Below are positions 1-64,000 of a stretch of 64,000 bases of DNA, piece by piece. The stretch is from Candidatus Hydrogenisulfobacillus filiaventi. Its GTDB lineage: Bacteria; Bacillota; Sulfobacillia; Sulfobacillales; R501. The notes beneath the pieces are model-generated. The model made no database searches. It worked only from the letters and a program-made list of their open reading frames with translations, and had not been told where the DNA came from. Both the position numbers and the translations under genes were made by a program. Positions within the stretch are counted from its first letter, which is position 1; each line of letters opens with the position of its first letter. The stretch is from positions 868,001 to 932,000 of the forward strand of contig LR778114.1 in the NCBI GenBank assembly GCA_902809825.1, read 5' to 3'.

Positions 1-157
1 TGAGGTGGTGGCAGGCCTGATGGCCCTCGGCTATGAACTGGCCGAGGCCCAGGCCGCCGCCCGGGACCTGCCGGCGGAGTGGCCGGCCGAGGAACGGATG
101 CGGGAGGCCCTGCGGCGGCTGGACCGGGGGCTGCCGGGTCCCGGGACGCGGGCGTAG
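1..157 (+). CDS. ruvA: Holliday junction branch migration protein RuvA, C-terminal fragment
   Basis: Only the last 51 codons lie in the window (frame from base 2, stop TAG at 155-157). The peptide begins [19 protein letters not shown], which matches the UBA-like C-terminal domain III of RuvA. In the family this domain contacts RuvB and regulates its ATPase. The next gene is ruvB, 17 bases on, giving the standard ruvAB order, so the identification rests on both the peptide and the context. The N-terminal DNA-binding part is outside the window. Confidence 0.85.
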
Positions 158-174
158 GGAGGAGGACGCCGTCC

Positions 175-1206
175 ATGGCGGAGGAACGGATTGTGGCCGG
201 AACGCTGCACGGGGACCAGGAGTTCGAGGCGGGCCTGCGGCCCCGGCGGCTGGCAGAATACATCGGGCAGGAGGCGCTCAAGACCCGCATCGCCATTTTC
301 ATCCAGGCCGCCCTGGCCCGCAACGACGTCCTGGACCACGTGCTGCTGTACGGGCCGCCGGGTCTGGGCAAGACCACCATGGCCCATGTCATCGCCCATG
401 AACTCGGCACCCCCATCCGCTTCACCTCCGGACCCGCCATCGAGCGGCCGGGGGACCTGGCCTCCATCCTTACCAACCTGGGCGACCGCGAGGTGCTCTT
501 CATCGACGAGATTCACCGTCTCAACCGCCAGGTGGAGGAGGTCCTCTACCCGGCCATGGAGGACTTCGCCCTCGACTTGGTGCTGGGCAAGGGGCCCAGC
601 GCGCGCAGCCTGCGTCTGGACCTGCCCCGTTTCACCCTCATTGGGGCCACCACCCGCATCGGCCTCCTGACCGCGCCCCTGCGGGACCGCTTCGGCGTCA
701 TCGCCCACCTCGACTACTACACCCCGGCCGAACTAGCGCGGGTGGTGCTGCGGTCGGCCGCCATCCTGGGCACTCCCATCAGCCCGGAGGCGGCGCAGGA
801 GATCGCACGCCGCAGCCGCGGGACCCCGCGGGTGGCCAACCGCCTCCTGCGCCGGGTGCGGGACTTCGCCCAGGTGGCGGGGGAAGGGGTGCTGGACCTG
901 GAGACCGTGCGGCGGGGACTGGAGCTGCTGGAGGTAGACGGGCAGGGGCTGGACCTCACCGACCGCCGCCTGCTGGAACACCTGGCTCGGCGGTGGGGCG
1001 GCGGGCCGGTGGGCCTGGAGTCGCTAGCGGCCGCCATCGGGGAGGAGGCCGATACGGTGGCCGATGTCTATGAACCCTACCTCCTGCAGCAGGGCTTCCT
1101 CCAGCGCACCCCCCGGGGCCGGATGCTGACCCCGCGCGCCTACGCCCACCTGGGGCTGGTGCCGCCGCCCGGGCTGTTGCCGGGGGAGGGGGAGCCGCGG
1201 GCCTGA
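175..1206 (+). CDS. ruvB: Holliday junction branch migration ATPase RuvB
   Basis: A 343-residue AAA+ ATPase that drives branch migration of Holliday junctions together with RuvA. Walker A is GPPGLGKTT, Walker B is LFIDEIHRL, and the sensor/arginine-finger segment [18 protein letters not shown] is intact. A C-terminal winged helix follows. Length is normal for RuvB. ATG at 175 is chosen because the purine-rich GGAGGAGGAC lies just upstream and the family alignment begins near here. An in-frame start at 79 would overlap ruvA. It follows ruvA directly, so the two are probably co-transcribed. Confidence 0.97.
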
Positions 1207-1288
1207 CCCCTTTTGGGGCCGGCGCCGGGCGGATATGCTGTCGGAGGGGCGGCCGCGGCGGCCCCATCACGGGGATGGAGGGAACAGC

Positions 1289-1675
1289 ATGCACACCAGC
1301 AGCGCTTCGGCATCGGGGACCATCCTGTATTACGGCATCTTTGCCCTTTTTATCGTCATGATCGTGTGGATGTTCTGGCAGCAGAGCCGGCAGCAGAAGG
1401 AGAAGCAGAAGTTCCAAGCCGGCCTGCGCCGGGGCGACCGGGTGGTCACCCAGGGGGGCCTCATTGGGACCGTGCGGGACATCCGCGGCGACCGGGCGGT
1501 GCTGGAGGTGGGGGAGCACCTGCGGGTGGAGGTGCTGCTGTCCGCGGTGAGCCAGCGCTACGAACCGGCGGGCGGGGCGGGGGGCGCACCGGCCGGCAAG
1601 GAGGCCCGGCCGGCAGAAGCCCCTAAGGACGGCAAGGCGCCCGCGGGGAGCGGCAAGGGCAAGCGCGGCCGCTAG
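1289..1675 (+). CDS. yajC: Preprotein translocase accessory subunit YajC
   Basis: A 128-residue protein with one N-terminal membrane helix (about residues 9-28, ILYYGIFALFIVMIVWMFW), a basic QQSRQQKEKQKF stretch and the conserved RRGDRVVTQGGLIGTV core of YajC. In the family YajC associates with SecDF at the Sec translocon. The C-terminal tail is a Lys/Ala/Pro-rich low-complexity extension. ATG 1289 follows GGAGGGA at 1277-1283. Many Bacillota have queA and tgt between ruvB and yajC, and secDF after it. Both are absent here, so the cluster is shortened. Confidence 0.93.
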   Translation: MHTSSASASGTILYYGIFALFIVMIVWMFWQQSRQQKEKQKFQAGLRRGDRVVTQGGLIGTVRDIRGDRAVLEVGEHLRVEVLLSAVSQRYEPAGGAGGAPAGKEARPAEAPKDGKAPAGSGKGKRGR

Positions 1676-1707
1676 TGCGCTGCCGTCCGGGGCCGCCGCG
1701 GGCGGCA

Positions 1708-1716
1708 TGCTATAAT
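1708..1716 (+). promoter_or_regulatory. Candidate extended -10 promoter for gdhA
   Basis: The sequence TGC-TATAAT (TG at 1708-1709, TATAAT at 1711-1716) is a perfect extended -10 element in an otherwise very G+C-rich gap. It lies about 60 bases before the glutamate dehydrogenase start. No good -35 hexamer sits at 17 bases. Extended -10 promoters often work without one, so the call is plausible but unproved. Confidence 0.5.
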
Positions 1717-1774
1717 AGCGGCCGAGATCCCGCCCCGGGGGCCGAGGGGCCCGGGCGGGCATGAGGAGGCGGGC

Positions 1775-3034
1775 ATGGCCGAGGCGGACGGCTCCCTCAA
1801 TCCCTACCTGCGGGCCCGGGAGGCCTTCCGGGACGCGGTGGAGCGGCTGGGGCTGGAGCCGGCGGTGTATGAAATCCTGAAGCAGCCGCTGCGCTTTCTG
1901 GAGGTGGCGGTGCCGGTGGTGCGGGATGACGGCAGCCTGGCCGTCTTCACCGGCTACCGCTCCCAGCACAACGACGCCCTGGGTCCGACCAAGGGCGGCC
2001 TGCGCTTTCACCCCTCGGTGACCGCCGACGAGGTGCGGGCGCTGTCGATGTGGATGACGGTGAAGTCGGCCCTGCTGGGGCTGCCTTACGGGGGCGGCAA
2101 AGGCGGCATCGCGGTGGACGTGGACACGCTCAGCGAGCGTGAGATTGAGCGCCTGAGCCGGGAGTACATCCGGGCCGTGAGCCTCATCATCGGACCGGAG
2201 AAGGACATTCCTGCCCCCGACGTCTCCACCAATCCCCAGATTATGGCCTGGATGGTGGATGAGTACAGCCGTATCCGCGGGGAGAACACCTTCGGGCTCA
2301 TCACCGGCAAGCCGCTGGTCATCGGCGGTTCGCCGGGCCGGCTGGAGGCGACCGGTCGCGGGCTCATCCACGCCACCCGGGCCCTGGCCCGGGAGATGGG
2401 CCTGGCCTTTGAGGGGGCCACGGTGGCGGTGCAGGGCTTCGGCAATGTGGGGTCGGTGGCGGCCCTGCTGGCGTCCCGGGCGGGGGCGCGGGTGGTGGCG
2501 GTCTCCGATAAGGAGGGCGGCCTCTACCGGGCGCAGGGGCTGGACCTGGACCGGCTTTTGGCCTACAAGCGGGACCACCGGCGCCTGGCCGGCTTCCCGG
2601 AGGCGGAGCCCATCACCAACGCTCAGCTGCTGGAGCTGCCGGTGGATATCCTCATCCCCGCCGCGCTCGAGAACCAGATCACGGCCGAAAACGCGCCCCG
2701 CATCCAGGCCCGCATTGTGGCCGAGGGTGCCAACGGGCCCACCACCCCCGAGGCCGACCGCATCCTGTTCGACAAAGGGGTCATGGTGCTGCCGGATGTG
2801 CTGGGCAACGCCGGGGGGGTTACCGTCTCCTACTTCGAATGGGTGCAGAACCAGACCCGCTACTACTGGACCGAAACGGAAGTGAACGAGCGCTTGGAAA
2901 CCTTCATGACCCGGGCCATGACTGCCATGCACCGCATGCACGCCCGCTACGGGGTGCCCCTCCGCCAGGCTGCCTATCTGGTGGCCACGGCGCGGGTGGC
3001 GGAGGCCATGCGGGTACGGGGATGGCTGAAGTGA
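1775..3034 (+). CDS. gdhA: Glu/Leu/Phe/Val-type dehydrogenase, probable glutamate dehydrogenase
   Basis: A 419-residue NAD(P)-dependent dehydrogenase interconverting glutamate and 2-oxoglutarate plus ammonia. The substrate-binding GPTKGGLRFHP, the catalytic-lysine segment LPYGGGKGGI, the PAPDVSTNPQIMAW loop and the Rossmann motif VAVQGFGNVGS are all present in the usual order. Length is typical of hexameric GDHs. ATG 1775 is preceded by GAGGAGGCGGG. The stop lies 13 bases inside the next reading frame, so translation with the carboxyltransferase gene is probably coupled. Leucine dehydrogenase is the main alternative but is usually shorter (about 360 residues). Confidence 0.93.
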   Translation: MAEADGSLNPYLRAREAFRDAVERLGLEPAVYEILKQPLRFLEVAVPVVRDDGSLAVFTGYRSQHNDALGPTKGGLRFHPSVTADEVRALSMWMTVKSALLGLPYGGGKGGIAVDVDTLSEREIERLSREYIRAVSLIIGPEKDIPAPDVSTNPQIMAWMVDEYSRIRGENTFGLITGKPLVIGGSPGRLEATGRGLIHATRALAREMGLAFEGATVAVQGFGNVGSVAALLASRAGARVVAVSDKEGGLYRAQGLDLDRLLAYKRDHRRLAGFPEAEPITNAQLLELPVDILIPAALENQITAENAPRIQARIVAEGANGPTTPEADRILFDKGVMVLPDVLGNAGGVTVSYFEWVQNQTRYYWTETEVNERLETFMTRAMTAMHRMHARYGVPLRQAAYLVATARVAEAMRVRGWLK

Positions 3035-4626
3035 CGGTGGGTGTGCGGCCGCCGGCGGCCCGGCCGGGGGGGAGCGGATTGGCCCGAGAGCGGATGCGGG
3101 AATGGCTGGCGCGGCGGCGGGCGGTGGAGGCCATGGGCGGGCCGGAGCGGGTGGCCCGGCAGCACGCGGCCGGCAAGCTCACCGCCCGCGAGCGCCTCGA
3201 GCGCCTGTTCGATCCCGGCACCTTCGAGGAGCTGGGCGCCTTCGTGCGCCCGCGCGGCGACCACCCGGGGCTGCGGCCGGAGACAGCCCCCGCCGAAGGG
3301 GTGGTCACCGGCTTTGGCCGCATTGACGGGCGGACGGTGTACGCGTACGCTCAGGACTTCACGGTGCTGGGCGGGTCGCTAGGGGAGATGCACGCCGCCA
3401 AGATCCTGCGCATCCAGGACCTGGCCCTGGCCGCCGGCGCCCCTATTGTAGGCCTCAATGACTCCGGCGGGGCCCGGATCCAGGAGGGGGTGGATGCGCT
3501 CAACGGCTACGGCCAGATCTTCCGCCGCAATACCCTAGCGTCGGGGGTGGTGCCGCAGCTGACGGTGGTGATGGGGCCCAGCGCCGGCGGGGCGGTCTAC
3601 TCCCCCGGCCTCACCGATTTCATCATTATGGTGCGGGGCACCGGACAAATGTTCATCACGGGCCCCCAGGTGATCCGCGCCGTGACCGGGGAGGCGGTGG
3701 ACGCCGAGGAGCTGGGCGGGGCGGACGCCCACCTGCGCAAGAGCGGGGTGGCCCACCTCGTGGCCGCCAGCGATGCGGAGGCGCTCGACCTGACCCGGCG
3801 CCTGCTAGGCTACCTGCCGAGCAACCACCTGGAGGCGCCGCCGGTGGCGGATAGCGCCGATCCCCTGGACCGGCAGGAGCCGGGGCTGGATGAGCTGGTC
3901 CCGGACGAGCCGAACCGGCCCTATGATGTGCTGGAGGTCATCCGGGCGGTGGTGGACCGCGACAGCTTCCTGGAGATTCAGGCCGGCTACGCCGACAACC
4001 TGGTCATCGGCCTGGCGCGGATCGGGGGCCGGCCGCTGGGGGTGGTGGCCAACCAGCCGCGGGTGCTGGCCGGTACCCTGGACATCAATGCTTCGGACAA
4101 GCTGGCCCGGTTTGTGCGTTTCCTGGATGCCTTCAACCTGCCGGTGCTGACCCTGGTGGACACCCCCGGCTACCTGCCGGGAACGGCCCAGGAGTTCGGC
4201 GGCATCATCCGCCACGGCGCCAAGGTGCTCTATGCCTACGCCGAGGCGACTGTGCCCAAGGTTACGGTCATCCTGCGCAAGGCGTACGGCGGCGCCTATC
4301 TGGCCATGTGCAGCCGCTCGCTGGGGGCGGATGCGGTCTACGCCTGGCCCAGCGCGGAGCTGGCCGTGATGGGCCCGGAGGGGGCGGTCAACATCATCCA
4401 CCGCCGGGCCCTGGCGGAGGCCGAGGACCCCGAGCGCCTGCGCCAGCAGAAGGTAGAGGAATACCGGCGCACCTTTGCCAACCCCTACGTGGCGGCGGGG
4501 CGCGGCTACATCGATGCCGTCATCCGCCCCTCCGAGACGCGGCCGCGGGTGGCGCGGGTGCTGATGGCGCTCTACAACAAGCGCGAGGACCGCCCGCGCA
4601 AGAAGCACGGCAACATCCCCCTCTAG
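3022..4626 (+). CDS. Acyl-CoA carboxylase carboxyltransferase / methylmalonyl-CoA decarboxylase alpha subunit
   Basis: A 534-residue carboxyltransferase of the propionyl-CoA carboxylase beta / MmdA family, which moves CO2 between biotin and an acyl-CoA. The start reads as in the family (RERLERLFDPGTFEELG). Both crotonase-like halves are present, including NDSGGARIQEG, the glycine-rich GPSAGGAVYSPG, the DTPGYLPGTAQE segment and YGGAYLAMCS. ATG 3022 overlaps gdhA by 13 bases; ATG 3094 is a possible shorter start. A small ORF and a biotin carrier follow, but there is no biotin carboxylase and no sodium-pump beta subunit in the window. The direction (carboxylase or decarboxylase) therefore cannot be decided from context. 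Confidence 0.9.
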   Translation: MAEVTVGVRPPAARPGGSGLARERMREWLARRRAVEAMGGPERVARQHAAGKLTARERLERLFDPGTFEELGAFVRPRGDHPGLRPETAPAEGVVTGFGRIDGRTVYAYAQDFTVLGGSLGEMHAAKILRIQDLALAAGAPIVGLNDSGGARIQEGVDALNGYGQIFRRNTLASGVVPQLTVVMGPSAGGAVYSPGLTDFIIMVRGTGQMFITGPQVIRAVTGEAVDAEELGGADAHLRKSGVAHLVAASDAEALDLTRRLLGYLPSNHLEAPPVADSADPLDRQEPGLDELVPDEPNRPYDVLEVIRAVVDRDSFLEIQAGYADNLVIGLARIGGRPLGVVANQPRVLAGTLDINASDKLARFVRFLDAFNLPVLTLVDTPGYLPGTAQEFGGIIRHGAKVLYAYAEATVPKVTVILRKAYGGAYLAMCSRSLGADAVYAWPSAELAVMGPEGAVNIIHRRALAEAEDPERLRQQKVEEYRRTFANPYVAAGRGYIDAVIRPSETRPRVARVLMALYNKREDRPRKKHGNIPL

Positions 4627-4643
4627 GGTGGAAGGAGGCGGCC

Positions 4644-4814
4644 ATGGCGGTAAAGGCGCAGACGGCGGGCCGCGCCCCGCGGGATCCGCGGCTGGCGGCG
4701 GTGCTGGCAGCCGCCATCCTCCTGCTGGAGGCGGAGGGGGCGGGGCCGGCCCGCCTGCGGGTGCGGGAGGCGTGGCCCCCGGTGTCGCCCTGGCGGTACC
4801 TGGGGCGCTGGTGA
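4644..4814 (+). CDS. Small protein between carboxyltransferase and biotin carrier, candidate carboxylase accessory subunit
   Basis: A 56-residue ORF with ATG at 4644 and a strong GGAAGGAGGCGG site just before it. It has an alanine/leucine-rich helix (DPRLAAVLAAAILLLEAEG) and a C-terminus ending SPWRYLGRW. Position, size and the terminal Trp/Arg-rich tail recall the small epsilon- or gamma-type subunits found in some acyl-CoA carboxylases and decarboxylases. That is inference from context: I do not recognise a firm family. No transmembrane helix is obvious, which argues against an OadG-type membrane subunit. Confidence 0.55.
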   Translation: MAVKAQTAGRAPRDPRLAAVLAAAILLLEAEGAGPARLRVREAWPPVSPWRYLGRW

Positions 4815-4848
4815 CGGCACAGGCGGCGGAGGAAAGGGGCAGGAGCGG

Positions 4849-5268
4849 GTGAAGCGGGTACGGCGTTTCCGGATCACGGTCGACGGTCATACGTATGAGG
4901 TCGAGGCGGAGGAACTGGACGGGGAGGAAGGGGAGCCTGAGGCGCCTGAACGGGCCGCGCGCCCGGCCCGGCCCGCCCCGCCTCCGCCGGCGGCCCGGCC
5001 TGCTCCGCCGCCCCCGCCGCCCCCTGCGGCGGCTCCCCGGCCGGCTCCGGCCGGGGGCACGGTGGTACGGGCCCCCCTGCCGGGGGTGGTGCTGGAGGTC
5101 AAGGTGACGGTGGGGCAGGCGGTAAGCGCCGGGCAGGTGCTGGTGGTGCTGGAGGCCATGAAGATGGAGAACGAGATCACGGCGCCGGCCGACGGCGTGG
5201 TGCAGGAGGTGGCGGCCGGCAAGGGGTTGCCGGTCAACGCCGGCGACGTGCTGGTGGTCCTGGCCTGA
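4849..5268 (+). CDS. Biotin carboxyl carrier protein (biotin/lipoyl attachment domain)
   Basis: A 139-residue biotin carrier. The N-terminal part (about residues 1-35) is an acidic beta-rich segment, then a Pro/Ala-rich flexible linker (about 36-70), then a biotinyl domain with the canonical EAMKMENEI, whose middle lysine is the biotinylation site. Start is GTG 4849 after GGAGGAAAGG. It closes the three-gene carboxylase module and presumably shuttles the carboxyl group to or from the carboxyltransferase at 3022. Confidence 0.92.
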   Translation: MKRVRRFRITVDGHTYEVEAEELDGEEGEPEAPERAARPARPAPPPPAARPAPPPPPPPAAAPRPAPAGGTVVRAPLPGVVLEVKVTVGQAVSAGQVLVVLEAMKMENEITAPADGVVQEVAAGKGLPVNAGDVLVVLA

Positions 5269-5299
5269 GTCGAGGGAACGGAGGGGGCGGATTTCCGGG

Positions 5300-6739
5300 G
5301 TGTGGACACGACGGCGGTTTCTGCGCATGGGGCTGGGGGCCCTGGGGGCCTCTCTGGCCGGTGGGGCCGGGGTGGCCTACCTGGCGCCTACCCCCGGTTA
5401 CGCCGATGACCTGCCGGTGTATCCCACTGCCGAGCTGGACGGGGCGCGGCGAGTGTTGGTGCTGGCTCCCCACCCCGATGACGAGAGCCTGGGCGCGGGC
5501 GGACTGATGCTGCGGGCGCGGGAGGCGGGCCTGGAGGTGTACACCGCCCTGATCACCTGCGGCGACGGCTTCGTGGAGGACGCTGCGCGCTATTACCTCT
5601 CCCTGCACGTAACCCCGGCCCAGTATCTGCACCTGGGGTATGTGCGGCAGGCGGAGAGCCGCGCCGCTCTCGCCTCCCTGGGCGTGGACCCCGGCCGCCT
5701 GACCGTGCTGGGGTTCCCCGACGGGGGCACCAACGAGCTGTTTCTGCACCATTGGGAAGGGCGGCCCTTCACCAGCCGCACCACCCGCCAGCATCAGGTG
5801 CCGTACCGGGACTCGGCCGTCTATCGCACCCCCTATACCGGGCGCGCCGAAGCAGCCGCGCTGGCGGCGCTCTTCCGGGCGGTGCGGCCGGACATCCTCA
5901 TCCTGCCCCATCCCCACGACGGGCATCCCGACCATTGGGCGGCCAACGCCTTCAGCAACCTCCTCCTGGCTACCTGGCAGGCGGCGGGCGGGGCGGACGG
6001 GCAGTGGGCGGCGCGGGTGCGGCGCTGGACGTACCTGGTGCACTGGCCCACTTGGCCCTTGCCGCTCGGTTACCGGCCGGAACGGCCGGAGGTGCCGCCG
6101 GCCGGCCTGCTGGGACTGGACACCGGCTGGTGGGCCTTCCCCCTGGCCCTGGACCAGGTGGCGCGCAAGCGGGACGCGCTCATGCGCTACCGGAGCCAGG
6201 TGGAGCTCATCAAGCCCTTCCTGCTGGCGTTTGCGCGCCGCACCGAGCTGTATGGCAACGAGTTCAACGGGGCCGTGATCGACACGGCGCAGGTGGTGGA
6301 CCCCCGGGACCCCTTTGCCACTTGGCCGGCCGGGGTGGCACCGGTGCTGGTGAACCCCCATCCGGGCCTGGTCTCCCGCCTGATTCAGGGGGCGGCCCTG
6401 GTCACACACGTGACCTGGATCCGCTCGGGGGGCGCCTACTGGATGCGGCTGGACCTCGCCCGCGCCCTCAACCCCGACACCGCCTACGAGGTCTTCTTCC
6501 GTACCGCCACCGACCCGGTGCGGGTGGTCAACTGGCGCCTGGAGCCCGCCGCCGGCCGGGTGGAGGGGGACGGGGCCGACCTGGTGGAGCAGTGGGTGCA
6601 GCCGGAGAGCCTCATCCTGCGCTGGCCGGCCGGCTTCTTCGACCCGGCCCAGGCAGTGGTGGCCGGGGTGCAGTCCTATGCCTTCGGGCGTTGGGCCGGC
6701 CGGACCACCTTCCGCCCCATTCATCTGTCCCCCCTTTAG
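5300..6739 (+). CDS. Tat-exported PIG-L family deacetylase
   Basis: A 479-residue protein starting at GTG 5300. Residues 1-30 form a twin-arginine signal (RRRFLRMGLGALGASLAGG). The mature part begins a LmbE/PIG-L fold with VLVLAPHPDDESLGAGG (His58, Asp60, Asp61, Glu62), the zinc-binding signature of N-acetylglucosamine deacetylases, and the second conserved histidine region HPHDGHPDHWAANAF. The last ~170 residues are an unassigned extension. Export suggests an extracytoplasmic sugar or mycothiol-like substrate, but the true substrate is not evident. It is followed by an unrelated D-aminopeptidase. Confidence 0.85.
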   Translation: MWTRRRFLRMGLGALGASLAGGAGVAYLAPTPGYADDLPVYPTAELDGARRVLVLAPHPDDESLGAGGLMLRAREAGLEVYTALITCGDGFVEDAARYYLSLHVTPAQYLHLGYVRQAESRAALASLGVDPGRLTVLGFPDGGTNELFLHHWEGRPFTSRTTRQHQVPYRDSAVYRTPYTGRAEAAALAALFRAVRPDILILPHPHDGHPDHWAANAFSNLLLATWQAAGGADGQWAARVRRWTYLVHWPTWPLPLGYRPERPEVPPAGLLGLDTGWWAFPLALDQVARKRDALMRYRSQVELIKPFLLAFARRTELYGNEFNGAVIDTAQVVDPRDPFATWPAGVAPVLVNPHPGLVSRLIQGAALVTHVTWIRSGGAYWMRLDLARALNPDTAYEVFFRTATDPVRVVNWRLEPAAGRVEGDGADLVEQWVQPESLILRWPAGFFDPAQAVVAGVQSYAFGRWAGRTTFRPIHLSPL

Positions 6740-6803
6740 GCCGGCGTCTGTCCCCCCGCCGGCTGGCATAGGCTGATGGCAGCACAGGCGGAGGGGGAGG
6801 GCG

Positions 6804-7643
6804 ATGGGCATCCGGCTCTGGATTTCGGTCGACATGGAAGGGGCCGCCGGCATCGCCGGCCGCGAGCAGCTGATCCCGGGCGAGCGCCTTTACCCGGAGG
6901 GGCGGCAGCGGGTGCTGGCGGACCTGCAGGTGGTCCTGGACGCGGCCTTGGCCGATCCCGGCGTGGAGCCGCCGGTGGTGGTCAACGACGCCCACGACGG
7001 CATGCTCAACCTGTCCTGGGCAGACCTGCCGGCAGGGGTGGAGCTGGTCGCCGGCGGCACCAAGCCCGGCACCATGACCTACGGGGTCGAGGAGGCCGAC
7101 CTGGCCTTTTTCCTGGGCTACCACGCCATGGCCGGCACGGCGGGGGCGGTGATGGACCACACCTACGCCGGGGAGGTGTTCCAGGTCCGCATCAACGGCC
7201 GGGAGGCGGGGGAGACCGGCATCAACGCCCTGGTGGCAGGGGCCTACGGGGTGCCGGTGGGGCTGGTGACCGGTGATGAAGCGGTCTGCCGGGAAGCCCG
7301 CGCCTGGCTTCCTGAGGCAGTGCTGGTGCCGGTCAAGGCCGGCGTGGGGCGCCGCTCCGCCCGCCTGTACCCGCGGGCGGCGGTGGAGCCGGCCCTGCGT
7401 GCCGGGGTGGAGGCCGCGCTGGCGGCGTACCGGGCGGGGGTCCTGGCCCCTCTGGCCTGGGATCCCCCCTTGCGCCTGGAGGTGACCTGGATGACGACCG
7501 ACATGGCCGACCGCGCGCAGACCGCCCCCGGCGCAGTCCGCACCGGCGGCCGCAGCCTCCGCTATGAGGCCGCCTCCGCCCCGGAGCTGCTGCGGGCGTT
7601 GCTGACCTGGCTGATGCTGGCGGGCGGGCGTCCGCTCTACTAG
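6804..7643 (+). CDS. dppA: M55 family D-aminopeptidase (DppA type)
   Basis: A 279-residue zinc peptidase of the DppA fold, which removes N-terminal D-amino acids from short peptides, probably recycling cell-wall peptides. Conserved features are SVDMEGAAGI (first metal ligands Asp and Glu), VVNDAHDGMLNL, the FFLGYHAMAGT histidine segment and the MDHTYAG loop. ATG 6804 follows GGAGGGGGAGGGCG. Length matches the family (about 270-280). No peptide permease genes are next to it. Its stop codon overlaps, in antisense, the stop of the broken lipoprotein gene on the other strand. Confidence 0.9.
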   Translation: MGIRLWISVDMEGAAGIAGREQLIPGERLYPEGRQRVLADLQVVLDAALADPGVEPPVVVNDAHDGMLNLSWADLPAGVELVAGGTKPGTMTYGVEEADLAFFLGYHAMAGTAGAVMDHTYAGEVFQVRINGREAGETGINALVAGAYGVPVGLVTGDEAVCREARAWLPEAVLVPVKAGVGRRSARLYPRAAVEPALRAGVEAALAAYRAGVLAPLAWDPPLRLEVTWMTTDMADRAQTAPGAVRTGGRSLRYEAASAPELLRALLTWLMLAGGRPLY

Positions 7644-7774
7644 CGTCCCGGGCCGGCAGGGTAGGGCCGCATCGCCTTCGCCAGCGCCACCGCCGGCCGC
7701 CCTGGTGGTAGTTCCCCGCCAGATAGACCATCGGCCCGGCTGTCCAGGCCAGGAGGGTGTGGTGGTATGAAACA
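7640..7774 (-). pseudogene. 3' part of a lipoprotein gene split by the IS607 element
   Basis: The minus-strand frame reads VSYHHTLLAWTAGPMVYLAG, then after one frame change PAVALAKAMRPYPAGPGR and a stop at 7640. Joined to the sequence at 10263 and upward, it continues the lipoprotein frame without a break (GDLHF + VSYHHT). I infer that this is the C-terminal end of the gene starting at 10985, separated by the mobile element. One single-base frameshift lies near 7685-7700. Confidence 0.6.
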
Positions 7775-8004
7775 GTAGCCGATTTGTTGGACACGGTTGG
7801 GCATGCCCTTCGGCTTTTCTTCCGTGAGCCCCAGGCCCCTCTTGCTTGGATCCTCCCCAAGCGGGCGGCATCCGCCAGCCGCCCCTGGGATGGAGCCTGG
7901 GTTGCGCCAGCACCGGTTGGAGGAACCCAGCCTCCGCGTCCCCGTGCCGGCCTCGACGAGGGCGCACCACGTCGCCCGGGGAAAGCCCGGCATCCGCCGC
8001 AGGG
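7775..8004 (-). ncRNA. Candidate omega RNA / right-end region of the IS607 element
   Basis: A 230-base stretch between the tnpB stop and the inferred element end holds no gene. In TnpB systems the guide (omega) RNA is transcribed from this place: scaffold from the tnpB 3' end and the downstream non-coding part, guide from the flanking host DNA. Several G+C-rich inverted repeats are visible, for example GGGCATGCCC at 7799-7808. Here the guide would start with the flanking minus-strand TTTCATACCACC. This is inference from family knowledge; no structure was computed. Confidence 0.4.
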
Positions 8005-9588
8005 TCAGCCGGCGTTAGCCGCACCTTCCACCGCCCCCTTATCCTCCACCCTGGCGGGAGCGGTTTTCGTGTCGTTCTTCGTGGCTTTGGCCACCGCCAT
8101 GAGCGGCCCCAACGGCGGGAAGGTCCGATCCCACTTCTTCTTCAGGTTGATCGCGCCCACCAGGTCGGCATTCCCTTCCCAGCCGCACGCGGGGCACCGG
8201 AACGTGTGGCGTGGCCCCCGCCCGCCCGTGCGTCGGGAGAACCTCTCCCCGTATGCGCCGCAGTGCGGGCACGCCTTGGAGGTGAACGCCGGGTCCCGAC
8301 GCACCACCAGGATGCCTTCCCAAAGCGCCATCGCGCGGGTGAAGCTGAGGATGCGCCCTCGCATCCACCAGGAGCGACGCAGGTTCTGCCGCCGTGTCCA
8401 GCCCATGCGCTGGGCCTGCGGCATCCGGTTCAGGGCCTCGAGCACGATGACCCGGGAGCCGTGCGTCTTGGCGAAGCGCACGATCCGGCGGGCAATCTGG
8501 CGTGCGGCATCCTCTTCGGCTTGGGCCAACCTGGCCCAGCGCCGCCGGTTCGACCGCACCCCCCGTGCCGGCTTTCCCGACGCCATCTGCCTCCACCGGA
8601 TGGCGGACAGCCTGCGCAAACGCCGCCCCTCGTGGGCCCGCCCGCGCACGAAGAGCGTCCCGATGACCTTTCTCCCCCGCCAGGCGACGGCGACGGCCAG
8701 GTTGTTCTCTCCCAGGTCCACCGTCGTCACAGGAAGCCCTGGGTGGGCCGCACGCTGGTCTTCGGCCGGCTTGACCGGCACGGTGCGCACGAAGGGGACG
8801 TGCGCGGCCCATCCATCCGGGTGCCGGTAGAGCGTGACGGACGCCTGGGCGATCTCCCACGGCAGGGGCTTCAACTGCTCTCGCGCGGTTTTCGCCTCCT
8901 CGGCGCGTCCCTCGCGCTCCAGAGCGCGCGCCGCGCTCAGCCCCGCCTCGATCCTGGCGCGCGTTTCCTCCGACCTCGCCAGGAGGATGGCGACGCGTTC
9001 GGGGATGCGCACGGGAATCTGGACCCAGGCCCACTGGGCCCCGTTCCACAGCTTCACCTTCAGGAACGAGCGCAACGGACTCCGCACGATCAGGCCCTGC
9101 CCCCGGTACACCGTGATCGGGAAGCGTCCCACGACGGGCGGGCCGGGCATGCGGCCCTTGCGCCCCCGGCGCTCCCAGCGGGCCAGGTTGGAGCGATAAG
9201 CCCGGACAAGCCCGATGGCGCGCTGGATCGCGGCCCGGCGGAACACCACGGGGGCCTTGGCCGCTCCGGGCACGGCCTGGAGATCGTGGGACGGATCGGG
9301 GTGTGCCCGGGTCTTCACCGTGACGGCTTCCACCCGCGTCAGCACTTCTTTGGCGGTGGGCGCGCGCATCCGGATCTCGCCCGTCTCCGGGTCGAAGAGC
9401 ACCCGCCGCGTCTGCTGGTCCCGCTTGGGGACCTTGTCCCACAGGCCTGGTTCCCGGATCAGGACAGCAAGGTAGAACGCCACCAGCCGCTCGAACAAGG
9501 CTTGGGTCTGTTCGAGCGCCGCGTGTTTGACCCCGTTTGGCCCCCACAAAGGCAGGATCATGGTGCGCACCGCCTGGACCAGCGCCAT
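8005..9588 (-). CDS. tnpB: TnpB RNA-guided DNA endonuclease, IS607-associated
   Basis: A 527-residue TnpB, longer than the common ~400. The split RuvC nuclease is intact: Asp291 in TVDLGENNLAVAV, Glu384 in VIVLEALNRM and Asp475 in NADLVGAINL. A zinc ribbon is formed by Cys440/Cys443 (CPHC) and Cys465/Cys468 (CPAC). The N-terminal ~280 residues hold the REC/WED part, with a charged helical insertion at about 205-240. Start ATG 9588 is four bases after the recombinase stop. With catalytic and zinc residues all present, the protein looks active. TnpB cuts DNA matching its guide and so helps keep the element in the population. Confidence 0.9.
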   Translation of the reverse strand: MALVQAVRTMILPLWGPNGVKHAALEQTQALFERLVAFYLAVLIREPGLWDKVPKRDQQTRRVLFDPETGEIRMRAPTAKEVLTRVEAVTVKTRAHPDPSHDLQAVPGAAKAPVVFRRAAIQRAIGLVRAYRSNLARWERRGRKGRMPGPPVVGRFPITVYRGQGLIVRSPLRSFLKVKLWNGAQWAWVQIPVRIPERVAILLARSEETRARIEAGLSAARALEREGRAEEAKTAREQLKPLPWEIAQASVTLYRHPDGWAAHVPFVRTVPVKPAEDQRAAHPGLPVTTVDLGENNLAVAVAWRGRKVIGTLFVRGRAHEGRRLRRLSAIRWRQMASGKPARGVRSNRRRWARLAQAEEDAARQIARRIVRFAKTHGSRVIVLEALNRMPQAQRMGWTRRQNLRRSWWMRGRILSFTRAMALWEGILVVRRDPAFTSKACPHCGAYGERFSRRTGGRGPRHTFRCPACGWEGNADLVGAINLKKKWDRTFPPLGPLMAVAKATKNDTKTAPARVEDKGAVEGAANAG

Positions 9589-9592
9589 GGGG

Positions 9593-10225
9593 CTACCCCC
9601 TTTCTCTGGCGTGATGGCTTCGGATCACATCCGTCACGTGCTTACGAAATCCATGGCTGCGGCGACCGTAGAGACGGGCAGCAAACACCGTGAGGATGGT
9701 AATGAGGTCGCGTGTCAGTTCGTCTTCCGCAGAAGTCGGCGGAGCATCGTCCAAGCAAATGATGCGAACCTTGCGCGCCGTAAGGTATGTCTCGAGGTAG
9801 CTGTACCCGAATCGAGCCAGTCGATCACGGAACTCCACCAGGACGAGATCGATCCGGCTATCTTCCGCAAGCCGAAAGATGCGGCGCAACCCCCGCCGTT
9901 TCTCGTTAATCCCGGAGGCTTGCTCCGCGATCACTTCCACGATTCGGTAGCCTCGCTCTTTAGCCGCATTGAGCAAGCGCGCTTTCTGCCGATCCAGGTT
10001 CCCGTCCCGCTTCTGCTGGCTGGAGGACACGCGCGCGTAGATCACCGCTCGGTTTCCGCCGCTGCGCTCTCCGGCTAAGCGGTTGATCGATTCCAGGCTA
10101 AACATCCGTCGCCCTCCTGGGCTCCGAATGGTTTGGAGCACGCCCTGCGCATCCCACCGCCGCAACGTGCGGGATGACACCCCTAGCCGCCGCCGTGCTT
10201 CAGCGACACTGACAAAGTTATCCAT
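9593..10225 (-). CDS. tnpA: IS607-type serine recombinase (transposase TnpA)
   Basis: A 210-residue transposase. Residues 1-50 are a MerR-like helix-turn-helix (VAEARRRLGVSSRTLRRWD), followed by a small serine-recombinase catalytic domain beginning VIYARVSSSQQK. Arg65 and Ser67 correspond to the catalytic Arg and nucleophilic Ser. The C-terminal oligomerisation helix is present (ELTRDLITILTVFAARLYG). DNA-binding domain ahead of the catalytic domain is the IS607 layout, opposite to most resolvases. Length is normal and the frame is intact. Confidence 0.93.
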   Translation of the reverse strand: MDNFVSVAEARRRLGVSSRTLRRWDAQGVLQTIRSPGGRRMFSLESINRLAGERSGGNRAVIYARVSSSQQKRDGNLDRQKARLLNAAKERGYRIVEVIAEQASGINEKRRGLRRIFRLAEDSRIDLVLVEFRDRLARFGYSYLETYLTARKVRIICLDDAPPTSAEDELTRDLITILTVFAARLYGRRSHGFRKHVTDVIRSHHARERG

Positions 10226-10262
10226 GGGACCATGATACGAGGTTTGACCTACTATGTCCGCT

Positions 10263-10985
10263 CAAAGTGTAAGTCGCCATCCGCGGCCACCGGCACCGTG
10301 CGCACCCCCGGACCGGCCGGCAGGGGGTGGGCGGCCAGGTAGGGCGCCAGGCGGCCCGCCACCATGTCCTGGTTCAGGGGTGCGTACCCGACCGCCACCG
10401 TCCAGCCCCCCTGCTGCCAGAACAGCAGCGCCGGGCCGGGCGCCCCGTAGACCTCCGCCGGGATCCCGCCCGGCAGGGAGAGGGGGCTGACCGGCGCGGA
10501 CGGCGGGGGCAGGTGAGGCCGGTGAGTCCGGCCAGGGCGGCCCGGGCCGCGGCTGCGGTGGGGTAGCGGCGGCCGCCGAAGGAGTCGACCACTTGGGCCA
10601 GGCCGCCATTGATCCCTGGCCCGATGAGGGGATTGTTGACGGGCACGGGGGTAGCGGTGAGATGGAGGTCCACCAGGTAGGCATCGGTTCTGGCCGTCAC
10701 CCGGGCGGCCGGGTAGGGGGTCACGGCATTCCGCACCCGCGGCAGGCGAAGGGGGGCTTACAGCGACACCTGCGTGCGGGGGGCGGCGAAGGCCATCGCG
10801 TCCCGCACCAGGGCGGGAAAGGCCGTGGCCGGGGGCCGGGACGGCACCGGGCGGAGCCGGGCGCGCCGGCGGGCGGACGGGGCGTGGGCGGTGAAGGCGG
10901 CCGGGGCGGGACTGGGTCCGCAGGCCGTGACCAGCAGGCCCGTCAGCAGGGCCGCGGAGGTGGACAGGAGCCGGCCGCGCTGCAT
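10263..10985 (-). pseudogene. 5' part of a degenerate lipoprotein gene
   Basis: The minus-strand frame from ATG 10985 encodes a lipoprotein signal (MQRGRLLSTSAALLTGLLVTACG, written in the sequence at 10917-10985, with Cys in a LVTAC lipobox). It is stopped by TAA at 10758-10760 but continues in the same frame (DAYLVDLHLTATPVPVNNP). It then shifts frame near 10515-10530 to GIPAEVYGAPGPALLFWQ and GWTVAVGYAPLNQDM, and runs into the IS607 end at 10263. So it has one nonsense mutation, at least one frameshift and an insertion. The function of the intact protein is unknown; the periodic beta-strand pattern suggests an extracytoplasmic binding or sensor domain. Confidence 0.7.
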
Positions 10986-11150
10986 TAGCCTCGCCCCTTT
11001 CTGGGGGTTTCCTTAACGCCGCGGAGGCGGGCACGGTTACCGGAACCTGGCCGGGCGGGATCGCCAGAGGCTATACTGAGGCTGTCCGGATGGCGTCCCG
11101 GGCCGCCAGGCGGCCGGACGCAGGCGGTCCGGGGACGGGACGGGAGACCG

Positions 11151-11414
11151 ATGGCGGATGAGACCCCCGCACAGGCGCCGGGCGGGACCGGCGAAGAGAA
11201 GGTCAGCGTCAACTGGGTGATCCTCCAGCGCCTGGAGGACCTGCACGCCCGGGTGGACCAGGCGGATACCGCCCTGGGAGCACGGCTGGACAAGCTGGAG
11301 CAGGCCCTGACCGACCTCCGGCATGAAGTGGCCACCCTGCGCAACTGGTCGCTGGGGCTGTTGCTGCTGGCCATCCTGGGCCTGCTGGCCAAACTGCTCA
11401 TCCCCGGGGCCTGA
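11151..11414 (+). CDS. Small tail-anchored membrane protein with coiled coil
   Basis: An 87-residue protein from ATG 11151. Residues 20-62 are strongly heptad-patterned (LQRLEDLHARVDQADTALGA and on to LRHEVATLRN), and the last ~20 residues (LGLLLLAILGLLAKLLIPGA) make one membrane helix. The topology suggests a tail-anchored protein with a cytoplasmic coiled coil. No family recognised. It lies directly ahead of the gerA operon in the same direction, 72 bases away, so it may be expressed with it. A TATACT at 11072-11077 could be its -10, but no -35 is seen. Confidence 0.65.
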   Translation: MADETPAQAPGGTGEEKVSVNWVILQRLEDLHARVDQADTALGARLDKLEQALTDLRHEVATLRNWSLGLLLLAILGLLAKLLIPGA

Positions 11415-11486
11415 ACGGGGCGGGGAATAGGAGGCCGGCCCCGGATCCATCCTAACCGTGGACTGGAAACGGTGGGAGGGATACCG

Positions 11487-13096
11487 ATGGCCCCGGGATA
11501 CCCCCCGGCCCTCCCGGGCGCCTCCATCCCGGGAGGGCCGTTGACGGACCTCCGCAACCGCCTCCGCATGGCGGCCGGTGCCCTGGACACCCTGCTGGCG
11601 GCCCTGGCCGACCGCTACTGGCCGGACCTCGATGCCGCCTACCAGCGCCTCGCGGCCGGCATCGGCCAGAGCCCGGACGTACTGCTGCGCTGGCTGGCGG
11701 TGCCGGCGGTGACGCCGGCCCGCGTGCTGCTGGCAGCGGTGGACGGCCTGGCAGACACCCGGACCCTGGACCAGGACGTCATCGCCCCCCTTTTGCGCAC
11801 GCATCATCCGCCGGCGGAATGGGGGGAGCGCGTCCTCATCCCCGCGCGCATCACCCGGGAGACCACCTGGAGCGGCCTGTTGCAGGCGCTGGCCGGCGGC
11901 AGCACCCTGCTGCTGGCCCCCGGCCTGCCCTTCGGGTGGGTGGTGGACACCGCCCGCTACCGGCAGCGCAGCGTGCAGCGTCCCCTGACTGAGCGCAGCG
12001 TGCACGGGCCCGAGGATACCTTCAACGAGGTGGTTCTCTCCCAGATGAATCAGCTGCGCCAGCGCCTGGCCGACCCCGCCCTGCGGTTCCGGTCTCTCAA
12101 GCTGGGGCGCTGGCAGCATACCCGGGTGGCGGTGGCCTACCTGGAGGGGGTGGCCAATCCGGCCCTGGTGGAGACGGTGGCCGCCCGCCTGGGCGGGCTC
12201 GACCTGGCCGGCCACGCCAATGCCACCCAGATTGCCGGGCTCATCCGGGACCACCCCCGCTCCATCTTCCCCACCATCCGCTCCACCGAGCGGGTGGACA
12301 TCGCCGTGCAGCGTCTGCTCGAGGGCAAGGTGGTCATCCTGGTGGACGGGGACCCCTTCGTGCTGATCGCCCCCGCCCCGCTGGCCGACTTCTACCGCAC
12401 CGCCATGGACTATGCCGACTCCTGGGCCGACACCACCGTGACCCGGGCCATCCGCCTGGCCGGGTGGGCGATGGCGGTCTACCTGCCGGCCCTGTTCGTC
12501 GCCTTGACCCAGGTCAATCCCGACCTGCTGGCGCCGCCCCTGTACATGCTGACCGCCGGCGCCTTTCTGGGCCTGGCTATTCCCCCCATCTGGCAGTGCT
12601 CTTCGGCATCCTCACCCTGGAGGTGCTGCGGGAGGCCGCCCTGCGCCTGCCCCAGCCCCTCTCCACCACTATCGGCATCCTGGGGGCGATTGTGGTCGGC
12701 ACCGCGGTGGTGAAGGCGGCCTACACCAGCCCCCAGGTGATCGTGATCATGACCCTGGCCACCCTGGCCTTCTTCAGCGCGCCCCTGTATGAGCTCACCG
12801 CCCCCTGGCGGCTGGTGGGCCTGGGGCTGCTGCTGGCGGCCGCCCTGCTAGGAATGCTGGGGCTGGTGCTGGCCACCATGGTCTTTATCGCCGTGCTCAC
12901 GGGGATGCGTTCCTTCGGCACCCCCTACTTTGAGCCCTGGGCCCCCTTCCGCTGGCAGGACTGGAAGGACGTGCTGTGGCGGGTGCCCTGGGCCGACTAC
13001 CGCACCCGGCTGTCGGCCGCCCGGCCCCTGCAACGGGTGACGGGTAACCGGCCCCGCACGCAGCCGGTGCACCTGCGTCGGGGGCGGCAGCGGTGA
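11487..13096 (+). pseudogene. gerAA: GerA-family spore germination protein, apparent single-base frameshift
   Basis: The A subunit of a germinant receptor, which senses nutrients in the spore inner membrane. The N-terminal soluble domain includes RSVHGPEDTFNE, and the membrane part begins after ILVDGDPFVLIAP. The frame from ATG 11487 (GGGAGGG before it) fails at about 12586. At ATT-CCCCCC-ATCTGG six C bases stand where seven would keep the frame. The downstream frame then continues perfectly as PHLAVLFGILTLEVLREAALRL through three further helices to the stop at 13096. This is a one-base deletion in a C run: either a real lesion or a sequencing error. If corrected the protein is ~537 residues, normal for GerAA. 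Confidence 0.85.
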
Positions 13097-13112
13097 GGGG
13101 GCGGGCCGCTGG

Positions 13113-14192
13113 GTGGGGATGACCCTGGCCGGGGTCCTGCTGGGGGGGTGTACCGTCAGCCGGGCCATGAACGACCGGCTGCCGGTAATCGCGGTGGCGG
13201 TGGAGCCTGCCGGTCCCACCCTCTACCGCTGGACCCTGGTCTTTCCCAACCTGGCCACCACCGCCTCCACCCTGCCTCAGGGCAGCATCGCCTCCGCACC
13301 CTTCTTTGCCGCCCGGGTCACGGCCCCCAGCCTGCAACGGGCCCTGACCCGGGCCGAGGCCGGGCGGGCCCGGGCCCTCGACCCCGGGCAGCTGCTGGCG
13401 GTGGTCTTTTCGCCCCGTCTCACCTGTGCCCGACTGGCGACCCTCGTCACCGCCTTCAACACCGTGGGTTTCCTGCATCCCTCCTTTTGGATGGCCGCCG
13501 GCCCGCCCCAGGCGGTGGAGGAGCGGGGACCGGAGGCGGTGGCCCCCGAATATCCCCTGGACAAGTACTTCTCCTGTGTCGCTTGTCACCCCTTGGACAC
13601 CTCCATCCCCGGCTGGAAGCTCTGGACGGAGACGGCCTCCCCAGGCATGAGCCCGGTGCTGCCGCTGCTGTCCCCGGCCGGCGACGGTCCCCGGGTGCGG
13701 CAGGTGGTGGTATTTCCCGCACGGCACCCGGCGGTGGTGATGAACCCGGCGGAAACGCGCGGGTGGGCCTATCTGACCGGACGGGTGCGCCGGGAAAGCC
13801 TGGACCTGGTCTGGCGGGGCGGGCGCTATACCCTGGTGGGGGTGCGGAGCCGCGTGCGCCGGCGGGTCCGGTGGGCCGCGGGGGTGAAGCAGGCGCACGT
13901 GGCGGTCCGGGTGGTGGCCGACCAGGTGCAGGGCCCGCCAGGGGTGGCGGTGACCGCCGCCGTGCTGCCGGCGCTGGAACGGCAGGCGGCGGCCGCTATC
14001 CTCCGGGATTGCCGTCGGGCCCTCGCCTTCGCCGCCCGGACCCGCACCGATCCCTTCGGCTTCGGACGGGACCTGGACTGGCAGGCCGGCCCGGGGGCGG
14101 CCGGCCTGCCCGCCGCCCGCCTGGCATCGGCCCCCATCCGCGCGGTGGTCACGGTGCAGGTCTATCTCAAGAGCGGGGGGCTTACGGGCTGA
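13113..14192 (+). CDS. gerAC: Ger(x)C family spore germination lipoprotein
   Basis: The C subunit of the germinant receptor, a membrane-anchored lipoprotein. The lipobox is VLLGGC with the sequence TVSRAMNDRLPVIAVAVEP after it, a clear Ger(x)C start, and the C-terminal half has the usual mixed alpha/beta pattern ending AVVTVQVYLKSGG. As read, the protein starts at GTG 13113 or ATG 13119 and lacks the basic n-region of a signal peptide. A GTG at 13093 overlapping the gerA stop (GTGA) would supply VRGRAAGWG, but it is out of frame by one base in a G run, so the 5' end is suspect. Overlaps gerB by one base (TGATG). Confidence 0.8.
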   Translation: MGMTLAGVLLGGCTVSRAMNDRLPVIAVAVEPAGPTLYRWTLVFPNLATTASTLPQGSIASAPFFAARVTAPSLQRALTRAEAGRARALDPGQLLAVVFSPRLTCARLATLVTAFNTVGFLHPSFWMAAGPPQAVEERGPEAVAPEYPLDKYFSCVACHPLDTSIPGWKLWTETASPGMSPVLPLLSPAGDGPRVRQVVVFPARHPAVVMNPAETRGWAYLTGRVRRESLDLVWRGGRYTLVGVRSRVRRRVRWAAGVKQAHVAVRVVADQVQGPPGVAVTAAVLPALERQAAAAILRDCRRALAFAARTRTDPFGFGRDLDWQAGPGAAGLPAARLASAPIRAVVTVQVYLKSGGLTG

Positions 14193-15364
14193 TGCGAGAG
14201 CCGCCGCTCGCCGAACCGATTGCGGCCGGCCAGTTTTTCTGGCTCCATGCCGCCTCGATTGTCACCGGCGGGGTGTTCCTGTGGCCGGCGCCGCTGCTGG
14301 CGGGGGCAGGGCGGGATGCGGTCGGGGCCTTTGTGTTTTCCCTGCTGCTGGTGCTGGCTCTCACGGCCCTCCGCTTCGCCTGGATAGGCTACGTTGGGGT
14401 GTCGGCCCTGCCCGTGCTCCTGGCCCGCACCTGGGGCCGGGCCGGCGCCTGGCTGCTCCTGGTGCTGATGACCTTGGTGGTGTCCCTGCCCTTGGCCGCC
14501 GCCGTCCTGGCCCTGTTCGGGGAGATGATGACCACCTTCTTTTACCCCCGCCTGCCCCTCTGGGTGCTGGAAGGGACCCCGCTGGCGGTGGCGGTGCTGT
14601 TGGGTCGCGCCCGCCTGGCCGACTTGGCCCGCAATGTCGCCTTCTGGTTCCCCCTGGTGGGGGGCGTCACCCTCTTCTTGCTCGGCATGGGGCTGGCCAA
14701 CCTGCAGGATGCCGGGGCCATGCTGCCCGCGGCCGCTCTGGATCCGGCCGATCTCTGGCGGGGGGTAGCCGGCAGCTGGTTCCTCTGGAACCAGTGCGTA
14801 TTTGTGGAGGCGGCCGCGGGGGTGGTGCGGGGCCGCCCCGGGCGGCGGCTGCGGCGGCTGGCCCTGCTGGGGGCGGCATTCCTGGGGCTGTGCCTGTTGG
14901 GGTTCCTGGGCATGGCACTAGGCACGCTGGGGCCGGAGGTGGCGGGAGGGCTCCGCTGGCCCCTGGTCTACCTGTTCTCGGCCTTGAATATCCATCAGTT
15001 CTTCGTCACCCGGCTGGCCCTGCTCGGCTTCTTCAGCTGGGTGGTTACCTTTGTGCTTTTCCAGGCCATCTACCTTTTTTTCCTGGCCTACCACTGGCAG
15101 ATCGGGCTGGGGTTGGGGGACCGGGGCCGCCGGCTCCTGGTGCTCGCCCTGGCCCTGTTCACCCTGGCCGGGGCGCTGATCCTCAACACCGCCCACGCCG
15201 CCCAGAGCCTGCTGCTGGGGGTGATCAGCCCTCTCTGCCTGGCTGCCGGGCTTTCCATCACCCCCCTCTCCCTGCTCAAGGCCGCCCTGGCCGCCCGCCG
15301 CCAGTATTCCCAGCAACGAACGGTAGGGGATGGGTCCGGCGCGGGTAGGCCAGGGGCAGGCTGA
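14192..15364 (+). CDS. gerAB: GerB family spore germination permease
   Basis: A 390-residue integral membrane protein with about ten hydrophobic helices, the B subunit of the germinant receptor and a distant relative of APC amino acid permeases, thought to bind the germinant. The GQFFWLHAASIVTGGVFLWP start and the overall helix spacing fit. ATG 14192 overlaps the gerC stop. The last ~25 residues (from RQYSQQRTVGDG) do not look like GerB and overlap the antisense narI relic, so the natural 3' end was probably replaced by the rearrangement that left the relic. Confidence 0.85.
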   Translation: MREPPLAEPIAAGQFFWLHAASIVTGGVFLWPAPLLAGAGRDAVGAFVFSLLLVLALTALRFAWIGYVGVSALPVLLARTWGRAGAWLLLVLMTLVVSLPLAAAVLALFGEMMTTFFYPRLPLWVLEGTPLAVAVLLGRARLADLARNVAFWFPLVGGVTLFLLGMGLANLQDAGAMLPAAALDPADLWRGVAGSWFLWNQCVFVEAAAGVVRGRPGRRLRRLALLGAAFLGLCLLGFLGMALGTLGPEVAGGLRWPLVYLFSALNIHQFFVTRLALLGFFSWVVTFVLFQAIYLFFLAYHWQIGLGLGDRGRRLLVLALALFTLAGALILNTAHAAQSLLLGVISPLCLAAGLSITPLSLLKAALAARRQYSQQRTVGDGSGAGRPGAG

Positions 15365-15525
15365 GTAGGTGGACCAGGCGGGTGAAGGGCACCTGCAGGA
15401 GCCGCGGCACCCCGCTCATCAGCACCGGCCGGGGGTCCAGCACCAGCAGGCTGCGCGGCCCGGGCCCGGTATTCATAAGGGCCGACCAGCAGGTTGCAGC
15501 CCAGGGTCACCGCCCCCCGGAACCG
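15337..15525 (-). pseudogene. narI relic (nitrate reductase gamma, C-terminal fragment)
   Basis: Minus-strand peptides in two adjacent frames, CNLLVGPYEYR then RSLLVLDPRPVLMSGVPRLL and PFTRLVHLLSLPLAY, match in order the C-terminal region of NarI (family pattern: GPYDYRE, then WxRSLF with Pro-Asp, then ALMAGVP, then PFTRLVHxWSxPLxYL). There is a frameshift after GPYEYR, and the helix normally between GVP and PFTRLVH is missing. It is clearly non-functional. It overlaps the gerB 3' end in antisense. Confidence 0.6.
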
Positions 15526-15554
15526 ACCACCGGAGCAGAGTCAGCCGGCCGCCG

Positions 15555-15815
15555 GGGTGGGTGCGCCGGCGCAGACGGGGATGCGCAACGGGCTGTATTT
15601 GTTGCGGGCGAGGAAGGCGCCGCGCGGCCAGCCCCGCGGCTCGGAATCGGGGAACTCGGGCCCGGCGCGGGATAATTGACCGCCTGCGTCTCCCAGGTGA
15701 TGAGACCGTCCTGGACGTAGACCCGCCAGCTGCAGGACCCGCTGCAGTTGACCCCGTGGGTGGAACGGGCCAGGTTATCGTGCTGCCAGCGGGTGCGGCA
15801 GCAATGCTCCTATTG
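15555..15815 (-). pseudogene. narG relic (nitrate reductase alpha, N-terminal fragment)
   Basis: The minus strand reads [16 protein letters not shown], then [20 protein letters not shown] and [11 protein letters not shown], and after a one-base frameshift near 15660 [26 protein letters not shown]. This is the NarG N-terminus (family: [41 protein letters not shown], then PNHEPRGCPRGASxSWYxYS). TAG at 15810-15812 stands where the family has Trp. The cluster-binding His/Cys segment is still readable but the rest of the ~1200-residue gene is gone. In transcription order narG precedes narI, as in a nar operon. Confidence 0.7.
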
Positions 15816-16069
15816 GCGCGGACGGGGGATGCTCCTCCCCACCGCCGGCCCAGCCAATGCCGCCGCCCGAAATAGGCCGCCGCATGCCGCCATGGCGAAC
15901 GCCGCTCCATCCTGCTCGCCGCCCGGCATCTGCTTGCGCTGCCGGTGTGATCCATTTGCGGCGGGCTATACCTGACAGCGCCGTTGCGGTTGACCCCGGC
16001 TGCCCCGCCGGCGTTCAACATCAGGGAAGCCGGCCCCCGGCCGGCCGTTGCGGCAAGGAGGGAATCCCC
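15816..16069. other. Gap upstream of the zinc-ribbon gene, no gene seen
   Basis: The stretch from the narG relic to 16070 contains no reading frame with coding character. Weak peptide traces on the minus strand could be further decayed narG 5' sequence but cannot be aligned by eye. No promoter or hairpin stands out. Confidence 0.4.
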
Positions 16070-16363
16070 ATGAGCTTTTTCCGGGCTTTGGAGCAGGCGT
16101 TAAGCGGAGGCGGGGCGGCGCCGGACCGGCTGCCTGACCATGCCTGCGCCCGCTGCCAGGTGGCAATGGAGTACAAGGGCCCCCATGCGCTGCGCACCGG
16201 CGGGCTTAACCGCGGCTGGGGAGTGGCTGCGGATGTCCTTCTGGGGGCGGGGGACGAGACGGCGCTCAATGAGCTGATGGAGAAGAACGTGGTGGTGCAT
16301 GTGTTCGTCTGCCCGCAATGCGGGGCCCTGGACTTGGTCAACGACCCGCGGCGCGGGTTCTGA
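16070..16363 (+). CDS. Small zinc-ribbon-like protein of unknown function
   Basis: A 97-residue protein with ATG 16070 after AAGGAGGGAAT. Two CxxC pairs, CARC at about residues 26-29 and CPQC at about 81-84, are spaced to form a zinc ribbon around a central alpha/beta core (LNELMEKNVVVHVFV). This architecture resembles the small nucleic-acid or metal-binding proteins often annotated as hypothetical in Bacillota. No specific family recognised and no operon partner. Confidence 0.7.
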   Translation: MSFFRALEQALSGGGAAPDRLPDHACARCQVAMEYKGPHALRTGGLNRGWGVAADVLLGAGDETALNELMEKNVVVHVFVCPQCGALDLVNDPRRGF

Positions 16364-16404
16364 CCGCCGGACCTGGCCGGCCCGCCCCGGGCGGGCCGCC
16401 GCTG

Positions 16405-16902
16405 TCAAGGGCCGGCAGGCGGCTGCCATTGTGGCTCGTGGGTCCGCATCCAGGCGCGCATGGCCTGCCACTTGTCCAGAAAGAGGCGCGCGTATTCCGG
16501 GTTGGAGGTCACCTGAATGAAGTTGTCCTCCCGGCTGGCGGAGAGGGTGAAGTTCCAGCTGCCAGTGAGGACCCGCATCCCGTCCGCGACCGCAAACTTG
16601 TGGTGCATGATGGCGTGTAGGCGGGAGGTGCCCACGGTCACCTCCGCCCCCGTCGCCAGCAGCTGCCGGATCTCGGGCAGTTCCAGCGCCCGTTCGGCCT
16701 GGGAGTGGTCGAGGACCAGGGCCACATTCACCCCGGCCCGCAGCTGCTGGCTCAGGATGTCCACCGCCACCGGAAGATGGAAGCTGTAAACCGCCAGGCG
16801 GAGGCTGTGCTGTGCCTGCCGCAAAAAATCCAGGAACACCGTCTGGGTGTCGTCTTCGGGACTGAACCAGGTGCGGATGCCCAGTTCGACCGTGATGCCC
16901 AT
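16405..16902 (-). CDS. Phospholipase D-like domain protein (single HKD motif)
   Basis: A 165-residue protein with one PLD-type catalytic motif, IMHHKFAVADGMRVLTGSWN (His, Lys, Asp in HxK(x)4D), preceded by the strand-helix units seen in small Nuc-type nucleases (TWFSPEDDTQTVFLDFL; HSLRLAVYSF). Single-HKD members act as dimers, usually as phosphodiesterases or nucleases. No signal peptide is visible, so it is probably cytoplasmic. ATG 16902 is preceded by AGGGGGGGA. It lies behind cooS in the same direction, separated by 114 bases. Confidence 0.85.
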   Translation of the reverse strand: MGITVELGIRTWFSPEDDTQTVFLDFLRQAQHSLRLAVYSFHLPVAVDILSQQLRAGVNVALVLDHSQAERALELPEIRQLLATGAEVTVGTSRLHAIMHHKFAVADGMRVLTGSWNFTLSASREDNFIQVTSNPEYARLFLDKWQAMRAWMRTHEPQWQPPAGP

Positions 16903-17016
16903 GATGTCCCCCCCTGCCGGAGGGGCCGGCGCCGCGGTCGGGGGCGGCCGCCGGGTCCCCTTCCCCCGGCAGGCTATGCCGGGCGCCCGCGCCGGGTGCC
17001 GATCCAGCCGGGGGGT

Positions 17017-18906
17017 TCAGCGGGCGGAGGTCAGGGCCTGGCGCCGGCTTTGCAGATGGGCGGTGAGCAGGTCGGCGGCCCGCACCGGGTCCTGCTCCTC
17101 GACCAGGAAACGGGCGCCCAGGAGGTCATCCAGGCCGGTGGTCAGCAGGCTGGTTACCCCCGGACCCCCGGTGACCGGCGGCAGCGGCCCGACCAGGGTG
17201 GTGATGCCGCTGGCTACCGCCAGCAGGGCGTCTATGAGGGCGTCATTGTTGTAGTATTCGGGCGCGGCTGCAGCCACGGGCAGGCGGGAGGGGTCCACGC
17301 CCAGGAGCTCGCTGAGGGCGTAGACGGTAAGCACGATACGGCCGGCGTCCAGGCAGGAGCCGTAGCTAAGGACAGGGGGGATGCCCAGGCGTTGGGCCAG
17401 GCCGCGCAGGCCCGGCCCGGCCAGGACGGCGGCCTCGGGGGCGGCCAGGCCCGCCACCTGGGCGGCACTGGCGGCACATCCGGCCACCAGCACCGGAATA
17501 TCGCGCCGGATCAGCTCGCGGATGAGGGCGTTGGTCATGAGGTCCTGGCCGTTGCGGGTGTTGGTGCAGCTGACTAGCCCCACCACTCCCTGGATTTGTC
17601 CCCCGGCGATGGCTTCCACCAGCGGCAGCAGGCTGCCGCCCAGGGCGGCGCTGAGCGACTCCAGGCCGAAGCCGGCCATATACGGGCTCCGGTACTCCGG
17701 CACCGTCAGCGGGCGGCCCTGGCGCCGGCGGTAGGCCTCTACCGCCATCGCCGCCAGCTGCCGGGCCTGGGCCTCGGCCCGGGCCGGCTCGTAGTGCAGG
17801 TCGGGGCGGTCCTCCACCCCGCGCAGATGGACCAGACCTGACACCGGGACCAGGCGGGTGCCGGTGCGTTCCGCCATCTGGGGCAGGGCGGGGGTGCTGC
17901 AGTTCTTGTCCATCATCACCAGGTCCACTGCGCCGGTGCTGAGCCAGAACTCCTGGCTGATCCAGTTGCCCAGCTGTCCGCCCAGTCCGGCGGCGGTGCC
18001 AGGACGCTGGGTAAGTTCCTGCCCCACGCACATGGATCCCAGCAGGCGGATGCCTTTGGCCCCCGCCTGACGGGCCATAGCCTGCACGGCCGGTTCCTCC
18101 AGGACCTGGGCCAGGGCGGAGGCCGTCCAGGGCACGTGCCCATGGGCCACGATGTTGACGTAGGCGGGGTCCAGCACCCCCACGTCCGCCTGCCCGCTGG
18201 TGGGGGCGGGGGAGCCCAGCACCACATCCCGCACCAGGGTGGTAGCGATGTTGCCCAGAAAGCCCGCCGATAGCCCCAGCCGCAGGGCGGTCAGCAGCAG
18301 GTCCTGGTAATCGGTATCGATGTTGGGCATCACCTTGGCGGCGGCCTCATGTCCTTCAAACAGGTAGCCGCCGGGCAGGATGCCCAGGCGCTCCCAGAGG
18401 GCAACCCGGGAGGGGGGCGCCAGGCGGCGGATCAGGTCCAGAGGCTGGTCCACGTCCTTGCGGAATTCCTGGTCCAGATAGGCGGCCAGGGCGGCCGCGG
18501 CGGCGGGCCCGTCCGCCGCCGGCAGGCCCAACCGCGCGGCCATCCGGGTCAGCTTGCCGGGATCCGCCACCCGGAACGGCCCTTGGCCCTCGGCCACCGC
18601 CCGCAGAGTTTTAAGGGTGTGCTTGAAGTCGTGGGTGTAGGCCGCCCCGCCCTGGTTGACCAGACGCAGAAGGTTGCGGGCCACCATGCCGTCGGCGTCG
18701 ATGCCGCAGATGCCGCGTTCGGCGCCCGGCCGGATACGGCAGGGGCCGTCAGGGCAGAGGGTGCAGCAGGTGCCCTTGCGGCCGAACTGGCAGAACGGGG
18801 ATTGGGTGCGGCGACGGTCGAAAATGGTGGGAATCTTCTCCCCCGCCAGCCGGAACTGCAGATCCCGGATGCTGGCGTGGTCGGTGCAGCTGGTGCAGGT
18901 ATGCAT
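17017..18906 (-). CDS. cooS: Anaerobic Ni-Fe carbon monoxide dehydrogenase catalytic subunit, divergent
   Basis: A 629-residue CooS, oxidising CO to CO2. B/D-cluster cysteines are in the N-terminal CxxC and CQFGRKGTCCTLCPDGPCRI. C-cluster ligands can all be placed: His in VAHGHVPWT, Cys in LLGSMCVGQE, MDKNCSTP, LVSCTNTRN, LVAGCAAS and YGSCLDAGRI. The family's catalytic lysine (Lys563 of CODH-II, pattern PEWMSEKA) is replaced: here the segment is PEYYNNDA. So electron and metal sites look intact but the proton-handling residue differs. ATG 18906 has AGGAGGAGGTGG just before it; a start 27 codons upstream lacks such a site. No cooC, cooF or acs genes are in the window. Confidence 0.88.
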   Translation of the reverse strand: MHTCTSCTDHASIRDLQFRLAGEKIPTIFDRRRTQSPFCQFGRKGTCCTLCPDGPCRIRPGAERGICGIDADGMVARNLLRLVNQGGAAYTHDFKHTLKTLRAVAEGQGPFRVADPGKLTRMAARLGLPAADGPAAAAALAAYLDQEFRKDVDQPLDLIRRLAPPSRVALWERLGILPGGYLFEGHEAAAKVMPNIDTDYQDLLLTALRLGLSAGFLGNIATTLVRDVVLGSPAPTSGQADVGVLDPAYVNIVAHGHVPWTASALAQVLEEPAVQAMARQAGAKGIRLLGSMCVGQELTQRPGTAAGLGGQLGNWISQEFWLSTGAVDLVMMDKNCSTPALPQMAERTGTRLVPVSGLVHLRGVEDRPDLHYEPARAEAQARQLAAMAVEAYRRRQGRPLTVPEYRSPYMAGFGLESLSAALGGSLLPLVEAIAGGQIQGVVGLVSCTNTRNGQDLMTNALIRELIRRDIPVLVAGCAASAAQVAGLAAPEAAVLAGPGLRGLAQRLGIPPVLSYGSCLDAGRIVLTVYALSELLGVDPSRLPVAAAAPEYYNNDALIDALLAVASGITTLVGPLPPVTGGPGVTSLLTTGLDDLLGARFLVEEQDPVRAADLLTAHLQSRRQALTSAR

Positions 18907-18952
18907 GCGGCCACCTCCTCCTGGGGAAGCACGATGTGAAAGGTGCGGGTGA

Positions 18953-18958
18953 AGATTA
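18953..18958 (-). promoter_or_regulatory. Predicted -10 element of the cooS promoter
   Basis: The minus strand reads TAATCT at 18958-18953, about 47 bases before the cooS ATG. Transcription would start near 18946. No good -35 is present, as expected of an activator-dependent promoter with the Crp-like site overlapping the -35 region. Confidence 0.5.
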
Positions 18959-18979
18959 GCAAAGTTATCGGAAACTATC

Positions 18980-18995
18980 TGTGACAACTGCCACA
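18980..18995. promoter_or_regulatory. Crp-type operator between cooS and its divergent regulator
   Basis: TGTGA-CAACTG-CCACA is a near-perfect Crp-family palindrome (consensus TGTGA-N6-TCACA, one mismatch), flanked by matching C and G bases. Its centre lies 41.5 bases upstream of the transcription start predicted from the cooS TAATCT element, the standard class II activation position. The neighbouring regulator carries a Crp-type recognition helix (RERVSR), which fits this half-site. Confidence 0.65.
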
Positions 18996-19120
18996 GTAAA
19001 TCTGATATTGCGCGATCGAAGGGAAAAACTTACCTTACAATTGTGGATGGTGCCATGTATCTTACATAAACCAGAGGGCCGAGTGGCCTCCGGCTGCGGC
19101 CGGGACAGGAGGGGACGGGG

Positions 19121-19837
19121 ATGGCTAGCACCGGATGCCAGGCGAAATGCCCGGATTTCGCGGCCGGCTGCGGCCGGGTGGAGCTGCGCGCAGGGCTTTC
19201 CCTGCGGTCCTGGTGGCTGCCGCCGTTGCTGGCTGACCTGCCGGGGGTGGAGCCGGACCTCCTGCCGGTGCAGACGGTCCCGCGCGGGGCGATCCTGTTC
19301 CGGGAAGGGGAGCCGGCGGCCGGGATGTGGTACCTGGCTGCAGGCTGGGTCAAGCTGGTACGGGAGGCCCCCGACGGCCGCGAGCGGGTCTTGTGGGTCA
19401 AGCGACCGGGGGATTATGTGGCGGAGGGGACCCTGACCCTGCAGAGCGTCTACCCGGCTTCCGCGGTGGCCCTGGCCCCGCTGCGGGCGGTGCTGATCCC
19501 GCGCGAACGCTGGGCGCTGCTGGTGTGCCGGTATCCGCAGCTGGCGGCAGGCCTGAACGCCATCCTCATCCGGGCCCTGGCCGCTGCCCAGGTACGACTG
19601 CGGGACCAAAGCGGCCCGGTGCTGGAACGGGTGGCGCGGCTGCTCCTGGACCTGGCGCAAGGTCCGGAAGCGCTGCCGCTGCGGCACGAGGATGTGGCCG
19701 CCCTGGTCGGCGCCTCGCGGGAACGGGTGTCGCGGGCGTTGGCGCATTTGCGCCGGGAAGGCCTGATTGCCGGCGGGCCCCGCCGGTTGCGGGTCCAGCG
19801 GGACCGCCTGGGCCGGTGGCTGCAGGACCGGGAGTAA
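19121..19837 (+). CDS. Crp/Fnr family transcriptional regulator with Fnr-like cysteine set
   Basis: A 238-residue regulator: cyclic-nucleotide-type sensor barrel (about residues 48-135, with FREGEPAAGMWYL and KRPGDYVAEG), dimer helix, and C-terminal winged helix with LRHEDVAALVGASRERVSRA. It has exactly four cysteines, Cys6, Cys10, Cys17 and Cys136: three at the N-terminus and one internal, the layout that binds a [4Fe-4S] cluster in Fnr, though the spacing differs. The recognition helix reads RExxxR as in Crp, not Fnr. It is divergent from cooS with a TGTGA palindrome between them, so control of cooS is the natural inference. No CooA-type heme ligands are evident. Confidence 0.88.
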   Translation: MASTGCQAKCPDFAAGCGRVELRAGLSLRSWWLPPLLADLPGVEPDLLPVQTVPRGAILFREGEPAAGMWYLAAGWVKLVREAPDGRERVLWVKRPGDYVAEGTLTLQSVYPASAVALAPLRAVLIPRERWALLVCRYPQLAAGLNAILIRALAAAQVRLRDQSGPVLERVARLLLDLAQGPEALPLRHEDVAALVGASRERVSRALAHLRREGLIAGGPRRLRVQRDRLGRWLQDRE

Positions 19838-19893
19838 GGCGGCCCAGTACCCGGCCGGCCGGGGAGCCGTGCCCGGCAGGCGACTAGCTGCCA

Positions 19894-19922
19894 TTGACAT
19901 TCGGGTCCGGGGGCAGTATGCT
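19894..19922 (+). promoter_or_regulatory. Sigma-A promoter of tRNA-Ala
   Basis: TTGACA at 19894-19899, a 17-base spacer and TATGCT at 19917-19922. The -35 is perfect and the -10 is close to consensus. The tRNA begins 14 bases after the -10. Confidence 0.8.
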
Positions 19923-19936
19923 GGTTGACGCGCGTC

Positions 19937-20012
<76 letters not shown>

Positions 20013-20015
20013 GAT

Positions 20016-20055
20016 GGACCCCGCAGCCGGTACAGGGCTGCGGGGTCCCCCTTTT
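20016..20055 (+). terminator. Rho-independent terminator after tRNA-Ala
   Basis: A 13-base stem (GGACCCCGCAGCC with GGCTGCGGGGTCC) around a short loop, followed by CCCTTTT. It lies a few bases behind the tRNA CCA end. Confidence 0.85.
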
Positions 20056-20100
20056 GTGCGCCGGGACGGGGGCCCGGCCGCTGGCGCGGGGAGCGGCCGG

Positions 20101-21489
20101 TCAGGCGGCGGGCCGGCGTTGGAGCCACATCCAGCTCAGGGTGACGCCCAGGGTGAGGGCCGCGAACACCAGGAAAGCGGGTCGGAACGACCGGATGGTC
20201 AGGCTGTAGATGCCGAGGGCCGCGATGGCGGCTGCCATCACCCAGGCCCCATACGGCGCCCCGAAGGCGAGGGCCGAGACAGGTTCCCGGGGCCGGCGCG
20301 CGCGCCGGTGCCAGACCGTGAACGCCAGCAGGATGAGCATCCAGTTGATGAAGCTGAAGTAACTGGAAGCGGCGGTCAGTTCCGTATACACCGAACGGGG
20401 CAGGACAAAGGCCAGGCTCACGGTGGCCAGCACCAGGAGGGCGGTGGTGATAAGGGCGCGGTACGGGCGGCCGGGCTCGGCGTGCCGGAAATAGGCGGGG
20501 GCGCCGCCGTGCAGGGCCATGCTGATCAGCATCCATTCGGTGGCATAGAACGTGCCGGCCATGACCGAGAACGAGGCGACCAGGACGGCGGCGTTGAAGA
20601 CGCGCGCGAACCAGATGAGGTGGTAAGCCCGCAAGGCGGTGACAAAAGGAGACTGCTGGGGACTGAAGCGGGTGTAGGGCAGCAGCAGGACCAGTCCGGC
20701 CACGGAGAGCGCGTAGAGCAGCACCACCCCCACCGTGGTGTATAGGGCCGCCTGCGGCACCGTCCGGCCCGGGCGGCGGGTGCGGGAGGCGGCCATGGCC
20801 ACCGTGGTGACCCCGGCATAGCTGAAGATGACGATCAGCATCGCCTGAAGGACCGCCCCGGGCCCCCGGGGGAGGAAAGTCCCGGGGCGGGGGAGGCCGG
20901 CCGGGCCCGCCGCAGGGGGGACGGGGAGCAGATGGCCCAGGAGGAGGGCGGCGGTCAGGATGAACGCGAGCAGCACCCCAACCTTTAATAGCGACATGCC
21001 GGTCTCCGCCTTGCCCAGGTCCGCCACGCCGAAGAGGTTCAGCCCCACGATCACCAGCACATAGCTTACCGCGTAGACGCCTAAGGGGACCCCCGGCAGC
21101 CAGGTCTGCGAGTAGACCGCCATGGCCACCGCCTCCGAGCCGGTGGCCAGGATGCCGGAAAGATAGACCACCCAGCCCAGCAGGAACCCGGCAAAGGGTC
21201 CGAGGTAGCGGTGGATGTACTCTTGATAGGACGACTCGACCGGGACATTGACGGCCAGGGAGGTGATGGCCCCCATCACCTGGGCCAGGATGATGCCCGC
21301 CAGCAGATAGGTCAGCACAATGCCCGGCCCCGTCCGGTGGATGACAATCCCGCTGCCCAGAAAGAACCCCGCCCCGATGATGCCGCCGATGCCGAGGCCG
21401 GTCAGGCCGATGGTCCCCAAGGTGCGGCGCGGGCCCCGCGACCGGGGCCTCGCCTGCCGCGCGTGTTCCGGTGCCTTCCGGACCGCCAT
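20101..21489 (-). CDS. APC superfamily amino acid permease
   Basis: A 462-residue membrane transporter with about twelve helices. The first helix motif GIGGIIGAGFFLGSGIVIHRTGPG (residues about 33-56, the substrate-binding GxG loop) and the helix 2-3 region TSLAVNVPVESSYQEYI identify the APC family (amino acid permease, AAT-like branch). ATG 21489 follows AAAGGGGGGCAC. Substrate cannot be read from sequence. It is convergent with the tRNA and divergent from the lipoprotein gene at 21703. Confidence 0.9.
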   Translation of the reverse strand: MAVRKAPEHARQARPRSRGPRRTLGTIGLTGLGIGGIIGAGFFLGSGIVIHRTGPGIVLTYLLAGIILAQVMGAITSLAVNVPVESSYQEYIHRYLGPFAGFLLGWVVYLSGILATGSEAVAMAVYSQTWLPGVPLGVYAVSYVLVIVGLNLFGVADLGKAETGMSLLKVGVLLAFILTAALLLGHLLPVPPAAGPAGLPRPGTFLPRGPGAVLQAMLIVIFSYAGVTTVAMAASRTRRPGRTVPQAALYTTVGVVLLYALSVAGLVLLLPYTRFSPQQSPFVTALRAYHLIWFARVFNAAVLVASFSVMAGTFYATEWMLISMALHGGAPAYFRHAEPGRPYRALITTALLVLATVSLAFVLPRSVYTELTAASSYFSFINWMLILLAFTVWHRRARRPREPVSALAFGAPYGAWVMAAAIAALGIYSLTIRSFRPAFLVFAALTLGVTLSWMWLQRRPAA

Positions 21490-21702
21490 GCTGTGCCCCC
21501 CTTTGCCACCCCCTAGCGTGTCCGGTAACGGCCGCCCTATCCCGCCAGGCGGAACCGGGACCGCCGGCGCCGGGTTTTTCCGGGCCAGAGCAGGGAACGG
21601 GGCGGGCAGGGCGAAGAAGGCGTCGAGGTCGCCGGTGACGGCGCCGGAAGCGGGGACGTTCATAGCAGGTAGGCAGGGCGCAGAGGGCGGGAGGGGCAGC
21701 AG

Positions 21703-22978
21703 ATGGATAAGCGGCGGGTACGGGCGGCGGCGTTGCTGGTCATGGCGGGCCTGGCCGGGGGGTGCGGCGGACCGGCCCGGCCGGCGGCAGTGCGGCCGGC
21801 CGGGGGGACGCGGACGGCCGCCACCGTTCCCGGCGGGTGGCGGGTGTGGACGCCGGCGGGCGTGACCGGATTTACCACCGGACCGGTGGCGGTGGCGCTG
21901 CGGGGCCGGGGTCTCGACACCTTGTCCGTCCACCCGGTGTCGCGGTTTTCCTCCCGCCTGGAGGTCACGGATGCGGGCGGCCGGGTCATCTGGACCCTCG
22001 ACCATGTGGGGGCCGTGGCGGTCTACCGCTTCGCCGGGCATCTGCCGGTGCTGCTGCTGCGCGCCGATGCAGATTTCTGCGGGAGCGGCGGCTGCGTCTA
22101 CCGCTCCTACACCTGGAACCCTGCCCGCGGGGCTTTCGTGCCGGTCCCGGCCCCGGCGGCGGCTGCGGTGGCATACCGCTACGACCCCGCCACCGCAGCC
22201 TTCACCGCGGTGCCCCAGCCCCTGGAGGGCCTGACGCCGGCCGACTGGTCCGGTTTCGTGACGGCCGGGACCCGTGGCCCCGGCGTCACCGTGCGGCTTT
22301 ACGACACCCTGCAGCACGTGCAGACTCAGGACTGGCGGTATGAAAGCCGGGCCTCGGATCCCACCGGGCGGTGGGTGCCTGCCGGCCCGGCGCGGTTCGG
22401 GCCGGACAGCCCGGTGGGGAGCGGGGCGCTGGTGGCGTTGGGCGATACCCCCGGGGCGGCGGCGGAGGCGTTCGTGACCGCGGCCGAGCTGGGGCTGCCC
22501 CGCCAGGCGGCCTCCCTGGCCGCACCGGGCGCGGATGTCCCCGCCCTGCGCGCACGATTGACCTCTGTGCTGGGAGGGGACACGGAACCGGGCTTCACCG
22601 TCCTCCCGGGGACTTCCCCGGATGTCGCTCTCGCGGTGTGGGCCGTCTCCGGGAGCAACCCGGCCCTCCACCAGGCCCGGGTCACGCTCCGGATGACGGA
22701 TGTGCGGGGCCGCTGGCGGGTGGCCGACCTGTCGGTGGCACCCGGCCGCAAGCCGGCGGTGGCCACGGTTGGGCAGGTGCTGGACGTCCTGGCGCGCTCG
22801 CCGCAGGTGACCGGGTTCTTTGCCAGCCAACCCGGGGCCCTGGTCACGGAGGTGTCGCCGGTGGCCTACGGCAGCTGGGGGGTGTACGCGGGTAGCCGAC
22901 CAGGGGCGCATCACCGCCCAATGGACCGTGGACGCGGCCACCGGCACGGTGGCGCCCGCAGCCGTTCCCGGCACCTGA
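21703..22978 (+). pseudogene. Putative lipoprotein of unknown function with late frameshift
   Basis: ATG 21703 after GGGAGGGGCAG opens a lipoprotein signal (RVRAAALLVMAGLAGGCGG, lipid-bearing Cys in AGGC). The long frame stays coding to GSWGVYA near 22890. An extra G (gcg-g-gta) then throws it out of frame; the +1 frame continues VADQGRITAQWTVDAATGTV to a natural stop TGA at 22976-22978. The corrected protein is about 424 residues. It is beta-rich, with a CGSGGCVYRSYTWNP segment, and looks like an extracytoplasmic sensor or binding protein. No family recognised. The lesion touches only the last ~30 residues, so function may be retained, or it may be a sequencing error. Confidence 0.65.
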
Positions 22979-23104
22979 GCCGGTCCCGCCCCGTTCGGCG
23001 GTGCCCGTGGCACCCCGGCGGGGCTGCCCATCCCCCTGGGAGCCCAGGGCCACTCCGCACCCGGACCGGGGGAATCCCGGCCTCCGGCCTTGCCAGGGCA
23101 GCGG
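22979..23104. other. Short G+C-rich gap, nothing seen
   Basis: Between the lipoprotein stop and the next promoter no reading frame with coding character, hairpin with T-run or repeat is visible. Confidence 0.4.
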
Positions 23105-23133
23105 TTGTCGGCGCCGGGCGGGTAGCCTATAAT
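23105..23133 (+). promoter_or_regulatory. Promoter of the radical SAM gene
   Basis: TTGTCG at 23105-23110, a 17-base spacer and perfect TATAAT at 23128-23133, about 54 bases before the ATG. A good sigma-A promoter. Confidence 0.75.
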
Positions 23134-23186
23134 CTCGGCGAACCACACGGTGGCAATGAAAACCGCGTCAGGGAGGACTTGTCTCG

Positions 23187-24014
23187 ATGGCAACGCTTGC
23201 CAAGGTCTGCACCGTCTGCGGGCGGCCCCAGGGGGAGCCCTGCGAGGCCTGCCAGCTGCACAGTCCCGGATATGTGGCGGTCAAGGACGTCTGGCTGGAA
23301 GTGCGGCCGCTGGAGCCCGAATTCCGGCTGGAGCCGGTCCCGGTGCAATGGGCGGTAGGCACCGTCGGCGGCGGGCTGACGGCGGAATGGGACTGGGCGA
23401 CCGGCCGTTGGGAGGAACTGCCGGGCGCCGGTGCCGGCGGGGAACACCCCTACGCCTGGCTGGAGCTCACCACCCATTGCCCGCACCGTTGCCGGCATTG
23501 CTACCTGGGTGACCGCCTGGGTAAGGGGCATGCGCCGGCCGCCTCCATCCACGCGGCCCTGGAAACCCTGACCCCCTTCGGGGTGGAGGAGGTGGTGCTC
23601 GCGGGCGGAGAGCCGACGATGCACCCCGATTTCCTGGCCATCCTCGACCACGCGCGACGGGCGGCGCCCGTGGTCCGGGTGCTGACCAACGGCTGGAGTC
23701 AGTACCCCGAACTGATCGAGGCCCTGGCCCGGCCCGGTGTGCGGGTGGAGGTGCCCCTTTTGGGCTGGGAGGGGGATCACGACTGGATGACGCGCACCCC
23801 GGGCTCCTTTGCGCGCATCACCGCCAGCCTGCGCCAGTACCGCGCGGCGGGGGTCGACCTTACCCTGACCACTACCCTGACCAAGGCCGGTACCGCCGCC
23901 CTGCCCCGGCTGCGGGCCCTGGCTAAGGAGCTCGGCATCCCCTTCGAGGCCACGGCCCTGGCCCGGCAGGGGGAGGCCGTGGAGCATTGGTCGGAACTGG
24001 CGGCCGAGGCCTGA
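23187..24014 (+). CDS. Radical SAM protein with N-terminal zinc ribbon
   Basis: A 275-residue enzyme. Residues 8-22 hold two cysteine pairs (CTVCGRPQGEPCEAC) that could bind zinc. The radical SAM cluster motif is TTHCPHRCRHCYLG (CxxxCxxC), followed by VVLAGGEPTMHPDF (SAM-binding GGE) and VLTNGWSQYPEL. It is shorter than SPASM-type maturases and has no C-terminal cysteine cluster. The zinc ribbon plus the partial TIM barrel resemble uncharacterised MoaA/PqqE-like proteins. Substrate unknown; transcribed alone between a strong promoter and a strong terminator. Confidence 0.82.
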   Translation: MATLAKVCTVCGRPQGEPCEACQLHSPGYVAVKDVWLEVRPLEPEFRLEPVPVQWAVGTVGGGLTAEWDWATGRWEELPGAGAGGEHPYAWLELTTHCPHRCRHCYLGDRLGKGHAPAASIHAALETLTPFGVEEVVLAGGEPTMHPDFLAILDHARRAAPVVRVLTNGWSQYPELIEALARPGVRVEVPLLGWEGDHDWMTRTPGSFARITASLRQYRAAGVDLTLTTTLTKAGTAALPRLRALAKELGIPFEATALARQGEAVEHWSELAAEA

Positions 24015-24029
24015 ACGGCTCCGTCTCAG

Positions 24030-24066
24030 GGCCGCGGTCCGGGAATTCCCGGACCGCGGCCTTTTG
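24030..24066 (+). terminator. Rho-independent terminator after the radical SAM gene
   Basis: A perfect 14-base stem (GGCCGCGGTCCGGG with CCCGGACCGCGGCC) around the loop AATT, followed by TTTTG. Begins 15 bases after the stop. Confidence 0.9.
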
Positions 24067-24619
24067 CATGCCATGTCAGGAATATCCCGCCACCGCGGTC
24101 CTTAAACCACAGGATGTTTAACAACCTGTCGTCCGGCCCGGGTAGGGTTGCCGGCCGGACGAGCGGGACCGGGCCGGCGGCCGGCAGACGGCGGACGGCG
24201 GGACCGCGGCGGGCGGACCCAGGTACAGGCGGGGGGCACGACGGGCCGGGGCCGGGATGGGAGCCGCCGGCGGCCGCATGCCCCTAAACAGCGCTACAAC
24301 TAGTAATGAAGCCAAAAAGCGGCCTAGTCCTTTCGGACGGTTTGTAGGGACGTCTCTTACACCCTGAATTTATTGGACAAAAAATCCGGAAATTCGGGCG
24401 CGGTAAGTAATGGCTATGTTAAATACCCGTAGGCTGATTGATTGACGGTCCGTTTGCTCCTATTCGACCGCCGTTTGGCAGGGCTATATTCGAATCCGGT
24501 AGGGAGGGGTTGACGCTGCGGATAGTAACTGTAGCGGTCTTCGATTTAGGACTTCGTGCTGCGGCCCGGCCCTACCGGACGACTCCCGTCTCATAACACG
24601 GAGGGAGGGCACCACTTCC
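24067..24619 (+). promoter_or_regulatory. Long control region upstream of cydA, no gene
   Basis: About 550 bases hold no convincing reading frame. The second half (24290-24545) is far richer in A+T than the rest of the window. It contains the inverted repeat GAATTT...AAATTC at 24366-24395 and candidate -10 boxes TATTCG (24461, with TTGATT 17 bases upstream) and TATATT (24485-24490). This is presumably where oxygen or redox regulators act on the cyd operon. No perfect Fnr, Rex or ResD site was found by eye. Confidence 0.45.
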
Positions 24620-26014
24620 ATGACACAATTAGGGTTGGCGCGCCTGCAGTTCGGCGTGACCACCGTCTATCACTTCCTGTTCGTGCCGCTGACCATCGGA
24701 ATCTCCTTCCTCATCGCCATCATGGAAACCCAGTACTACGTGACCAAGAAGCCGGAGTACCGGCAGCTGGCGCAGTACTGGGGCAAGCTGTTCCTCATCA
24801 ACTTCGCCATCGGCGTCGTGACCGGCATTCTGCAGGAGTTCCAGTTCGGGCTCGACTGGGCCAACTACTCCCGCTTCGTGGGCGACATCTTCGGCGCCCC
24901 CCTGGCGGTGGAGGCCCTGCTGGCGTTCTTCATGGAGTCGACTTTCATCGGCGTCTGGGTCTTCGGATGGGACCGGGTGTCGAAGGGTGTGCACCTGGCC
25001 GCCATCTGGCTGGTCGCCCTCGGCACCTCGCTCTCGGCCCTTTGGATCCTGACCGCCAACTCCTTCATGCAGGAGCCGGTGGGGTACGTCATCGCCCAGC
25101 ACAAGGCCGAGATGGCGAGCTTCGGGGCCCTGCTGGCCAACCCGCAGTTGTGGCGGGAGTTCCCGCACGTGATCATGGCCTCCTGGTTGACGGCGTCCGT
25201 GTTCGTCCTGGCGGTCAGCAGCTACCAGATCCTCAAGAAGCGCAACGTGGAGGCCTTCAAGCACTCCTTCCGGCTGGCGGCCATCGTCGGCGCCATCGCC
25301 TCGGTGCTGGTCATCGTCATCGGCGACATGCAGGCCTCTCACCTGCGGGTGTCGGAGCCCATGAAGCTGGCGGCCTCGGAGGCGGTGTTCAACACCACGG
25401 GGCAGCACGCGCCCTGGAAGGTGTTTGCCATCGTCAACGGCAAGACCGAGCACAACTCGGCCGTGATTGAGATTCCCGACATGCTGAGCCTCCTGGCCTA
25501 CAAGAGCACCACGGGGTCCATCGAGGGCATCAACCAGATCCAGGCGCAGTACGTCAAGAAGTACGGGCCCGGCAACTACGTGCCGCCGGTGGCGCCGGTG
25601 TTCTACACCTTCCGCCTCATGATCCTGGCCGGCACCTTGATGCTGATCATGACCTGGTGGGCGCTCTTCCTGCTCAAGGGGGACCGCTACGTCAACCGGC
25701 CGCGTTTCCTGAAGCTCATGGAGTGGACCCTCATCCTGCCGTACCTGGCCAACATCTCCGGCTGGATCATGACCGAGGTGGGCCGCCAGCCCTGGGTGGT
25801 GTACGGGCTGCTGAAGACGGCCGACGGGGTCTCGCCGCCGGTGACGGTGCCCGCGGGTGACATTGCCTTCTCGGTCATCGTCTTCACCCTGACCTACGGT
25901 CTCATGGCCGGCTTCGCGGTCTACCTCTTCCGCAAGTACGCCGACACCGACCTCGGCCCGGCGACCGCGGAGGGCGAGGTGGCCGAAGGCGCCGCCTACA
26001 CCCGCGTGGTCTAG
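24620..26014 (+). CDS. cydA: Cytochrome bd oxidase subunit I
   Basis: A 464-residue membrane protein, the heme-bearing subunit of the quinol:O2 oxidoreductase. His18 in TTVYHFLFVPLTIG is the heme b595 ligand, FPHVIMASWLT carries the b558 histidine, the proton-channel glutamates are in AVEALLAFFMESTFIG, and the GRQPW quinol motif is in TEVGRQPWVVYG. The Q-loop is of the short type. ATG 24620 follows GGAGGGAGGG. First gene of cydABDC; works with CydB. Confidence 0.96.
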   Translation: MTQLGLARLQFGVTTVYHFLFVPLTIGISFLIAIMETQYYVTKKPEYRQLAQYWGKLFLINFAIGVVTGILQEFQFGLDWANYSRFVGDIFGAPLAVEALLAFFMESTFIGVWVFGWDRVSKGVHLAAIWLVALGTSLSALWILTANSFMQEPVGYVIAQHKAEMASFGALLANPQLWREFPHVIMASWLTASVFVLAVSSYQILKKRNVEAFKHSFRLAAIVGAIASVLVIVIGDMQASHLRVSEPMKLAASEAVFNTTGQHAPWKVFAIVNGKTEHNSAVIEIPDMLSLLAYKSTTGSIEGINQIQAQYVKKYGPGNYVPPVAPVFYTFRLMILAGTLMLIMTWWALFLLKGDRYVNRPRFLKLMEWTLILPYLANISGWIMTEVGRQPWVVYGLLKTADGVSPPVTVPAGDIAFSVIVFTLTYGLMAGFAVYLFRKYADTDLGPATAEGEVAEGAAYTRVV

Positions 26015-26040
26015 GCCGCGTAGAGAGGAAGGGAGCGGCA

Positions 26041-27060
26041 ATGACGCTACAAGCCCTATGGTTCATCCTGGTGGCGGTCTTGTTCATGGGCTTCTTCTTC
26101 CTGGAAGGCTTCGACTACGGGGTAGGAACCCTCCTGCCCTTCCTGGGGAAGACCGACAACGACCGCCGGGTCATGCTGAACACCATCGGTCCGGTGTGGA
26201 ACGTCAACGAGGTGTGGCTCATCACCGCCGGTGGCGCGCTGTTCGCGGCCTTCCCGGAGTGGTACGCCACCATGTTCAGCGGCTTCTACCTGGCCCTGGT
26301 CCTGATGCTGCTGGGCCTCATCGCCCGCGGGGTGGGCCTGGAGTACCGCAGCAAGGAGAGCACGGCCGGCTGGCGCAAGTGGTGGGACAGCCTGGTGTTC
26401 GGCGGCAGCGCGCTGCTGGCCCTGCTATGGGGGGTCGCCATCTCCGACCTGGCCCACGGGCTGGCCATCAACGCCCAGTTCAACTACGTCGGCGGCTTCT
26501 TCGGGCTCCTGTCGCTGTACTCGGTCTTCGGCGGCCTCACCAGCCTGGTGGTCTTCGCCCTGAGCGGCGCCCTCTACCTCCGCATCCGGACCGAGGGGGC
26601 GGTGCGCGACGCCGCGGACAAGGCTATCCCCAAGCTGGGGGCGACCGCGACCGTGCTGCTGGGCCTCTACCTCATCTGGACCAGCCAGCAGCTGGGCGGC
26701 GCCGTGATGGCGCACTGGGGCGTGCTGGGCGTGACGGTGGCGGCCCTGGCCTGGCTGGCGATGCTCTCCGAGCGCTTCTTCTTCAACGCGAAGAAGCCCG
26801 GATGGACCTTTGCCATGCAGGGCATCTCTATCGCACTGGTGACGGCGGCCATGTTCATCGGGCTTTTCCCTGATGTCATGATCTCCACCATCAACCTGAA
26901 GTACAGCCTGACCATCAACAACGCGGCGTCCAACCCGTACACCCTGGGCGTCATGACCATCGTGGCCCTGGTGATGGTGCCGATTGTGCTGGCCTACCAG
27001 ATCTGGGTACACTGGATGTTCCGGAAGCCCGTCAGCGGACAGATGCATCTCGAGTACTAA
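26041..27060 (+). CDS. cydB: Cytochrome bd oxidase subunit II
   Basis: A 339-residue membrane protein with about nine helices. The N-terminus WFILVAVLFMGFFFLEGFDYGVG and the segment GPVWNVNEVWLITAGGALFAAFP are diagnostic for CydB. It carries no covalent heme ligand of its own but completes the bd oxidase. ATG 26041 is 27 bases behind cydA, with GAGAGGAAGGGAG before it. Length is typical. Confidence 0.96.
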   Translation: MTLQALWFILVAVLFMGFFFLEGFDYGVGTLLPFLGKTDNDRRVMLNTIGPVWNVNEVWLITAGGALFAAFPEWYATMFSGFYLALVLMLLGLIARGVGLEYRSKESTAGWRKWWDSLVFGGSALLALLWGVAISDLAHGLAINAQFNYVGGFFGLLSLYSVFGGLTSLVVFALSGALYLRIRTEGAVRDAADKAIPKLGATATVLLGLYLIWTSQQLGGAVMAHWGVLGVTVAALAWLAMLSERFFFNAKKPGWTFAMQGISIALVTAAMFIGLFPDVMISTINLKYSLTINNAASNPYTLGVMTIVALVMVPIVLAYQIWVHWMFRKPVSGQMHLEY

Positions 27061-27072
27061 GGTGGGGGGATC

Positions 27073-28791
27073 ATGGACCGGCGCTTATGGACCCGGGTGA
27101 AGCCCGCGCGGTGGCTCCTGGCGATGGTCATCGGCCAGGGGGTGCTCAATGGGGTGCTTGTGGTGCTGCAGGCGTGGTTCATGGCCCAAGCGGTGGCCCA
27201 GGTCTACCTGGGCCACCGCCCGCTTTCTGCGGTCAGCCCCGATATTTACGGGCTGCTGGCGGTGGTGGCGGCTAGGGCCGTGGTCGCCTGGGGCGCCGAA
27301 CGGGCTGGCCTGGCAATGGCCCAGCGGGTGCAGGCGGAGGTGCGCCGGCAGATCATGGAGGCCGTGGTCGGGCGGGGGCCCGCCGCCATGACGGCGGGGT
27401 CGGGCGGGGATGTGGCCGCCATCGCCCTGGACGGCGTGGAGGCGCTGGAGGATTACCTGGCCCATTTCCTGCCCCAGGTGGTCTTGAGCGTGGCGGTGCC
27501 GGTGCTGGTGGGGCTGGCGGTGCTGTGGCAGGATCCCTTGTCCGCCCTTATTCTTTTCGTGACCGCGCCCCTCATCCCCATCTTCATGGTGCTCATCGGC
27601 CGGCAGGCGGAGGCCACCAACCGGCGGCAGTGGGAGCTGCTGTCGCGCCTCTCGGCGCACTTCCTGGATGTCCTGCAGGGGTTGACCACCCTGGAGCTTT
27701 TTGGACGGGCCCGGCGGCAGGAGGCCATCATCGCCGACGTCAGTGACCGCTACCGGCGGGCGACGATGAAGACCTTGCGCATCGGGTTTCTGTCCTCCCT
27801 GGTTCTGGAGCTGTCGGCGGCCCTGAGTACCGCCATCGTGGCGGTGGTCATCGGGATCCGCATGGTGGGTGGCAGTCTTCCCTTCTTTCCCGGGTTCTTC
27901 GTGCTGCTGCTGGCACCGGAGTTCTTCGCTCCCCTGCGGGCGCTGGGCACCAACTATCACGCCGGCCTGAGCGGGCGGACCGCCTTGGAGCGCATCTTTG
28001 GGGTGCTGGACCAGCCGGTGCCGGAGCCCGGCCGGCGGCGGCCCCCCGAAGGGGCGCCGCTGACGGTGCGCCTGAACCACCTGAGCTATGCCTACGGTCC
28101 CGGGGATCCGGTCCTGCGGGACGTGTCCCTGTTCCTGCCCCCGGGCCGGCACCTGGCCATTGTCGGCCCCAGCGGGGCCGGGAAGAGTACCCTGCTGTCG
28201 GTGCTGATGGGCTTTGTGGTGCCGGGACCCGGGCAGGGGGAGGTGGCCGGGGTGGACCTGGCCGAGCTGGACGGCGACTGGTGGCGGCGGCAGGTGGCCT
28301 GGGTGCCGCAGCGGCCATACCTGTTCGCCGGCACCGTGGCCGACAATATCCGGCTGGGGGTCCCTGACGCCCCCCGGGAGGCGGTGGAGGAGGCAGCCCG
28401 CCTGTGCCGGGCCGACGCCTTCATCCGGGCGCTGCCCCAGGGCTACGATACCGTCATCGGCGAGCGCGGCCTGACCCTCAGCGGGGGGGAGGCGCAGCGC
28501 ATCGCGCTGGCCCGGGCGGTGCTCAAGGATGCCCCGGTGGTGTTGATGGATGAGCCCACCGCCAACCTGGACCCCGAGACGGAAGGGGTCCTGGATGAGC
28601 TGCTCGAGCGCTGGCGGGACCGCACGGTGGTGGTGGTGGCCCATCGCCTCAACACCGTCCGCCATGCCGACTGGTTGCTGGTGATGGATGGCGGCCGGGT
28701 GGTGGAGAGCGGGACGCCGGAGTCCCTGGCCCAGCGGCCGGGGCTCTACCGGCAGCTGCGCATCGCGTACGCCGAGGGGGTGGGGTCGTGA
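27073..28791 (+). CDS. cydD: ABC exporter subunit CydD, cytochrome bd assembly
   Basis: A 572-residue half-transporter with six N-terminal membrane helices (about 1-310) and a C-terminal ATPase: Walker A GPSGAGKSTLL, signature LSGGEAQRIALARAV, Walker B VVLMDEPTANLD, and the H-loop histidine in VVVAHRLNTV. With CydC it forms the heterodimeric exporter needed for bd oxidase assembly; thiols (cysteine, glutathione) have been reported as substrates and heme has been discussed. ATG 27073 is 13 bases after cydB; its end overlaps cydC by four bases. Confidence 0.94.
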   Translation: MDRRLWTRVKPARWLLAMVIGQGVLNGVLVVLQAWFMAQAVAQVYLGHRPLSAVSPDIYGLLAVVAARAVVAWGAERAGLAMAQRVQAEVRRQIMEAVVGRGPAAMTAGSGGDVAAIALDGVEALEDYLAHFLPQVVLSVAVPVLVGLAVLWQDPLSALILFVTAPLIPIFMVLIGRQAEATNRRQWELLSRLSAHFLDVLQGLTTLELFGRARRQEAIIADVSDRYRRATMKTLRIGFLSSLVLELSAALSTAIVAVVIGIRMVGGSLPFFPGFFVLLLAPEFFAPLRALGTNYHAGLSGRTALERIFGVLDQPVPEPGRRRPPEGAPLTVRLNHLSYAYGPGDPVLRDVSLFLPPGRHLAIVGPSGAGKSTLLSVLMGFVVPGPGQGEVAGVDLAELDGDWWRRQVAWVPQRPYLFAGTVADNIRLGVPDAPREAVEEAARLCRADAFIRALPQGYDTVIGERGLTLSGGEAQRIALARAVLKDAPVVLMDEPTANLDPETEGVLDELLERWRDRTVVVVAHRLNTVRHADWLLVMDGGRVVESGTPESLAQRPGLYRQLRIAYAEGVGS

Positions 28792-30563
28792 AGCCGCTTA
28801 AGCCGTTTATTGCCCAGGTGCTCCGGTTCCGGGGCTGGTTCGCGGGGTCGCTGGCCGCGGGCTATTTCACCGTGGCCACCAATATCGGCCTGCTGTTCAC
28901 CTCCGCCTACCTGATCTCGAAGGCGGCCCAACGGCCCAGCACCATCCTCCTGCTCTGGGTGCCGATCGTGGGGGTGCGCTTCTTCAGCACCGCCCACGGC
29001 GTGGGGCGCTATGTGGAACGTTACCTCTCCCATGAACTCACCTTCCGGGTGCTGACCGACCTGCGGGTCTGGTTTTACCGCCAGGCGCGGGCCATGGGGG
29101 TGGGGCTGCGGCTCAACCTGCACTCGGGCGAGCTCCTGAGCCGGGCCATGGCCGACGTCGACACCCTGCAGAATCTGTACCTGCGGCTGCTGGCGCCGCC
29201 GTTGATCTTTTTCCTCACCCTGGTCACGGTGATCGGGATCCTGGTGCCCCATGGGTGGGGCCTGGCCCTGACCCTGACCGTCTTCCTGCTGGCCGCGGGC
29301 CTGGCGGTTCCGTTATGGGCGGAGGTGCGTAGTCGGGAGGCCGGGCGTGACTGGCTGCCCCTGCGCGCCCGTCTCAGCGCCCTGATTGTCGATACCGTGG
29401 GCGGACTCGGGGACCTGACCGCCTACGGGCAGGCCCGGGCCCAGCTTGCGCGCCTGGAGGCCCTCAACCGCGAGCAGGGCCGGTTGCGGGCCCGCGGGCA
29501 GTCGACCAGGGCGCTGTCGGCCGGGCTGCTTACCCTGCTCAGCCTGGGTGCGGCTTGGGCCCTGCTCACGGAGGGGATTCCGCTGGTGGAGGCGGGCCGC
29601 CTGCCGGGGGTGCTGCTGGCCTCGGTCACCCTGCTGGGGCTGGCCTCCTTCGAGGCGGTGCAGCCGCTCCCGCTAGCTTTTCAGTACCTCTCCCAGAGCC
29701 GGGAGGCCGGCCGACGCTTGCAGGAGCTGACCGCCGGCGCCCCTCCGGAACCGGCCGACGGGGTGCGGGTGCGGTGGGAAGGGGTACCCGCCCTGGAAGT
29801 GCGGGGGCTGGGCCTCCGCTACGAGGAGGCGCGCTGGGCGCTCGAGGGGGTCGATCTGGACCTCCGGCCCGGCCGGCGGGTGGCGGTGGTGGGGCCCACC
29901 GGCTCCGGCAAGAGCAGCCTGCTCTCGGTGGTGGCCGGCCTGTGGCCCTACCAGCGCGGGGAGGTGCGGCTGGGCGGCCATGAGCTGCGCCGGCTGGACC
30001 CCGGCTCGCTACATGCGGCCCTGGCAGTGGCCGAGCAGCGCCCGCACCTGTTCAATACCACCCTGCGCGAGAACCTGCTCCTAGCCGACCCGGATGCTGA
30101 TACCGCCGCCCTCGAACGGGCCGCCCGGGTGGCGGTCCTGGATGAGGTGGTGGCCCGGCTGCCGGAGGGCTATGATACCCCCATCGGCGAACAGGGCGCC
30201 CGCCTGTCGGGCGGCGAGGCCCGGCGCCTGGCGGTGGCGCGGGCGGTGCTGAAGGGGGCGCCGGTGGTGCTCCTGGACGAGCCGACCGAGGGGCTGGACG
30301 CCACCAACGCCGGGCGCCTGATGCAGCGCCTGCTGGAGTGGCTGGGGCCCCGGTCCCTGCTGCTGGTGACCCATCTGCTGACCGGCCTGGAGGCCATGGA
30401 CGAGATTGTGGTGCTGGATCAGGGCCGGGTGGTGGAGCGAGGAACCCAGGCCGAGCTCCTGGCCCGCAACGGCTACTACCGGCGCCTGTGGGAGAGCCAG
30501 CAGCAGCGCCTGGGGGACGTGACGGACGGGCCGGAGAGCGTGGCCGCGCCCGCCCTGGGCTGA
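28788..30563 (+). CDS. cydC: ABC exporter subunit CydC, cytochrome bd assembly
   Basis: A 591-residue partner of CydD with the same six-helix plus ATPase plan: Walker A GPTGSGKSSLLS, signature LSGGEARRLAVARAV, Walker B VVLLDEPTEGLD. The N-terminal FTSAYLISKAAQRPS is typical of CydC. GTG 28788 overlaps the cydD stop (GTGA), so translation is coupled. Last gene of the operon; a strong hairpin follows before the convergent cell-surface gene. Confidence 0.94.
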   Translation: MKPLKPFIAQVLRFRGWFAGSLAAGYFTVATNIGLLFTSAYLISKAAQRPSTILLLWVPIVGVRFFSTAHGVGRYVERYLSHELTFRVLTDLRVWFYRQARAMGVGLRLNLHSGELLSRAMADVDTLQNLYLRLLAPPLIFFLTLVTVIGILVPHGWGLALTLTVFLLAAGLAVPLWAEVRSREAGRDWLPLRARLSALIVDTVGGLGDLTAYGQARAQLARLEALNREQGRLRARGQSTRALSAGLLTLLSLGAAWALLTEGIPLVEAGRLPGVLLASVTLLGLASFEAVQPLPLAFQYLSQSREAGRRLQELTAGAPPEPADGVRVRWEGVPALEVRGLGLRYEEARWALEGVDLDLRPGRRVAVVGPTGSGKSSLLSVVAGLWPYQRGEVRLGGHELRRLDPGSLHAALAVAEQRPHLFNTTLRENLLLADPDADTAALERAARVAVLDEVVARLPEGYDTPIGEQGARLSGGEARRLAVARAVLKGAPVVLLDEPTEGLDATNAGRLMQRLLEWLGPRSLLLVTHLLTGLEAMDEIVVLDQGRVVERGTQAELLARNGYYRRLWESQQQRLGDVTDGPESVAAPALG

Positions 30564-30580
30564 CGACGGCTTTACAGCAA

Positions 30581-30610
30581 CGCCCGGGATCCCCGCAGGG
30601 ATCCCGGGCG
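30581..30610. terminator. Hairpin between convergent cydC and surface-protein gene
   Basis: A 13-base perfect stem (CGCCCGGGATCCC with GGGATCCCGGGCG) and a CGCA loop lies between the two converging genes. No T-run follows on either strand, so it may end transcription weakly or stabilise 3' ends. Confidence 0.5.
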
Positions 30611-30629
30611 TCCGCTTGGCGGGCCCGGT

Positions 30630-31550
30630 TCAGCGGGCCAGCAGGCGCCGCCGGTTCCAGGCATAGAGCGAGCCGCCGCCGCCGAGCAGGGTGAGTCCGC
30701 CCAGCAGGCTGCCCCAGAGGCCGACCCCGGTCTCCACCGAGGTGGCGCCGGCCACATCCGAGGCCTTGGTGGCTGCGTGCGCGGCGGTGGGATCGGCCGA
30801 GGCCGACACGCTGCCGCTGCCGGTGCTGGAGGTGCTGACCGTGGCGGCCGGGGTCTGCGCCGAGGCGCTGCCCTCCACGGTGGCCTGGCCCTGCCCGCTG
30901 GCGGAGGGGGTGGACGCGCCCAGACCGCCCAGGGCGCCGGTCAGGCCGCCGGTGATCCCCCCCAGGCTGCCCGTCACGGTGTGCAGCAGGCCGCCGGTGG
31001 TGTTGAGCAGCTGGCTGGTGGTCTGACCCGCCAGGCCGCCGACCGCCCCTACGGTGCTGGTCAGATTCTGGGCGGTGTCGGAGACCGCCCCGGTGACCGC
31101 CGGGACCGCGCCCAGGGTGGTGTTGAGCACCGCATCGCCGGTGGAGCCCACGGCGTTGGTCAGGTTACCGACGGTGCCGACTTCGTTGCCGACCGCATTG
31201 ACGGCGGCCGAAGTGGCGCCTTCCGCCGCCGAGCCGACCGTGGAGACCACACCGGGAACGGTGGACACCACACTGGAGGCCACCGGGCCCACCACCGGCA
31301 CCTGGGAAACGGTGGAGGCTACCGGGGTGGTGACGGCGGAGGTGAGGTTGCCCACCGTGTTCACGGTGGTGTCGACGGCGGACTGGGCGGTGGAGCCCAC
31401 GGTGCTGGTCAGGGAGCCCAGCGTATCGGTGAGGGCGCCGGTCAGGGAGCCTAAGGGACCGCTGGAGGCGAAGGCGGGGGTGGCGGCCAGGGTGCCGGCG
31501 GCCACCACGGCGGCGGGCAGGACCGTGTAAAGACTGTGGCGCAGTTGCAT
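30630..31550 (-). CDS. Secreted low-complexity surface protein, probable sortase substrate
   Basis: A 306-residue protein with a Sec signal (LPAAVVAAGTLAATPAFA, cleavage after AFA). The body is a long Ser/Thr/Val/Gly-rich repeat of units like GNLTSAV and STVGSTAQSAVDTTVNTVG. The end has SVETG, a hydrophobic stretch (GLWGSLLGGLTLLGGGGSLYA) and a basic tail (NRRRLLAR), the layout of a cell-wall sorting signal although the motif is not LPxTG. It lies 40 bases behind a sortase gene in the same direction, so I infer it is that sortase's substrate. ATG 31550 is preceded by AGGAGG. Confidence 0.72.
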   Translation of the reverse strand: MQLRHSLYTVLPAAVVAAGTLAATPAFASSGPLGSLTGALTDTLGSLTSTVGSTAQSAVDTTVNTVGNLTSAVTTPVASTVSQVPVVGPVASSVVSTVPGVVSTVGSAAEGATSAAVNAVGNEVGTVGNLTNAVGSTGDAVLNTTLGAVPAVTGAVSDTAQNLTSTVGAVGGLAGQTTSQLLNTTGGLLHTVTGSLGGITGGLTGALGGLGASTPSASGQGQATVEGSASAQTPAATVSTSSTGSGSVSASADPTAAHAATKASDVAGATSVETGVGLWGSLLGGLTLLGGGGSLYAWNRRRLLAR

Positions 31551-31590
31551 ATCTGGATTCCTCCTGTTCGGATACAGCTGACCCCGCCGG

Positions 31591-32643
31591 CTAACCGGCG
31601 GGGGTGAGCGACCAGCCGGCCAGGGCCAGCCGGCCGGAGCCGGCGGGCCGCGTCGCCAGGCTGACGGTGTAGTCGCCGGTGCCGTCCGGCCCGGTGACCT
31701 CCAGGGTGGTTGTGAGCCGGGTCCCGGTAATGCGGGTGCCGTCGACCGTCTCCCGGATGTCGGCCGGGGCCAGGTAGCGGACCACCCGTCCCTTCCAAAG
31801 CGGTCCCAGCACCGCCGGGCTCAGGTGAGGGGCCAGGCGGGCCCACCAGCCGGCATTCCCGGCGGCGGCGATGTGAACGCCCGCCAGGAAGAGGGTGGTG
31901 GTGGCGGAGGCGGCCGACAGGGGCGCGTTGCTGGCGCTCCAGGTCGGGGAGGGATGGCCCTCGACCGCCAGGGTGCCCATGGGCAGGTCGTTGGTGGCCA
32001 GGGTCAGCCCCTGGGCCCGCACTGCTGCTGGAATGCCAGCGGCATGGACCGCGAAGCCGCCCGGCCAGGCTGCCGGCGGCAGGCCGTGGGCCAGCCGGGT
32101 GGTGGCAGTGAGGTCGGCGTAGACCAGGAAGCGGTAGGGGGTGAGGTAGAGGGCGTTGAGCGGCCAGCACGCCACCAGCAGCAGCTGGGGATGATGAGCG
32201 TTGCGGACCGGACTGCCCTCCCGCACCACCTCCGTGCGGCTGACCCGGAAGGTATAGAGCCGGTCCGGGGTGCGGATGAGGACGCGGCTGCCCTTGTGCA
32301 GCCGGTTGAGGTGATGGAACCAGGTCACGTCGTGACCGGCCAGCACTGCCGTGCCGGTCTGCCCCGGCCAGACCGACGTCGGCAGATGGCCGACCGCCCG
32401 ATCCAGCTGGGCGTTGCCGGCTCCTTGCACCACTGGGGCCACCAGGCGGATGGCCGGAATCTCGATCTCCTCGCGCAGGCCCTGAGGCCAGCCGGCACCG
32501 GCGAGCGGGGGCAGGGCACCCAACAGGGACCGGCCCTGCCACCAGCTCCGCAGCAGGAAGGCCGGGAGCGTCGCCAGCAATCCAATCCCTACGACGATTA
32601 ACCCCAACGCCACAATGCGGGTTGCATGGGCATAGACCTTCAC
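31591..32643 (-). CDS. Sortase with C-terminal extension
   Basis: A 350-residue sortase: N-terminal membrane anchor (RIVALGLIVVGIGLLATLPAFLL), then the catalytic barrel with His in AVLAGHDVTWF, Cys in LLLVACWPL and Arg in LTPYRFLVYADL, in the right order. It attaches proteins with a sorting signal to the cell wall. Beyond the Arg, about 145 extra residues of unknown fold follow, with a beta-rich end (TTTLEVTGPDGTGDYTVSL); most class D/E sortases end soon after Arg. GTG 32643 (AGGTGTGATTCT upstream) is preferred; GTG 32697 is a longer alternative. Confidence 0.85.
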   Translation of the reverse strand: MKVYAHATRIVALGLIVVGIGLLATLPAFLLRSWWQGRSLLGALPPLAGAGWPQGLREEIEIPAIRLVAPVVQGAGNAQLDRAVGHLPTSVWPGQTGTAVLAGHDVTWFHHLNRLHKGSRVLIRTPDRLYTFRVSRTEVVREGSPVRNAHHPQLLLVACWPLNALYLTPYRFLVYADLTATTRLAHGLPPAAWPGGFAVHAAGIPAAVRAQGLTLATNDLPMGTLAVEGHPSPTWSASNAPLSAASATTTLFLAGVHIAAAGNAGWWARLAPHLSPAVLGPLWKGRVVRYLAPADIRETVDGTRITGTRLTTTLEVTGPDGTGDYTVSLATRPAGSGRLALAGWSLTPAG

Positions 32644-33090
32644 AGAATCACACCTCACACCGGGCCGGATGCTGCGCAAGAAGAACGTTTCCGGCACTCA
32701 TGTTGCATGAAGTGCTTCCTTCCCGGATAAAAAATTTTCGACAAGAGACGGGAAGCATGTCGAATCGTGATCGCCGGAAACCGGCGCGGGGCGCGGGTTA
32801 CCGGTCGGTGGGCGCCTCGATATGTCGAAATATGGCGAATAGCGCGGAGAAGATGGAACCATCGTCCGCCCGCTCTGAAAGGGGGAAGCGAAAAACACGA
32901 TGCGGAGATGAGGGAGGCAACACCGCAACAACGTCAGGGTCTTTCGCAAAACACGCAGGGGAAAACCCGGGAGCGGGAAAATCCCGGAAAGCGGGCCGGA
33001 ACCTTCCTGGCAGCAACGTCCCGGCCCGGTCCGGATGCTGTCCGGGAGCGTGGCCGCCGTGGGGGGCGCGCCGTCACGGTTTTCACCGGC
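32644..33090. other. Gene-poor stretch with 10-base tandem repeats
   Basis: About 450 bases contain no convincing gene on either strand. It is less G+C-rich than the genes around it, with A-runs (AAAAAATTTTC near 32729). A tandem repeat ATATGTCGAA-ATATGGCGAA lies at 32820-32839 and an inverted repeat CGACA...TGTCG near 32740-32763. These may be control sites for the divergent sortase and small-ORF genes. No known riboswitch was recognised. Confidence 0.4.
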
Positions 33091-33119
33091 TTGGCGGCGG
33101 CCGGCGGGCTTTCTAATAT
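33091..33119 (+). promoter_or_regulatory. Promoter of the 71-residue ORF
   Basis: TTGGCG at 33091-33096, a 17-base spacer and TAATAT at 33114-33119, 33 bases before the ATG. A good sigma-A type promoter. Confidence 0.65.
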
Positions 33120-33152
33120 CGGGACGAACACCAGGCGGGGAGGAGGGACAGC

Positions 33153-33368
33153 ATGGAGGGCCACGGCTATCGCTGGCCCACCCCGCATGAGATGGTCCAG
33201 GCGGCCGCCCGCCATCATGTGCGCCCCGGCAGCCGCTTGGCTTATGCCTGGGCGCTGCGCGAACTGGGGGTCCCCCGGGCGGCCCTAGCGGAACTGTTGA
33301 TCGGGCACGGCTTCCCGGCCCCCACCGCCCAGGCCTATGCCCGCACTGTCTGGCAGAACGAGCCCTAG
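33153..33368 (+). CDS. Small protein of unknown function
   Basis: A 71-residue protein with ATG 33153 after GGGGAGGAGGGACAG, framed by its own promoter and terminator, so it is very likely real. Sequence is helical with Ala/Arg/Leu-rich repeats (RLAYAWALRELGVPRAALAELL) that could form a small helix-turn-helix-like bundle. No cysteines and no membrane helix. No family recognised. Confidence 0.75.
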   Translation: MEGHGYRWPTPHEMVQAAARHHVRPGSRLAYAWALRELGVPRAALAELLIGHGFPAPTAQAYARTVWQNEP

Positions 33369-33383
33369 CCGCCGTCCTTCCTG

Positions 33384-33407
33384 CCCGCCCCCGGGGCGGG
33401 TTTTTTT
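33384..33407 (+). terminator. Rho-independent terminator after the small ORF
   Basis: CCCGCCC, a three-base loop and GGGCGGG, followed by seven T. Sixteen bases after the stop codon. Confidence 0.88.
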
Positions 33408-33456
33408 ATGCCCTGCCCCCCGGCTGCCGTCAGGCGGACGGGTACGCCGGCGGAGG

Positions 33457-33475
33457 ATGGAAGTAAATGGAAGTA
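33457..33475 (+). repeat. Tandem repeat ATGGAAGTA x2
   Basis: Two exact copies of ATGGAAGTA start ten bases apart (33457 and 33467), one helical turn, in the control region of the dcw cluster. Could be an activator site; nothing else supports it. Confidence 0.4.
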
Positions 33476-33563
33476 TCGCCCGGGAAACGGTAACAAAAGG
33501 CAGGAAAAAATCCGGCCCGGGAAAAGGAATCCGGCCGGCCGACCGCGAATTGCAGGGGGCGTA

Positions 33564-33589
33564 GTGGAGGAAAGTGGGGCAGGGTGGGG
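33564..33589 (+). promoter_or_regulatory. MraZ operator, three direct repeats
   Basis: GTGGAG, GTGGGG and GTGGGG start at 33564, 33574 and 33584, exactly ten bases apart. MraZ represses its own operon by binding direct repeats of this type (TGGGN / GTGGGG class, ~10-base period) just upstream of mraZ. The third repeat contains a GTG that would otherwise be read as a start codon, which supports the ATG at 33599. Confidence 0.7.
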
Positions 33590-33598
33590 GCGACGGGG

Positions 33599-34030
33599 AT
33601 GCTGATGGGGGAATACGCCCACAGCCTGGACGACAAGGGCCGCCTCGTCGTTCCCGCCCGGCTGCGCGAGGACCTGGGGGAGCACTTTGTGGTCACCAAG
33701 GGGCTCGACAGCTGCCTGTTCCTGTACCCCGCCGCCCAATGGGAACAGATCATGGCCAAGTTGAGCGCGTTGCCTACCACCAGCGCCAACGCGCGGGCCT
33801 TCGCGCGCCTGTTCCTGGCCGGGGCGCAGGAGATGGAGGTCGACCGCCAGGGGCGCTTTACGCTGCCCCCCCGCCTGCGCGAGTACGCCGGCATCGAGCG
33901 GGATGTGGTCCTGGTGGGCCTCCTGACCCGCCTGGAGATCTGGGCGGCCGACCGCTGGGAGGCCTACCAGGCGAAGGAGCAGGCCACCTTCGAGTCGGTG
34001 GCGGAGACCTTGGAGGATCTGGGGTTCTAG
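33599..34030 (+). CDS. mraZ: Transcriptional regulator MraZ
   Basis: A 143-residue MraZ, the DNA-binding repressor at the head of the dcw cluster. Two AbrB-like repeats are seen, each with the conserved D-x-K/Q-GR core: HSLDDKGRLVVPARLRE and MEVDRQGRFTLPPRLRE. The start MLMGEY matches the family's M-F-M-G-E-Y. An in-frame GTG at 33584 belongs to the operator. Length is exactly typical. rsmH follows 27 bases later. Confidence 0.94.
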   Translation: MLMGEYAHSLDDKGRLVVPARLREDLGEHFVVTKGLDSCLFLYPAAQWEQIMAKLSALPTTSANARAFARLFLAGAQEMEVDRQGRFTLPPRLREYAGIERDVVLVGLLTRLEIWAADRWEAYQAKEQATFESVAETLEDLGF

Positions 34031-34057
34031 AACCGGGGCGGGAACGGGGAGGCGGTG

Positions 34058-34993
34058 ATGGCGGCGGACAGCGGGGCCACCCACATCAGTGTGATGCCGG
34101 AGGAGGTCCTGGGCCAATGGATCACCGATCCGGCCGGGGTGTATGTCGACGCCACCGTGGGCCTGGGCGGGCACAGTGCCCTGGCCCTGAGCCGCTACCC
34201 CCATCTGCGGGTGCTGGGCCTGGACCAGGACCCCGAGGCCCTGGCTCTGGCCCGGGAGCGGCTAGCGGCCTTCGCGGATCGGGTGACGCTGGTGCAGGGC
34301 AACTTCCGGGAGATGGACCGGCTGGCGGCCGGCGCGGGAGTGGCGGCGGCCGCCGGCATCCTGCTCGACCTGGGGGTGTCCTCCCTGCAGCTGGACCGCC
34401 CGGAGCGGGGCTTCAGCTACCAAGAGCCGGCGCTGGAGGCCCCCCTGGACATGCGCATGGACCCGTCCGCGCCGGTGGATGCCGCCACCCTGCTCAACAC
34501 CGCCCCGGAAGCGGAGATCGCCCGGGTGCTGTGGGCCTACGGGGAGGAGCGCTGGGCCCGGCGGATTGCCGCCTTCGTGGCCGAGGCCCGGCGGCGGCGG
34601 CCGCTGCGCACGGCTGGGGACCTGGTGGCGGTGGTCAAGGCGGCGGTGCCGGCCGGGGCCCGGCGGCATGGCGGCCACCCGGCGCGGCGGACTTTCCAGG
34701 CCCTGCGCATCTGGGTCAACGACGAACTGGGGGCGCTGGCAGGGGGGCTGGAGGCGGGCTGGCAGCTGCTGGCCCCGGGCGGGCACCTGGTGGTGCTGAC
34801 CTTTCATTCCCTGGAGGATCGCCTCGTCAAGCACACCTTCCGCGAGTGGGCGGCGGCGGGGCGGGGCAGCGTGCTGCTGCGCCGGCCCCTGACCCCGGGG
34901 CCGGAGGAGGTGGCGGCCAACCGCCGCGCCCGCTCCGCCAAGTTACGGGCCTTCGTCCGCACGGGCGCACTGGATCAAGGGGAGGGAACATAA
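34058..34993 (+). CDS. rsmH: 16S rRNA (cytosine(1402)-N(4))-methyltransferase RsmH
   Basis: A 311-residue SAM-dependent methyltransferase acting on C1402 of 16S rRNA. Diagnostic parts are HISVMPEEVL at the start, the SAM-binding VYVDATVGLGGHS, GILLDLGVSSLQLD, and near the end LTFHSLEDRLVKHTFRE. ATG 34058 has GGGGAGG ahead; GTG 34055 is one codon upstream. The classical second gene of the dcw cluster. Confidence 0.96.
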   Translation: MAADSGATHISVMPEEVLGQWITDPAGVYVDATVGLGGHSALALSRYPHLRVLGLDQDPEALALARERLAAFADRVTLVQGNFREMDRLAAGAGVAAAAGILLDLGVSSLQLDRPERGFSYQEPALEAPLDMRMDPSAPVDAATLLNTAPEAEIARVLWAYGEERWARRIAAFVAEARRRRPLRTAGDLVAVVKAAVPAGARRHGGHPARRTFQALRIWVNDELGALAGGLEAGWQLLAPGGHLVVLTFHSLEDRLVKHTFREWAAAGRGSVLLRRPLTPGPEEVAANRRARSAKLRAFVRTGALDQGEGT

Positions 34994-34997
34994 CCGC

Positions 34998-35459
34998 ATG
35001 CTGATGCAGGAAGCGGAACGGTGGGAGAACCCGGCAGTGGCCGGGCTGGCGCAGGAATGGGAGCGGCGGCTGCGGCCGCGGCCTGCGGTCCGGCCCCGCT
35101 ACCGGTGGAAGCCCTGGGTGCGGGGGGCGGCGTGGATCCTGGGCCTGTGGCTGGGAGCGGCCGTCACCACCGGGCTGGCCCTGGCAGTGGCACAGGCCGG
35201 GTTCCGGGTGGATGCGCTGCAGGCAAGCTACCGGAGCGCCCAGCGGCAGGAACAGGCTCTCAACGCCCGGCTGGCCGGGCTGGAGAGCTCGGCGGCGCTG
35301 GCGGCGGGGGCCCGCCGGCTGGGGGTGACCCTAGAGACCCCGCGCATCCGTTACCTGGGGACGGCCCCGGCGGCGCCGGCGGTCGCCCAGCCGGCCTCGC
35401 CCTGGTCCCAGGCCCGCCACTTCCTGCTGGAGCTCCGCCAGGCATGGCGCGGGCGGTAA
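34998..35459 (+). CDS. ftsL: FtsL-like cell division protein
   Basis: A 153-residue single-pass membrane protein: basic cytoplasmic N-terminus (1-45), one helix (AAWILGLWLGAAVTTGLALAVA), then a periplasmic-side heptad region (DALQASYRSAQRQEQALNARL). Fold, size and place between rsmH and the PBP gene mark it as FtsL, which joins DivIB and DivIC to stabilise the septal synthase. FtsL is poorly conserved, so the call rests on topology and context. Start is 4 bases after rsmH; the next gene overlaps its end by 16 bases. Confidence 0.8.
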   Translation: MLMQEAERWENPAVAGLAQEWERRLRPRPAVRPRYRWKPWVRGAAWILGLWLGAAVTTGLALAVAQAGFRVDALQASYRSAQRQEQALNARLAGLESSAALAAGARRLGVTLETPRIRYLGTAPAAPAVAQPASPWSQARHFLLELRQAWRGR

Positions 35460-37201
35460 GGCATGAGGCCGGCTCCGGCACCCCGCCGGCAGGGAGCGGC
35501 TTGCGCTGGCGGCTGGGCTGGACCCGGTTCTGGTGGATGGTCGGTTTCGGGCTGCTGGGGGTGCAGCTGGTGCGCATCCAGGTGCTGCAGGCGCCGGCCC
35601 TGCAGGCCTATGCCCTGGGCATCCACTATCAGCTGCGCACCCTGCCCGCCGAGCGGGGCAAGATCCTGGACCGCTTCGGCCAGCCCCTGGCCATGGACGT
35701 GCCCGGGTATGATGTCATCGCCACCCCCCACGTGCTGGCGGCGGACCATCCCCGGCGGGCCGCCCGCGCCCTGGCCCGCGTGCTGCCCTTTCCGGCCGCC
35801 CGCATCGCGGCGGTGATCGACCGCCGTAACAGCTGGTATGCCCTGCTGGCCCGCGATGTGAGCCCCGCCACCGCCCGCAAGGTGGCGGCCCTTAACCTGC
35901 CGGGGGTGAGCCTGGAGGCGGTGAGCGGACGGGATTACCCCGACGGCAGTCTGGCGGCCCAGGTACTGGGGTTTGTGGGCAGCGGCGATCGCGGGCTGGC
36001 CGGGGTGGAGGCGGCTTACAACCGCTGGCTGGCCGGGACCCCGGGGCGGGAGCGGGTGGCCGTGGACGCTTACGGGCAGACCCTGCCGCAATGGTCCCGG
36101 CTGCTGCAGGCCCCCCGGCCGGGGGACTCCGTGGAGCTGACCATCGACCCTGCCATCCAGGCTGTCGCCCAGCACTGGCTGGACTGGGGGGTGAAGCGGG
36201 TGCATGCCAACGGCGGCACCGTCATCATCCTCAATCCTCATACGGGTGCGGTGCTGGCCTTGGCCAACGCTCCCACCTTCAACCCCAACCGCTTCTGGAC
36301 CGCCAAGCCGCAGGACCTGGTGGACCAGGCGGTCCAGGACCCGGTGCCGCCGGGCTCGATCTTCAAGCCGGTGACGGTGTCGGCGGCTCTCAACCTGGGC
36401 CTGGTCACCCCTGACACCCTGTTTGACACCCGGGGCTACAAGATTGTGGACGGCGTGCGCATCGACGACTGGAAGCCGGGGGGCTGGGGCTGGATTACCC
36501 TCACCCGGGGGCTGGCCTATTCCTCCGATCAGGTGTTCATGGACCTTGCCCTCAAGCTGGGGGTGGCCCATTTCTACCGGTATGTCCGGCGGTTCGGCTT
36601 CTTTCATCCCAGCGGGGTGGGGCTGCCGGGGGATTCCAACGGGGTCTGGCTGCCGGCCTCCCAGGTCAACGCCGTCGACCTGGCCACCATGGGTTTCGGA
36701 CAGGGGATGGCGGTCACCCCTATGCAGGTGGTCGCGGCCGTGGCCACGGTGGTGAACCATGGGGTCATGATGCAGCCCCGGATTGTGCGGGCCATCATCG
36801 GCCCTGGTAACCGGGTGGTGCGCCGTTACGGGCCGCGGGTGGAAAGCCGGCCGGTGGCGGCGGGGGTGGCGGCGGAGGTCGAGGGCATGATGGTCAAGGA
36901 GGCGACCTACGGCACCGGGGTCCCGGCCGACCTGCCCGGCTACATCATCGGCGGCAAGACGGGCACCGCCCAGCAGATTGTGCACGGCCGCACCTCCAAC
37001 CACGTGTTCGTCTCCTCCTACCTGGGCTTCGGGCCGTATCCCCACCCCCGCTTCCTGATGCTGGTTATGATCAACCACCCGCGCGGGGCGCTGTTTTATG
37101 GCGACCAGGTGGCGGCCCCGGTCTGGCAGAAGATCGGGATGTTCCTCATGCACTACTGGCACATCGCGCCATACGCCGGGCCTCACAACGGGGGCGGTTA
37201 G
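35444..37201 (+). CDS. Class B penicillin-binding protein, SxD type
   Basis: A 585-residue transpeptidase with one membrane helix (about 27-48), a dimerisation domain and the penicillin-binding domain. The active-site SxxK is Ser305-Lys308 in PPGSIFKP. The second motif, normally SxN, reads Ser360-Ser361-Asp362 in YSSDQVF. KTG is in IGGKTGTAQQ. Asp in the second motif is typical of elongation-type PBP2 (MrdA), so this may not be the septal FtsI. There is no PASTA domain. ATG 35444 overlaps ftsL. It is the first of two class B PBPs in tandem. Confidence 0.92.
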   Translation: MARAVRHEAGSGTPPAGSGLRWRLGWTRFWWMVGFGLLGVQLVRIQVLQAPALQAYALGIHYQLRTLPAERGKILDRFGQPLAMDVPGYDVIATPHVLAADHPRRAARALARVLPFPAARIAAVIDRRNSWYALLARDVSPATARKVAALNLPGVSLEAVSGRDYPDGSLAAQVLGFVGSGDRGLAGVEAAYNRWLAGTPGRERVAVDAYGQTLPQWSRLLQAPRPGDSVELTIDPAIQAVAQHWLDWGVKRVHANGGTVIILNPHTGAVLALANAPTFNPNRFWTAKPQDLVDQAVQDPVPPGSIFKPVTVSAALNLGLVTPDTLFDTRGYKIVDGVRIDDWKPGGWGWITLTRGLAYSSDQVFMDLALKLGVAHFYRYVRRFGFFHPSGVGLPGDSNGVWLPASQVNAVDLATMGFGQGMAVTPMQVVAAVATVVNHGVMMQPRIVRAIIGPGNRVVRRYGPRVESRPVAAGVAAEVEGMMVKEATYGTGVPADLPGYIIGGKTGTAQQIVHGRTSNHVFVSSYLGFGPYPHPRFLMLVMINHPRGALFYGDQVAAPVWQKIGMFLMHYWHIAPYAGPHNGGG

Positions 37202-37277
37202 GGCGTACTGCCGCTTCCGCTTCCGGCATAGCCTGGGAACCGGTAAGCCCGTCCGGAAGCGGCAGGAGGCAGGCGTG

Positions 37278-39371
37278 ATGTACGAGCGGCCGCGGCTGGT
37301 GTTGAAGCGGCGTGCGTTTCTGGCCATGGCCTTGGCGGTGGTCTTTGACGGGGTGCTGGCGGCGCGCCTGGTGGACATCCAAGCCATCCGGGCGGCCGAG
37401 CTCAAGCGGCGGGCGGATGACGCCCATCTGCGGGGGGTGCCGCTCGCCCCCTGGCGGGGGCTGATCCTGGCCCGCGACGGGCAGGTGTTGGCTGACAACC
37501 ACCATATCCATTCGCTCTACGCGGTGCCGGTGCAGACGCGCGGGCACCGGCAGGAGGAGAGCGTGCTGCTGGCCACCATCCTGGGCGTTCCCGCTTCCCG
37601 CCTGCGCCGCCGTCTGGAGCGGCGGCAGGGATTCGTGTGGCTGAAGCGCCGACTGTCGGACGTTGAACTGGCGGCGGTCCGCGCCCAGTTGCCGGCCCTG
37701 CCTGGTGTCCACCTCACCACCGAGGTGGCCCGCCACTACCCGCAGGGGACCCTGGCCGCGCCCCTGCTGGGGTTCACCGGGGTGGACAATCAGGGGCTGG
37801 CCGGCTTGGAGTTCCGTTACAACCAGCTGCTGGCCGGCCGGCCGGGGGCGGTGGAGGAGGAGGTGGACGTGGTGGGGCAGCCGATCGCCCGCGCGCGCCA
37901 GGTGGTGCGGCCCGCCCGTCCCGGGGACAGCCTGGTGCTGAGCCTGGACCTCCACCTGCAGGCGGTGGCGGAACAGGCGGCGGCGGAGGCGATGGTCAGC
38001 ACCGGGGCCCGCACCGTGTCCATCATCGCCCTTGATCCCCGTACGGGCGGGGTCCTGGCCTGGGCCCAGCGGCCCTCCTTCGACCCTAACCGTTACCGGG
38101 AGTTTCCGTCCCGGGACTACCGCATCTGGGGTCTGTCCGACGCCATTCCTCCCGGCTCCATCTTCAAGCCGGTGACCGTGGCGGCCGCCCTCGCCACCGG
38201 TGCCGCCACGCCCGGTTCAGGTTATTTCTGCCCCGGCTTTAAGGTGGTGCTGGGGCGCCGGGTCAACTGTTGGCGCCCGGAAGGCCACGGATCCCAGGAC
38301 CTGGCTGCGGTGGTGCGCAACTCCTGCAACGTCGGCTTTATGGACCTGGGCCTGGCGTTGGGCGTCGAGCGCTTCTATGCCTACCTGGAGCGCTTCGGGC
38401 TAAACCGGCCCACCGGCATCGACCTACCCGGGGAGGCGGTGGGCATCATTCCCGCCGCCGCCCGGGTGACTGCCCTGGACCTGGCGGTGATGGCCTTCGG
38501 CCAGACCTTGACTGTCACCCCGATCGGCCTGCTGGCGGCGGTGGCGGCGCTGGCCAACGGCGGTCTGCGCCAGCGGCCCCATCTGGTGGACCGGGTGGTG
38601 GATGCTGGCGGCCGGACGGTGCGCACCGCCGGGGAGCGGCCGCTGGGCCGGGCGGTGCCGCCTGAGGTGGCGGCGCTGGTCCAGGAGATGATGGTGGGGG
38701 TGGTGTCGCAGGGAACCGGCAAGATGGGGGCCGTCCCGGGCTACCGGGTGGCGGGCAAGACCGGGACTGCCCAGAAGGTGGTGGGCGGCCGGGTGGTAAA
38801 GGGGGTTTATATCGCCTCCTTCGTGGGCTTTGCCCCCGTGCCCGGGCCGCGGGTGGCCATGATGGTCAACGTGGACGAACCCCAAGGGGCATTCTACGGC
38901 GGCCAGGTGGCCGCTCCCATCTTTTCCCGCGTGATGCGGGCCTTCCTGACCCACCTCGGGGTCCCGCCCACGGAACCCGTCCGGCCGCCAAAAGCTGGGG
39001 TGCCCGCGATGGTGCCGAATCTGGTAAATTTGGACGCGGCCGATGCCGTGAAGGACGCAGAGGCCTTCGGGTTTCCGGTACAATTTGTGGGGCGCGGCCG
39101 CCTAGTGGTCCATCAATCCCTGGAATACGGCGGGTGGTACCCGGCGGGGACGGTCATCACCGCCACCCTGGGCAGCCGGCCGCGGGTCTACCTGGAATGG
39201 GTCACCGTGCCCCGTTTCGTGGGGCTCAGCTGGGAGGAAGCCGCCGGCCTCGCCTTCACCCTGGGGCTGAATGTCCGGGCCGGGGTGCCGCGCGGGCGGG
39301 TGCAGGAGCAGGACCTGCCCCCCGGACGGCAGGTGAAGGCGGGCACCACCATCCGGCTGGTGACGGCGTAG
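37278..39371 (+). CDS. Class B penicillin-binding protein with two PASTA domains (SpoVD/FtsI type)
   Basis: A 697-residue transpeptidase: N-terminal helix (about 12-32), pedestal domain, transpeptidase with SxxK in PPGSIFKPVTV, SCN in VVRNSCNVGFM and KTG in VAGKTGTAQK, then two PASTA repeats (VPNLVNLDAADAVKDAEAFG and VPRFVGLSWEEAAGLAFTLG). The PASTA tail and SxN motif fit SpoVD or PBP2B rather than PBP2. It cross-links septal or spore-cortex peptidoglycan and works with FtsW. ATG 37278 has AGGAGG eight bases upstream. Confidence 0.93.
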   Translation: MYERPRLVLKRRAFLAMALAVVFDGVLAARLVDIQAIRAAELKRRADDAHLRGVPLAPWRGLILARDGQVLADNHHIHSLYAVPVQTRGHRQEESVLLATILGVPASRLRRRLERRQGFVWLKRRLSDVELAAVRAQLPALPGVHLTTEVARHYPQGTLAAPLLGFTGVDNQGLAGLEFRYNQLLAGRPGAVEEEVDVVGQPIARARQVVRPARPGDSLVLSLDLHLQAVAEQAAAEAMVSTGARTVSIIALDPRTGGVLAWAQRPSFDPNRYREFPSRDYRIWGLSDAIPPGSIFKPVTVAAALATGAATPGSGYFCPGFKVVLGRRVNCWRPEGHGSQDLAAVVRNSCNVGFMDLGLALGVERFYAYLERFGLNRPTGIDLPGEAVGIIPAAARVTALDLAVMAFGQTLTVTPIGLLAAVAALANGGLRQRPHLVDRVVDAGGRTVRTAGERPLGRAVPPEVAALVQEMMVGVVSQGTGKMGAVPGYRVAGKTGTAQKVVGGRVVKGVYIASFVGFAPVPGPRVAMMVNVDEPQGAFYGGQVAAPIFSRVMRAFLTHLGVPPTEPVRPPKAGVPAMVPNLVNLDAADAVKDAEAFGFPVQFVGRGRLVVHQSLEYGGWYPAGTVITATLGSRPRVYLEWVTVPRFVGLSWEEAAGLAFTLGLNVRAGVPRGRVQEQDLPPGRQVKAGTTIRLVTA

Positions 39372-39407
39372 CGGGTCCGGCCCCGGGCCGGAAGGAGGAC
39401 AGGTCAC

Positions 39408-40889
39408 ATGCGGTTGGGCAACCTCATCGCGGGCTTGGAGGGAGCGCGGGTGATCGGCTCCCCGGACACCGAGGTGACGGGCATCGCCTACGATTCCCGC
39501 GAAGTCCGGCCCGGCGACCTGTTCGTGGCCATTCCCGGCTACCGGACCGACGGGCATCTCTATTGCGGGGAGGCCCGGGACCGGGGGGCCAGCGCCTTCG
39601 TGGTGGAACGGGCCGAAGCCCTGCCGGCGGGCGCCACCGGGGTGGTGGTCCCTTACGCGCGCGGGGCCATGGCCCGCCTGGCCGCCACCTTTTACGATCA
39701 CCCGTCCCGCCGGCTGTGGATGGTGGGGGTGACGGGGACCAACGGGAAAACCACCACCACCCACCTCATCCAGGGCCTGCTCGAGGCCGCGGGGGTGCCC
39801 GCCGGCCTTACCGGCACCATTCATACCCTCATCGGGCGGGAGGAGCTGCCCGTCCGCCGCACCACCCCGGAGGCGCCCGACCTGGAAGGGCTCCTGCGCC
39901 TGATGGTGGACCGCGGCATGCAGGCGGCGGTAATGGAGGTCTCCTCGCACGCCCTGGCGCTGGCCCGGGTGGAGGGGGTGCGCTACGATGTGGGGGTCTT
40001 TACCAACCTCACCCAGGACCACCTCGATTTTCACCACACATTAGAGGAATATTTTGCGGTCAAGGCCCGCCTGCTGGAAGGCCTGGGACCGGATGCGGGT
40101 CAGGGCCCCCAGGCGGCGGTGGTCAACCGCGACGACCCGTATGCGGTCCGGGCGGGCGAGCGGGCGCGGGTGCCGGTGGTGTCCTACGGCTTTGAGGTCG
40201 GGGCGGACATCCGGGCGGAGGATATCCGGATCGCGGAGGGCCGGTCCACCTTCACGGTGGTCTTTCCCGGTGGGTCCCGGTACCGGGCGGAGTTGAGCCT
40301 GCCGGGCCGCTTCAATATCTCCAACGCGCTGGCGGCCTTGAGTGTGGGGTGGGTGCGCGGCCTGGACCCGGCTGCCATGGTGGCCTTTCTGTCCCACGCC
40401 CGCGGGGTGCCGGGCCGTTTCGAGCGGATTGACGAGGGCCAGCCCTTCACCGTGATTGTGGACTACGCTCACACCCCTGACGGCATTGCCAAGGTGCTCA
40501 GCACCGCGCGCGAGTTCGCCCGGGGCCGGGTAGTGGCCGTCTTCGGAGCGGGCGGGGACCGGGACCATGGCAAACGGGCGCCAATGGGCGCTATCGCCGG
40601 CCGGCTGGCGGATGCGGTCATCATCACCACCGACAATCCCCGGTCGGAGGATCCGCAGGCGATCATGGACATGATCGCGGCAGGGGTGCGGGAGGCGGGC
40701 GGACGCTACCAGGCGGAACCCGACCGGGTGCAGGCCATCCGCTTGGCCCTGGGCCAGGCCCGCCCGGGGGATGTGGTGCTCATCCTGGGCAAGGGGCACG
40801 AAACCTACCAGATCTTCCGGGACCGCACCATCCATCATGACGACCGCGAGGTGGCCCGGCAGGTGCTGAAGGAGATGGCGCGCGGGTGA
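39408..40889 (+). CDS. murE: UDP-MurNAc-L-alanyl-D-glutamate ligase MurE
   Basis: A 493-residue Mur ligase. The ATP-binding loop is GVTGTNGKTTTTHL. The substrate-specific motif DNPRSEDP matches meso-diaminopimelate adding enzymes, so the peptidoglycan is probably DAP-type. Three domains are of normal length. ATG 39408 follows GGAAGGAGGACAGG. The stop overlaps the murF start. Confidence 0.96.
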   Translation: MRLGNLIAGLEGARVIGSPDTEVTGIAYDSREVRPGDLFVAIPGYRTDGHLYCGEARDRGASAFVVERAEALPAGATGVVVPYARGAMARLAATFYDHPSRRLWMVGVTGTNGKTTTTHLIQGLLEAAGVPAGLTGTIHTLIGREELPVRRTTPEAPDLEGLLRLMVDRGMQAAVMEVSSHALALARVEGVRYDVGVFTNLTQDHLDFHHTLEEYFAVKARLLEGLGPDAGQGPQAAVVNRDDPYAVRAGERARVPVVSYGFEVGADIRAEDIRIAEGRSTFTVVFPGGSRYRAELSLPGRFNISNALAALSVGWVRGLDPAAMVAFLSHARGVPGRFERIDEGQPFTVIVDYAHTPDGIAKVLSTAREFARGRVVAVFGAGGDRDHGKRAPMGAIAGRLADAVIITTDNPRSEDPQAIMDMIAAGVREAGGRYQAEPDRVQAIRLALGQARPGDVVLILGKGHETYQIFRDRTIHHDDREVARQVLKEMARG

Positions 40890-42247
40890 TGCGGCTAAGC
40901 TACGGACAACTGGCGGCCTGGAGCGGGGGCCGCCTTGAGGCCTGGGATCCGGACGCGATGGTGGCGGACATGGTCATCGACAGCCGCGCGGCAGGGCCGG
41001 GCGGCTGTTTCTGGGCCCTGCCGGGGGAGCACACCCACGGCCGCCTCTTCGTGCACGAGGCCTGGGCGCGGGGGGCGGTGGCCGCCTGCGACCCGCTGGC
41101 CGGGTCCGGGGGCCCGGCCCTGCGCCTGGCGGATCCCCTGGAGGGGCTGGGCCGCTTCCTGCGGGCAGCCCTGGAGGCGGGCCGGGTGACGGTGGTGGGC
41201 GTGACCGGCAGCGTGGGCAAGACCAGCGTCAAGGAGCTGACCGCCGCCGCACTGCGCAGCCGCTTCCGGGTCGCCCAGTCGGAAGGCAACTATAACACCG
41301 CCATCGGACTGCCGCTCTCGTTCTTCCGCGGGCCGGAGGACGCCACCCATTTTGTGGCCGAGATGGGCATGCGGGGGCCGGGGGAGATCCGGGCCTTGAC
41401 CCGCCTGGCGCGGCCGCGGGTGGCCATTATCACCACCATTGGGCCCAGCCATCTGGAACGGCTGGGGTCGCTGGAGGCCATCGCCGATGCCAAGGCCGAA
41501 ATCCTGGAAGGCCTGGAGCCGGGCGGGGTCGCCATCCTCAACCGGGACGACCCCCGGGTGTGGGCGCTCGCTGCCCGCGTGCGCCAGGGCACGGTGGTGG
41601 GCGTGGGCGAGGCCGCCGGGGATGTGCGGGTGCGGTCGGTGGAGACCCTCCCCGCCGGGACCCGGGTGGAGCTGGAGGAGGGCGGCCGCACGGCGGTCGT
41701 CACCCTGCCCTGGCTAGGCCGCCATCAGGCCTTGAACGCGGCCCTGGCTGCGGCCGCCGCCCGGGTGCTGGGCCTCGGCTGGCCGGAGGTGGTCCAGGGC
41801 CTGGAAGCGGTCGAGCCCGGGCGCGCCCGCCTGCGCCGGCAAACGGTCGGCCGCCTCACGGTGCTGGAGGATGTCTACAATGCCAGCCCGGCCTCGATGG
41901 AGGCGGCCCTAAAGGTGCTGGAGGCCGCCGGAGGCCGACGGGTGGCGGTGCTGGGCGACATGCTGGAGCTGGGCAGCCTGGAGGAAGCCGGGCACCGCAC
42001 GGTGGGCAGCCGGGCGGGAACGGTGGCCGAAGTGGTGGTAGCGGTCGGCAGGCGGGCGCGGGCCCTGGCGGAGGCGGCGACCGCTGCCGGGCAGGCGCAG
42101 GTGTATTGGGAGCCGGATGCCGGCCACGCGCTAGAGCGGCTGCAGGCGGTGCTGGCACCGGGGGACACGGTGCTGTTCAAGGCGTCCCGGGCGATGGCCT
42201 TTGAGCGGCTGGTCGAGGCGGTGCGAGCGTGGGGAGGACCGGCATGA
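40889..42247 (+). CDS. murF: UDP-MurNAc-tripeptide--D-alanyl-D-alanine ligase MurF
   Basis: A Mur ligase of 452 residues that adds D-Ala-D-Ala. ATP loop GVTGSVGKTSVKELTAAAL and the downstream EGNYNTAIGLPL and VYNASPASMEAAL motifs are typical. ATG 40889 overlaps the murE stop by one base (TGATG); GTG 40886 directly before it is an equally possible start with a four-base overlap. Its own stop overlaps mraY (ATGA). Confidence 0.95.
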   Translation: MRLSYGQLAAWSGGRLEAWDPDAMVADMVIDSRAAGPGGCFWALPGEHTHGRLFVHEAWARGAVAACDPLAGSGGPALRLADPLEGLGRFLRAALEAGRVTVVGVTGSVGKTSVKELTAAALRSRFRVAQSEGNYNTAIGLPLSFFRGPEDATHFVAEMGMRGPGEIRALTRLARPRVAIITTIGPSHLERLGSLEAIADAKAEILEGLEPGGVAILNRDDPRVWALAARVRQGTVVGVGEAAGDVRVRSVETLPAGTRVELEEGGRTAVVTLPWLGRHQALNAALAAAAARVLGLGWPEVVQGLEAVEPGRARLRRQTVGRLTVLEDVYNASPASMEAALKVLEAAGGRRVAVLGDMLELGSLEEAGHRTVGSRAGTVAEVVVAVGRRARALAEAATAAGQAQVYWEPDAGHALERLQAVLAPGDTVLFKASRAMAFERLVEAVRAWGGPA

Positions 42248-43188
42248 CCATGGTGTGGTCCGGGGTGACGGGCCTGCTGCTGGCGATGGGTCTGGGGCCG
42301 GGGCTCATCCCCTGGCTGCGGCGGCTCAAGATCGGCCAGGTCATCCGGGAGGCCGGGCCGGAAACGCATCTCAAGAAGGCCGGGGTGCCCACCATGGGCG
42401 GGCTGCTCTTCCTGCTGCCCCTGCCAGTGGTGGGCCTGTTGTGGGCCCGCGGGAGCGGGGAGGCCTGGGCGCTGGTGCTGCTGGCGGTGGGCTACGGCCT
42501 GATCGGGTTTGCGGACGATTACCTGAAGGTGGTCCGCCGCCGGTCGTTGGGGCTCCGCGCCCGCGAGAAGCTGGCGGGGCAGGTGCTGCTGGCCGCCGCC
42601 TTTGTCTGGTATGCGCATTACGCCCTGGGGGCCGACCGGCGCTGGCTGCTGCCCTTCGGGCTGCCGCCGATCGCCCATCCCGGCTGGTGGGCTCCCCTGG
42701 TCTCGGTCCTGGCCATCATCGGCACCGCCAACGCCGTCAACCTGACCGACGGGCTGGACGGGCTGGCGGGCGGGTCAGCCGCCATCGCGGTGGCGGGTCT
42801 GGCCGTGCTGTTGGCGGCCCAGGGGGCGACCGCGGCCCTGGTGGTGGCGTTGGGCCTGTTAGGGGGGCTGGTGGGTTTCCTGCGGTTCAACCTGCACCCC
42901 GCCCGGCTCATCATGGGCGACACCGGTTCCCTTGCCCTGGGGGCCGCGCTGGCCGGGCTGGCGGTGGTGGGGCAGCGGGTGCTCTTCTTGCCGGTGGTGG
43001 GAATCCTGTTCGTCCTCGAGGCCCTGTCCGTCATCCTGCAGGTGGCCAGCTACCGTTGGCGGGGCCGGCGCATCTTCCGCATGAGCCCCCTGCATCACCA
43101 TTTCGAGCTGAGCGGCTGGAGCGAGGAGCGGGTGGTGACCGTCTTCTGGCTCATTGCCCTGGCCGGGACCCTGCTGGCCTGGTTGTAG
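42244..43188 (+). CDS. mraY: Phospho-MurNAc-pentapeptide transferase MraY
   Basis: A 314-residue membrane enzyme making lipid I from UDP-MurNAc-pentapeptide and undecaprenyl phosphate. Hallmarks: GFADDYLKV (catalytic Asp pair), NAVNLTDGLDGLAGG, the MGDTGSLALG loop and the cytoplasmic HHHFEL. About ten helices. ATG 42244 overlaps murF by four bases. Only 17 bases separate it from ftsW, leaving no room for murD, which usually stands here. Confidence 0.96.
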   Translation: MTMVWSGVTGLLLAMGLGPGLIPWLRRLKIGQVIREAGPETHLKKAGVPTMGGLLFLLPLPVVGLLWARGSGEAWALVLLAVGYGLIGFADDYLKVVRRRSLGLRAREKLAGQVLLAAAFVWYAHYALGADRRWLLPFGLPPIAHPGWWAPLVSVLAIIGTANAVNLTDGLDGLAGGSAAIAVAGLAVLLAAQGATAALVVALGLLGGLVGFLRFNLHPARLIMGDTGSLALGAALAGLAVVGQRVLFLPVVGILFVLEALSVILQVASYRWRGRRIFRMSPLHHHFELSGWSEERVVTVFWLIALAGTLLAWL

Positions 43189-43205
43189 GGAAGGGGGAGC
43201 ATGCA

Positions 43206-44321
43206 GTGGCTGCGACGGTGGTGCGCACCGGAGGCCGGGAACGGACCGACTACGTGCTGCTGCTGGCGGTGCTGGGGCTGCTGGCTCTGGGCACGATTGC
43301 CGTGTTTTCGGCCAGTGCTGAGGATGCCCTGGCTGCCCATCATCCGGCCTACTATTTCGCCGTCCGTCAGCTCGCCTGGGCGGGGCTGGGACTGGTGGCC
43401 ATGGTCAGCGCCTCCCGGGTGGATTACTGGCGCTATCAGCGCTGGGGCTTCCTGGTTTTCGCGGTGAGCGTGGTGCTGCTGGCGCTGGTGCTGGTGCCCG
43501 GCATCGGGCGGGAGATTAACGGGTCGCGGCGCTGGATCGGGAGCGGCAGCCTGGTGCTGCAACCCTCGGAGCTGGCCAAGCTGGGCATGGTGCTGCTGTT
43601 TGCCCGCCTCTTCAGCCTGCATCAGGACCGCATCGGCGATTTCTGGCGGGGGGTGGTGCCCCATCTGGCCCTGGCCGGGGTGGTGTTCGCCCTGGTGCTG
43701 GCCGAGCCCGACCTCGGCACCACCATCGCCCTGGCGGCCACCTTCTTTGTCATGCTGTTTATGGCCGGCCTGCGCTGGCGGCACCTGGCCGGCCTGGTGG
43801 TCACCGGCACGCCGGTGCTGGCCTGGGCCATGCTGGGGGAGACCTACCGCCGCAACCGCCTGCTGGCGTTTCTCGACCCCTGGAAGCATCCCCTGACTTA
43901 CGGGTTTCACACCATCCAGGCCCTCCTGGCCCTGGGGTCCGGCGGTCTCCTGGGGGTGGGCTTGGGCTTCTCACGCCAGGCCTTCGGCTTTCTGCCCGAG
44001 GATTATACCGATTTTATCTTTGCCATTTTAGGCGAGGAACTGGGGCTGGTGGGAACCCTGACCGTGGTCATCCTGTTCGCGGTGGTCACCTGGCGCGGCT
44101 ACCGCATCGCCATGCGGGCCCCCGACAGCTACAGCGCCCTGCTGGCGGCGGGGGTGACGACCGTGATCGCGGTGCAGGCGGCCATCAACATGGGGGTGGT
44201 GACGGCCACCCTGCCGGTGACCGGGATCACCCTGCCCTTCATCAGTTACGGGGGATCCTCCCTGGTGCTGAGCCTGACGGGCGTGGGCATCCTCCTCAAT
44301 ATCAGCCGGCACAGCACCTGA
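43206..44321 (+). CDS. ftsW: Septal peptidoglycan glycosyltransferase FtsW
   Basis: A 371-residue SEDS-family membrane protein with about ten helices. Family landmarks are INGSRRWIG, LQPSELAKLG, LAEPDLGTTIAL, FLPEDYTDFIFAILGEELG and LPFISYGGSSL. It polymerises lipid II at the septum with a partner class B PBP. The start is GTG 43206, six bases behind GGGGGAG; no ATG in frame lies between the mraY stop and the first helix. Confidence 0.95.
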   Translation: MAATVVRTGGRERTDYVLLLAVLGLLALGTIAVFSASAEDALAAHHPAYYFAVRQLAWAGLGLVAMVSASRVDYWRYQRWGFLVFAVSVVLLALVLVPGIGREINGSRRWIGSGSLVLQPSELAKLGMVLLFARLFSLHQDRIGDFWRGVVPHLALAGVVFALVLAEPDLGTTIALAATFFVMLFMAGLRWRHLAGLVVTGTPVLAWAMLGETYRRNRLLAFLDPWKHPLTYGFHTIQALLALGSGGLLGVGLGFSRQAFGFLPEDYTDFIFAILGEELGLVGTLTVVILFAVVTWRGYRIAMRAPDSYSALLAAGVTTVIAVQAAINMGVVTATLPVTGITLPFISYGGSSLVLSLTGVGILLNISRHST

Positions 44322-44375
44322 CGCCGGCGCGTAGCGTAGGGCAGATGAAGCATGGCGCAAGGGAGCGGGACGGCA

Positions 44376-45506
44376 ATGCGACTGGTGGTGAGCGGCGGTG
44401 GAACCGGCGGGCACATTTACCCTGCCCTGGCCATCGCTGCCGCCGTTCGCAGGGCGTGCCCGTCCTGCGAGGTCTTCTATGTGGGAACCGACCGTGGCCT
44501 GGAGCGGGAGCTGGCGGCCCGTGAACAGGTGCCGTATTATGCCGTGCACGCCCGCGGTCTCCTGGGCCGGGGCCTGGGCGGGAAGATCCGGGGCGGCCTG
44601 GCGGCGGTGCGGGCGCTGGGGGAGGCCTGGCGGCTGCTGCGGCGTCTGCGGCCCCAGGCGGTGGTGGGGACCGGCGGTTATGTCACCGGCCCGGTGGGCC
44701 TCGCCGCCGCCTGGCTGCACATCCCGCTCTTGCTGCAGGAACAGAATGTCTATCCCGGCTGGACCAACCGGGTGCTGGCCCGGCGGGCGCGGCTGGTGGT
44801 GATCCCCTTTCCGGAGGTCCGACGCTACCTGCCGCCCGGCACGCCCACCCTGGTGGCGGGCAACCCGGTGCGGGCGCAACGCAGCCGGTCCCCGGCGGAG
44901 GCCAAGGCCGCCCTCGGCCTGGACCCGCAGAGCCGGGTGCTGCTCATCACCGGCGGCAGCCAGGGGGCGGCTGCCATCAACCGCCTGGCGCGGACCCTGG
45001 CGGAGCGCTGGGGGCGGTACCCCGGCTGGCATCTCTACTGGGCGTACGGCAGCCGCTACCCGGCGCCCTACCCCGACGGGCAGGCGCCGGCGGGGGTGCA
45101 CCCCGCCCCCTATTTCTACGACCTGCCGCGCCTGTATGAGGCCGCAGACCTCTTCATAGGGCGGGCAGGGGCCATGACGGTCAGCGAGTGCCTGGCCTTC
45201 GGGCTGGCGGCGGTGCTGGTCCCATCCCCCAACGTGGCCGAGGACCACCAGACCCGCAATGCCGCCCTGCTGGCGGACAAGGGGGCTGCTCTGCTGCTGC
45301 CCGAGACGCGCCTGGATCAACCGGAGGCCCTGACGGCGGTGGAGGAGCTGATAGCGGACGAGGCGCGGCGGGCAGCCATGGCCGAGCGGGCCCATGCGCT
45401 CTATCGGCCGGGATCGGCGGAGGCAATCGCGGCGGCGGTGTTGGCGGCCATGCGCGGCCGCGGCGGGCTGCGGGATCCGCAGGCGGCCGGGGCCGGACGT
45501 TCCTGA
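44376..45506 (+). CDS. murG: UDP-GlcNAc--lipid I N-acetylglucosaminyltransferase MurG
   Basis: A 376-residue GT28 glycosyltransferase making lipid II. N-terminal MRLVVSGGGTGGHIYPAL, the LLLQEQNVYPGWTNR loop and the donor-binding LLITGGSQGA and RAGAMTVSECLAFG segments are present. ATG 44376 matches the family start, with GGGAGC nine bases upstream; ATG 44352 would add eight residues. Follows ftsW by 54 bases. Confidence 0.95.
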   Translation: MRLVVSGGGTGGHIYPALAIAAAVRRACPSCEVFYVGTDRGLERELAAREQVPYYAVHARGLLGRGLGGKIRGGLAAVRALGEAWRLLRRLRPQAVVGTGGYVTGPVGLAAAWLHIPLLLQEQNVYPGWTNRVLARRARLVVIPFPEVRRYLPPGTPTLVAGNPVRAQRSRSPAEAKAALGLDPQSRVLLITGGSQGAAAINRLARTLAERWGRYPGWHLYWAYGSRYPAPYPDGQAPAGVHPAPYFYDLPRLYEAADLFIGRAGAMTVSECLAFGLAAVLVPSPNVAEDHQTRNAALLADKGAALLLPETRLDQPEALTAVEELIADEARRAAMAERAHALYRPGSAEAIAAAVLAAMRGRGGLRDPQAAGAGRS

Positions 45507-45517
45507 GGCGGGAGGCG

Positions 45518-46519
45518 ATGGCGGTGGGACCCGGGGAGGCGGTGACGGCACCGCTGGTGCGGGACCTGCGTAGGCTGACGGACGCGGTGCGGGAGGCGGA
45601 ACCCATGGCCCGCCACACCACCTTCCGCATCGGGGGCCCGGCCGATGTCTACGTGGAACCGGAGGACCGGGACCGGCTGGTGGCGGTGCTGGACTATCTG
45701 ACGGCGCGCGGCGTGCCGTACCAGGTGGTCGGCCAGGGCAGCAATCTGCTGGTGGCGGACGCCGGGGTGCGGGGCGTGGTGGTCTCGCCGGTGAAGGCGT
45801 TGCGCCGGCTCGACTTCGAGGGCCGGCGCGCGCGGGCGGGGGCGGGCGTGCTGCTGACCCAGCTGGCCCACGCCGCCCGCCGCCGGGCACTCGCCGGCTG
45901 CGAATTCGCCGTGGCCATCCCTGGGACCCTGGGCGGCGGCCTGTTCATGAACGCGGGGGCTCACGGCTCCTCGCTGGCAGCGGTGGTAGCGGCGGCGGAG
46001 GTGTGGACGCCGGAACGCGGGGTGGTGCGCCTGCCGGCGGCGGAGCTGGGCCTGAGCTATCGGCACAGCCGCCTTTGGGAGGCGGGGTGGGTGGTGCTGG
46101 AGGCCTGGCTGGAGCTGGAGCCGGACAGCGGGGAGGCCATCACCGCCCGCATGCGGCACGTGGTGGCCGTGCGCCGGCGCACCCAGCCGGTGGGGCATCC
46201 CAATGCCGGCAGCGTTTTCAAGAATCCGCCGCAGGATTATGCCGGGCGCCTGATCGATGCCGTAGGGGCCAAGGGCTGGCGCGTGGGCGGGGCGGAGGTC
46301 TCCTCCCTGCATGCCAACTTCATCAACAACCGGGGCGGGGCCCGGGCCGCGGATGTGCTGTGCCTGATGCGCCGCATCCGGGCGGCCGTGCACCGGGAAT
46401 ACGGGGTGATCCTGCGCCCGGAGGTGCGGTGGGTGGGTCCCCCCGCCGGAGGGGAGGGGACGACATGGGAGAATTTGTGGTGCAGGGAGGACGCCGGCTG
46501 GCCGGAACCCTGCGCGTAA
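45518..46519 (+). CDS. murB: UDP-N-acetylenolpyruvoylglucosamine reductase MurB
   Basis: A 333-residue FAD enzyme, second step of UDP-MurNAc synthesis. HTTFRIGGPADVYVEP and VVGQGSNLLVAD (FAD-binding), IPGTLGGGLFMNAGA, and the catalytic serine in NAGSVFKNP identify a type II MurB. ATG 45518 follows GGCGGGAGGCG. The last ~18 codons extend past the family end and overlap murA by 55 bases. Confidence 0.94.
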   Translation: MAVGPGEAVTAPLVRDLRRLTDAVREAEPMARHTTFRIGGPADVYVEPEDRDRLVAVLDYLTARGVPYQVVGQGSNLLVADAGVRGVVVSPVKALRRLDFEGRRARAGAGVLLTQLAHAARRRALAGCEFAVAIPGTLGGGLFMNAGAHGSSLAAVVAAAEVWTPERGVVRLPAAELGLSYRHSRLWEAGWVVLEAWLELEPDSGEAITARMRHVVAVRRRTQPVGHPNAGSVFKNPPQDYAGRLIDAVGAKGWRVGGAEVSSLHANFINNRGGARAADVLCLMRRIRAAVHREYGVILRPEVRWVGPPAGGEGTTWENLWCREDAGWPEPCA

Positions 46520-47730
46520 ACGGGGCCAAGAACGCGGTGCTGCCCTTGATGGCGGCCAGCCTGCTGGCCGACCGCCCGGTGTTCCTGGAAGGGGTGCCCG
46601 ACCTCACGGATGTGGAGGTGATGGTGGCCGTCCTCCGCGCCTTGGGTGCGGTGGTGGAGCGCGACGGGGACGCCCTCACCATCGATCCCCGTCCGGTTCA
46701 GGGCTATGCGGTGCCGGCGGAGCTTATGCAGCGCATGCGGGCCTCCATGTTCGTACTGGGGCCGCTCCTGGCCCGCATGGGGCGGGCGGAGATGGTGCAG
46801 CCGGGCGGGTGTGCCATCGGTGAGCGGCCGGTGGACCTGCACCTGCACGGACTGGCCGCGTTAGGGGCGCGGGTGGAGGAGGACGGGCCGGTCACCCGCC
46901 TGGTGGCCGAGCGGCCGTTGCGGGGGGCTGATATCCACCTGGCCTATCCCTCGGTGGGCGCCACCGAGAACCTAATGATGGCGGCCGCGGGGGCGCAGGG
47001 GGAGACCCACATCCAGAACGCGGCCCAGGAGCCGGAGATTGTGGACCTGGCGGTGCTGCTGTCCGAGATGGGGGTGACGGTGCGGGGGGCCGGCACCCCC
47101 CTCATCCGGGTGGTGGGCCGCGCGGGCCCCTTAAGCGGCGGGGTGCGGCACGCGGTCATTCCCGACCGCATCGAAGCCGGCACCTTCCTCCTGGCGGCCG
47201 CGGCCACCGGGGGCGAGGTGGTGCTCGACAACGCCCTGGCGGTGCACCTGCCCGGCCTGCTGGAGGTGCTGCGGGAGGCCGGGGCGGAGGTCTGGAGCCC
47301 GCGGCCGGACGCGGTAGCGCTGGCGGCGCCCGAAACCTATCCCCCGGCCCGCATCACCGTCCAGACCGGTCCCTATCCCGGCTTCGCCACCGACCTGCAG
47401 TCGCCCCTGACCGCGTTTCTGACCCGGGTGCCGGGGATGCACACGGTGGTGGAGCGGGTGTTTGAGAACCGCATGGGCTATGTGCGGGAACTGGTGCGGA
47501 TGGGGGCCCAGATTGGGGTCGACCGCCGGGTGGCCACCGTACACGGCGGCACCCCGCTGCACGGGGCCACAGTGGTGGCCCGCGACCTGCGGGCGGGCGC
47601 CGCCCTGATCATCGCGGCCCTGGCTGCGGAAGGGGAGACGGTGGTGCAGGGGGCGGAACTCATCGAGCGCGGGTATGAGCGGCTGGCCGACCGTCTGGGG
47701 GCGCTGGGGGCCCGCATCGCCCGCCGGTGA
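46465..47730 (+). CDS. murA: UDP-GlcNAc 1-carboxyvinyltransferase MurA
   Basis: A 421-residue enolpyruvyl transferase, first committed step of peptidoglycan synthesis. The Lys-Asn pair is in NGAKNAVLPLM and the catalytic Cys116, the fosfomycin target, in QPGGCAIGERPVDLHL. ATG 46465 has GGAGGGGAGGGG just before it, inside the murB reading frame, giving a 55-base overlap. Later steps (MurC, MurD) are not encoded in this cluster. Confidence 0.95.
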   Translation: MGEFVVQGGRRLAGTLRVNGAKNAVLPLMAASLLADRPVFLEGVPDLTDVEVMVAVLRALGAVVERDGDALTIDPRPVQGYAVPAELMQRMRASMFVLGPLLARMGRAEMVQPGGCAIGERPVDLHLHGLAALGARVEEDGPVTRLVAERPLRGADIHLAYPSVGATENLMMAAAGAQGETHIQNAAQEPEIVDLAVLLSEMGVTVRGAGTPLIRVVGRAGPLSGGVRHAVIPDRIEAGTFLLAAAATGGEVVLDNALAVHLPGLLEVLREAGAEVWSPRPDAVALAAPETYPPARITVQTGPYPGFATDLQSPLTAFLTRVPGMHTVVERVFENRMGYVRELVRMGAQIGVDRRVATVHGGTPLHGATVVARDLRAGAALIIAALAAEGETVVQGAELIERGYERLADRLGALGARIARR

Positions 47731-47782
47731 GGCGGGAGGTTATACTGGAGCCCGGAAGCGCAGGCAGGAAGGGGGGAGGCGG

Positions 47783-48505
47783 GTGGCCGGACGCGGCGGC
47801 CTCGGCCCGGCAGCGGGGACGGTGCTGGCGGGGGTGGCACTGCTGCTGGGCTTTCTGGTTACCCAGGACGTGCGCACGGTGGCGTTTCTCGACCGCACCG
47901 TCACCGCGCGCGAAGGGCGCATCCTGGGGGCGCTGGTCACCCAGACCGCGGACGCGGACGCCCGCCTGGCCCGACAGGCCGCCGCCCTGCGGGCCGCCCT
48001 CGGATCCGGCTCCCTGGCCCCGCCGGCCGGCAGTGCGCGCCGGCGGGCAGCCCTGGCTGCCGCCCGGGCGGCGGCGGGTCTCACTCCGGTCAGCGGGCCG
48101 GGGGTAGTGGTCACCATCAGCGACTCCACCCGCACCGCCTATCCGGGCGAGCCGGCCCTATTCCAGCTGGTGCATGACCAGTACGTGCTGCACGTGGTGG
48201 GGCTGCTGGCGGCGGCCGGGGCGCAGGCGGTGGCGGTCAACGGGCAGCGCTACGGGATGGAGAGCGCCATCTTCTGTGCCGGGCCGACCATTAGCGTCAA
48301 CGGGGTGAAGGAGGCCTCCCCCTATGTGGTGACGGCGGTGGGGCCGCCCGGCGCCTTGCTGGGGGCGCTGGCCGCGGATCCCGACATCCAGGGCTGGAGC
48401 CAGTTTGTCTCCATTCAATACCGGAGCCGTGACCGGGTGACGGTGCCTCCCTACAGTCCGCCCCCGGGCGGCCTGACCTGGGTGCGGGCCGGGAGCGGGT
48501 CCTAG
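47783..48505 (+). CDS. DUF881 family membrane-anchored protein
   Basis: A 240-residue protein with one N-terminal helix (GTVLAGVALLLGFLVTQDV), a short coiled coil, then the DUF881 core with SGPGVVVTISDS, LVHDQYVLHVVGLLAAAGA and VNGQRYGMESAIFCAGPTISVNG. Members sit beside sbp, ftsA and ftsZ in many Bacillota (YlxW/YlxX). Role unknown; outside-facing by topology. GTG 47783 after GGGGGGAGG. In the usual order ftsQ/divIB would lie near here but is absent. Confidence 0.88.
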   Translation: MAGRGGLGPAAGTVLAGVALLLGFLVTQDVRTVAFLDRTVTAREGRILGALVTQTADADARLARQAAALRAALGSGSLAPPAGSARRRAALAAARAAAGLTPVSGPGVVVTISDSTRTAYPGEPALFQLVHDQYVLHVVGLLAAAGAQAVAVNGQRYGMESAIFCAGPTISVNGVKEASPYVVTAVGPPGALLGALAADPDIQGWSQFVSIQYRSRDRVTVPPYSPPPGGLTWVRAGSGS

Positions 48506-48526
48506 GCACTAGAAAGGCGGTGGGGT

Positions 48527-48913
48527 GTGCTCTGGATTGTGCTGGCCGGGCTCGCGCTCGGCATCCTGGCGGGGATGGCGCTGCCGATTGTGGTACCGGT
48601 ATCCTTCGCCCATTACCTGTCCATCGCCCTGCTGGCGGCCCTCGACTCCGTGTTCGGTGGCATCCGGGCCGGCCTCGACCACCGGTTCGACGGGGTGGTA
48701 TTCGTCACCGGCCTGGTGTCGAATGCCGTCCTGGCCGCCCTGCTGACCTATTTCGGGGACAAGCTCGGGGTGCAGCTATACTACGCGGCGTTATTCGCCT
48801 TCGGTTTCCGCATCTTTCAGAACCTGGGCGCCATCCGGCATCTCCTGCTCGACCGGGCCCGCCACGCCCGGCGGGCGGGGGAACTGGCCGCCGGGCGTGG
48901 CCCCTCCGTGTGA
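48527..48913 (+). CDS. sbp: Small basic protein Sbp (DUF1290)
   Basis: A 128-residue protein with three hydrophobic helices (LAGLALGILAGMALPIVVPV; LSIALLAALDSVFGGIRAGL; GLVSNAVLAALLTYFGDKLG) and the conserved ALDSVFGGIRAGL pattern of DUF1290. Stands between DUF881 and ftsA as in Bacillus. Function is not established. GTG 48527 follows AGAAAGGCGGTGGG. Confidence 0.9.
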   Translation: MLWIVLAGLALGILAGMALPIVVPVSFAHYLSIALLAALDSVFGGIRAGLDHRFDGVVFVTGLVSNAVLAALLTYFGDKLGVQLYYAALFAFGFRIFQNLGAIRHLLLDRARHARRAGELAAGRGPSV

Positions 48914-48984
48914 GCGGGAAGAGCAGGAAAAGCGGCCGGCCGGGCGAAGTGTAACCGGGGCGCAAGCCGGCCGGAGGTGTGACG

Positions 48985-50199
48985 TTGGGTAAGCGGGAAC
49001 TGGTGCTGGCGGTGGACGTGGGGACCACCAAGGCGGCGGGCATGGTGGCGGAGGTGGACCCGGGGGGCCAGCTGGCGGTGTTGGGGGTGGCCGCCACGCC
49101 GGTGGTGGGCGTCCGGCGCGGGCTGGTGGTGGACCTGGAACGGGCGGCGCTGGCGGTGCGGGATGCAGTCAACCGCGCCAACAGCATGGCCGGCAGCAGC
49201 CTCACCCGGGCGGCGGTGGCGGTGGGGGGTGCCCCGCTGGGATCGCTGCCGGTGACGGTGGCGCGGCCGGTGCAGGGGAGCATTACCGCCGACGATGTCC
49301 GCCGCCTGCTGCTGGAGGCGGGGGAGACCCGGGCCGGCAACGGCCAGGAGGCGGTGGAGGCGGTGCTGCAGGAGGCCCGGGTGGACGGCACCGGCGGCAT
49401 CCTCAACCCGGTGGGCATGAGCGCCTCCCGCCTGGAACTGGCGGTGCTGGTCCTCCATGCCCAGGCCCTGGCGGTGCGCAATCTGCGCCGGGTGCTGGCC
49501 CTGGCCGGGCTCTCGCCCTGGCTGTTCACCGCCGCCCCCAAGGCGGCCGCGGAGGCGGTGCTGGGGACCGACGAGCGGCAGCTGGGGGTGGTGCTGCTGG
49601 ACATCGGGGGCGGGACCACCGGCCTGGCCGTCTACCGTCAGGGCCGGCCGGTGCATTTCCGGGTCCTGCCCCTGGGCGGGGATCTGATCACGTCGGATCT
49701 TAGTGTGGGCTTAGGAGTGGTCGCCACCCAGGCCGAACGGTTAAAATTGGACTATGCGCGTGTGGGTCCCGGCACCGTGAGCGAGGGCACGGTCCTGGTG
49801 CGGGCGGTGAACGGCCCCGCGATGCGGTCGATTGCCCTCAAGGACCTTCAGCACATTGTCGCCGCCCGCGTGGACGAATGGGTCGGCTTTGTGGAAAAGG
49901 AATTGCGGCAGGTGTCCTGGAACGGCGGCCCCGCGGCCGGGGTGGTGCTGACCGGCGGCGGCGCCCTTCTGCGGGGGCTCAAGGAGTACCTGGAGGCACG
50001 CTGGGCCTGGCCGGTACGGCTGGGGGTGCCGGCCGACCTGGGCGGACTGTCCGACCTGTCCCGCAATCCGGGCTACGCGGTGGTCGCCGGTGTGGCACGG
50101 ACCGCGGCCCGGCAGGGCCCCGAGCCTCCCGAGCCCGGCTGGTGGCGGCGGCTGCGCGGGGCCTGGACCACACTCCGGCGGATACGGGACATGCCATAG
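48985..50199 (+). CDS. ftsA: Cell division protein FtsA
   Basis: A 404-residue actin-like ATPase that ties FtsZ to the membrane. Phosphate-1 loop [16 protein letters not shown], phosphate-2 [14 protein letters not shown] and adenosine loop [13 protein letters not shown] are present. The last residues ([15 protein letters not shown]) form the amphipathic membrane-targeting helix. TTG 48985 is chosen because GGAGG at 48973-48977 sits seven bases before it; GTG 48979 is only one base from that site. Divergent in sequence but clear in fold and place. Confidence 0.9.
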
Positions 50200-50231
50200 G
50201 CCCAGGGGTCCCCAACCAGGGGGAGGATGCA

Positions 50232-51287
50232 ATGCTCGATTTCGATCAGTCAACGGAGAATTTTGCGGTCATCAAGGTGGTCGGGGTGGGCGGCGGCGGC
50301 TCCAATGCCGTCAACCGCATGATTCAGGCGGGGTTGAAGGGCGTGGAGTTCATCGCCGTCAACACCGACGCCCAGGCCCTGGCCCTCTCCCAGGCCCCCA
50401 CCCGCCTGCAGGTGGGTGCCAAACTGACCAAGGGCCTGGGGGCGGGGGCCAATCCCGAGATCGGGCAGAAGGCGGCCGAGGAGAGCCGGGAGCAAATCGC
50501 CGACGCCCTCAAGGGGGCGGACATGGTCTTCATCACCGCCGGCATGGGCGGGGGGACCGGTACCGGTGCCGCCCCCATTGTGGCCGAGGTGGCCAAAGAG
50601 GTGGGCGCGCTGGCGGTGGGGGTGGTGACCAAGCCCTTCACCTTTGAGGGCCGTCGCCGGCAGCAGTTTGCCGAAAAGGGCACCGCCAACCTCAAGGCCA
50701 AAGTGGACACCCTCATCACCATCCCCAATGACCGCCTGCTGCAGGTGGTGGAGAAGAAGACCACCATCGTCGACGCCTTCCGCATCGCGGATGATGTCCT
50801 GCGGCAGGGCGTACAGGGGATTTCCGACCTGATTGCGGTCCCCGGCCTCATCAATCTCGACTTTGCGGATGTGAAGACCATCATGTCGGAGATGGGCTCC
50901 GCCCTCATGGGGGTCGGGGTCGGCTCCGGCGAGGGCCGGGCGGCGCAGGCGGCCAAGGCCGCGATTTCCAGCCCCCTGCTCGAGACCAGCATCGACGGGG
51001 CCCGCGGCATCCTGCTCAATATCACCGGCGGGTCCGACCTCTCCCTGTTTGAGGTCAATGAGGCGGCCGAGATCGTCATCCAGGCCGCGGATCCCGAGGC
51101 CAACATCATCTTCGGGGCGGTGGTGGACGAGGGCGCCAAGGACGAGGTGCGGGTGACGGTCATTGCCACCGGCTTCACCGGCGAGCACGGCCACCGTCCC
51201 GAGGTGGGCCGGGAAACCCTGGAGATCCGGCCCGAATTCAGCGACGACGAGCTCAACATCCCCGCCTTCCTGCGCCGGCGCGGCTAG
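50232..51287 (+). CDS. ftsZ: Cell division GTPase FtsZ
   Basis: A 351-residue tubulin-like GTPase that forms the Z ring. The GTP-binding signature [10 protein letters not shown], the T3/T7 loops and catalytic Asp region ([15 protein letters not shown]) are intact. The C-terminal peptide [14 protein letters not shown] is the FtsA/SepF-binding tail, with a very short linker. ATG 50232 after GGGAGGATGC. A strong terminator follows. Confidence 0.98.
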
Positions 51288-51305
51288 GCGCCCCTCCGGC
51301 ACCAC

Positions 51306-51339
51306 GGCCACGAAACCGTTCCGGTTTCGTGGCCTTTTT
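51306..51339 (+). terminator. Rho-independent terminator after ftsZ
   Basis: A 12-base perfect stem (GGCCACGAAACC with GGTTTCGTGGCC), a five-base loop and TTTTT. It separates the division genes from the sporulation genes behind them. Confidence 0.92.
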
Positions 51340-51529
51340 GTCGGGTGATTCCCCGCCGGCGCCGGCAGCGGGTGACAGTCTTCGGAGCACGCGGCCCGCT
51401 ACCATGCCCCCTGGAGTCCGGTGCCGGCCGCCGGGGGCGGACATAACGGCAGACCGGTTCCCATAGCATGGTATTGCCCAACCCGTCCGGGTTCCGGCGG
51501 GCGGCAGTCTCGGGCAGGAGGGAACGCCG

Positions 51530-52813
51530 GTGGTCGTGGATGCGGAAGGGACGCTGGCGCTCAGCCTGGAGATGGATGGGCTGGCCTTATGGGCGGTGGG
51601 CCGCCTCCTGGGCTGGCCGCTCCGCTGGCCGCGGCTGGCGGCCGGCGCGGTGGTGGGGGCCATACCCACGTTCATGGTACTGTGGACCCGCGACCTTTAT
51701 GCCGTGCCGGCCTGGGTGGCGCTGGCCTGGCCGCTGCCCATGGCCGCGGCCACCTTCGGGGGGAGGACGGCCCGTGCCTGGCCGCGGGTGTTGGCGGTCA
51801 GCTATGCCACGGCGGTGGCGGCGGCCGGGGTGGCGGCCCTGGTCTGGACGTGGTGGCCGCCGGTGTGGCCGCGTCCGTTGGCGTGGCTGGCGCTGGCGGT
51901 GGCGGCCCCGCTGGCGGTGACCGGCGGGGTTCGGGCCTGGCGGCGGCGGGCACGGCCGCTAGCGGAGGCGGAGGTGGAACTGGTCTGGGCCGGGCGGGTG
52001 CTGCGTCTGGCCCTGGGTTGGGACACCGGCAACCGGCTGCGCGACCCGGTGTCCCGGCACCCGGTGGTGATTGTACCCCTGCAGGCGACCGCCGGCTGGC
52101 TGCCGGACGGGGTGCGGGCCTGGGCGGCGGCGGTGCAGGAGCACCGCGCGGTGCCCGCGCCCCTGTTGTGGACAGGGCGCCTAGGGACGGTTACCTACGA
52201 GACCATTGCCGGGCGGGGCACCCTGCCGCTGTGCACCGCCGACCGGGCGCGCATCCGGGTCGGCGGCCGCTGGGTCAGCCTGCCGGCCCCGGTGGTGGGC
52301 CTGGCTGCGGGGCCACTGCAGATGCGGGGCCGGCCCGTGGCGCTGGCGGCGCCCGAGATCCTGCACGGGGCGGGCATGGATGAGGGGTGGGTGCGTAATG
52401 CAGGCCTTCGGCTGGCGGTTGGGAGGACCCTGGGCGGCCCGCGGCCGGGGGGGGCGGCCGGCGGCGGCCGCTGGCTGGTGGCAGCGGATTCGGGCCTGGT
52501 GGGACGGGCTCTGGACGGAGGAGGATCCGGGGGTCTTCTATGTGGGGTCACACGAGACCCTGCCGCCGCCCCTGACCCTGGAGGAGGAGACGGCCCTGCT
52601 GAGTCAACTGGGCCAGGGGGTGGAGGGGGTCCGCGATACCCTCATCGAACGCAACCTCCGGCTGGTGGTCTACATCGCCCGCAAGTTCGAAAACACCGGG
52701 GTGGGCATCGAGGACCTGGTTTCCATCGGCACCATCGGCCTCATCAAGGCGGTCAATACCTTCAATGTGGAGAAGCGGATCAAGCTGGCCACCTACGCCT
52801 CCAAGTGCATTGA
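51530..52813 (+). CDS. spoIIGA: Sigma-E processing protease SpoIIGA, with long overlap into sigE
   Basis: The membrane aspartic protease that matures pro-sigma-E. The first ~140 residues carry five hydrophobic helices; the protease domain has the active-site [12 protein letters not shown] and ends near [17 protein letters not shown] 51530 has AGGAGGGA upstream. The open frame runs on to 52813, over 400 bases into sigE, with a tail that is only the off-frame translation of sigE. TAA at 52396-52398, overlapping the sigE ATG, lies one frame away, so the natural stop may have been lost by a one-base change near 52383-52392. Size of the conserved part (~289 residues) fits the family. Confidence 0.8.
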
Positions 52814-53177
52814 GAACGAGATCCTCATGTACCTGCGGCGCAACGCCCGCACCCGGGCCGAGGTCTCCTTCGACGAGCCGCTTAACGTGGATTGGGACGG
52901 CAACGAGCTGCTGCTCTCCGACGTGCTGGGGACCGACACCGACCTCATCTACAAGCGCCTGGAGGATGAGGTGGACAAGACCCTGCTGCGCAAGGCCTTG
53001 AGCCTCCTCAGCGGGCGGGAGCGGCGCATCATGGAGCTGCGCTTCGGGCTCCGGGACGGCCGGGACCGGACCCAGAAGGAGGTGGCGGACCTGTTGGGCA
53101 TCTCGCAGTCCTACATCTCCCGCCTCGAGAAGCGGATCATCCGGCGTCTGCGGCATGAGATGGCCCGGATGGAGTGA
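52398..53177 (+). CDS. sigE: Sporulation sigma factor sigma-E (pro-form)
   Basis: A 259-residue sigma-70 family factor, mother-cell specific. Residues 1-45 form the pro-sequence with amphipathic Trp/Arg-rich helix ([13 protein letters not shown]), cleaved by SpoIIGA near VFYVGS. Regions 2 and 4 are nearly identical to Bacillus sigma-E ([71 protein letters not shown]). ATG 52398 begins inside the spoIIGA open frame. Confidence 0.96.
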
Positions 53178-53198
53178 GCCGGGACAGTTGCCCGGTTT

Positions 53199-53231
53199 GG
53201 GGACGGCAACCCGTTGCCGTCCCCGCTTTTT
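53199..53231 (+). terminator. Rho-independent terminator between sigE and sigG
   Basis: GGGGACGGCAAC pairs with GTTGCCGTCCCC around a tight loop, then GCTTTTTT. It separates sigE from sigG transcription, though read-through from the sigE unit into sigG is possible. Confidence 0.88.
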
Positions 53232-53282
53232 TGCGGCCGGGTATGGCTCCGGCGGGTTTGGAAAACACTGGTATAGAGCGCG

Positions 53283-53312
53283 GTATAGCACCAGGGCAGG
53301 GCGGTCATACTC
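53283..53312 (+). promoter_or_regulatory. Candidate sporulation-sigma promoter of sigG
   Basis: GTATA at 53283-53287, an 18-base spacer and CATACTC at 53306-53312 resemble the -35 and -10 of forespore (sigma-F/G) or sigma-E promoters. It lies 37 bases before the sigG ATG, behind the terminator, where the B. subtilis gene has a sigma-F/G promoter. Confidence 0.4.
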
Positions 53313-53348
53313 CCGGAGGAAAAACGGCGCTCCTGGGAGGTCCAGTCC

Positions 53349-54122
53349 ATGCCCGTCAACAAGGTCGAAATCCCGGGTGTCAATACCGCGAAACTGCCGG
53401 TGCTCAGCAACGCCCGCATGCGCGAGCTGTTTGCCGAGATGCAGGCGGGGCGGGCCGGGGCCCGGGAGGAGCTGATCCAGGGCAACCTGCGGCTGGTGCT
53501 GAGCGTCATCCAGCGCTTTCAGAACCGGGGGGAGCATTCTGACGACCTCTTCCAGGTGGGGTGCATCGGCCTCATGAAGGCCATCGACAACTTCGATTTG
53601 GGCCAGAACGTGCGGTTCTCGACCTACGCTGTGCCCATGATCATCGGCGAGATCCGGCGTTACCTGCGGGACAACAACCCCATCCGGGTGAGCCGGTCGC
53701 TGCGGGACATCGCCTATAAGGCTCTGCAGGTGCGGGACCAGCTGGTGCACCGCTACAGCAAGGAGCCCACCCTGACCGAGATCGCCCAGGAGCTGGGGCT
53801 GCCGCGGGAAGAGGTGGTGTACGCCCTGGATGCCATCCAGGAGCCGCTCTCCCTGTTCGAGCCGGTGTATCACGACGACGGGGATCCTATCTATGTCATG
53901 GACCAGGTGAGCGACGAGAAGAACCAGGACCACAGCTGGCTGGAAAGCCTGGCTATCCGCGAGGCCCTGGGCAAGCTCAACCGGCGGGAGCAGCTCATCC
54001 TGACCATGCGCTTCTTCCATGGCAAGACCCAGATGGAAGTGGCGGAGGAGATCGGGATTTCCCAGGCCCAGGTGTCGCGGCTGGAGAAGGCCGCCTTGAA
54101 CCACATGCGCAAATTCATCTGA
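53349..54122 (+). CDS. sigG: Sporulation sigma factor sigma-G
   Basis: A 257-residue forespore sigma factor. N-terminal VNKVEIPGVNTAKLPVLSN, region 2 (GNLRLVLSVIQRF; DLFQVGCIGLMKAIDNFDL), region 3 and region 4 (SQAQVSRLEKAALNHMRKF) match sigma-G. The absence of an N-terminal pro-sequence also fits. ATG 53349 after GGGAGGTCCAGTCC. Ordered spoIIGA-sigE-sigG as in Bacillus. Confidence 0.97.
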   Translation: MPVNKVEIPGVNTAKLPVLSNARMRELFAEMQAGRAGAREELIQGNLRLVLSVIQRFQNRGEHSDDLFQVGCIGLMKAIDNFDLGQNVRFSTYAVPMIIGEIRRYLRDNNPIRVSRSLRDIAYKALQVRDQLVHRYSKEPTLTEIAQELGLPREEVVYALDAIQEPLSLFEPVYHDDGDPIYVMDQVSDEKNQDHSWLESLAIREALGKLNRREQLILTMRFFHGKTQMEVAEEIGISQAQVSRLEKAALNHMRKFI

Positions 54123-54166
54123 AGGGGGCGCGAGGAACGGGACGGCACGGGAGGGACTGGCGCCTG

Positions 54167-54793
54167 GTGCTGGCGGCGGCCGGCGCGGCGCTGCTGGTGG
54201 GAGGGGCGTGGCCGCTGCTGCGCCCGGGGACGGTACAGGCCACGCGCACCCTGGAGCCGGACCAGGTGGTGCGCTTCCGGGTCATCGCCGCCGGGGACAG
54301 CCCCTGGGACCAGGCGGTGAAGCTGGATGTCCGCGACGCGGTACTCACCCGGCTGGAACCGGTGCTGGCCCGGGTGCACACCCGGGCGGGGGCGCTGGCG
54401 GCCCTCCGGGCCGGCCTGCCCGCCCTCCGGCGCACGGTGGCGGGGGTCCTGGCCCGCCAGCGGGTGTCTTACGGGGCCCGGGTGGCCCTCACCCGCACCT
54501 GGTTTCCGGCCCGCGTCTACGGTTCGCTGGTCCTGCCCGCCGGGCGCTACCGGGCGCTGCTGGTGGTGCTGGGCCGCGGCAGCGGGCACAACTGGTGGTG
54601 CGTCCTCTTCCCGTCCCTCTGTTTTGTGGACCTGACCAACGCGGTGGCGGTGCCGGCGGTGGCGCCCGCCGCCCCGCCGCCGCCCCTGCCTCCGGCCTGG
54701 CGGCCGCCGGCACGCCGCCTGGTAGTGCGGTGGGGCTGGCCGCGCCGCCTGCGGTTGGGCGGCTGGTGGCGGGGTCTGGGGCGCGTATTTTAG
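54167..54793 (+). CDS. spoIIR: Stage II sporulation protein R (SpoIIR)
   Basis: A 208-residue secreted signalling protein made in the forespore that triggers SpoIIGA. N-terminal signal/anchor (GAALLVGGAWPLL), then the family core VRFRVIAAGDSPWDQAVKL, FPARVYGSLVLPAGRYRALL and the hallmark GSGHNWWCVLFPSLCFVDL. The last ~50 residues are a Pro/Arg-rich tail. GTG 54167 is ten bases behind GGGAGGGA. It sits right behind sigG, which places the SpoIIR signal, its receptor protease SpoIIGA and the sigma-E target in one cluster; in B. subtilis spoIIR is elsewhere. Confidence 0.9.
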   Translation: MLAAAGAALLVGGAWPLLRPGTVQATRTLEPDQVVRFRVIAAGDSPWDQAVKLDVRDAVLTRLEPVLARVHTRAGALAALRAGLPALRRTVAGVLARQRVSYGARVALTRTWFPARVYGSLVLPAGRYRALLVVLGRGSGHNWWCVLFPSLCFVDLTNAVAVPAVAPAAPPPPLPPAWRPPARRLVVRWGWPRRLRLGGWWRGLGRVF

Positions 54794-54865
54794 GCCCGTC
54801 CGGGCCCCCGGCCGGCGTCTAGGCGGCCGCACGCCCCCATAGCGTAGGGGCGGGGGGATAGGGCG

Positions 54866-55099
54866 GTGGTCAAGACCTCCGAACTCCGGGTCAAGGACTG
54901 CATCAACCTGACCGACGGACGCCGCCTGGGCCTCATCGGCGACCTCGAGCTCAACCTGGCCGAGGGGCGGGTGGAGGCGGTGGTCATCCCCGGTCCGGCC
55001 CGTTTCCTGGGCCTGGGGGCCCGGGAGCCGGATGTGGTCATTCCCTGGCACCGTATCCTGAAGGTGGGGGTGGACGTCATCCTGGTGCGGACGGATTAG
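54866..55099 (+). CDS. ylmC: YlmC/YmxH family PRC-barrel sporulation protein
   Basis: A 77-residue PRC-barrel protein (KTSELRVKDCINLTDGRRLG, IGDLELNLAEGRVEAVVIPG, IPWHRILKVGVDVILV). YlmC stands between sigG and ylmD in Bacillus and here too. Function unknown. GTG 54866 after GGGGGGATAGGG. Confidence 0.92.
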   Translation: MVKTSELRVKDCINLTDGRRLGLIGDLELNLAEGRVEAVVIPGPARFLGLGAREPDVVIPWHRILKVGVDVILVRTD

Positions 55100-55135
55100 G
55101 GTCCGGCGGCGCCCGGGCCTGTTACACTATCCCCC

Positions 55136-55957
55136 ATGAGGGGGTGGTGCCGGGTGGCGTTCGTCCGGCGGCAGACGGGCGGGGTGACCGCCTTCTGGTG
55201 GGAGGTTCCGGGGGCGGCGGGAACGGGTACCCCGGTGCGGGCCTGGTTCGGGACCCGCCTGGGCGGCGTTTCCCCGCCCCCGTTTGATACCCTGAATGTG
55301 TCCTACGCCGTGCGCGACCTGCCGGAAGCGGTGCAGGAGAACCGCCGCCGTCTGCTGGCGGCGGGCGGCCGCCAGCTGCAGGACCAGGTGGGGGCCGATC
55401 AAGTGCACCAGGACCGCGTGGTCTGGGTGGGAGAAGCCGAACAGGGCACGGCGGTGCCCCACTGTGACGGGCTCCTGACCGACCGGCCGGGGGTGGTGCT
55501 GGCCATGGGGTTTGCCGACTGCGTGCCCATCTTCCTGGTGCACCCCCCGAGCGGCACAGTCGGCCTGGTCCACGCCGGCTGGCGGGGCACCCGCCTCGGC
55601 ATCGCGGCCCGGGCGGTGGCGGCGCTGGCCGCGCACGGGATTGACCCCGCCGGGCTGGTGGCGGGGATCGGGCCCTCCATCGGCCCCTGCTGCTACGAGG
55701 TGGGGGAGGAGGTCTACCGCGCCGTGGCCGGCACCGCCGGCGACCCCGGGGTAGGCCGTCCCGTCCCGGGGACGGTGGACCGTTATCGGCTCGACCTGTG
55801 GGAGGCCAACCGCCGCATCCTGGTCGCCGCCGGGGTGCGGCCGGAGGCGGTGGACGTGGCCCGCCTGTGCACCGCCTGCGAAGCCCGCTGGTTCTTCTCC
55901 CACCGCCGGGATGCGGGGCGGACCGGGCGCATGGGAGGGTACATATGGCGGATGTAG
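55136..55957 (+). CDS. pgeF: Peptidoglycan editing factor PgeF / YlmD (laccase-domain protein)
   Basis: A 273-residue protein of the YfiH/DUF152 family with the metal-binding motifs DQVHQDRV, MGFADCVPIFLV and GLVHAGWRGTRLG and the cysteine-rich IGPSIGPCCYEVG. E. coli YfiH hydrolyses wrongly incorporated L-Ser-type UDP-MurNAc species; purine nucleoside activity has also been shown for homologues. ATG 55136. Overlaps yggS by 13 bases. Confidence 0.92.
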   Translation: MRGWCRVAFVRRQTGGVTAFWWEVPGAAGTGTPVRAWFGTRLGGVSPPPFDTLNVSYAVRDLPEAVQENRRRLLAAGGRQLQDQVGADQVHQDRVVWVGEAEQGTAVPHCDGLLTDRPGVVLAMGFADCVPIFLVHPPSGTVGLVHAGWRGTRLGIAARAVAALAAHGIDPAGLVAGIGPSIGPCCYEVGEEVYRAVAGTAGDPGVGRPVPGTVDRYRLDLWEANRRILVAAGVRPEAVDVARLCTACEARWFFSHRRDAGRTGRMGGYIWRM

Positions 55958-56682
55958 CCGAACGGGTGGCAGCGGTGCGGGCGCGGCTGCGGGAGCTGGC
56001 CGGCACCCGCGCGGTGCGGCTGATGGCCGTGACCAAGACCCAATCCCGGGCGCGGGCCCTCGAGGCAGTGGCGGCCGGGGTGGACCTGCTGGGGGAGAAC
56101 CGCATCCAGGAGATCCGGGCCAAATGGGGGACGGAGCCGCCGCCGGTACCCCTCCACCTCATTGGACACCTGCAGACCAACAAGGTAAAATATGCCATCG
56201 AATATTGCCAGGCCATCGACAGCGTGGACGGAGGCGGGGTGGCGGCAGCCCTCGAGGCCCGGTTGGCGCGGCTGGGACGCGATCCGCTGCCGGTGATGGT
56301 GGAGGTGAACCCCGGCCGGGAACCCCAAAAGACGGGCCTGTTCCCGGAGCAGGTGCGGCCCCTGCTGGAGCGGGGCGGGGAGTGGCCCCACCTGCGCTTC
56401 GTGGGGCTGATGGCGGTGCTGCCCCGGCCGCGCGACCGGGGGACGGAGGAGGCGCGACGAATCCGCAGGCTCATGCAGGAAACCGGCGAACTGTGGCGAA
56501 TGAGTCGGGCGGAAGGATGGCCGTGGGCCCCCCTGGGCGATCTTTCCATGGGCATGTCAGGGGATTGGGAGTGGGCGGTGGAGGCGGGTGCCACGATGAT
56601 CCGCCTGGGGGAGGCCCTCTTCGGACCCCGCGGCAGCCCGGGCGGGACGGCAGGGAATGCAGGGAATGGAGGACGGGTATGA
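55945..56682 (+). CDS. YggS/YlmE family PLP homeostasis protein
   Basis: A 245-residue PLP-binding barrel protein. LMAVTKTQS carries the PLP lysine, GENRIQEIRAKW and HLIGHLQTNKVKYA follow, and the end has LSMGMSGDWEWAVEAGATMIRLG. Binds and buffers pyridoxal phosphate; no catalytic activity is known. ATG 55945 lies inside the pgeF frame. Stop overlaps the sepF ATG (ATGA). Confidence 0.93.
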   Translation: MADVAERVAAVRARLRELAGTRAVRLMAVTKTQSRARALEAVAAGVDLLGENRIQEIRAKWGTEPPPVPLHLIGHLQTNKVKYAIEYCQAIDSVDGGGVAAALEARLARLGRDPLPVMVEVNPGREPQKTGLFPEQVRPLLERGGEWPHLRFVGLMAVLPRPRDRGTEEARRIRRLMQETGELWRMSRAEGWPWAPLGDLSMGMSGDWEWAVEAGATMIRLGEALFGPRGSPGGTAGNAGNGGRV

Positions 56683-57134
56683 AGGCGAACCTGATGGGCC
56701 GGTTTCTGAATTTCGTCGGGGTGGTCGACGAGGAGGACGAGGAGGAGGTCCGCCCGGACGGGGCCGAGGTGGCCGCGGCCCGGGACGGCGGTTGGGAGGA
56801 GGAGATGACCCACCGCCGCCGGCCCAGCCTGGTCAGCCTGCCGGGCAACAACCGCAACCTGCGGGTGGTGGTCATGAACCCGCGTGACCTGGAGGACGGC
56901 CAGGCGATCGCGGATCAGGTCAAGGGCCGCCGGCCCGTGATTGTGAATCTGGAGCAGGCCGATGAGCGCAACAGCCAGCGCCTGCTCAATTTCCTGTCCG
57001 GCGTGGCCTACGCCCTGGACGGCGGCTTGCGCAAGGTGGGGGAGGGCATCTTTCTCATCACCCCGGCCAACGTGGAGGTCAGCGCCGCGGACCCGGACGG
57101 GCAGGACGCCTGGAACCGCGGAGGGATTAAGTGA
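56679..57134 (+). CDS. sepF: Cell division protein SepF
   Basis: A 151-residue FtsZ-binding membrane-curvature protein. N-terminal amphipathic helix (MGRFLNFVGVV), acidic linker, then the globular domain NLRVVVMNPRDLEDGQAIAD, RRPVIVNLEQAD, RLLNFLSGVAYALDGGLRKVGEGIFLITP. It supports or replaces FtsA at the septum. ATG 56679 overlaps yggS; its end overlaps yggT (GTGA). Confidence 0.95.
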   Translation: MKANLMGRFLNFVGVVDEEDEEEVRPDGAEVAAARDGGWEEEMTHRRRPSLVSLPGNNRNLRVVVMNPRDLEDGQAIADQVKGRRPVIVNLEQADERNSQRLLNFLSGVAYALDGGLRKVGEGIFLITPANVEVSAADPDGQDAWNRGGIK

Positions 57135-57421
57135 GTGTCGTCCTCCTCAACCTGGCCTCCAGCGTGCGCATCCTCACCGAGATTTTCTTCGTGGTGCTGG
57201 TGGTCCGGATTGTGGCTTCCTACCTGCCCCCAAGGGGCCCGGGCCTGTGGGCCTGGGTGGCGGAGGTGTGCGAGCGGTTGACGGAGCCGGTGCTGCGCCC
57301 CATCCGCGAGCGGGTGCCGGCCTTCGGCTCCCTCGACCTCTCGCCCTTATTGGCCATGGTGCTGGTGGACATCCTGGGCTATATCTTGATACGGCTGCTG
57401 GAGTTGGCGGCGGGGGTCTGA
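57131..57421 (+). CDS. YggT family membrane protein (YlmG)
   Basis: A 96-residue protein with two hydrophobic helices (TEIFFVVLVVRIVASYL and LAMVLVDILGYILIRLL) and the conserved central CERLTEPVLRPIRERVP, as in YlmG/YggT. GTG 57131 overlaps sepF. Thought to act in septum or membrane organisation; mechanism unknown. The S4-domain gene ylmH, usual next neighbour, is missing. Confidence 0.9.
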   Translation: MSVVLLNLASSVRILTEIFFVVLVVRIVASYLPPRGPGLWAWVAEVCERLTEPVLRPIRERVPAFGSLDLSPLLAMVLVDILGYILIRLLELAAGV

Positions 57422-57459
57422 TCCTTCGCCGGCGGCCGGGGACGGGAGTCGGATCGCAT

Positions 57460-57960
57460 ATGCCGCTGACGCCGCTCGACATCTACAACAAGGAATTCCG
57501 CCGCGTCCTGCGCGGGTACAGCGAGGACGAGGTCAATGAATTTCTGGATCAGGTGGTCAAGGACTATGAGGCGGTCCTGCGCGAGAACGAGGAGCTGAAG
57601 GCGGGGGCCGCGGCGGCCGGGGAACGGCTGGAACAGTACCGCCAGCTGGAGGAGACCCTCAAGAACACCCTGGTGCTGGCCCAGAGCACCGCGGATGAGG
57701 TCAAGGTGGCGGCCCGCAAGGAGGCCGACGCCATCATCCATGAGGCCGAGGGCAAGGCGCAGCGCATTTTGGAGGAGGCGCAGGCGCAGGTGCGGGCCCT
57801 GGAGCAGGAGTTGGAACGCCTGAAGCGCGAGGCCGACGTGTTCCGGGCCAAGCTGAAGAGCCTGCTGGAGTCCGAGATCGCCCTCCTGGACAGCGGGCTG
57901 GACGCCGGCACGGCGCCCGTAGGACCGGCGGCGCAGCCGGTGGACCAGCCGGTGGCCTGA
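57460..57960 (+). CDS. divIVA: Cell division initiation protein DivIVA
   Basis: A 166-residue coiled-coil protein that senses negative membrane curvature and marks poles and septa. The N-terminal lipid-binding domain reads LTPLDIYNKEFRRVLRGYSE, with the family's D-E-V-N-E-FLDQVVKDYE after it, then a long heptad region (about 37-145) and a short tail. ATG 57460. Last gene of the ylm group. Confidence 0.95.
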   Translation: MPLTPLDIYNKEFRRVLRGYSEDEVNEFLDQVVKDYEAVLRENEELKAGAAAAGERLEQYRQLEETLKNTLVLAQSTADEVKVAARKEADAIIHEAEGKAQRILEEAQAQVRALEQELERLKREADVFRAKLKSLLESEIALLDSGLDAGTAPVGPAAQPVDQPVA

Positions 57961-57984
57961 TTGCGTCCCTGCCCCGGTTTTGTT

Positions 57985-58240
57985 AGGATGAGGCCAACGT
58001 ACGGGGCAAAGCGATGACGAGGACGGCGCACGGTCCGGGCGGCAGAGAGTTGGCGGCAGGTGCAAGCCAACCCGGGACCGGGCAGGTCCCATCACCTCGG
58101 AGCGGAGCGGCGAACAGGGAGTAGCCGCTCCCGGTTGGCGCCCGTTAGCGCGCGGAAGGGCCCCGGAGCCCGTCTCCGGGGAAGAAGGGTGGTACCGCGC
58201 ACGGGCGTCCCTTGCCGAGGCAAGGGACCCTTTTTTCTGC
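57985..58240 (+). ncRNA. T-box leader of ileS (isoleucine specifier)
   Basis: The conserved T-box AGGGTGGTACCGCG is at 58186-58199. Upstream is the stem I start AGCGATGACGAGGAC (58009-58023) and AGAGA at 58046. An ATC isoleucine codon at 58091-58093 stands in the expected specifier position. The terminator stem GTCCCTTGCC/GGCAAGGGAC (58207-58228) is followed by six T (58231-58236). Uncharged tRNA-Ile should pair with ATC and the T-box, forming the antiterminator and turning ileS on. The 5' limit is approximate. Confidence 0.9.
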
Positions 58241-58297
58241 CCGCCCCGCCGTTATCGCGCCCGTCACCGGGAAGAAGGGGGACATCCGTCGAGCGCC

Positions 58298-61054
58298 ATG
58301 GCCGAGTATCGTGAAACCTTGAACCTGCCCAAGACCGCCTTCCCCATGAAGGCCGACCTGCCCCTCCGGGAGCCGGTGTGGCTGGAGCGTTGGGCGGCGA
58401 TGGACCTGTACGGCCGTCAGCGCCGCCGTTTTGAAGGCCGGCCAAAGTTCATCCTCCACGACGGCCCCCCTTACGCCAACGGCGACATCCACCTGGGCAC
58501 CGCCCTCAACAAGGTCGTGAAGGACATCATCAACCGCTTCCACACCCTCGCAGGCGAGAACGTGGTCTTCGTGCCCGGTTGGGACACCCATGGCCTGCCC
58601 ATCGAGATGCGGGCGCTGCGCCAGCTGGGGGTGGACCAGCATCAGATCGACCCCCTTACCCTACGCCGGGAGTGCGCAGGGGTGGCCCGCCATTACATCG
58701 GGGTGATGACGGAGGAGTTCCGGCGGCTGGGGGTGTTCGGGGACTGGGAGCATCCCTATGTCACCATGGACCCTGCCTACGAGGCGGCCGAGCTGGGCGT
58801 GTTTGCCGACATGGTGGAACGGGGCCTCATCTACCGCGACCTCAAGCCGGTCTACTGGTGTCCGCACTGCGAGACCGCCCTGGCCGAGGGGGAGATTGAG
58901 TACCAGGACCACCGCAGCGATTCCATTTACGTGGCCTTCGACCTCATCCGGCCGGCGTCCCTGCCCGCCGGCACCCGGGCGGTGATCTGGACCACCACCC
59001 CTTGGACGCTGCCGGCCAACGTGGCTATTGCCGTCCACCCCGACCTCGAGTACGTGGTGGTGGAGACCGCTGCTGGTCCCTTGCTGCTGGCACGGGACCG
59101 GCTGGTCCCCGCCCTGGCGGCTATGGGCCTGACGGATGGGCAGGAGCTGGCGGCGGTCCGGGGCCGGGCGCTGGAAGGCCTGGTGGCCCGCCATCCCTAC
59201 CTGCCGGAGCGGGAGGTGCCCCTCATCCTGGGGGAGCACGTCAGCGCCGAGAGCGGGACCGGGCTCGTGCACACCGCACCCGGGCACGGCTTGGAGGACT
59301 GGGAGGCCGGGCGGCACTACCGGCTGCCGGTGCTGCAGCCCATCGACGACCGCGGGCGGTTCGAGGCCGGCACCCCGCTGGTGGAGGGCATGTTCTACGC
59401 GGACGCCAATCCGGTGGTGTTGGAACGGCTGCGCCAGACCGGCAGCCTGCTGGGGGCGGGCAGCCTGGTGCATCAGTACCCCTTCTGCTGGCGCTGCCAT
59501 AACCCCGTCATCTACCGGGCTACCAGCCAGTGGTTCCTGTCGGTGGACCGCATCCGGGAGGAACTGGTGGAGAGCACCTACCCGGTGCAGTGGCACCCGG
59601 AGTGGGGCGGGGAACGCATGCGGCAGATGGTGCGGGACCGGGATGACTGGTGCCTCTCCCGCCAGCGGGTCTGGGGCCTGCCCATTCCCGCTTTCTACTG
59701 CGGGCAGTGCGGGCAGCCCTTGCTGGATGCGGCGGTGATCCGGTACGTGGCCGCCCGCATCGGGGAGGAGGGCTCGGACAGCTGGTGGGAAAAGCCGGCC
59801 GACCACTTCCTGCCCCCCGGCACCACCTGCCCGGCCTGCGGGCACCGGGAATTCCGCCAGGAGCGGGACGTGTTTGATGTGTGGATGGACTCCGGGTCCT
59901 CCCATGCAGCGGTGCTGGCCCGGCACCCCGACCTGGAGTGGCCGGCGGACCTGGTGCTGGAGGGGGCCGACCAGTACCGGGGCTGGTTCAACAGCCTGCT
60001 GACCACCGGGGTGGCCACCCGCGACCGCGCTCCCTACAAGGCCGTGCTTACCCACGGCTGGACCCTGGACGGTGAGGGCCGCCCCATGCACAAGTCCCTG
60101 GGTAACGTCATCGACCCCATGGAGCTGGTGGACCGCTATGGGGCCGACGTCCTGCGCCTGTGGGTGGCGTCCAGCGATTACACCACCGATGTGCGCGTGT
60201 CCCCCGCCCTCATGGAGCAGCTGGCGGAGGCCTACCGTAAGATCCGGAACACCTGGCGGTTCCTGCTGGGCAACCTGGCCGACTTCGACCCCGACCGCGA
60301 TACCGTGCCCCTGCCGCCGCGGGACGCCTTGAACCGCTGGATGTTGGCCCGCTTCGGGGCCTGGCTGGAGGAGGCGCGGGATGCCTACGGGCGCTATGAG
60401 TTCCACGCCGTCATCCATTCCCTGCTGCGGCTGGTGACGGTGGACCTCTCCAACTTCTATCTGGACGTCAGCAAGGACCGGCTGTACACCCTATACCGGG
60501 AGGATCCCCTGCGGCGGGAGACGCAGACCGTGCTCTGGGTGCTGGCTGACGCCCTCCTGCGGGTGGCGGCCCCGGTGCTGGTGTTCACCGCCGAGGAGGC
60601 ATGGCGGGAGCTCCCCCACCGGGCGGGGGACCCGGAATCGGTGCACCTGGCCACCTGGCCGGAATGGGCCGGGGACCCGGAGGCGGCGGCGGTGCTGGCG
60701 CGGTTTGACGAGCGCCTCCTGCCCTGGCGGGAGCGGATCCTGAAGGGCCTCGAGCAGCTGCGGGCCCAGAAGCGCATCGGCAACAGCCTGCAGGCGGGCG
60801 TGCGGCTGGGGGAGGGATCCGGGCTCAGCGCGGAGGACCGCGCCCTCCTCAAGGACCTGCTGATGGTGGCGGAGGTGGAGGAGGAGCCGGCGGCCCTGGC
60901 CGGGGAGGAGGGCTTCCGGGTTTATCCGGTGGACTACCCCCGCTGCGCGCGCTGCTGGCGGTATGTGGAGGACGTCGGCAGCCATCCCGGGCACCCGGAC
61001 CTGTGCGGGCGTTGTGTGGAGGTGCTGGACCGGCAGACAGCCGGGGAAGGCTAG
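58298..61054 (+). CDS. ileS: Isoleucyl-tRNA synthetase
   Basis: A 918-residue class I synthetase. HIGH motif in PPYANGDIHLGTALNK; KMSKS region reads GRPMHKSLGNVID, a variant common in the family. The editing (CP1) domain has the TTTPWTLPANVAI and SGTGLVHTAPGHG motifs. A zinc finger is near the middle (CGQCGQP...CPACGHRE) and another at the C-terminus (CARCWRY...CGRC). ATG 58298 behind the T-box leader; no strong Shine-Dalgarno but GGGAAGAAGGGGG lies upstream. Confidence 0.97.
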   Translation: MAEYRETLNLPKTAFPMKADLPLREPVWLERWAAMDLYGRQRRRFEGRPKFILHDGPPYANGDIHLGTALNKVVKDIINRFHTLAGENVVFVPGWDTHGLPIEMRALRQLGVDQHQIDPLTLRRECAGVARHYIGVMTEEFRRLGVFGDWEHPYVTMDPAYEAAELGVFADMVERGLIYRDLKPVYWCPHCETALAEGEIEYQDHRSDSIYVAFDLIRPASLPAGTRAVIWTTTPWTLPANVAIAVHPDLEYVVVETAAGPLLLARDRLVPALAAMGLTDGQELAAVRGRALEGLVARHPYLPEREVPLILGEHVSAESGTGLVHTAPGHGLEDWEAGRHYRLPVLQPIDDRGRFEAGTPLVEGMFYADANPVVLERLRQTGSLLGAGSLVHQYPFCWRCHNPVIYRATSQWFLSVDRIREELVESTYPVQWHPEWGGERMRQMVRDRDDWCLSRQRVWGLPIPAFYCGQCGQPLLDAAVIRYVAARIGEEGSDSWWEKPADHFLPPGTTCPACGHREFRQERDVFDVWMDSGSSHAAVLARHPDLEWPADLVLEGADQYRGWFNSLLTTGVATRDRAPYKAVLTHGWTLDGEGRPMHKSLGNVIDPMELVDRYGADVLRLWVASSDYTTDVRVSPALMEQLAEAYRKIRNTWRFLLGNLADFDPDRDTVPLPPRDALNRWMLARFGAWLEEARDAYGRYEFHAVIHSLLRLVTVDLSNFYLDVSKDRLYTLYREDPLRRETQTVLWVLADALLRVAAPVLVFTAEEAWRELPHRAGDPESVHLATWPEWAGDPEAAAVLARFDERLLPWRERILKGLEQLRAQKRIGNSLQAGVRLGEGSGLSAEDRALLKDLLMVAEVEEEPAALAGEEGFRVYPVDYPRCARCWRYVEDVGSHPGHPDLCGRCVEVLDRQTAGEG

Positions 61055-61065
61055 GAGGGAGCGGG

Positions 61066-61575
61066 ATGGTGGCCCCCGGGCGGCGTCGGTGGGGACTGTG
61101 GGGGATCGCGCTGGCGGTCTTCCTGCTGGACCGGGCCGTGAAGGTGCTGGTGGTGACCCATCTCAGCCTGTACCAGAGCATACCCCTGGTGCCGCACGTG
61201 CTGGCCCTCACCTTGGTCCTCAATTCGGGCGCCGCCTTCGGGCTTTTGCGCCACCGCCAGTTCCTGTTCGTGCTGGTGGCGGTGGGGCTGCTGGCCGCGG
61301 TGGCGGCCTACAGCTTTCGCACCCGGGAGATCCCGGCCCCGCTCATGTGGGGGCTGGGGCTACTGGCGGGGGGATCGGCCGGCAACCTGTGGGACCGGGC
61401 GGTCAGCGGGCGGGTGGTGGACTACATTCACCTCGCCTACTGGCCGGTGTTCAACCTGGCCGACAGTGCCATTGTGGTGGGTATGGCGGTGCTGATGTGG
61501 TACTTCTGGCGGGGGGAACGGGCACCGGTGCAGACGGTGCGGGAACGGGGTGCGGATGAGGAAAAGCGGTCGTGA
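61066..61575 (+). CDS. lspA: Lipoprotein signal peptidase II
   Basis: A 169-residue membrane aspartic protease with four helices that removes signal peptides of lipoproteins. The catalytic pair is in RVVDYIHLAYWPVFNLADSA, with the earlier NSGAAFGLL and GGSAGNLWDRA motifs. ATG 61066 follows AGGAGGGA. Serves lipoproteins such as GerC and those at 10985 and 21703. Downstream of ileS as in many bacteria. Confidence 0.95.
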   Translation: MVAPGRRRWGLWGIALAVFLLDRAVKVLVVTHLSLYQSIPLVPHVLALTLVLNSGAAFGLLRHRQFLFVLVAVGLLAAVAAYSFRTREIPAPLMWGLGLLAGGSAGNLWDRAVSGRVVDYIHLAYWPVFNLADSAIVVGMAVLMWYFWRGERAPVQTVRERGADEEKRS

Positions 61576-61600
61576 ACGGTTTGGGGGAGGGGATGCGGAC

Positions 61601-62608
61601 ATGGACCCGGTGCAGGAGGAGGTGCATCGGGTGGAGTCGGACGCCGGGGAACGGCTCGACCGGTACCTGGCCCGTCACTTCCCCGAGCATTCGCGCACGG
61701 CCTGGCAGCACCTCATCGCCCAAGGGGCGGTGACGGTCAACGGTCGTCCGGCGGTGGCCCGCCATCCTGTGCAGCCGGGACAGATTATCGCCTGGCCGGT
61801 GGGCGCGGCGGCGCTGCTGGAGGCGGAGCTGGCCGGGCAGGGCCCCGTGGAGGGGCCCGACCTAAGCCATCTGGTTATTTATGAGGACGACGCCATCCTG
61901 GTGGTCAACAAGCCGCGGGGGCTGGTGGTGCACCCCGCCCGCGGGCACCTGGGCGATACCCTGATTGAGGGCCTGCTGCACCGGTTGACCCCGAGCCCGG
62001 AGGCGCCGGCCCTGCGGCCGGGGGTCGTGCATCGCCTGGATCGCGACACCACCGGGCTGATGGTGGTGGCCAAGACCGAGACCGCCCGCACCCGGCTGGC
62101 GGCGGCGCTGCAGGTGCGCCTGGTGCACCGGGCGTACATGGCGCTGGTCCGGGGCCACCCCCATCCGCGGGAGGGCTGGCTGGAGGCGCCCATCGGGCGC
62201 GACCCCCGCAACCGGCAGCGGATGGCGGTGGTGCTGGGGGGCCGCCAGGCCCGCACCCGGTACCGTACCTGCCGCGTGTGGCCGGGCTACGCCCTGCTGT
62301 CGGTGGAGCTGGAGACGGGGCGTACCCACCAGATCCGGGTGCACCTGGCGGCGGCGGGCCATCCGGTGGTGGGGGACCCTTTGTACGGGGCGGGGCCGGA
62401 ACTGGGCTTCCCGGCTCAGGCCCTGCATGCTTGGCGGTTGGAGTTCCACCATCCCATGACCGGCGCCAAGCTGGCCTTTACCGCCCCGCCGCCGGAGGAC
62501 TGGGCCCCGGCGGCCCGGCAGCTGGGCGCGGGGGAGACAGTGTGCGATGAGCCGGACTGCCGGGAGGTGCTGGCGCGGTTTCAGGCCTTGACGGAAGCGG
62601 GCGCCTGA
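61601..62608 (+). CDS. rluD: RluA/RluD family 23S rRNA pseudouridine synthase
   Basis: A 335-residue pseudouridine synthase: N-terminal S4 RNA-binding domain (ERLDRYLARHFPEHSRTAW), then the catalytic domain with VVHRLDRDTTGLMVVAKT (catalytic Asp in RLDRDT) and GRTHQIRVHLAAAGHP. ATG 61601 is behind GGGGGAGGGGATGCGGAC. The specific site (1911/1915/1917 or other) cannot be told from sequence. Converges with and overlaps the MscS gene by 28 bases. Confidence 0.93.
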   Translation: MDPVQEEVHRVESDAGERLDRYLARHFPEHSRTAWQHLIAQGAVTVNGRPAVARHPVQPGQIIAWPVGAAALLEAELAGQGPVEGPDLSHLVIYEDDAILVVNKPRGLVVHPARGHLGDTLIEGLLHRLTPSPEAPALRPGVVHRLDRDTTGLMVVAKTETARTRLAAALQVRLVHRAYMALVRGHPHPREGWLEAPIGRDPRNRQRMAVVLGGRQARTRYRTCRVWPGYALLSVELETGRTHQIRVHLAAAGHPVVGDPLYGAGPELGFPAQALHAWRLEFHHPMTGAKLAFTAPPPEDWAPAARQLGAGETVCDEPDCREVLARFQALTEAGA

Positions 62609-63510
62609 TCCGCCTCCAGGCTTTTCAGCACCCGCCAGGCTGTCTCCAGGACCTGTCCTTTGACGGCTTCCTCCGGGTCCGTGCTCCAGAGGGTGACCCC
62701 TACCCAGTAGCTAGCGGCGCCTAAATCGGTGAGGTAGACGGCCGGGCGGGCTTCCTCGCCCGCCAAAGTGGCCAGGGCCCGCCCCAGGGCCGGCAGGAGC
62801 CGGGCCGGTTCCAGCCCGGGAGCGACCTCGAACCGGACCCGGATGCGGCGGGCGCCGGCCCGGGAGCGGTTGATGATGGCCGACTGCACCAGCACCCCGT
62901 TGGGGAAGACCATGGGATCCCCGTCCTCGCTGCGGACGGCGGTGTACATGAGGTTGATGTCCACCACTTGGCCCGTGTAGACCGGTTTCATGGCCTCATG
63001 GGGGTAGGAGGGCATGAGCAGGGGATACTGCCAGGCGATGATGCTGATGGTCTCCCCCACCTGGAACGGCTGGAAGAGCACCAGCCAGATACCGCCCAGG
63101 ATATTGGCGAACATGGTCTGCCCGGCCAAGCCGATGATAACGGTCAGGAAGGCCCCGCCGAAGACCACGCTCGAGAGGCCCACCCCCAGCGCCGCCAGCA
63201 CGGCCAGGGCGATCCCCAGATAGAGGAGGAGGCGGATCGCGAAGCGGGCCACCGTGCGCTGGCGCGGGGAGAGGGGGCTCATGGGCCGGTTGAGGAGGCT
63301 GCCCTCCACCACCCGGGCGATGACCGCCCCCGCCCCCAGCACAATCAGCGCCTTGAGCAGGTGGATGGTGGAGGGGTTCACCGCCAGGAGGCGACGGTAG
63401 CGGTCGAGCAGCACCACCAGGATCACCCCGGCCACGAGGGCGGCGCCGGCCGGCAGCCACAGGCTGCGCCACCGGGCGGGGGGCCGGGAACCGTCGGACA
63501 CAGGCGTCAT
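62581..63510 (-). CDS. MscS family mechanosensitive ion channel
   Basis: A 309-residue membrane protein with four hydrophobic segments. The pore-lining TM3 region is GVGLSSVVFGGAFLTVIIGL, then AGQTMFANILGGIWLVLFQP, then the beta domain with FQVGETISI and MVFPNGVLVQSAIIN, typical of MscS. Releases solutes on osmotic downshock. The start is taken at ATG 63510; a longer frame to 63591 has a low-complexity N-terminus. Its stop lies within rluD. Confidence 0.88.
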   Translation of the reverse strand: MTPVSDGSRPPARWRSLWLPAGAALVAGVILVVLLDRYRRLLAVNPSTIHLLKALIVLGAGAVIARVVEGSLLNRPMSPLSPRQRTVARFAIRLLLYLGIALAVLAALGVGLSSVVFGGAFLTVIIGLAGQTMFANILGGIWLVLFQPFQVGETISIIAWQYPLLMPSYPHEAMKPVYTGQVVDINLMYTAVRSEDGDPMVFPNGVLVQSAIINRSRAGARRIRVRFEVAPGLEPARLLPALGRALATLAGEEARPAVYLTDLGAASYWVGVTLWSTDPEEAVKGQVLETAWRVLKSLEADQAPASVKA

Positions 63511-63644
63511 CCTTTCGCCAGGGAGGTGGGCGCGCCCCGGAGGGGCCGCCCCGGTCCGCATTATGCCAGGAGCCGGCGCCGGCGGCCACACCCGCCCGGA
63601 AGGGAGGCCGGGGCGGCGGCCGGAAGGGAAGGGAGGCGGCAGGG

Positions 63645-64000
63645 GTGAGAACGGGGCGCAGCCGCTCCCGGCTGGTGGCGGGCGCTGTGGTGGTGCTGGC
63701 CCTGCTGGCGGCCGGGCTGGGCCTGCGGGCCCGGCTGGCGGCGGCCCCGGTGCAGGGGCGGCTGACGGTGGCCCCCGGTCTCCGCCGCCGCCTGACCTGG
63801 CGGGCCGGCACCTTCCTGGTGACCTGGTACGGCTACACCGGCAGCCTGGTCGTCACCCGCCGGGGGCGGACCGTGTGGGCCAGCCCGCCCGGGCGCGCCT
63901 TCCTGGCCGCCGCCCGCGGGACCATGACCGCCCGTGAGCACATCGGCTACTTCCGGCTCCAGCGCCGGCGGACGGTTACCTATGCCGACCAGCGGGTGAC
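63645..64000 (+). CDS. N-terminal part of an exported or membrane-anchored protein, cut by the window end
   Basis: GTG 63645 with GGGAGG eight bases upstream opens a frame that is uncut at 64000 (118 codons). Residues 1-33 form a basic n-region plus hydrophobic helix (LVAGAVVVLALLAAGLGL), a signal or anchor. The following LVTWYGYTGSLVVTRRGRTV and WASPPGRAFLAAARG are beta-rich and loosely recall the N-terminal sandwich of GH31 alpha-glycosidases. That is a weak guess. Confidence 0.6.
   Translation, partial: MRTGRSRSRLVAGAVVVLALLAAGLGLRARLAAAPVQGRLTVAPGLRRRLTWRAGTFLVTWYGYTGSLVVTRRGRTVWASPPGRAFLAAARGTMTAREHIGYFRLQRRRTVTYADQRV

Follow-up and report, generated by a model that had tools for sequence, protein, structure and literature searches.

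The locus described here lies in a window of 64,000 nucleotides, by which we mean the whole stretch of DNA analysed, from Candidatus Hydrogenisulfobacillus filiaventi R50, a thermoacidophile that oxidises H2, was grown at low O2 and carries nar, nirK and norB genes (PMC10080006). Its genome is a single contig of 2,570,337 bases, and R50 is the sole member of its family among the genomes compared. In the window, a gene for a Crp/Fnr-family regulator and a cooS gene diverge from a 214-bp gap, an AT-rich island whose core has 42% GC compared to 71% in the window, and a palindrome lies between them (Table 1). A sequence-only reading of this DNA had proposed a four-cysteine Crp/Fnr regulator divergent from cooS, with a Crp-like recognition helix (RERVSR) and an intergenic palindrome to fit it. 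Reading of the open reading frames and Pfam matches bear out the regulator, the helix is present in its sequence, and the palindrome fits the RExxxR helix as a Crp-type operator placed to regulate cooS.

Table 1. Positions of genes and predicted control features around cooS; numbers are window coordinates unless residues are given.
Feature	Position	Strand	Details
PLD-like gene	16405..16902	-	PF13091, 1.3e-16; downstream of cooS
cooS	17017..18906	-	ATG 18906, stop 17017; 629 aa; Ni-CODH-like, clade D (D-3-like); TIGR01702
Shine-Dalgarno of cooS	18911..18921	-	GGAGGAGGTGG
Candidate -10 of cooS	18953..18958	-	TAATCT, 3/6 to TATAAT, weak; preceded by TGC (extended -10); with it the operator would be centred at -41.5
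Crp-type operator (predicted)	18980..18995		TGTGACAACTGCCACA; TGTGA-N6-CCACA, centre 18987.5
Candidate sigma-70 promoter of regulator gene	18981..19009	+	GTGACA-17-GATATT; -35 inside operator
Crp/Fnr-family regulator	19121..19837	+	238 aa; ATG 19121, stop 19837; good Shine-Dalgarno AGGAGGGG
Cysteines of regulator	residues 6, 10, 17, 136		no others; recognition helix SRERVSR (RExxxR, Crp-type)

The regulator belongs to the Crp/Fnr superfamily: it has an N-terminal beta-roll of the cNMP-binding type and a C-terminal Crp-type helix-turn-helix, with matches above cut-off to PF00027 (cNMP_binding, 64 bits), PF13545 (HTH_Crp_2, 57 bits) and PF00325 (30 bits). The Pfam and NCBIfam profiles returned no named equivalog, and the assignment stays at the level of the superfamily. 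Its nearest solved relatives are of the GlxR / Mtb CRP type (74-75 bits), and CooA is absent among the solved-structure matches. The CRP/GlxR type, which gives the best sequence matches, also shares a similar operator (TGTGAT...ATCACA); the window regulator differs in its added N-terminal cysteine motif, in showing no sign of cAMP, and in its local arrangement with few candidate targets. In a tree it forms an orphan long branch, loosely near order-level Crp proteins, with its exact placement unsure. R50 encodes two further Crp paralogues (G000:C1:645044 and G000:C1:745727), and all three proteins carry an R-E-x-V-S-R helix. The second of these paralogues (L003) adjoins an apparent cytochrome bd gene, read antisense, and a cydAB-cydDC-like run is also found in the window at 24620-30563. 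Directly downstream of the regulator lies a tRNA-Ala(CGC) gene (19937-20012), where the pair of cooS and regulator, absent from the order-mates, may have been inserted. Elsewhere in the window (9593-10225, minus strand), a reading frame with an N-terminal MerR-like helix and, by eye, a serine recombinase domain resembles an IS607-type transposase.

CooS scores 620 bits against TIGR01702 (cut-off 478), and among solved structures it matches Carboxydothermus CooS-V best (7b7q, 469 bits; Jeoung et al., 2022); that protein belongs to clade D and has no CO activity (PMC9311411). We aligned R50 CooS with 29 relatives to tabulate its ligands. All C-cluster ligands, one His and five Cys, are kept (H255, C293, C336, C447, C477, C518), including the Cys295 ligand that CooS-V does not keep, and a type II D-cluster is present as C39-x7-C47C48. 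Both acid/base residues are replaced: the equivalent of His93 is Tyr90, and the equivalent of Lys563 is Asp555, a position at which all 28 other aligned CODHs that cover it have Lys. Due to the replacement of both catalytic residues, a classical CO-oxidising role of R50 CooS is doubtful. R50, whose CooS has kept its metal ligands but not these two residues, is an aerobic or microaerobic organism. The structural group D-3 of Inoue et al. (2019) is defined by a type II D-cluster, the Tyr and a full C-cluster (PMC6344411, Table 2), and R50 CooS shares these features together with its clade D lineage. It departs from D-3 Ni-CODHs in its Asp at Lys563, in its N-terminal three-cysteine motif, of which C4 and C7 remain while the third Cys of the relatives is missing, and in having no adjacent CooF or FNOR gene. 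The place taken in relatives by genes for a CooF-like protein and an NAD(P)/FAD-oxidoreductase is occupied in R50 by the PLD-like gene. Because the order-mates examined have no cooS match, the gene was probably either acquired horizontally by R50 or lost widely in the order.

The palindrome upstream of cooS and in relatives

The palindrome has extended symmetry (CTGTGnCAnnTGnCACAG at 18979-18996) and differs from TGTGA-N6-TCACA by one half-site mismatch. At the density of such sites in the genome (17 per 2.57 Mb), 0.0014 sites with at most one mismatch would be expected by chance in the 214-bp gap. For comparison we used the 20 nearest CooS loci from class and phylum searches, all from other families (46-55% identity) and with one genome per species; some of these loci end at contig ends, and in one (G224) the sequence ahead of cooS is shorter than 100 bp. 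The sequence-only reading had suggested a search for the same palindrome upstream of cooS in relatives, and there it is: a perfect TGTGA-N6-TCACA lies upstream of the cooS gene or operon in 12 of the 20 (L111, 112, 113, 115, 116, 117, 118, 119, 121, 122, 124 and 127), and three more have a site with one mismatch. By contrast, no such site occurs within 350 bp of the control cooS genes, be they CooS-V-type (0/15) or canonical (0/22; together 0/37, Fisher 2e-7). Each of the relatives' genomes has 0-9 perfect sites in all (1.5 per Mb), and G017 has none besides the one at cooS. If the loci are taken as independent, the binomial P for 12/20 at genomic density is about 1e-34; our counts do treat related genomes as independent. 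The sites are not recent copies of each other, since their spacers differ, and conservation across the relatives excludes a chance origin of the palindrome in practice. The palindrome is very probably the landing site of a regulator.

Most relatives have two sites, the second being a TCACAG half-site that lies 22-23 bp downstream of the first, and a TATAAT-like box stands 51.5-52.5 bp from the first centre; both signals exceed all 500 shuffles, and in L115 the second palindrome is almost full. Because the TATAAT peak lies at a fixed distance from the first centre, the two sites fall near -64.5 and -41.5. An arrangement of class I plus class II sites is a pattern of Crp-type promoters, and L111, L113, L115, L118, L120 and others show it, with two Crp-type sites in tandem at a spacing of 22-23 bp and the -10 at a fixed distance. 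In L116 (4002-9770), where an operator stands at the start, the cooS operon opens with a CGGC-domain protein, followed by a NIR_SIR (nitrite/sulfite-reductase)-like protein, cooS, CooF and an oxidoreductase. This content hints that the role of these CODHs has to do with nitrogen oxides, sulfite or redox stress.

In the window, a second operator 23 bp downstream of the first is absent. The single class-II-like site resembles those of the class relatives L124 and L127, in which -10 candidates matching 4/6 at a comparable offset would put the site near -42. An exact class II position had been claimed for R50, with the operator centre 41.5 bases from the predicted cooS start. The arithmetic holds if transcription starts at 18946, and -41.5 recurs in the relatives, but the start itself depends on a hexamer that matches at 3/6 positions. 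Alternative hexamers in the window with 4/6 matches would set the centre at -20.5, -30.5 or -39.5, and with several hexamers qualifying we do not accept TAATCT as the unique choice of -10. By analogy with the relatives, a class II activator position at -41.5 in R50 is plausible. On the other strand, the candidate promoter of the regulator gene is the single promoter-like match in 18880-19140 (0.1 expected). Because its -35 overlaps the operator, the regulator is likely to be autoregulated through its own promoter.

We also asked which regulators accompany the operator in the relatives. Eleven of the 20 encode a protein of one Crp/Fnr orthologue group, which shares 48-60% identity with the L118 protein, and all 11 have an operator with at most one mismatch (nine perfect, two with one mismatch), compared to four of the nine relatives that lack the orthologue (P=0.008). 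The orthologue gene adjoins cooS in three of its 11 carriers. The group has no conserved cysteine and matches no named family, and the tree rejects the window regulator as a member of it, the latter being a long branch of unsure place.

Cysteines of the adjacent regulator

The adjacent regulator was proposed to be an Fe-S (or CO/NO) sensing activator on account of an 'Fnr-like layout' of its four cysteines. E. coli FNR, which has an oxygen-labile [4Fe-4S] cluster, carries Cys20-x2-Cys23-x5-Cys29 plus Cys122 and the recognition helix VETISR. Together with Bacillus Fnr, the other [4Fe-4S] O2 sensor compared, it has in common with the window regulator the Crp/Fnr fold and four cysteines, three of them N-terminal plus one. 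On closer comparison the likeness to FNR is superficial: spacing, register and the fourth position are all off. The N-terminal pattern of the regulator is C-x3-C-x6-C rather than C-x2-C-x5-C. Relative to the core Gly, its cysteines stand at -50/-46/-39 and +80, and those of FNR at -39/-35/-32/-26 and +67, so that the N-terminal cysteines are 11-13 residues farther from the beta-roll core and the fourth is 13 residues beyond the Cys122 position. As both spacing and register differ at all four positions, and the helix is RERVSR and not VETISR, we reject membership of the E. coli FNR type. Bacillus Fnr has a C-terminal Cys cluster with three ligands plus Asp141 (PMC3520743); the window regulator has no Cys after residue 136 and hence no such cluster, which excludes this type as well.

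Could the regulator nevertheless be an FNR-like [4Fe-4S] sensor of O2 or NO (or CO) that activates cooS? Three cysteines in a stretch of 12 N-terminal residues, with a fourth elsewhere, is clustering above chance (shuffle P=0.02), the window regulator is the sole Crp/Fnr protein found in R50 with cysteines, and R50 has narGHI, nirK and norB genes and lives where O2 is low (PMC10080006). Against this stand the mismatches with E. coli FNR and the absent Bacillus-type cluster, and the comparative evidence points the same way. The proposal had been staked on retention of the four cysteines in orthologues, yet no orthologue was found in 154 genomes of the class (best match 38%), a query of the regulator against the genome-contig collection gave a best match of merely 23%, and no relative shares the cysteines. 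Moreover, the regulators that track the operator in other genomes have no conserved Cys. Overall we consider an FNR-like sensor unlikely, and the analysis does not support the Fe-S or CO/NO sensing first suggested. Cysteine-based redox sensing of some kind, through Fe-S or thiols, is possible, and no comparative evidence favours it.

Candidate readers of the operator in R50

The reading that we prefer, and consider probable, is that the palindrome is a genuine Crp/Fnr operator, part of a control element that clade-D (D-3-like) cooS operons in Bacillota have conserved, class II at about -41.5, and that in R50 the adjacent four-cysteine regulator is its most likely reader. R50 would then share the operator with its relatives but not the regulator; the adjacent protein is most likely, and a paralogue is possible. 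Several points count against this reading: the half-site mismatch, the lack of a second site and the weak -10 in R50, the paralogues with a helix of the same type, and the position of the window regulator outside the orthologue clade.

Some of these points suit another explanation, in which the operator is real but is read by one of the other two R50 paralogues acting as a global Crp-type regulator, the four-cysteine protein being an unrelated neighbour or merely regulating itself. The shared R-E-x-V-S-R helix is consistent with it, as are the orphan branch of the window regulator and the matching regulator of the relatives, which is usually encoded away from cooS. It fits poorly with the divergent adjacency of the two genes across a common AT-rich intergenic region, and with the overlap of the operator by the regulator's sole promoter-like match. 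Nor do near-sites elsewhere in R50 look like a global regulon: few are in AT-rich intergenic DNA, and no clear wider regulon emerges because most sit inside GC-rich, coding-looking DNA. We therefore regard a paralogue acting in this way as rather improbable. R50 has two more near-perfect TGTGA-N6-TCACA sites in AT-rich, probably intergenic DNA, at G000:C1:1578596 (L075) and G000:C1:2118702 (L078), which are possible further targets.

While the palindrome may instead be a functionless remnant, left behind when the ancestral regulator and partner genes disappeared from R50, this seems decidedly unlikely. The missing neighbours CooF and oxidoreductase, the lost acid/base Lys and third N-terminal Cys of CooS, and a mismatched site without its second copy would agree with such decay. 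However, the site retains extended symmetry within an AT-rich promoter island, where a chance occurrence is hardly expected, and cooS has an intact frame and a strong Shine-Dalgarno sequence.

Rex, the NADH/NAD+ regulator, is a repressor with the consensus TTGTGA-N6-TCACAA. Although rex is encoded in R50 and a Calderihabitans cooS cluster has Rex-like motifs ahead of it (PMC7306483), Rex is a very improbable reader and we reject it on the motif, as the window site has 3/12 mismatches to its consensus, none of 16 sites matches in full or has an A after TCACA, position 6 is never A but T in 10/16 (Crp-like TGTGAT), and a co-occurring Crp/Fnr orthologue exists.

Two further Crp/Fnr systems resemble this one. 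CooA, the CO-sensing haem activator of coo operons, is alike in its fold, in its adjacency to cooS as predicted activator and in a class-II-like operator. However, it controls canonical CO-oxidising CODHs rather than a clade-D-like CooS without acid/base residues, and its operator, TGTC-N8-GACA (PMC7306483, PMC6085454), differs from the TGTGA-N6-TCACA type, here TGTGA-N6-CCACA, so that CooA is rejected as reader. HcpR, the hybrid-cluster protein regulator, likewise stands beside a gene of the prismane/CODH family and has a similar operator (consensus TTGTGA-N6-TCACAA; PMC545781). The window system does not belong with it, given that the target is cooS and not hcp and that the outer T...A is absent from the sites; no second prismane-family match was found in R50.

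Proposed control of clade D CODH genes

Under the preferred reading of a conserved operator read in R50 by the adjacent regulator, a dimer of a Crp-type regulator would bind TGTGA-N6-TCACA upstream of clade-D (D-3-like) cooS operons and activate cooS from the site near -41.5 as a class II activator, with the second site near -64.5 acting jointly in most lineages. In R50, the divergent four-cysteine regulator would most likely bind and activate in this way, and probably also control its own promoter, as a lineage-specific stand-in for the Cys-poor orthologue of other lineages. The site with its conservation, specificity and spacing, the company of the regulator orthologue and the CooS residues come directly from the sequence comparisons; binding, activation, autoregulation and the choice among the R50 paralogues are inferred from them. 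One can go further and imagine a sensor swap: an unrelated Crp/Fnr protein with four cysteines has taken over the operator from the ancestral regulator, senses redox through a Cys centre of its own (possibly Fe-S) and drives a CODH scaffold without acid/base residues, the clade-D (D-3-like) operons forming a dedicated, undescribed regulon with tandem class I/class II operators. We offer this fuller scenario tentatively, as it is unlikely to hold in all its parts.

In the open-licence literature we found no described link between a Crp/Fnr protein with TGTGA sites and these cooS genes. The Crp/Fnr circuit for clade-D-like CODHs appears to be conserved and undescribed, and R50 has its own lineage-specific regulator for it. 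What clade D CODHs do in the cell is not established, as genomic-context studies could not assign them a clear partner (PMC13056359). The conserved operator and the Crp/Fnr orthologue that co-occurs with it are a handle on when these genes switch on, and the lineages with perfect tandem sites allow direct testing of the circuit. The R50 variant, with its different regulator and residue-degenerate CooS, would test whether operators outlive their sensors.

Follow-up and report, generated by a model that had tools for sequence, protein, structure and literature searches.

An extended sortase beside a non-LPxTG sorting signal: a putative enzyme-tag system in Candidatus Hydrogenisulfobacillus filiaventi and related bacteria

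Does a sortase with a long extra C-terminal domain serve a sorting signal of its own? The question is raised by two adjacent genes of Candidatus Hydrogenisulfobacillus filiaventi, a lineage that we take to be linked to Sulfobacillus-like bacteria. The genes lie in a stretch of 64,000 nucleotides (assembly GCA_902809825.1, contig LR778114.1, positions 868,001 to 932,000), here called the window. Both open reading frames (ORFs) and their coordinates agree with an earlier note made from the same DNA. The putative substrate gene lies 40 bp downstream of the sortase gene on the same (minus) strand, and the pair is flanked, by eye, by cytochrome bd genes (cydA, cydB, cydDC) and by mraZ-rsmH-ftsL. 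The features, in window positions, are:

31591..32643, minus strand: extended sortase gene, GTG start, 350 aa
32554..32622, minus strand: membrane anchor at the N-terminus, residues 8-30 (by eye; the structure model has a helix at 3-42)
32332..32334, minus strand: codon of catalytic His104 (from the alignment)
32167..32169, minus strand: codon of catalytic Cys159 (LVACWPLNALYLTPYR)
32131..32133, minus strand: codon of catalytic Arg171 (from the alignment)
31594..32109, minus strand: C-terminal extension, residues 179-350
31594..31923, minus strand: NTF2-like core predicted within the extension, residues 241-350 (structure model)
30630..31550, minus strand: putative substrate, a secreted low-complexity protein of 306 aa
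31467..31550, minus strand: signal-peptide-like N-terminus of the substrate, residues 1-28 (by eye)
30921..31454, minus strand: substrate body, residues 33-210, its 99.6-degree hydrophobic periodicity unbroken
30726..30740, minus strand: SVETG motif of the tail, with the T-G bond as the predicted cut site
30633..30725, minus strand: hydrophobic stretch and basic end NRRRLLAR

The numbering of the catalytic residues starts at the GTG at 32643; another GTG, at 32697 in the same frame, offers a 368-aa sortase ORF as an alternative. A perfect inverted repeat with 14-bp arms and a loop of 4 bases was seen by eye at 30580-30611, in the gap that separates the substrate gene from the cyd genes; it is absent from the output of a terminator scan of the window.

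The larger gene product is best read as a predicted sortase-superfamily enzyme, a cysteine transpeptidase anchored in the membrane. Residues 78-196 of the 368-aa ORF match Pfam Sortase (PF04203) at E 1.2e-23 and 83.7 bits, the cut-off being 26.6, and TIGR01076 scores 49.4 against a cut-off of 39.35. Cys159 and Arg171 are invariant in 26 aligned sequences and His104 is kept in at least 90%, which bears out the full His-Cys-Arg set proposed earlier. The structure model of the full protein (pLDDT 52) is interpretable for the sortase part only. The nearest class by sequence, according to NCBIfam, is D (PDB 2ln7, B. anthracis SrtD; 4d70, C. perfringens SrtD), and class D models match all 26 aligned extended sortases. 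The window enzyme differs from this class in its extra C-terminal domain and in scores that reach 46% of the curated cut-off of NF033746 (76.3 of 165 bits) and 58% of that of NF058671 (80.6 of 140 bits); the cut-off of the class E model NF033747 is likewise not reached (54.6 of 160 bits). The signals differ too. PMC4498605 gives LPNTA or LPQTGS as class D partner motifs, whereas partners of extended sortases carry ATS(P/V)xTG, in the window SVETG. No tail of the LPx(T/S)(G/A) form, which takes in the LPxTA type of class D, was found in 40 loci with an extended sortase, either among 269 adjacent ORFs or among 1573 other ORFs.

The remainder of the protein had been described as an extension of about 145 residues; a long extra domain is indeed present, at a length of 172 residues after the sortase domain. 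Pfam matched no family to the window extension, and a scan of 27 extensions gave five families, each through one weak member. A PDB sequence search with the extension gave no accepted match, one standing at E 0.4. The model of residues 196-350, which rests on a four-row alignment, has a pLDDT of 60 (about 60-84 across the last 105 residues) and a pTM of 0.58, and shows three helices followed by five strands. Its best structural match among those listed is 3fsd (Z 9.0, rmsd 2.4, 96 aligned), matches within Z 1 counting as tied; all 50 of the 50 listed are presumably NTF2-like or cystatin-like, judged in part by title. The NTF2-like domains of TcpC and TraM (PDB 3ub1 and 3wz3), conjugation proteins of the cell envelope, resemble the extension in its predicted fold (Z 7.9 and 8.0) but are not fused to a sortase, and where they align with it the identity is 9% and 3%. 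The extension is probably an NTF2-like domain, as modelled, and it is conserved in three clades of extended sortases. Relatives were sought in viral contigs and none was found; none of the catalogues searched gives such an extra domain for sortases, and in open-licence literature, searched as full text, no description of a sortase with such an NTF2-like or C-terminal-extension architecture appeared among the papers listed.

The adjoining secreted protein had been credited with a sorting-signal layout in which SVETG replaces LPxTG, and this stands: its tail reads AGATSVETG-VGLWGSLLGGLTLLGGGGSLYAW-NRRRLLAR, and signal peptide (by eye), motif, hydrophobic stretch and basic end are all present. 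The degenerate DNA pattern AT(S/T/C)(P/V/A/L)xTG has 19 matches in the 2.57-Mb genome. Just 4 of these, the window's included, lie 34-40 residues before a stop and precede a hydrophobic stretch and a basic end, and the window tail is therefore more than chance. The profile of family tails matches it at E 8.3e-11, the window tail itself being 1 of the 20 profile rows. Gram_pos_anchor (PF00746) gave nothing over its cut-off genome-wide, and the window tail is outside its 12 matches at E up to 10. An LPxTG DNA pattern was uninformative in this genome, with 51 forward and 71 reverse matches against 118 and 73 in the reversed control and thus no excess.

Is the arrangement conserved? We examined 42 extended sortases, namely the 40 loci of the pairing count, the window and L035. 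A sorting-signal ORF lies at most 400 bp away in 32 of the 40 loci, 27 times with an S/T/A/D-P/V-x-T/A-G core and 5 times with HTGxPW. Only 2 of the 1573 other ORFs of these loci pass as sorting-signal ORFs, and one of them is the L046 partner, 694 bp from its sortase. The earlier note had named a lack of conserved pairing as one outcome that would count against a dedicated pair; the pairing is conserved. At the other loci, the tail of L111 is partial and lies at a contig end, a GATSPVTGKPF protein lies 7-9 kb from the extended sortase in L037, L038 and L039, a protein with a tail of this type sits on a separate contig in L063, and no tail was found in L040 or L042. The genome of L035 has a GATSPVTGKNF protein on a different contig, a weak match (E 0.38) that was accepted once its sequence had been read. 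The SPVTG protein is thus non-adjacent to the sortase in four clade A relatives. Tail matches (E up to 1e-5) occur in 28 of 154 genomes of the class and an extended sortase in 27 of those 28, G034 being the exception; since the profile derives from tails that adjoin these sortases, the matches are partly circular, the absences less so. A comparison is offered by six short sortases that lack the extension (L064, L066-L070). Beside four of them (L064, L066, L067, L068) stands a protein with LPVTA or LPVTG, two of these cases being near-identical; the other two lack a neighbour of this kind. By eye, the short sortases of L066, L067 and L068 adjoin LPVTA-tailed proteins and glycosyltransferase-like genes.

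The consensus of the family tails is ATSPxTG followed by hydrophobic residues, often LP, and one clade of extended sortases has HTGxPW tails. SVxTG stands adjacent to the sortase in the window and L053 only, and L043 has DVHAG. The expectation of an xVxTG-type tail beside each extended sortase was therefore not borne out, and SVETG as a family-wide motif is ruled out by the dominance of ATSPxTG. Within the window genome, a profile built from three of its tails and that of L053 finds GATSVETG (window), GATSVETG (C1:1424167), GATSVTTG (C1:973544) and, from outside the profile rows, GATGVTTG (C1:268882); it also matches, weakly, the SPVTG tail beside a second extended sortase of this genome. All four [SG]VxTG proteins are of low complexity and two have a 19-residue repeat. 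From its sequences, SVxTG in this genome is a signal class of its own, part of a set and a departure from the SPxTG of the family. Because three further [SG]VxTG proteins lie elsewhere in the genome, and because of the four clade A relatives with a non-adjacent SPVTG protein, the pair is probably not one-to-one. Two other SVxTG proteins (L123:2231-3151 and L124:2661-3449, both minus strand) lie directly beside secreted proteins that end, by eye, in a 3D-type domain of cell-wall enzymes. Of the dedicated pair with its own motif that had been proposed, what stands is a conserved non-LPxTG neighbour; exclusive pairing is weakened and a family-wide SVETG falls away. A non-LPxTG signal beside extended sortases makes a sortase with its own signal class a good reading, and extended sortase and unusual tag likely form a new, putative enzyme-tag system.

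The catalytic domain varies as well, since the residue two before the Cys differs: most extended sortases have Glu there, but Val takes its place in the window, in L053 and in family f27 (L110-L115), as Ile or Val does in the HTG clade. Glu is absent in 7 of 8 loci with a non-Pro motif, L043 retaining it. The six f27 loci also lack Glu, yet their five readable tails carry SP or TP. Loss of Glu tracking the non-Pro motif is a lead only, and these lineages are non-independent.

The extension profile matches at least 4 of 398 genomes in a sample of the phylum (4/4 in the window's class). Within the class it matches at least 31 of the 154 genomes, and the 42 genomes of the order account for 21 of them. 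Both counts are lower bounds because the profile missed the extended sortases of G485 and G487, which were recovered beside tail proteins; in addition, the initial pass of the search scores only so many candidates. The extended sortase of L035 is in a contig titled Actinomycetes bacterium, and its assignment outside the class is possibly a binning error. The tree splits into three: group A (window, L041, L043, L035, L037-L040), the clade with HTGxPW tails, and group B, the remainder, which includes the second extended sortase of the window genome. It was built without L042 (truncated) and without L126 and L127, which are counted among the 40 loci; L053, L106, L040, L049 and L062 were trimmed beforehand, and broken copies in G037 (C144) and G010 (C1:993260) were not counted as loci. 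L106 and L062 are near-identical sortase loci from genomes of different assigned families (G507, G003), which suggests transfer or mis-binning. A clade B extended sortase in L063 (G027) lies directly by mraZ like that of the window, in a different orientation. The extended sortase of L034 lies by a membrane protein (L034:6343-8475, minus strand) matching Pfam DUF2079 at E 1.4e-10 (L034 alone was scanned), and clade A sortases of relatives adjoin large membrane proteins with a beta-rich C-terminal end (L034, L038-L040, L035:2836-4821). By eye, an anti-sigma-like gene is close to the pair in L036, L044 and L054, and a sigma-factor-like gene also in L036 and L044, which suggests envelope-stress control.

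What would be displayed? Over residues 33-210 the hydrophobicity of the substrate body repeats at 99.6 degrees per residue with no phase slip, and 6 of 178 residues are charged. The moment is 5.83, where 2000 shuffles reach 3.54 at most; the ends of this segment had been picked to maximise the moment, a choice the shuffles did not have. For the fixed segment 29-215 the moment is 5.41, the 95% value of the shuffles being 2.68. The sequence points to a long amphipathic helix, uncharged on its Thr/Ser/Asn/Gly face. A heptad coiled coil was rejected, as it needs 102.9 degrees. The suggestion that the repeat-rich body forms a surface layer or fibre fits this long-range periodicity and goes no further than fit; the body may perhaps act as a surface film, coat or fibre. 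Besides the window protein, a search of 154 genomes for relatives of the body gave one match only, to residues 217-302 near the tail, and a Baculo_PEP_C Pfam match (E 0.0084, below cut-off) was attributed to composition. Among the other partners, the L058 body is ice-binding-like (PF11999, E 2e-54), the L041 body is propeller-like below cut-offs, and the rest have no family. Sortase-dependent hydrophobic surface proteins are also known as long chaplins and, in Actinoplanes missouriensis, as the wall proteins CwpA and CwpB (PMC13251363); the sortase there differs in being class E.

We propose that the extended sortase cuts and anchors ATS-P/V-x-TG proteins, helped by its extension, an explanation we consider fairly probable from the domain layout, conservation, pairing and motif classes. 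The enzyme would cut between Thr and Gly in C-terminal signals of this form and would join the cut protein to the cell wall. Clients of the window sortase would be the adjoining amphipathic protein and the other [SG]VxTG proteins, and the SPVTG signal would be handled mainly by the second extended sortase, while either of the two could serve either tail type. The extension would help to choose or hold the signal class or its proteins. Clostridioides difficile SrtB is a class B sortase and, to our knowledge, has no such C-terminal extension. Its (S/P)PxTG signals resemble that of the window in having Ser for Leu and differ from its SVxTG; in PMC4371152, SPKTG was cut and NVQTG was not, and for this reason cleavage of SVxTG cannot be assumed.

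Our view of the extension itself is tentative. It may be a substrate-selecting module, the sortase reading a longer signal (ATS-P/V-x-TG plus flanks) with which it co-evolved; equally tentatively, the signals would then form a series, SPxTG for the most part, HTGxPW in one clade and a Pro-to-Val switch in four proteins of the window genome. Somewhat doubtful in our judgement is a role in localisation or partner binding (wall, lipid II, division or glycosylation machinery), the catalytic domain alone reading the motif. The cleavage of SPKTG by SrtB, the Val or Ile for Glu before the Cys, and the placing of some extended sortases by DUF2079 membrane proteins (L034) or mraZ (window and L063, by eye) are consistent with such a role, whereas the joint presence of extension and non-LP motif in every tail-bearing locus seen, and the LP motifs of short sortases in the same class (though only four), argue against it.

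The 40-bp spacing on one strand, and the SPVTG neighbour that the second sortase has for itself, would also suit a window sortase that serves its neighbour only, the remaining [SG]VxTG proteins then being clients of the second sortase or not anchored. This seems improbable, given three other tails that share GAT(S/G)VxTGV with the window tail and match the SVxTG profile at E 6.3e-12 or better (two of them profile rows). Least credible, and strongly disfavoured, is a degenerate second sortase domain born of duplication. A short look-alike (LAGVHIAAAGNAGWW vs LAGHDVTWFHH) was noticed by eye; profile-profile comparison of extension and catalytic domain gives a probability of 0.5%, which indicates that the extension is no duplicated sortase, and the model has helices then a sheet as in NTF2, not a sortase barrel.

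Cleavage of SPxTG, by C. difficile SrtB, and sortase-dependent hydrophobic proteins, in Actinoplanes, have precedent (PMC4371152, PMC13251363). The means by which sortases tell almost identical signals apart are so far only partly clear. Extended sortases are a natural enzyme series in which one extra domain and matching tag shifts make it testable whether a separate domain sets specificity, and they could give LPxTG-orthogonal enzymes for protein ligation. If the extension is a substrate selector, they would make up a new class of sortases, with domain layout as its defining mark.
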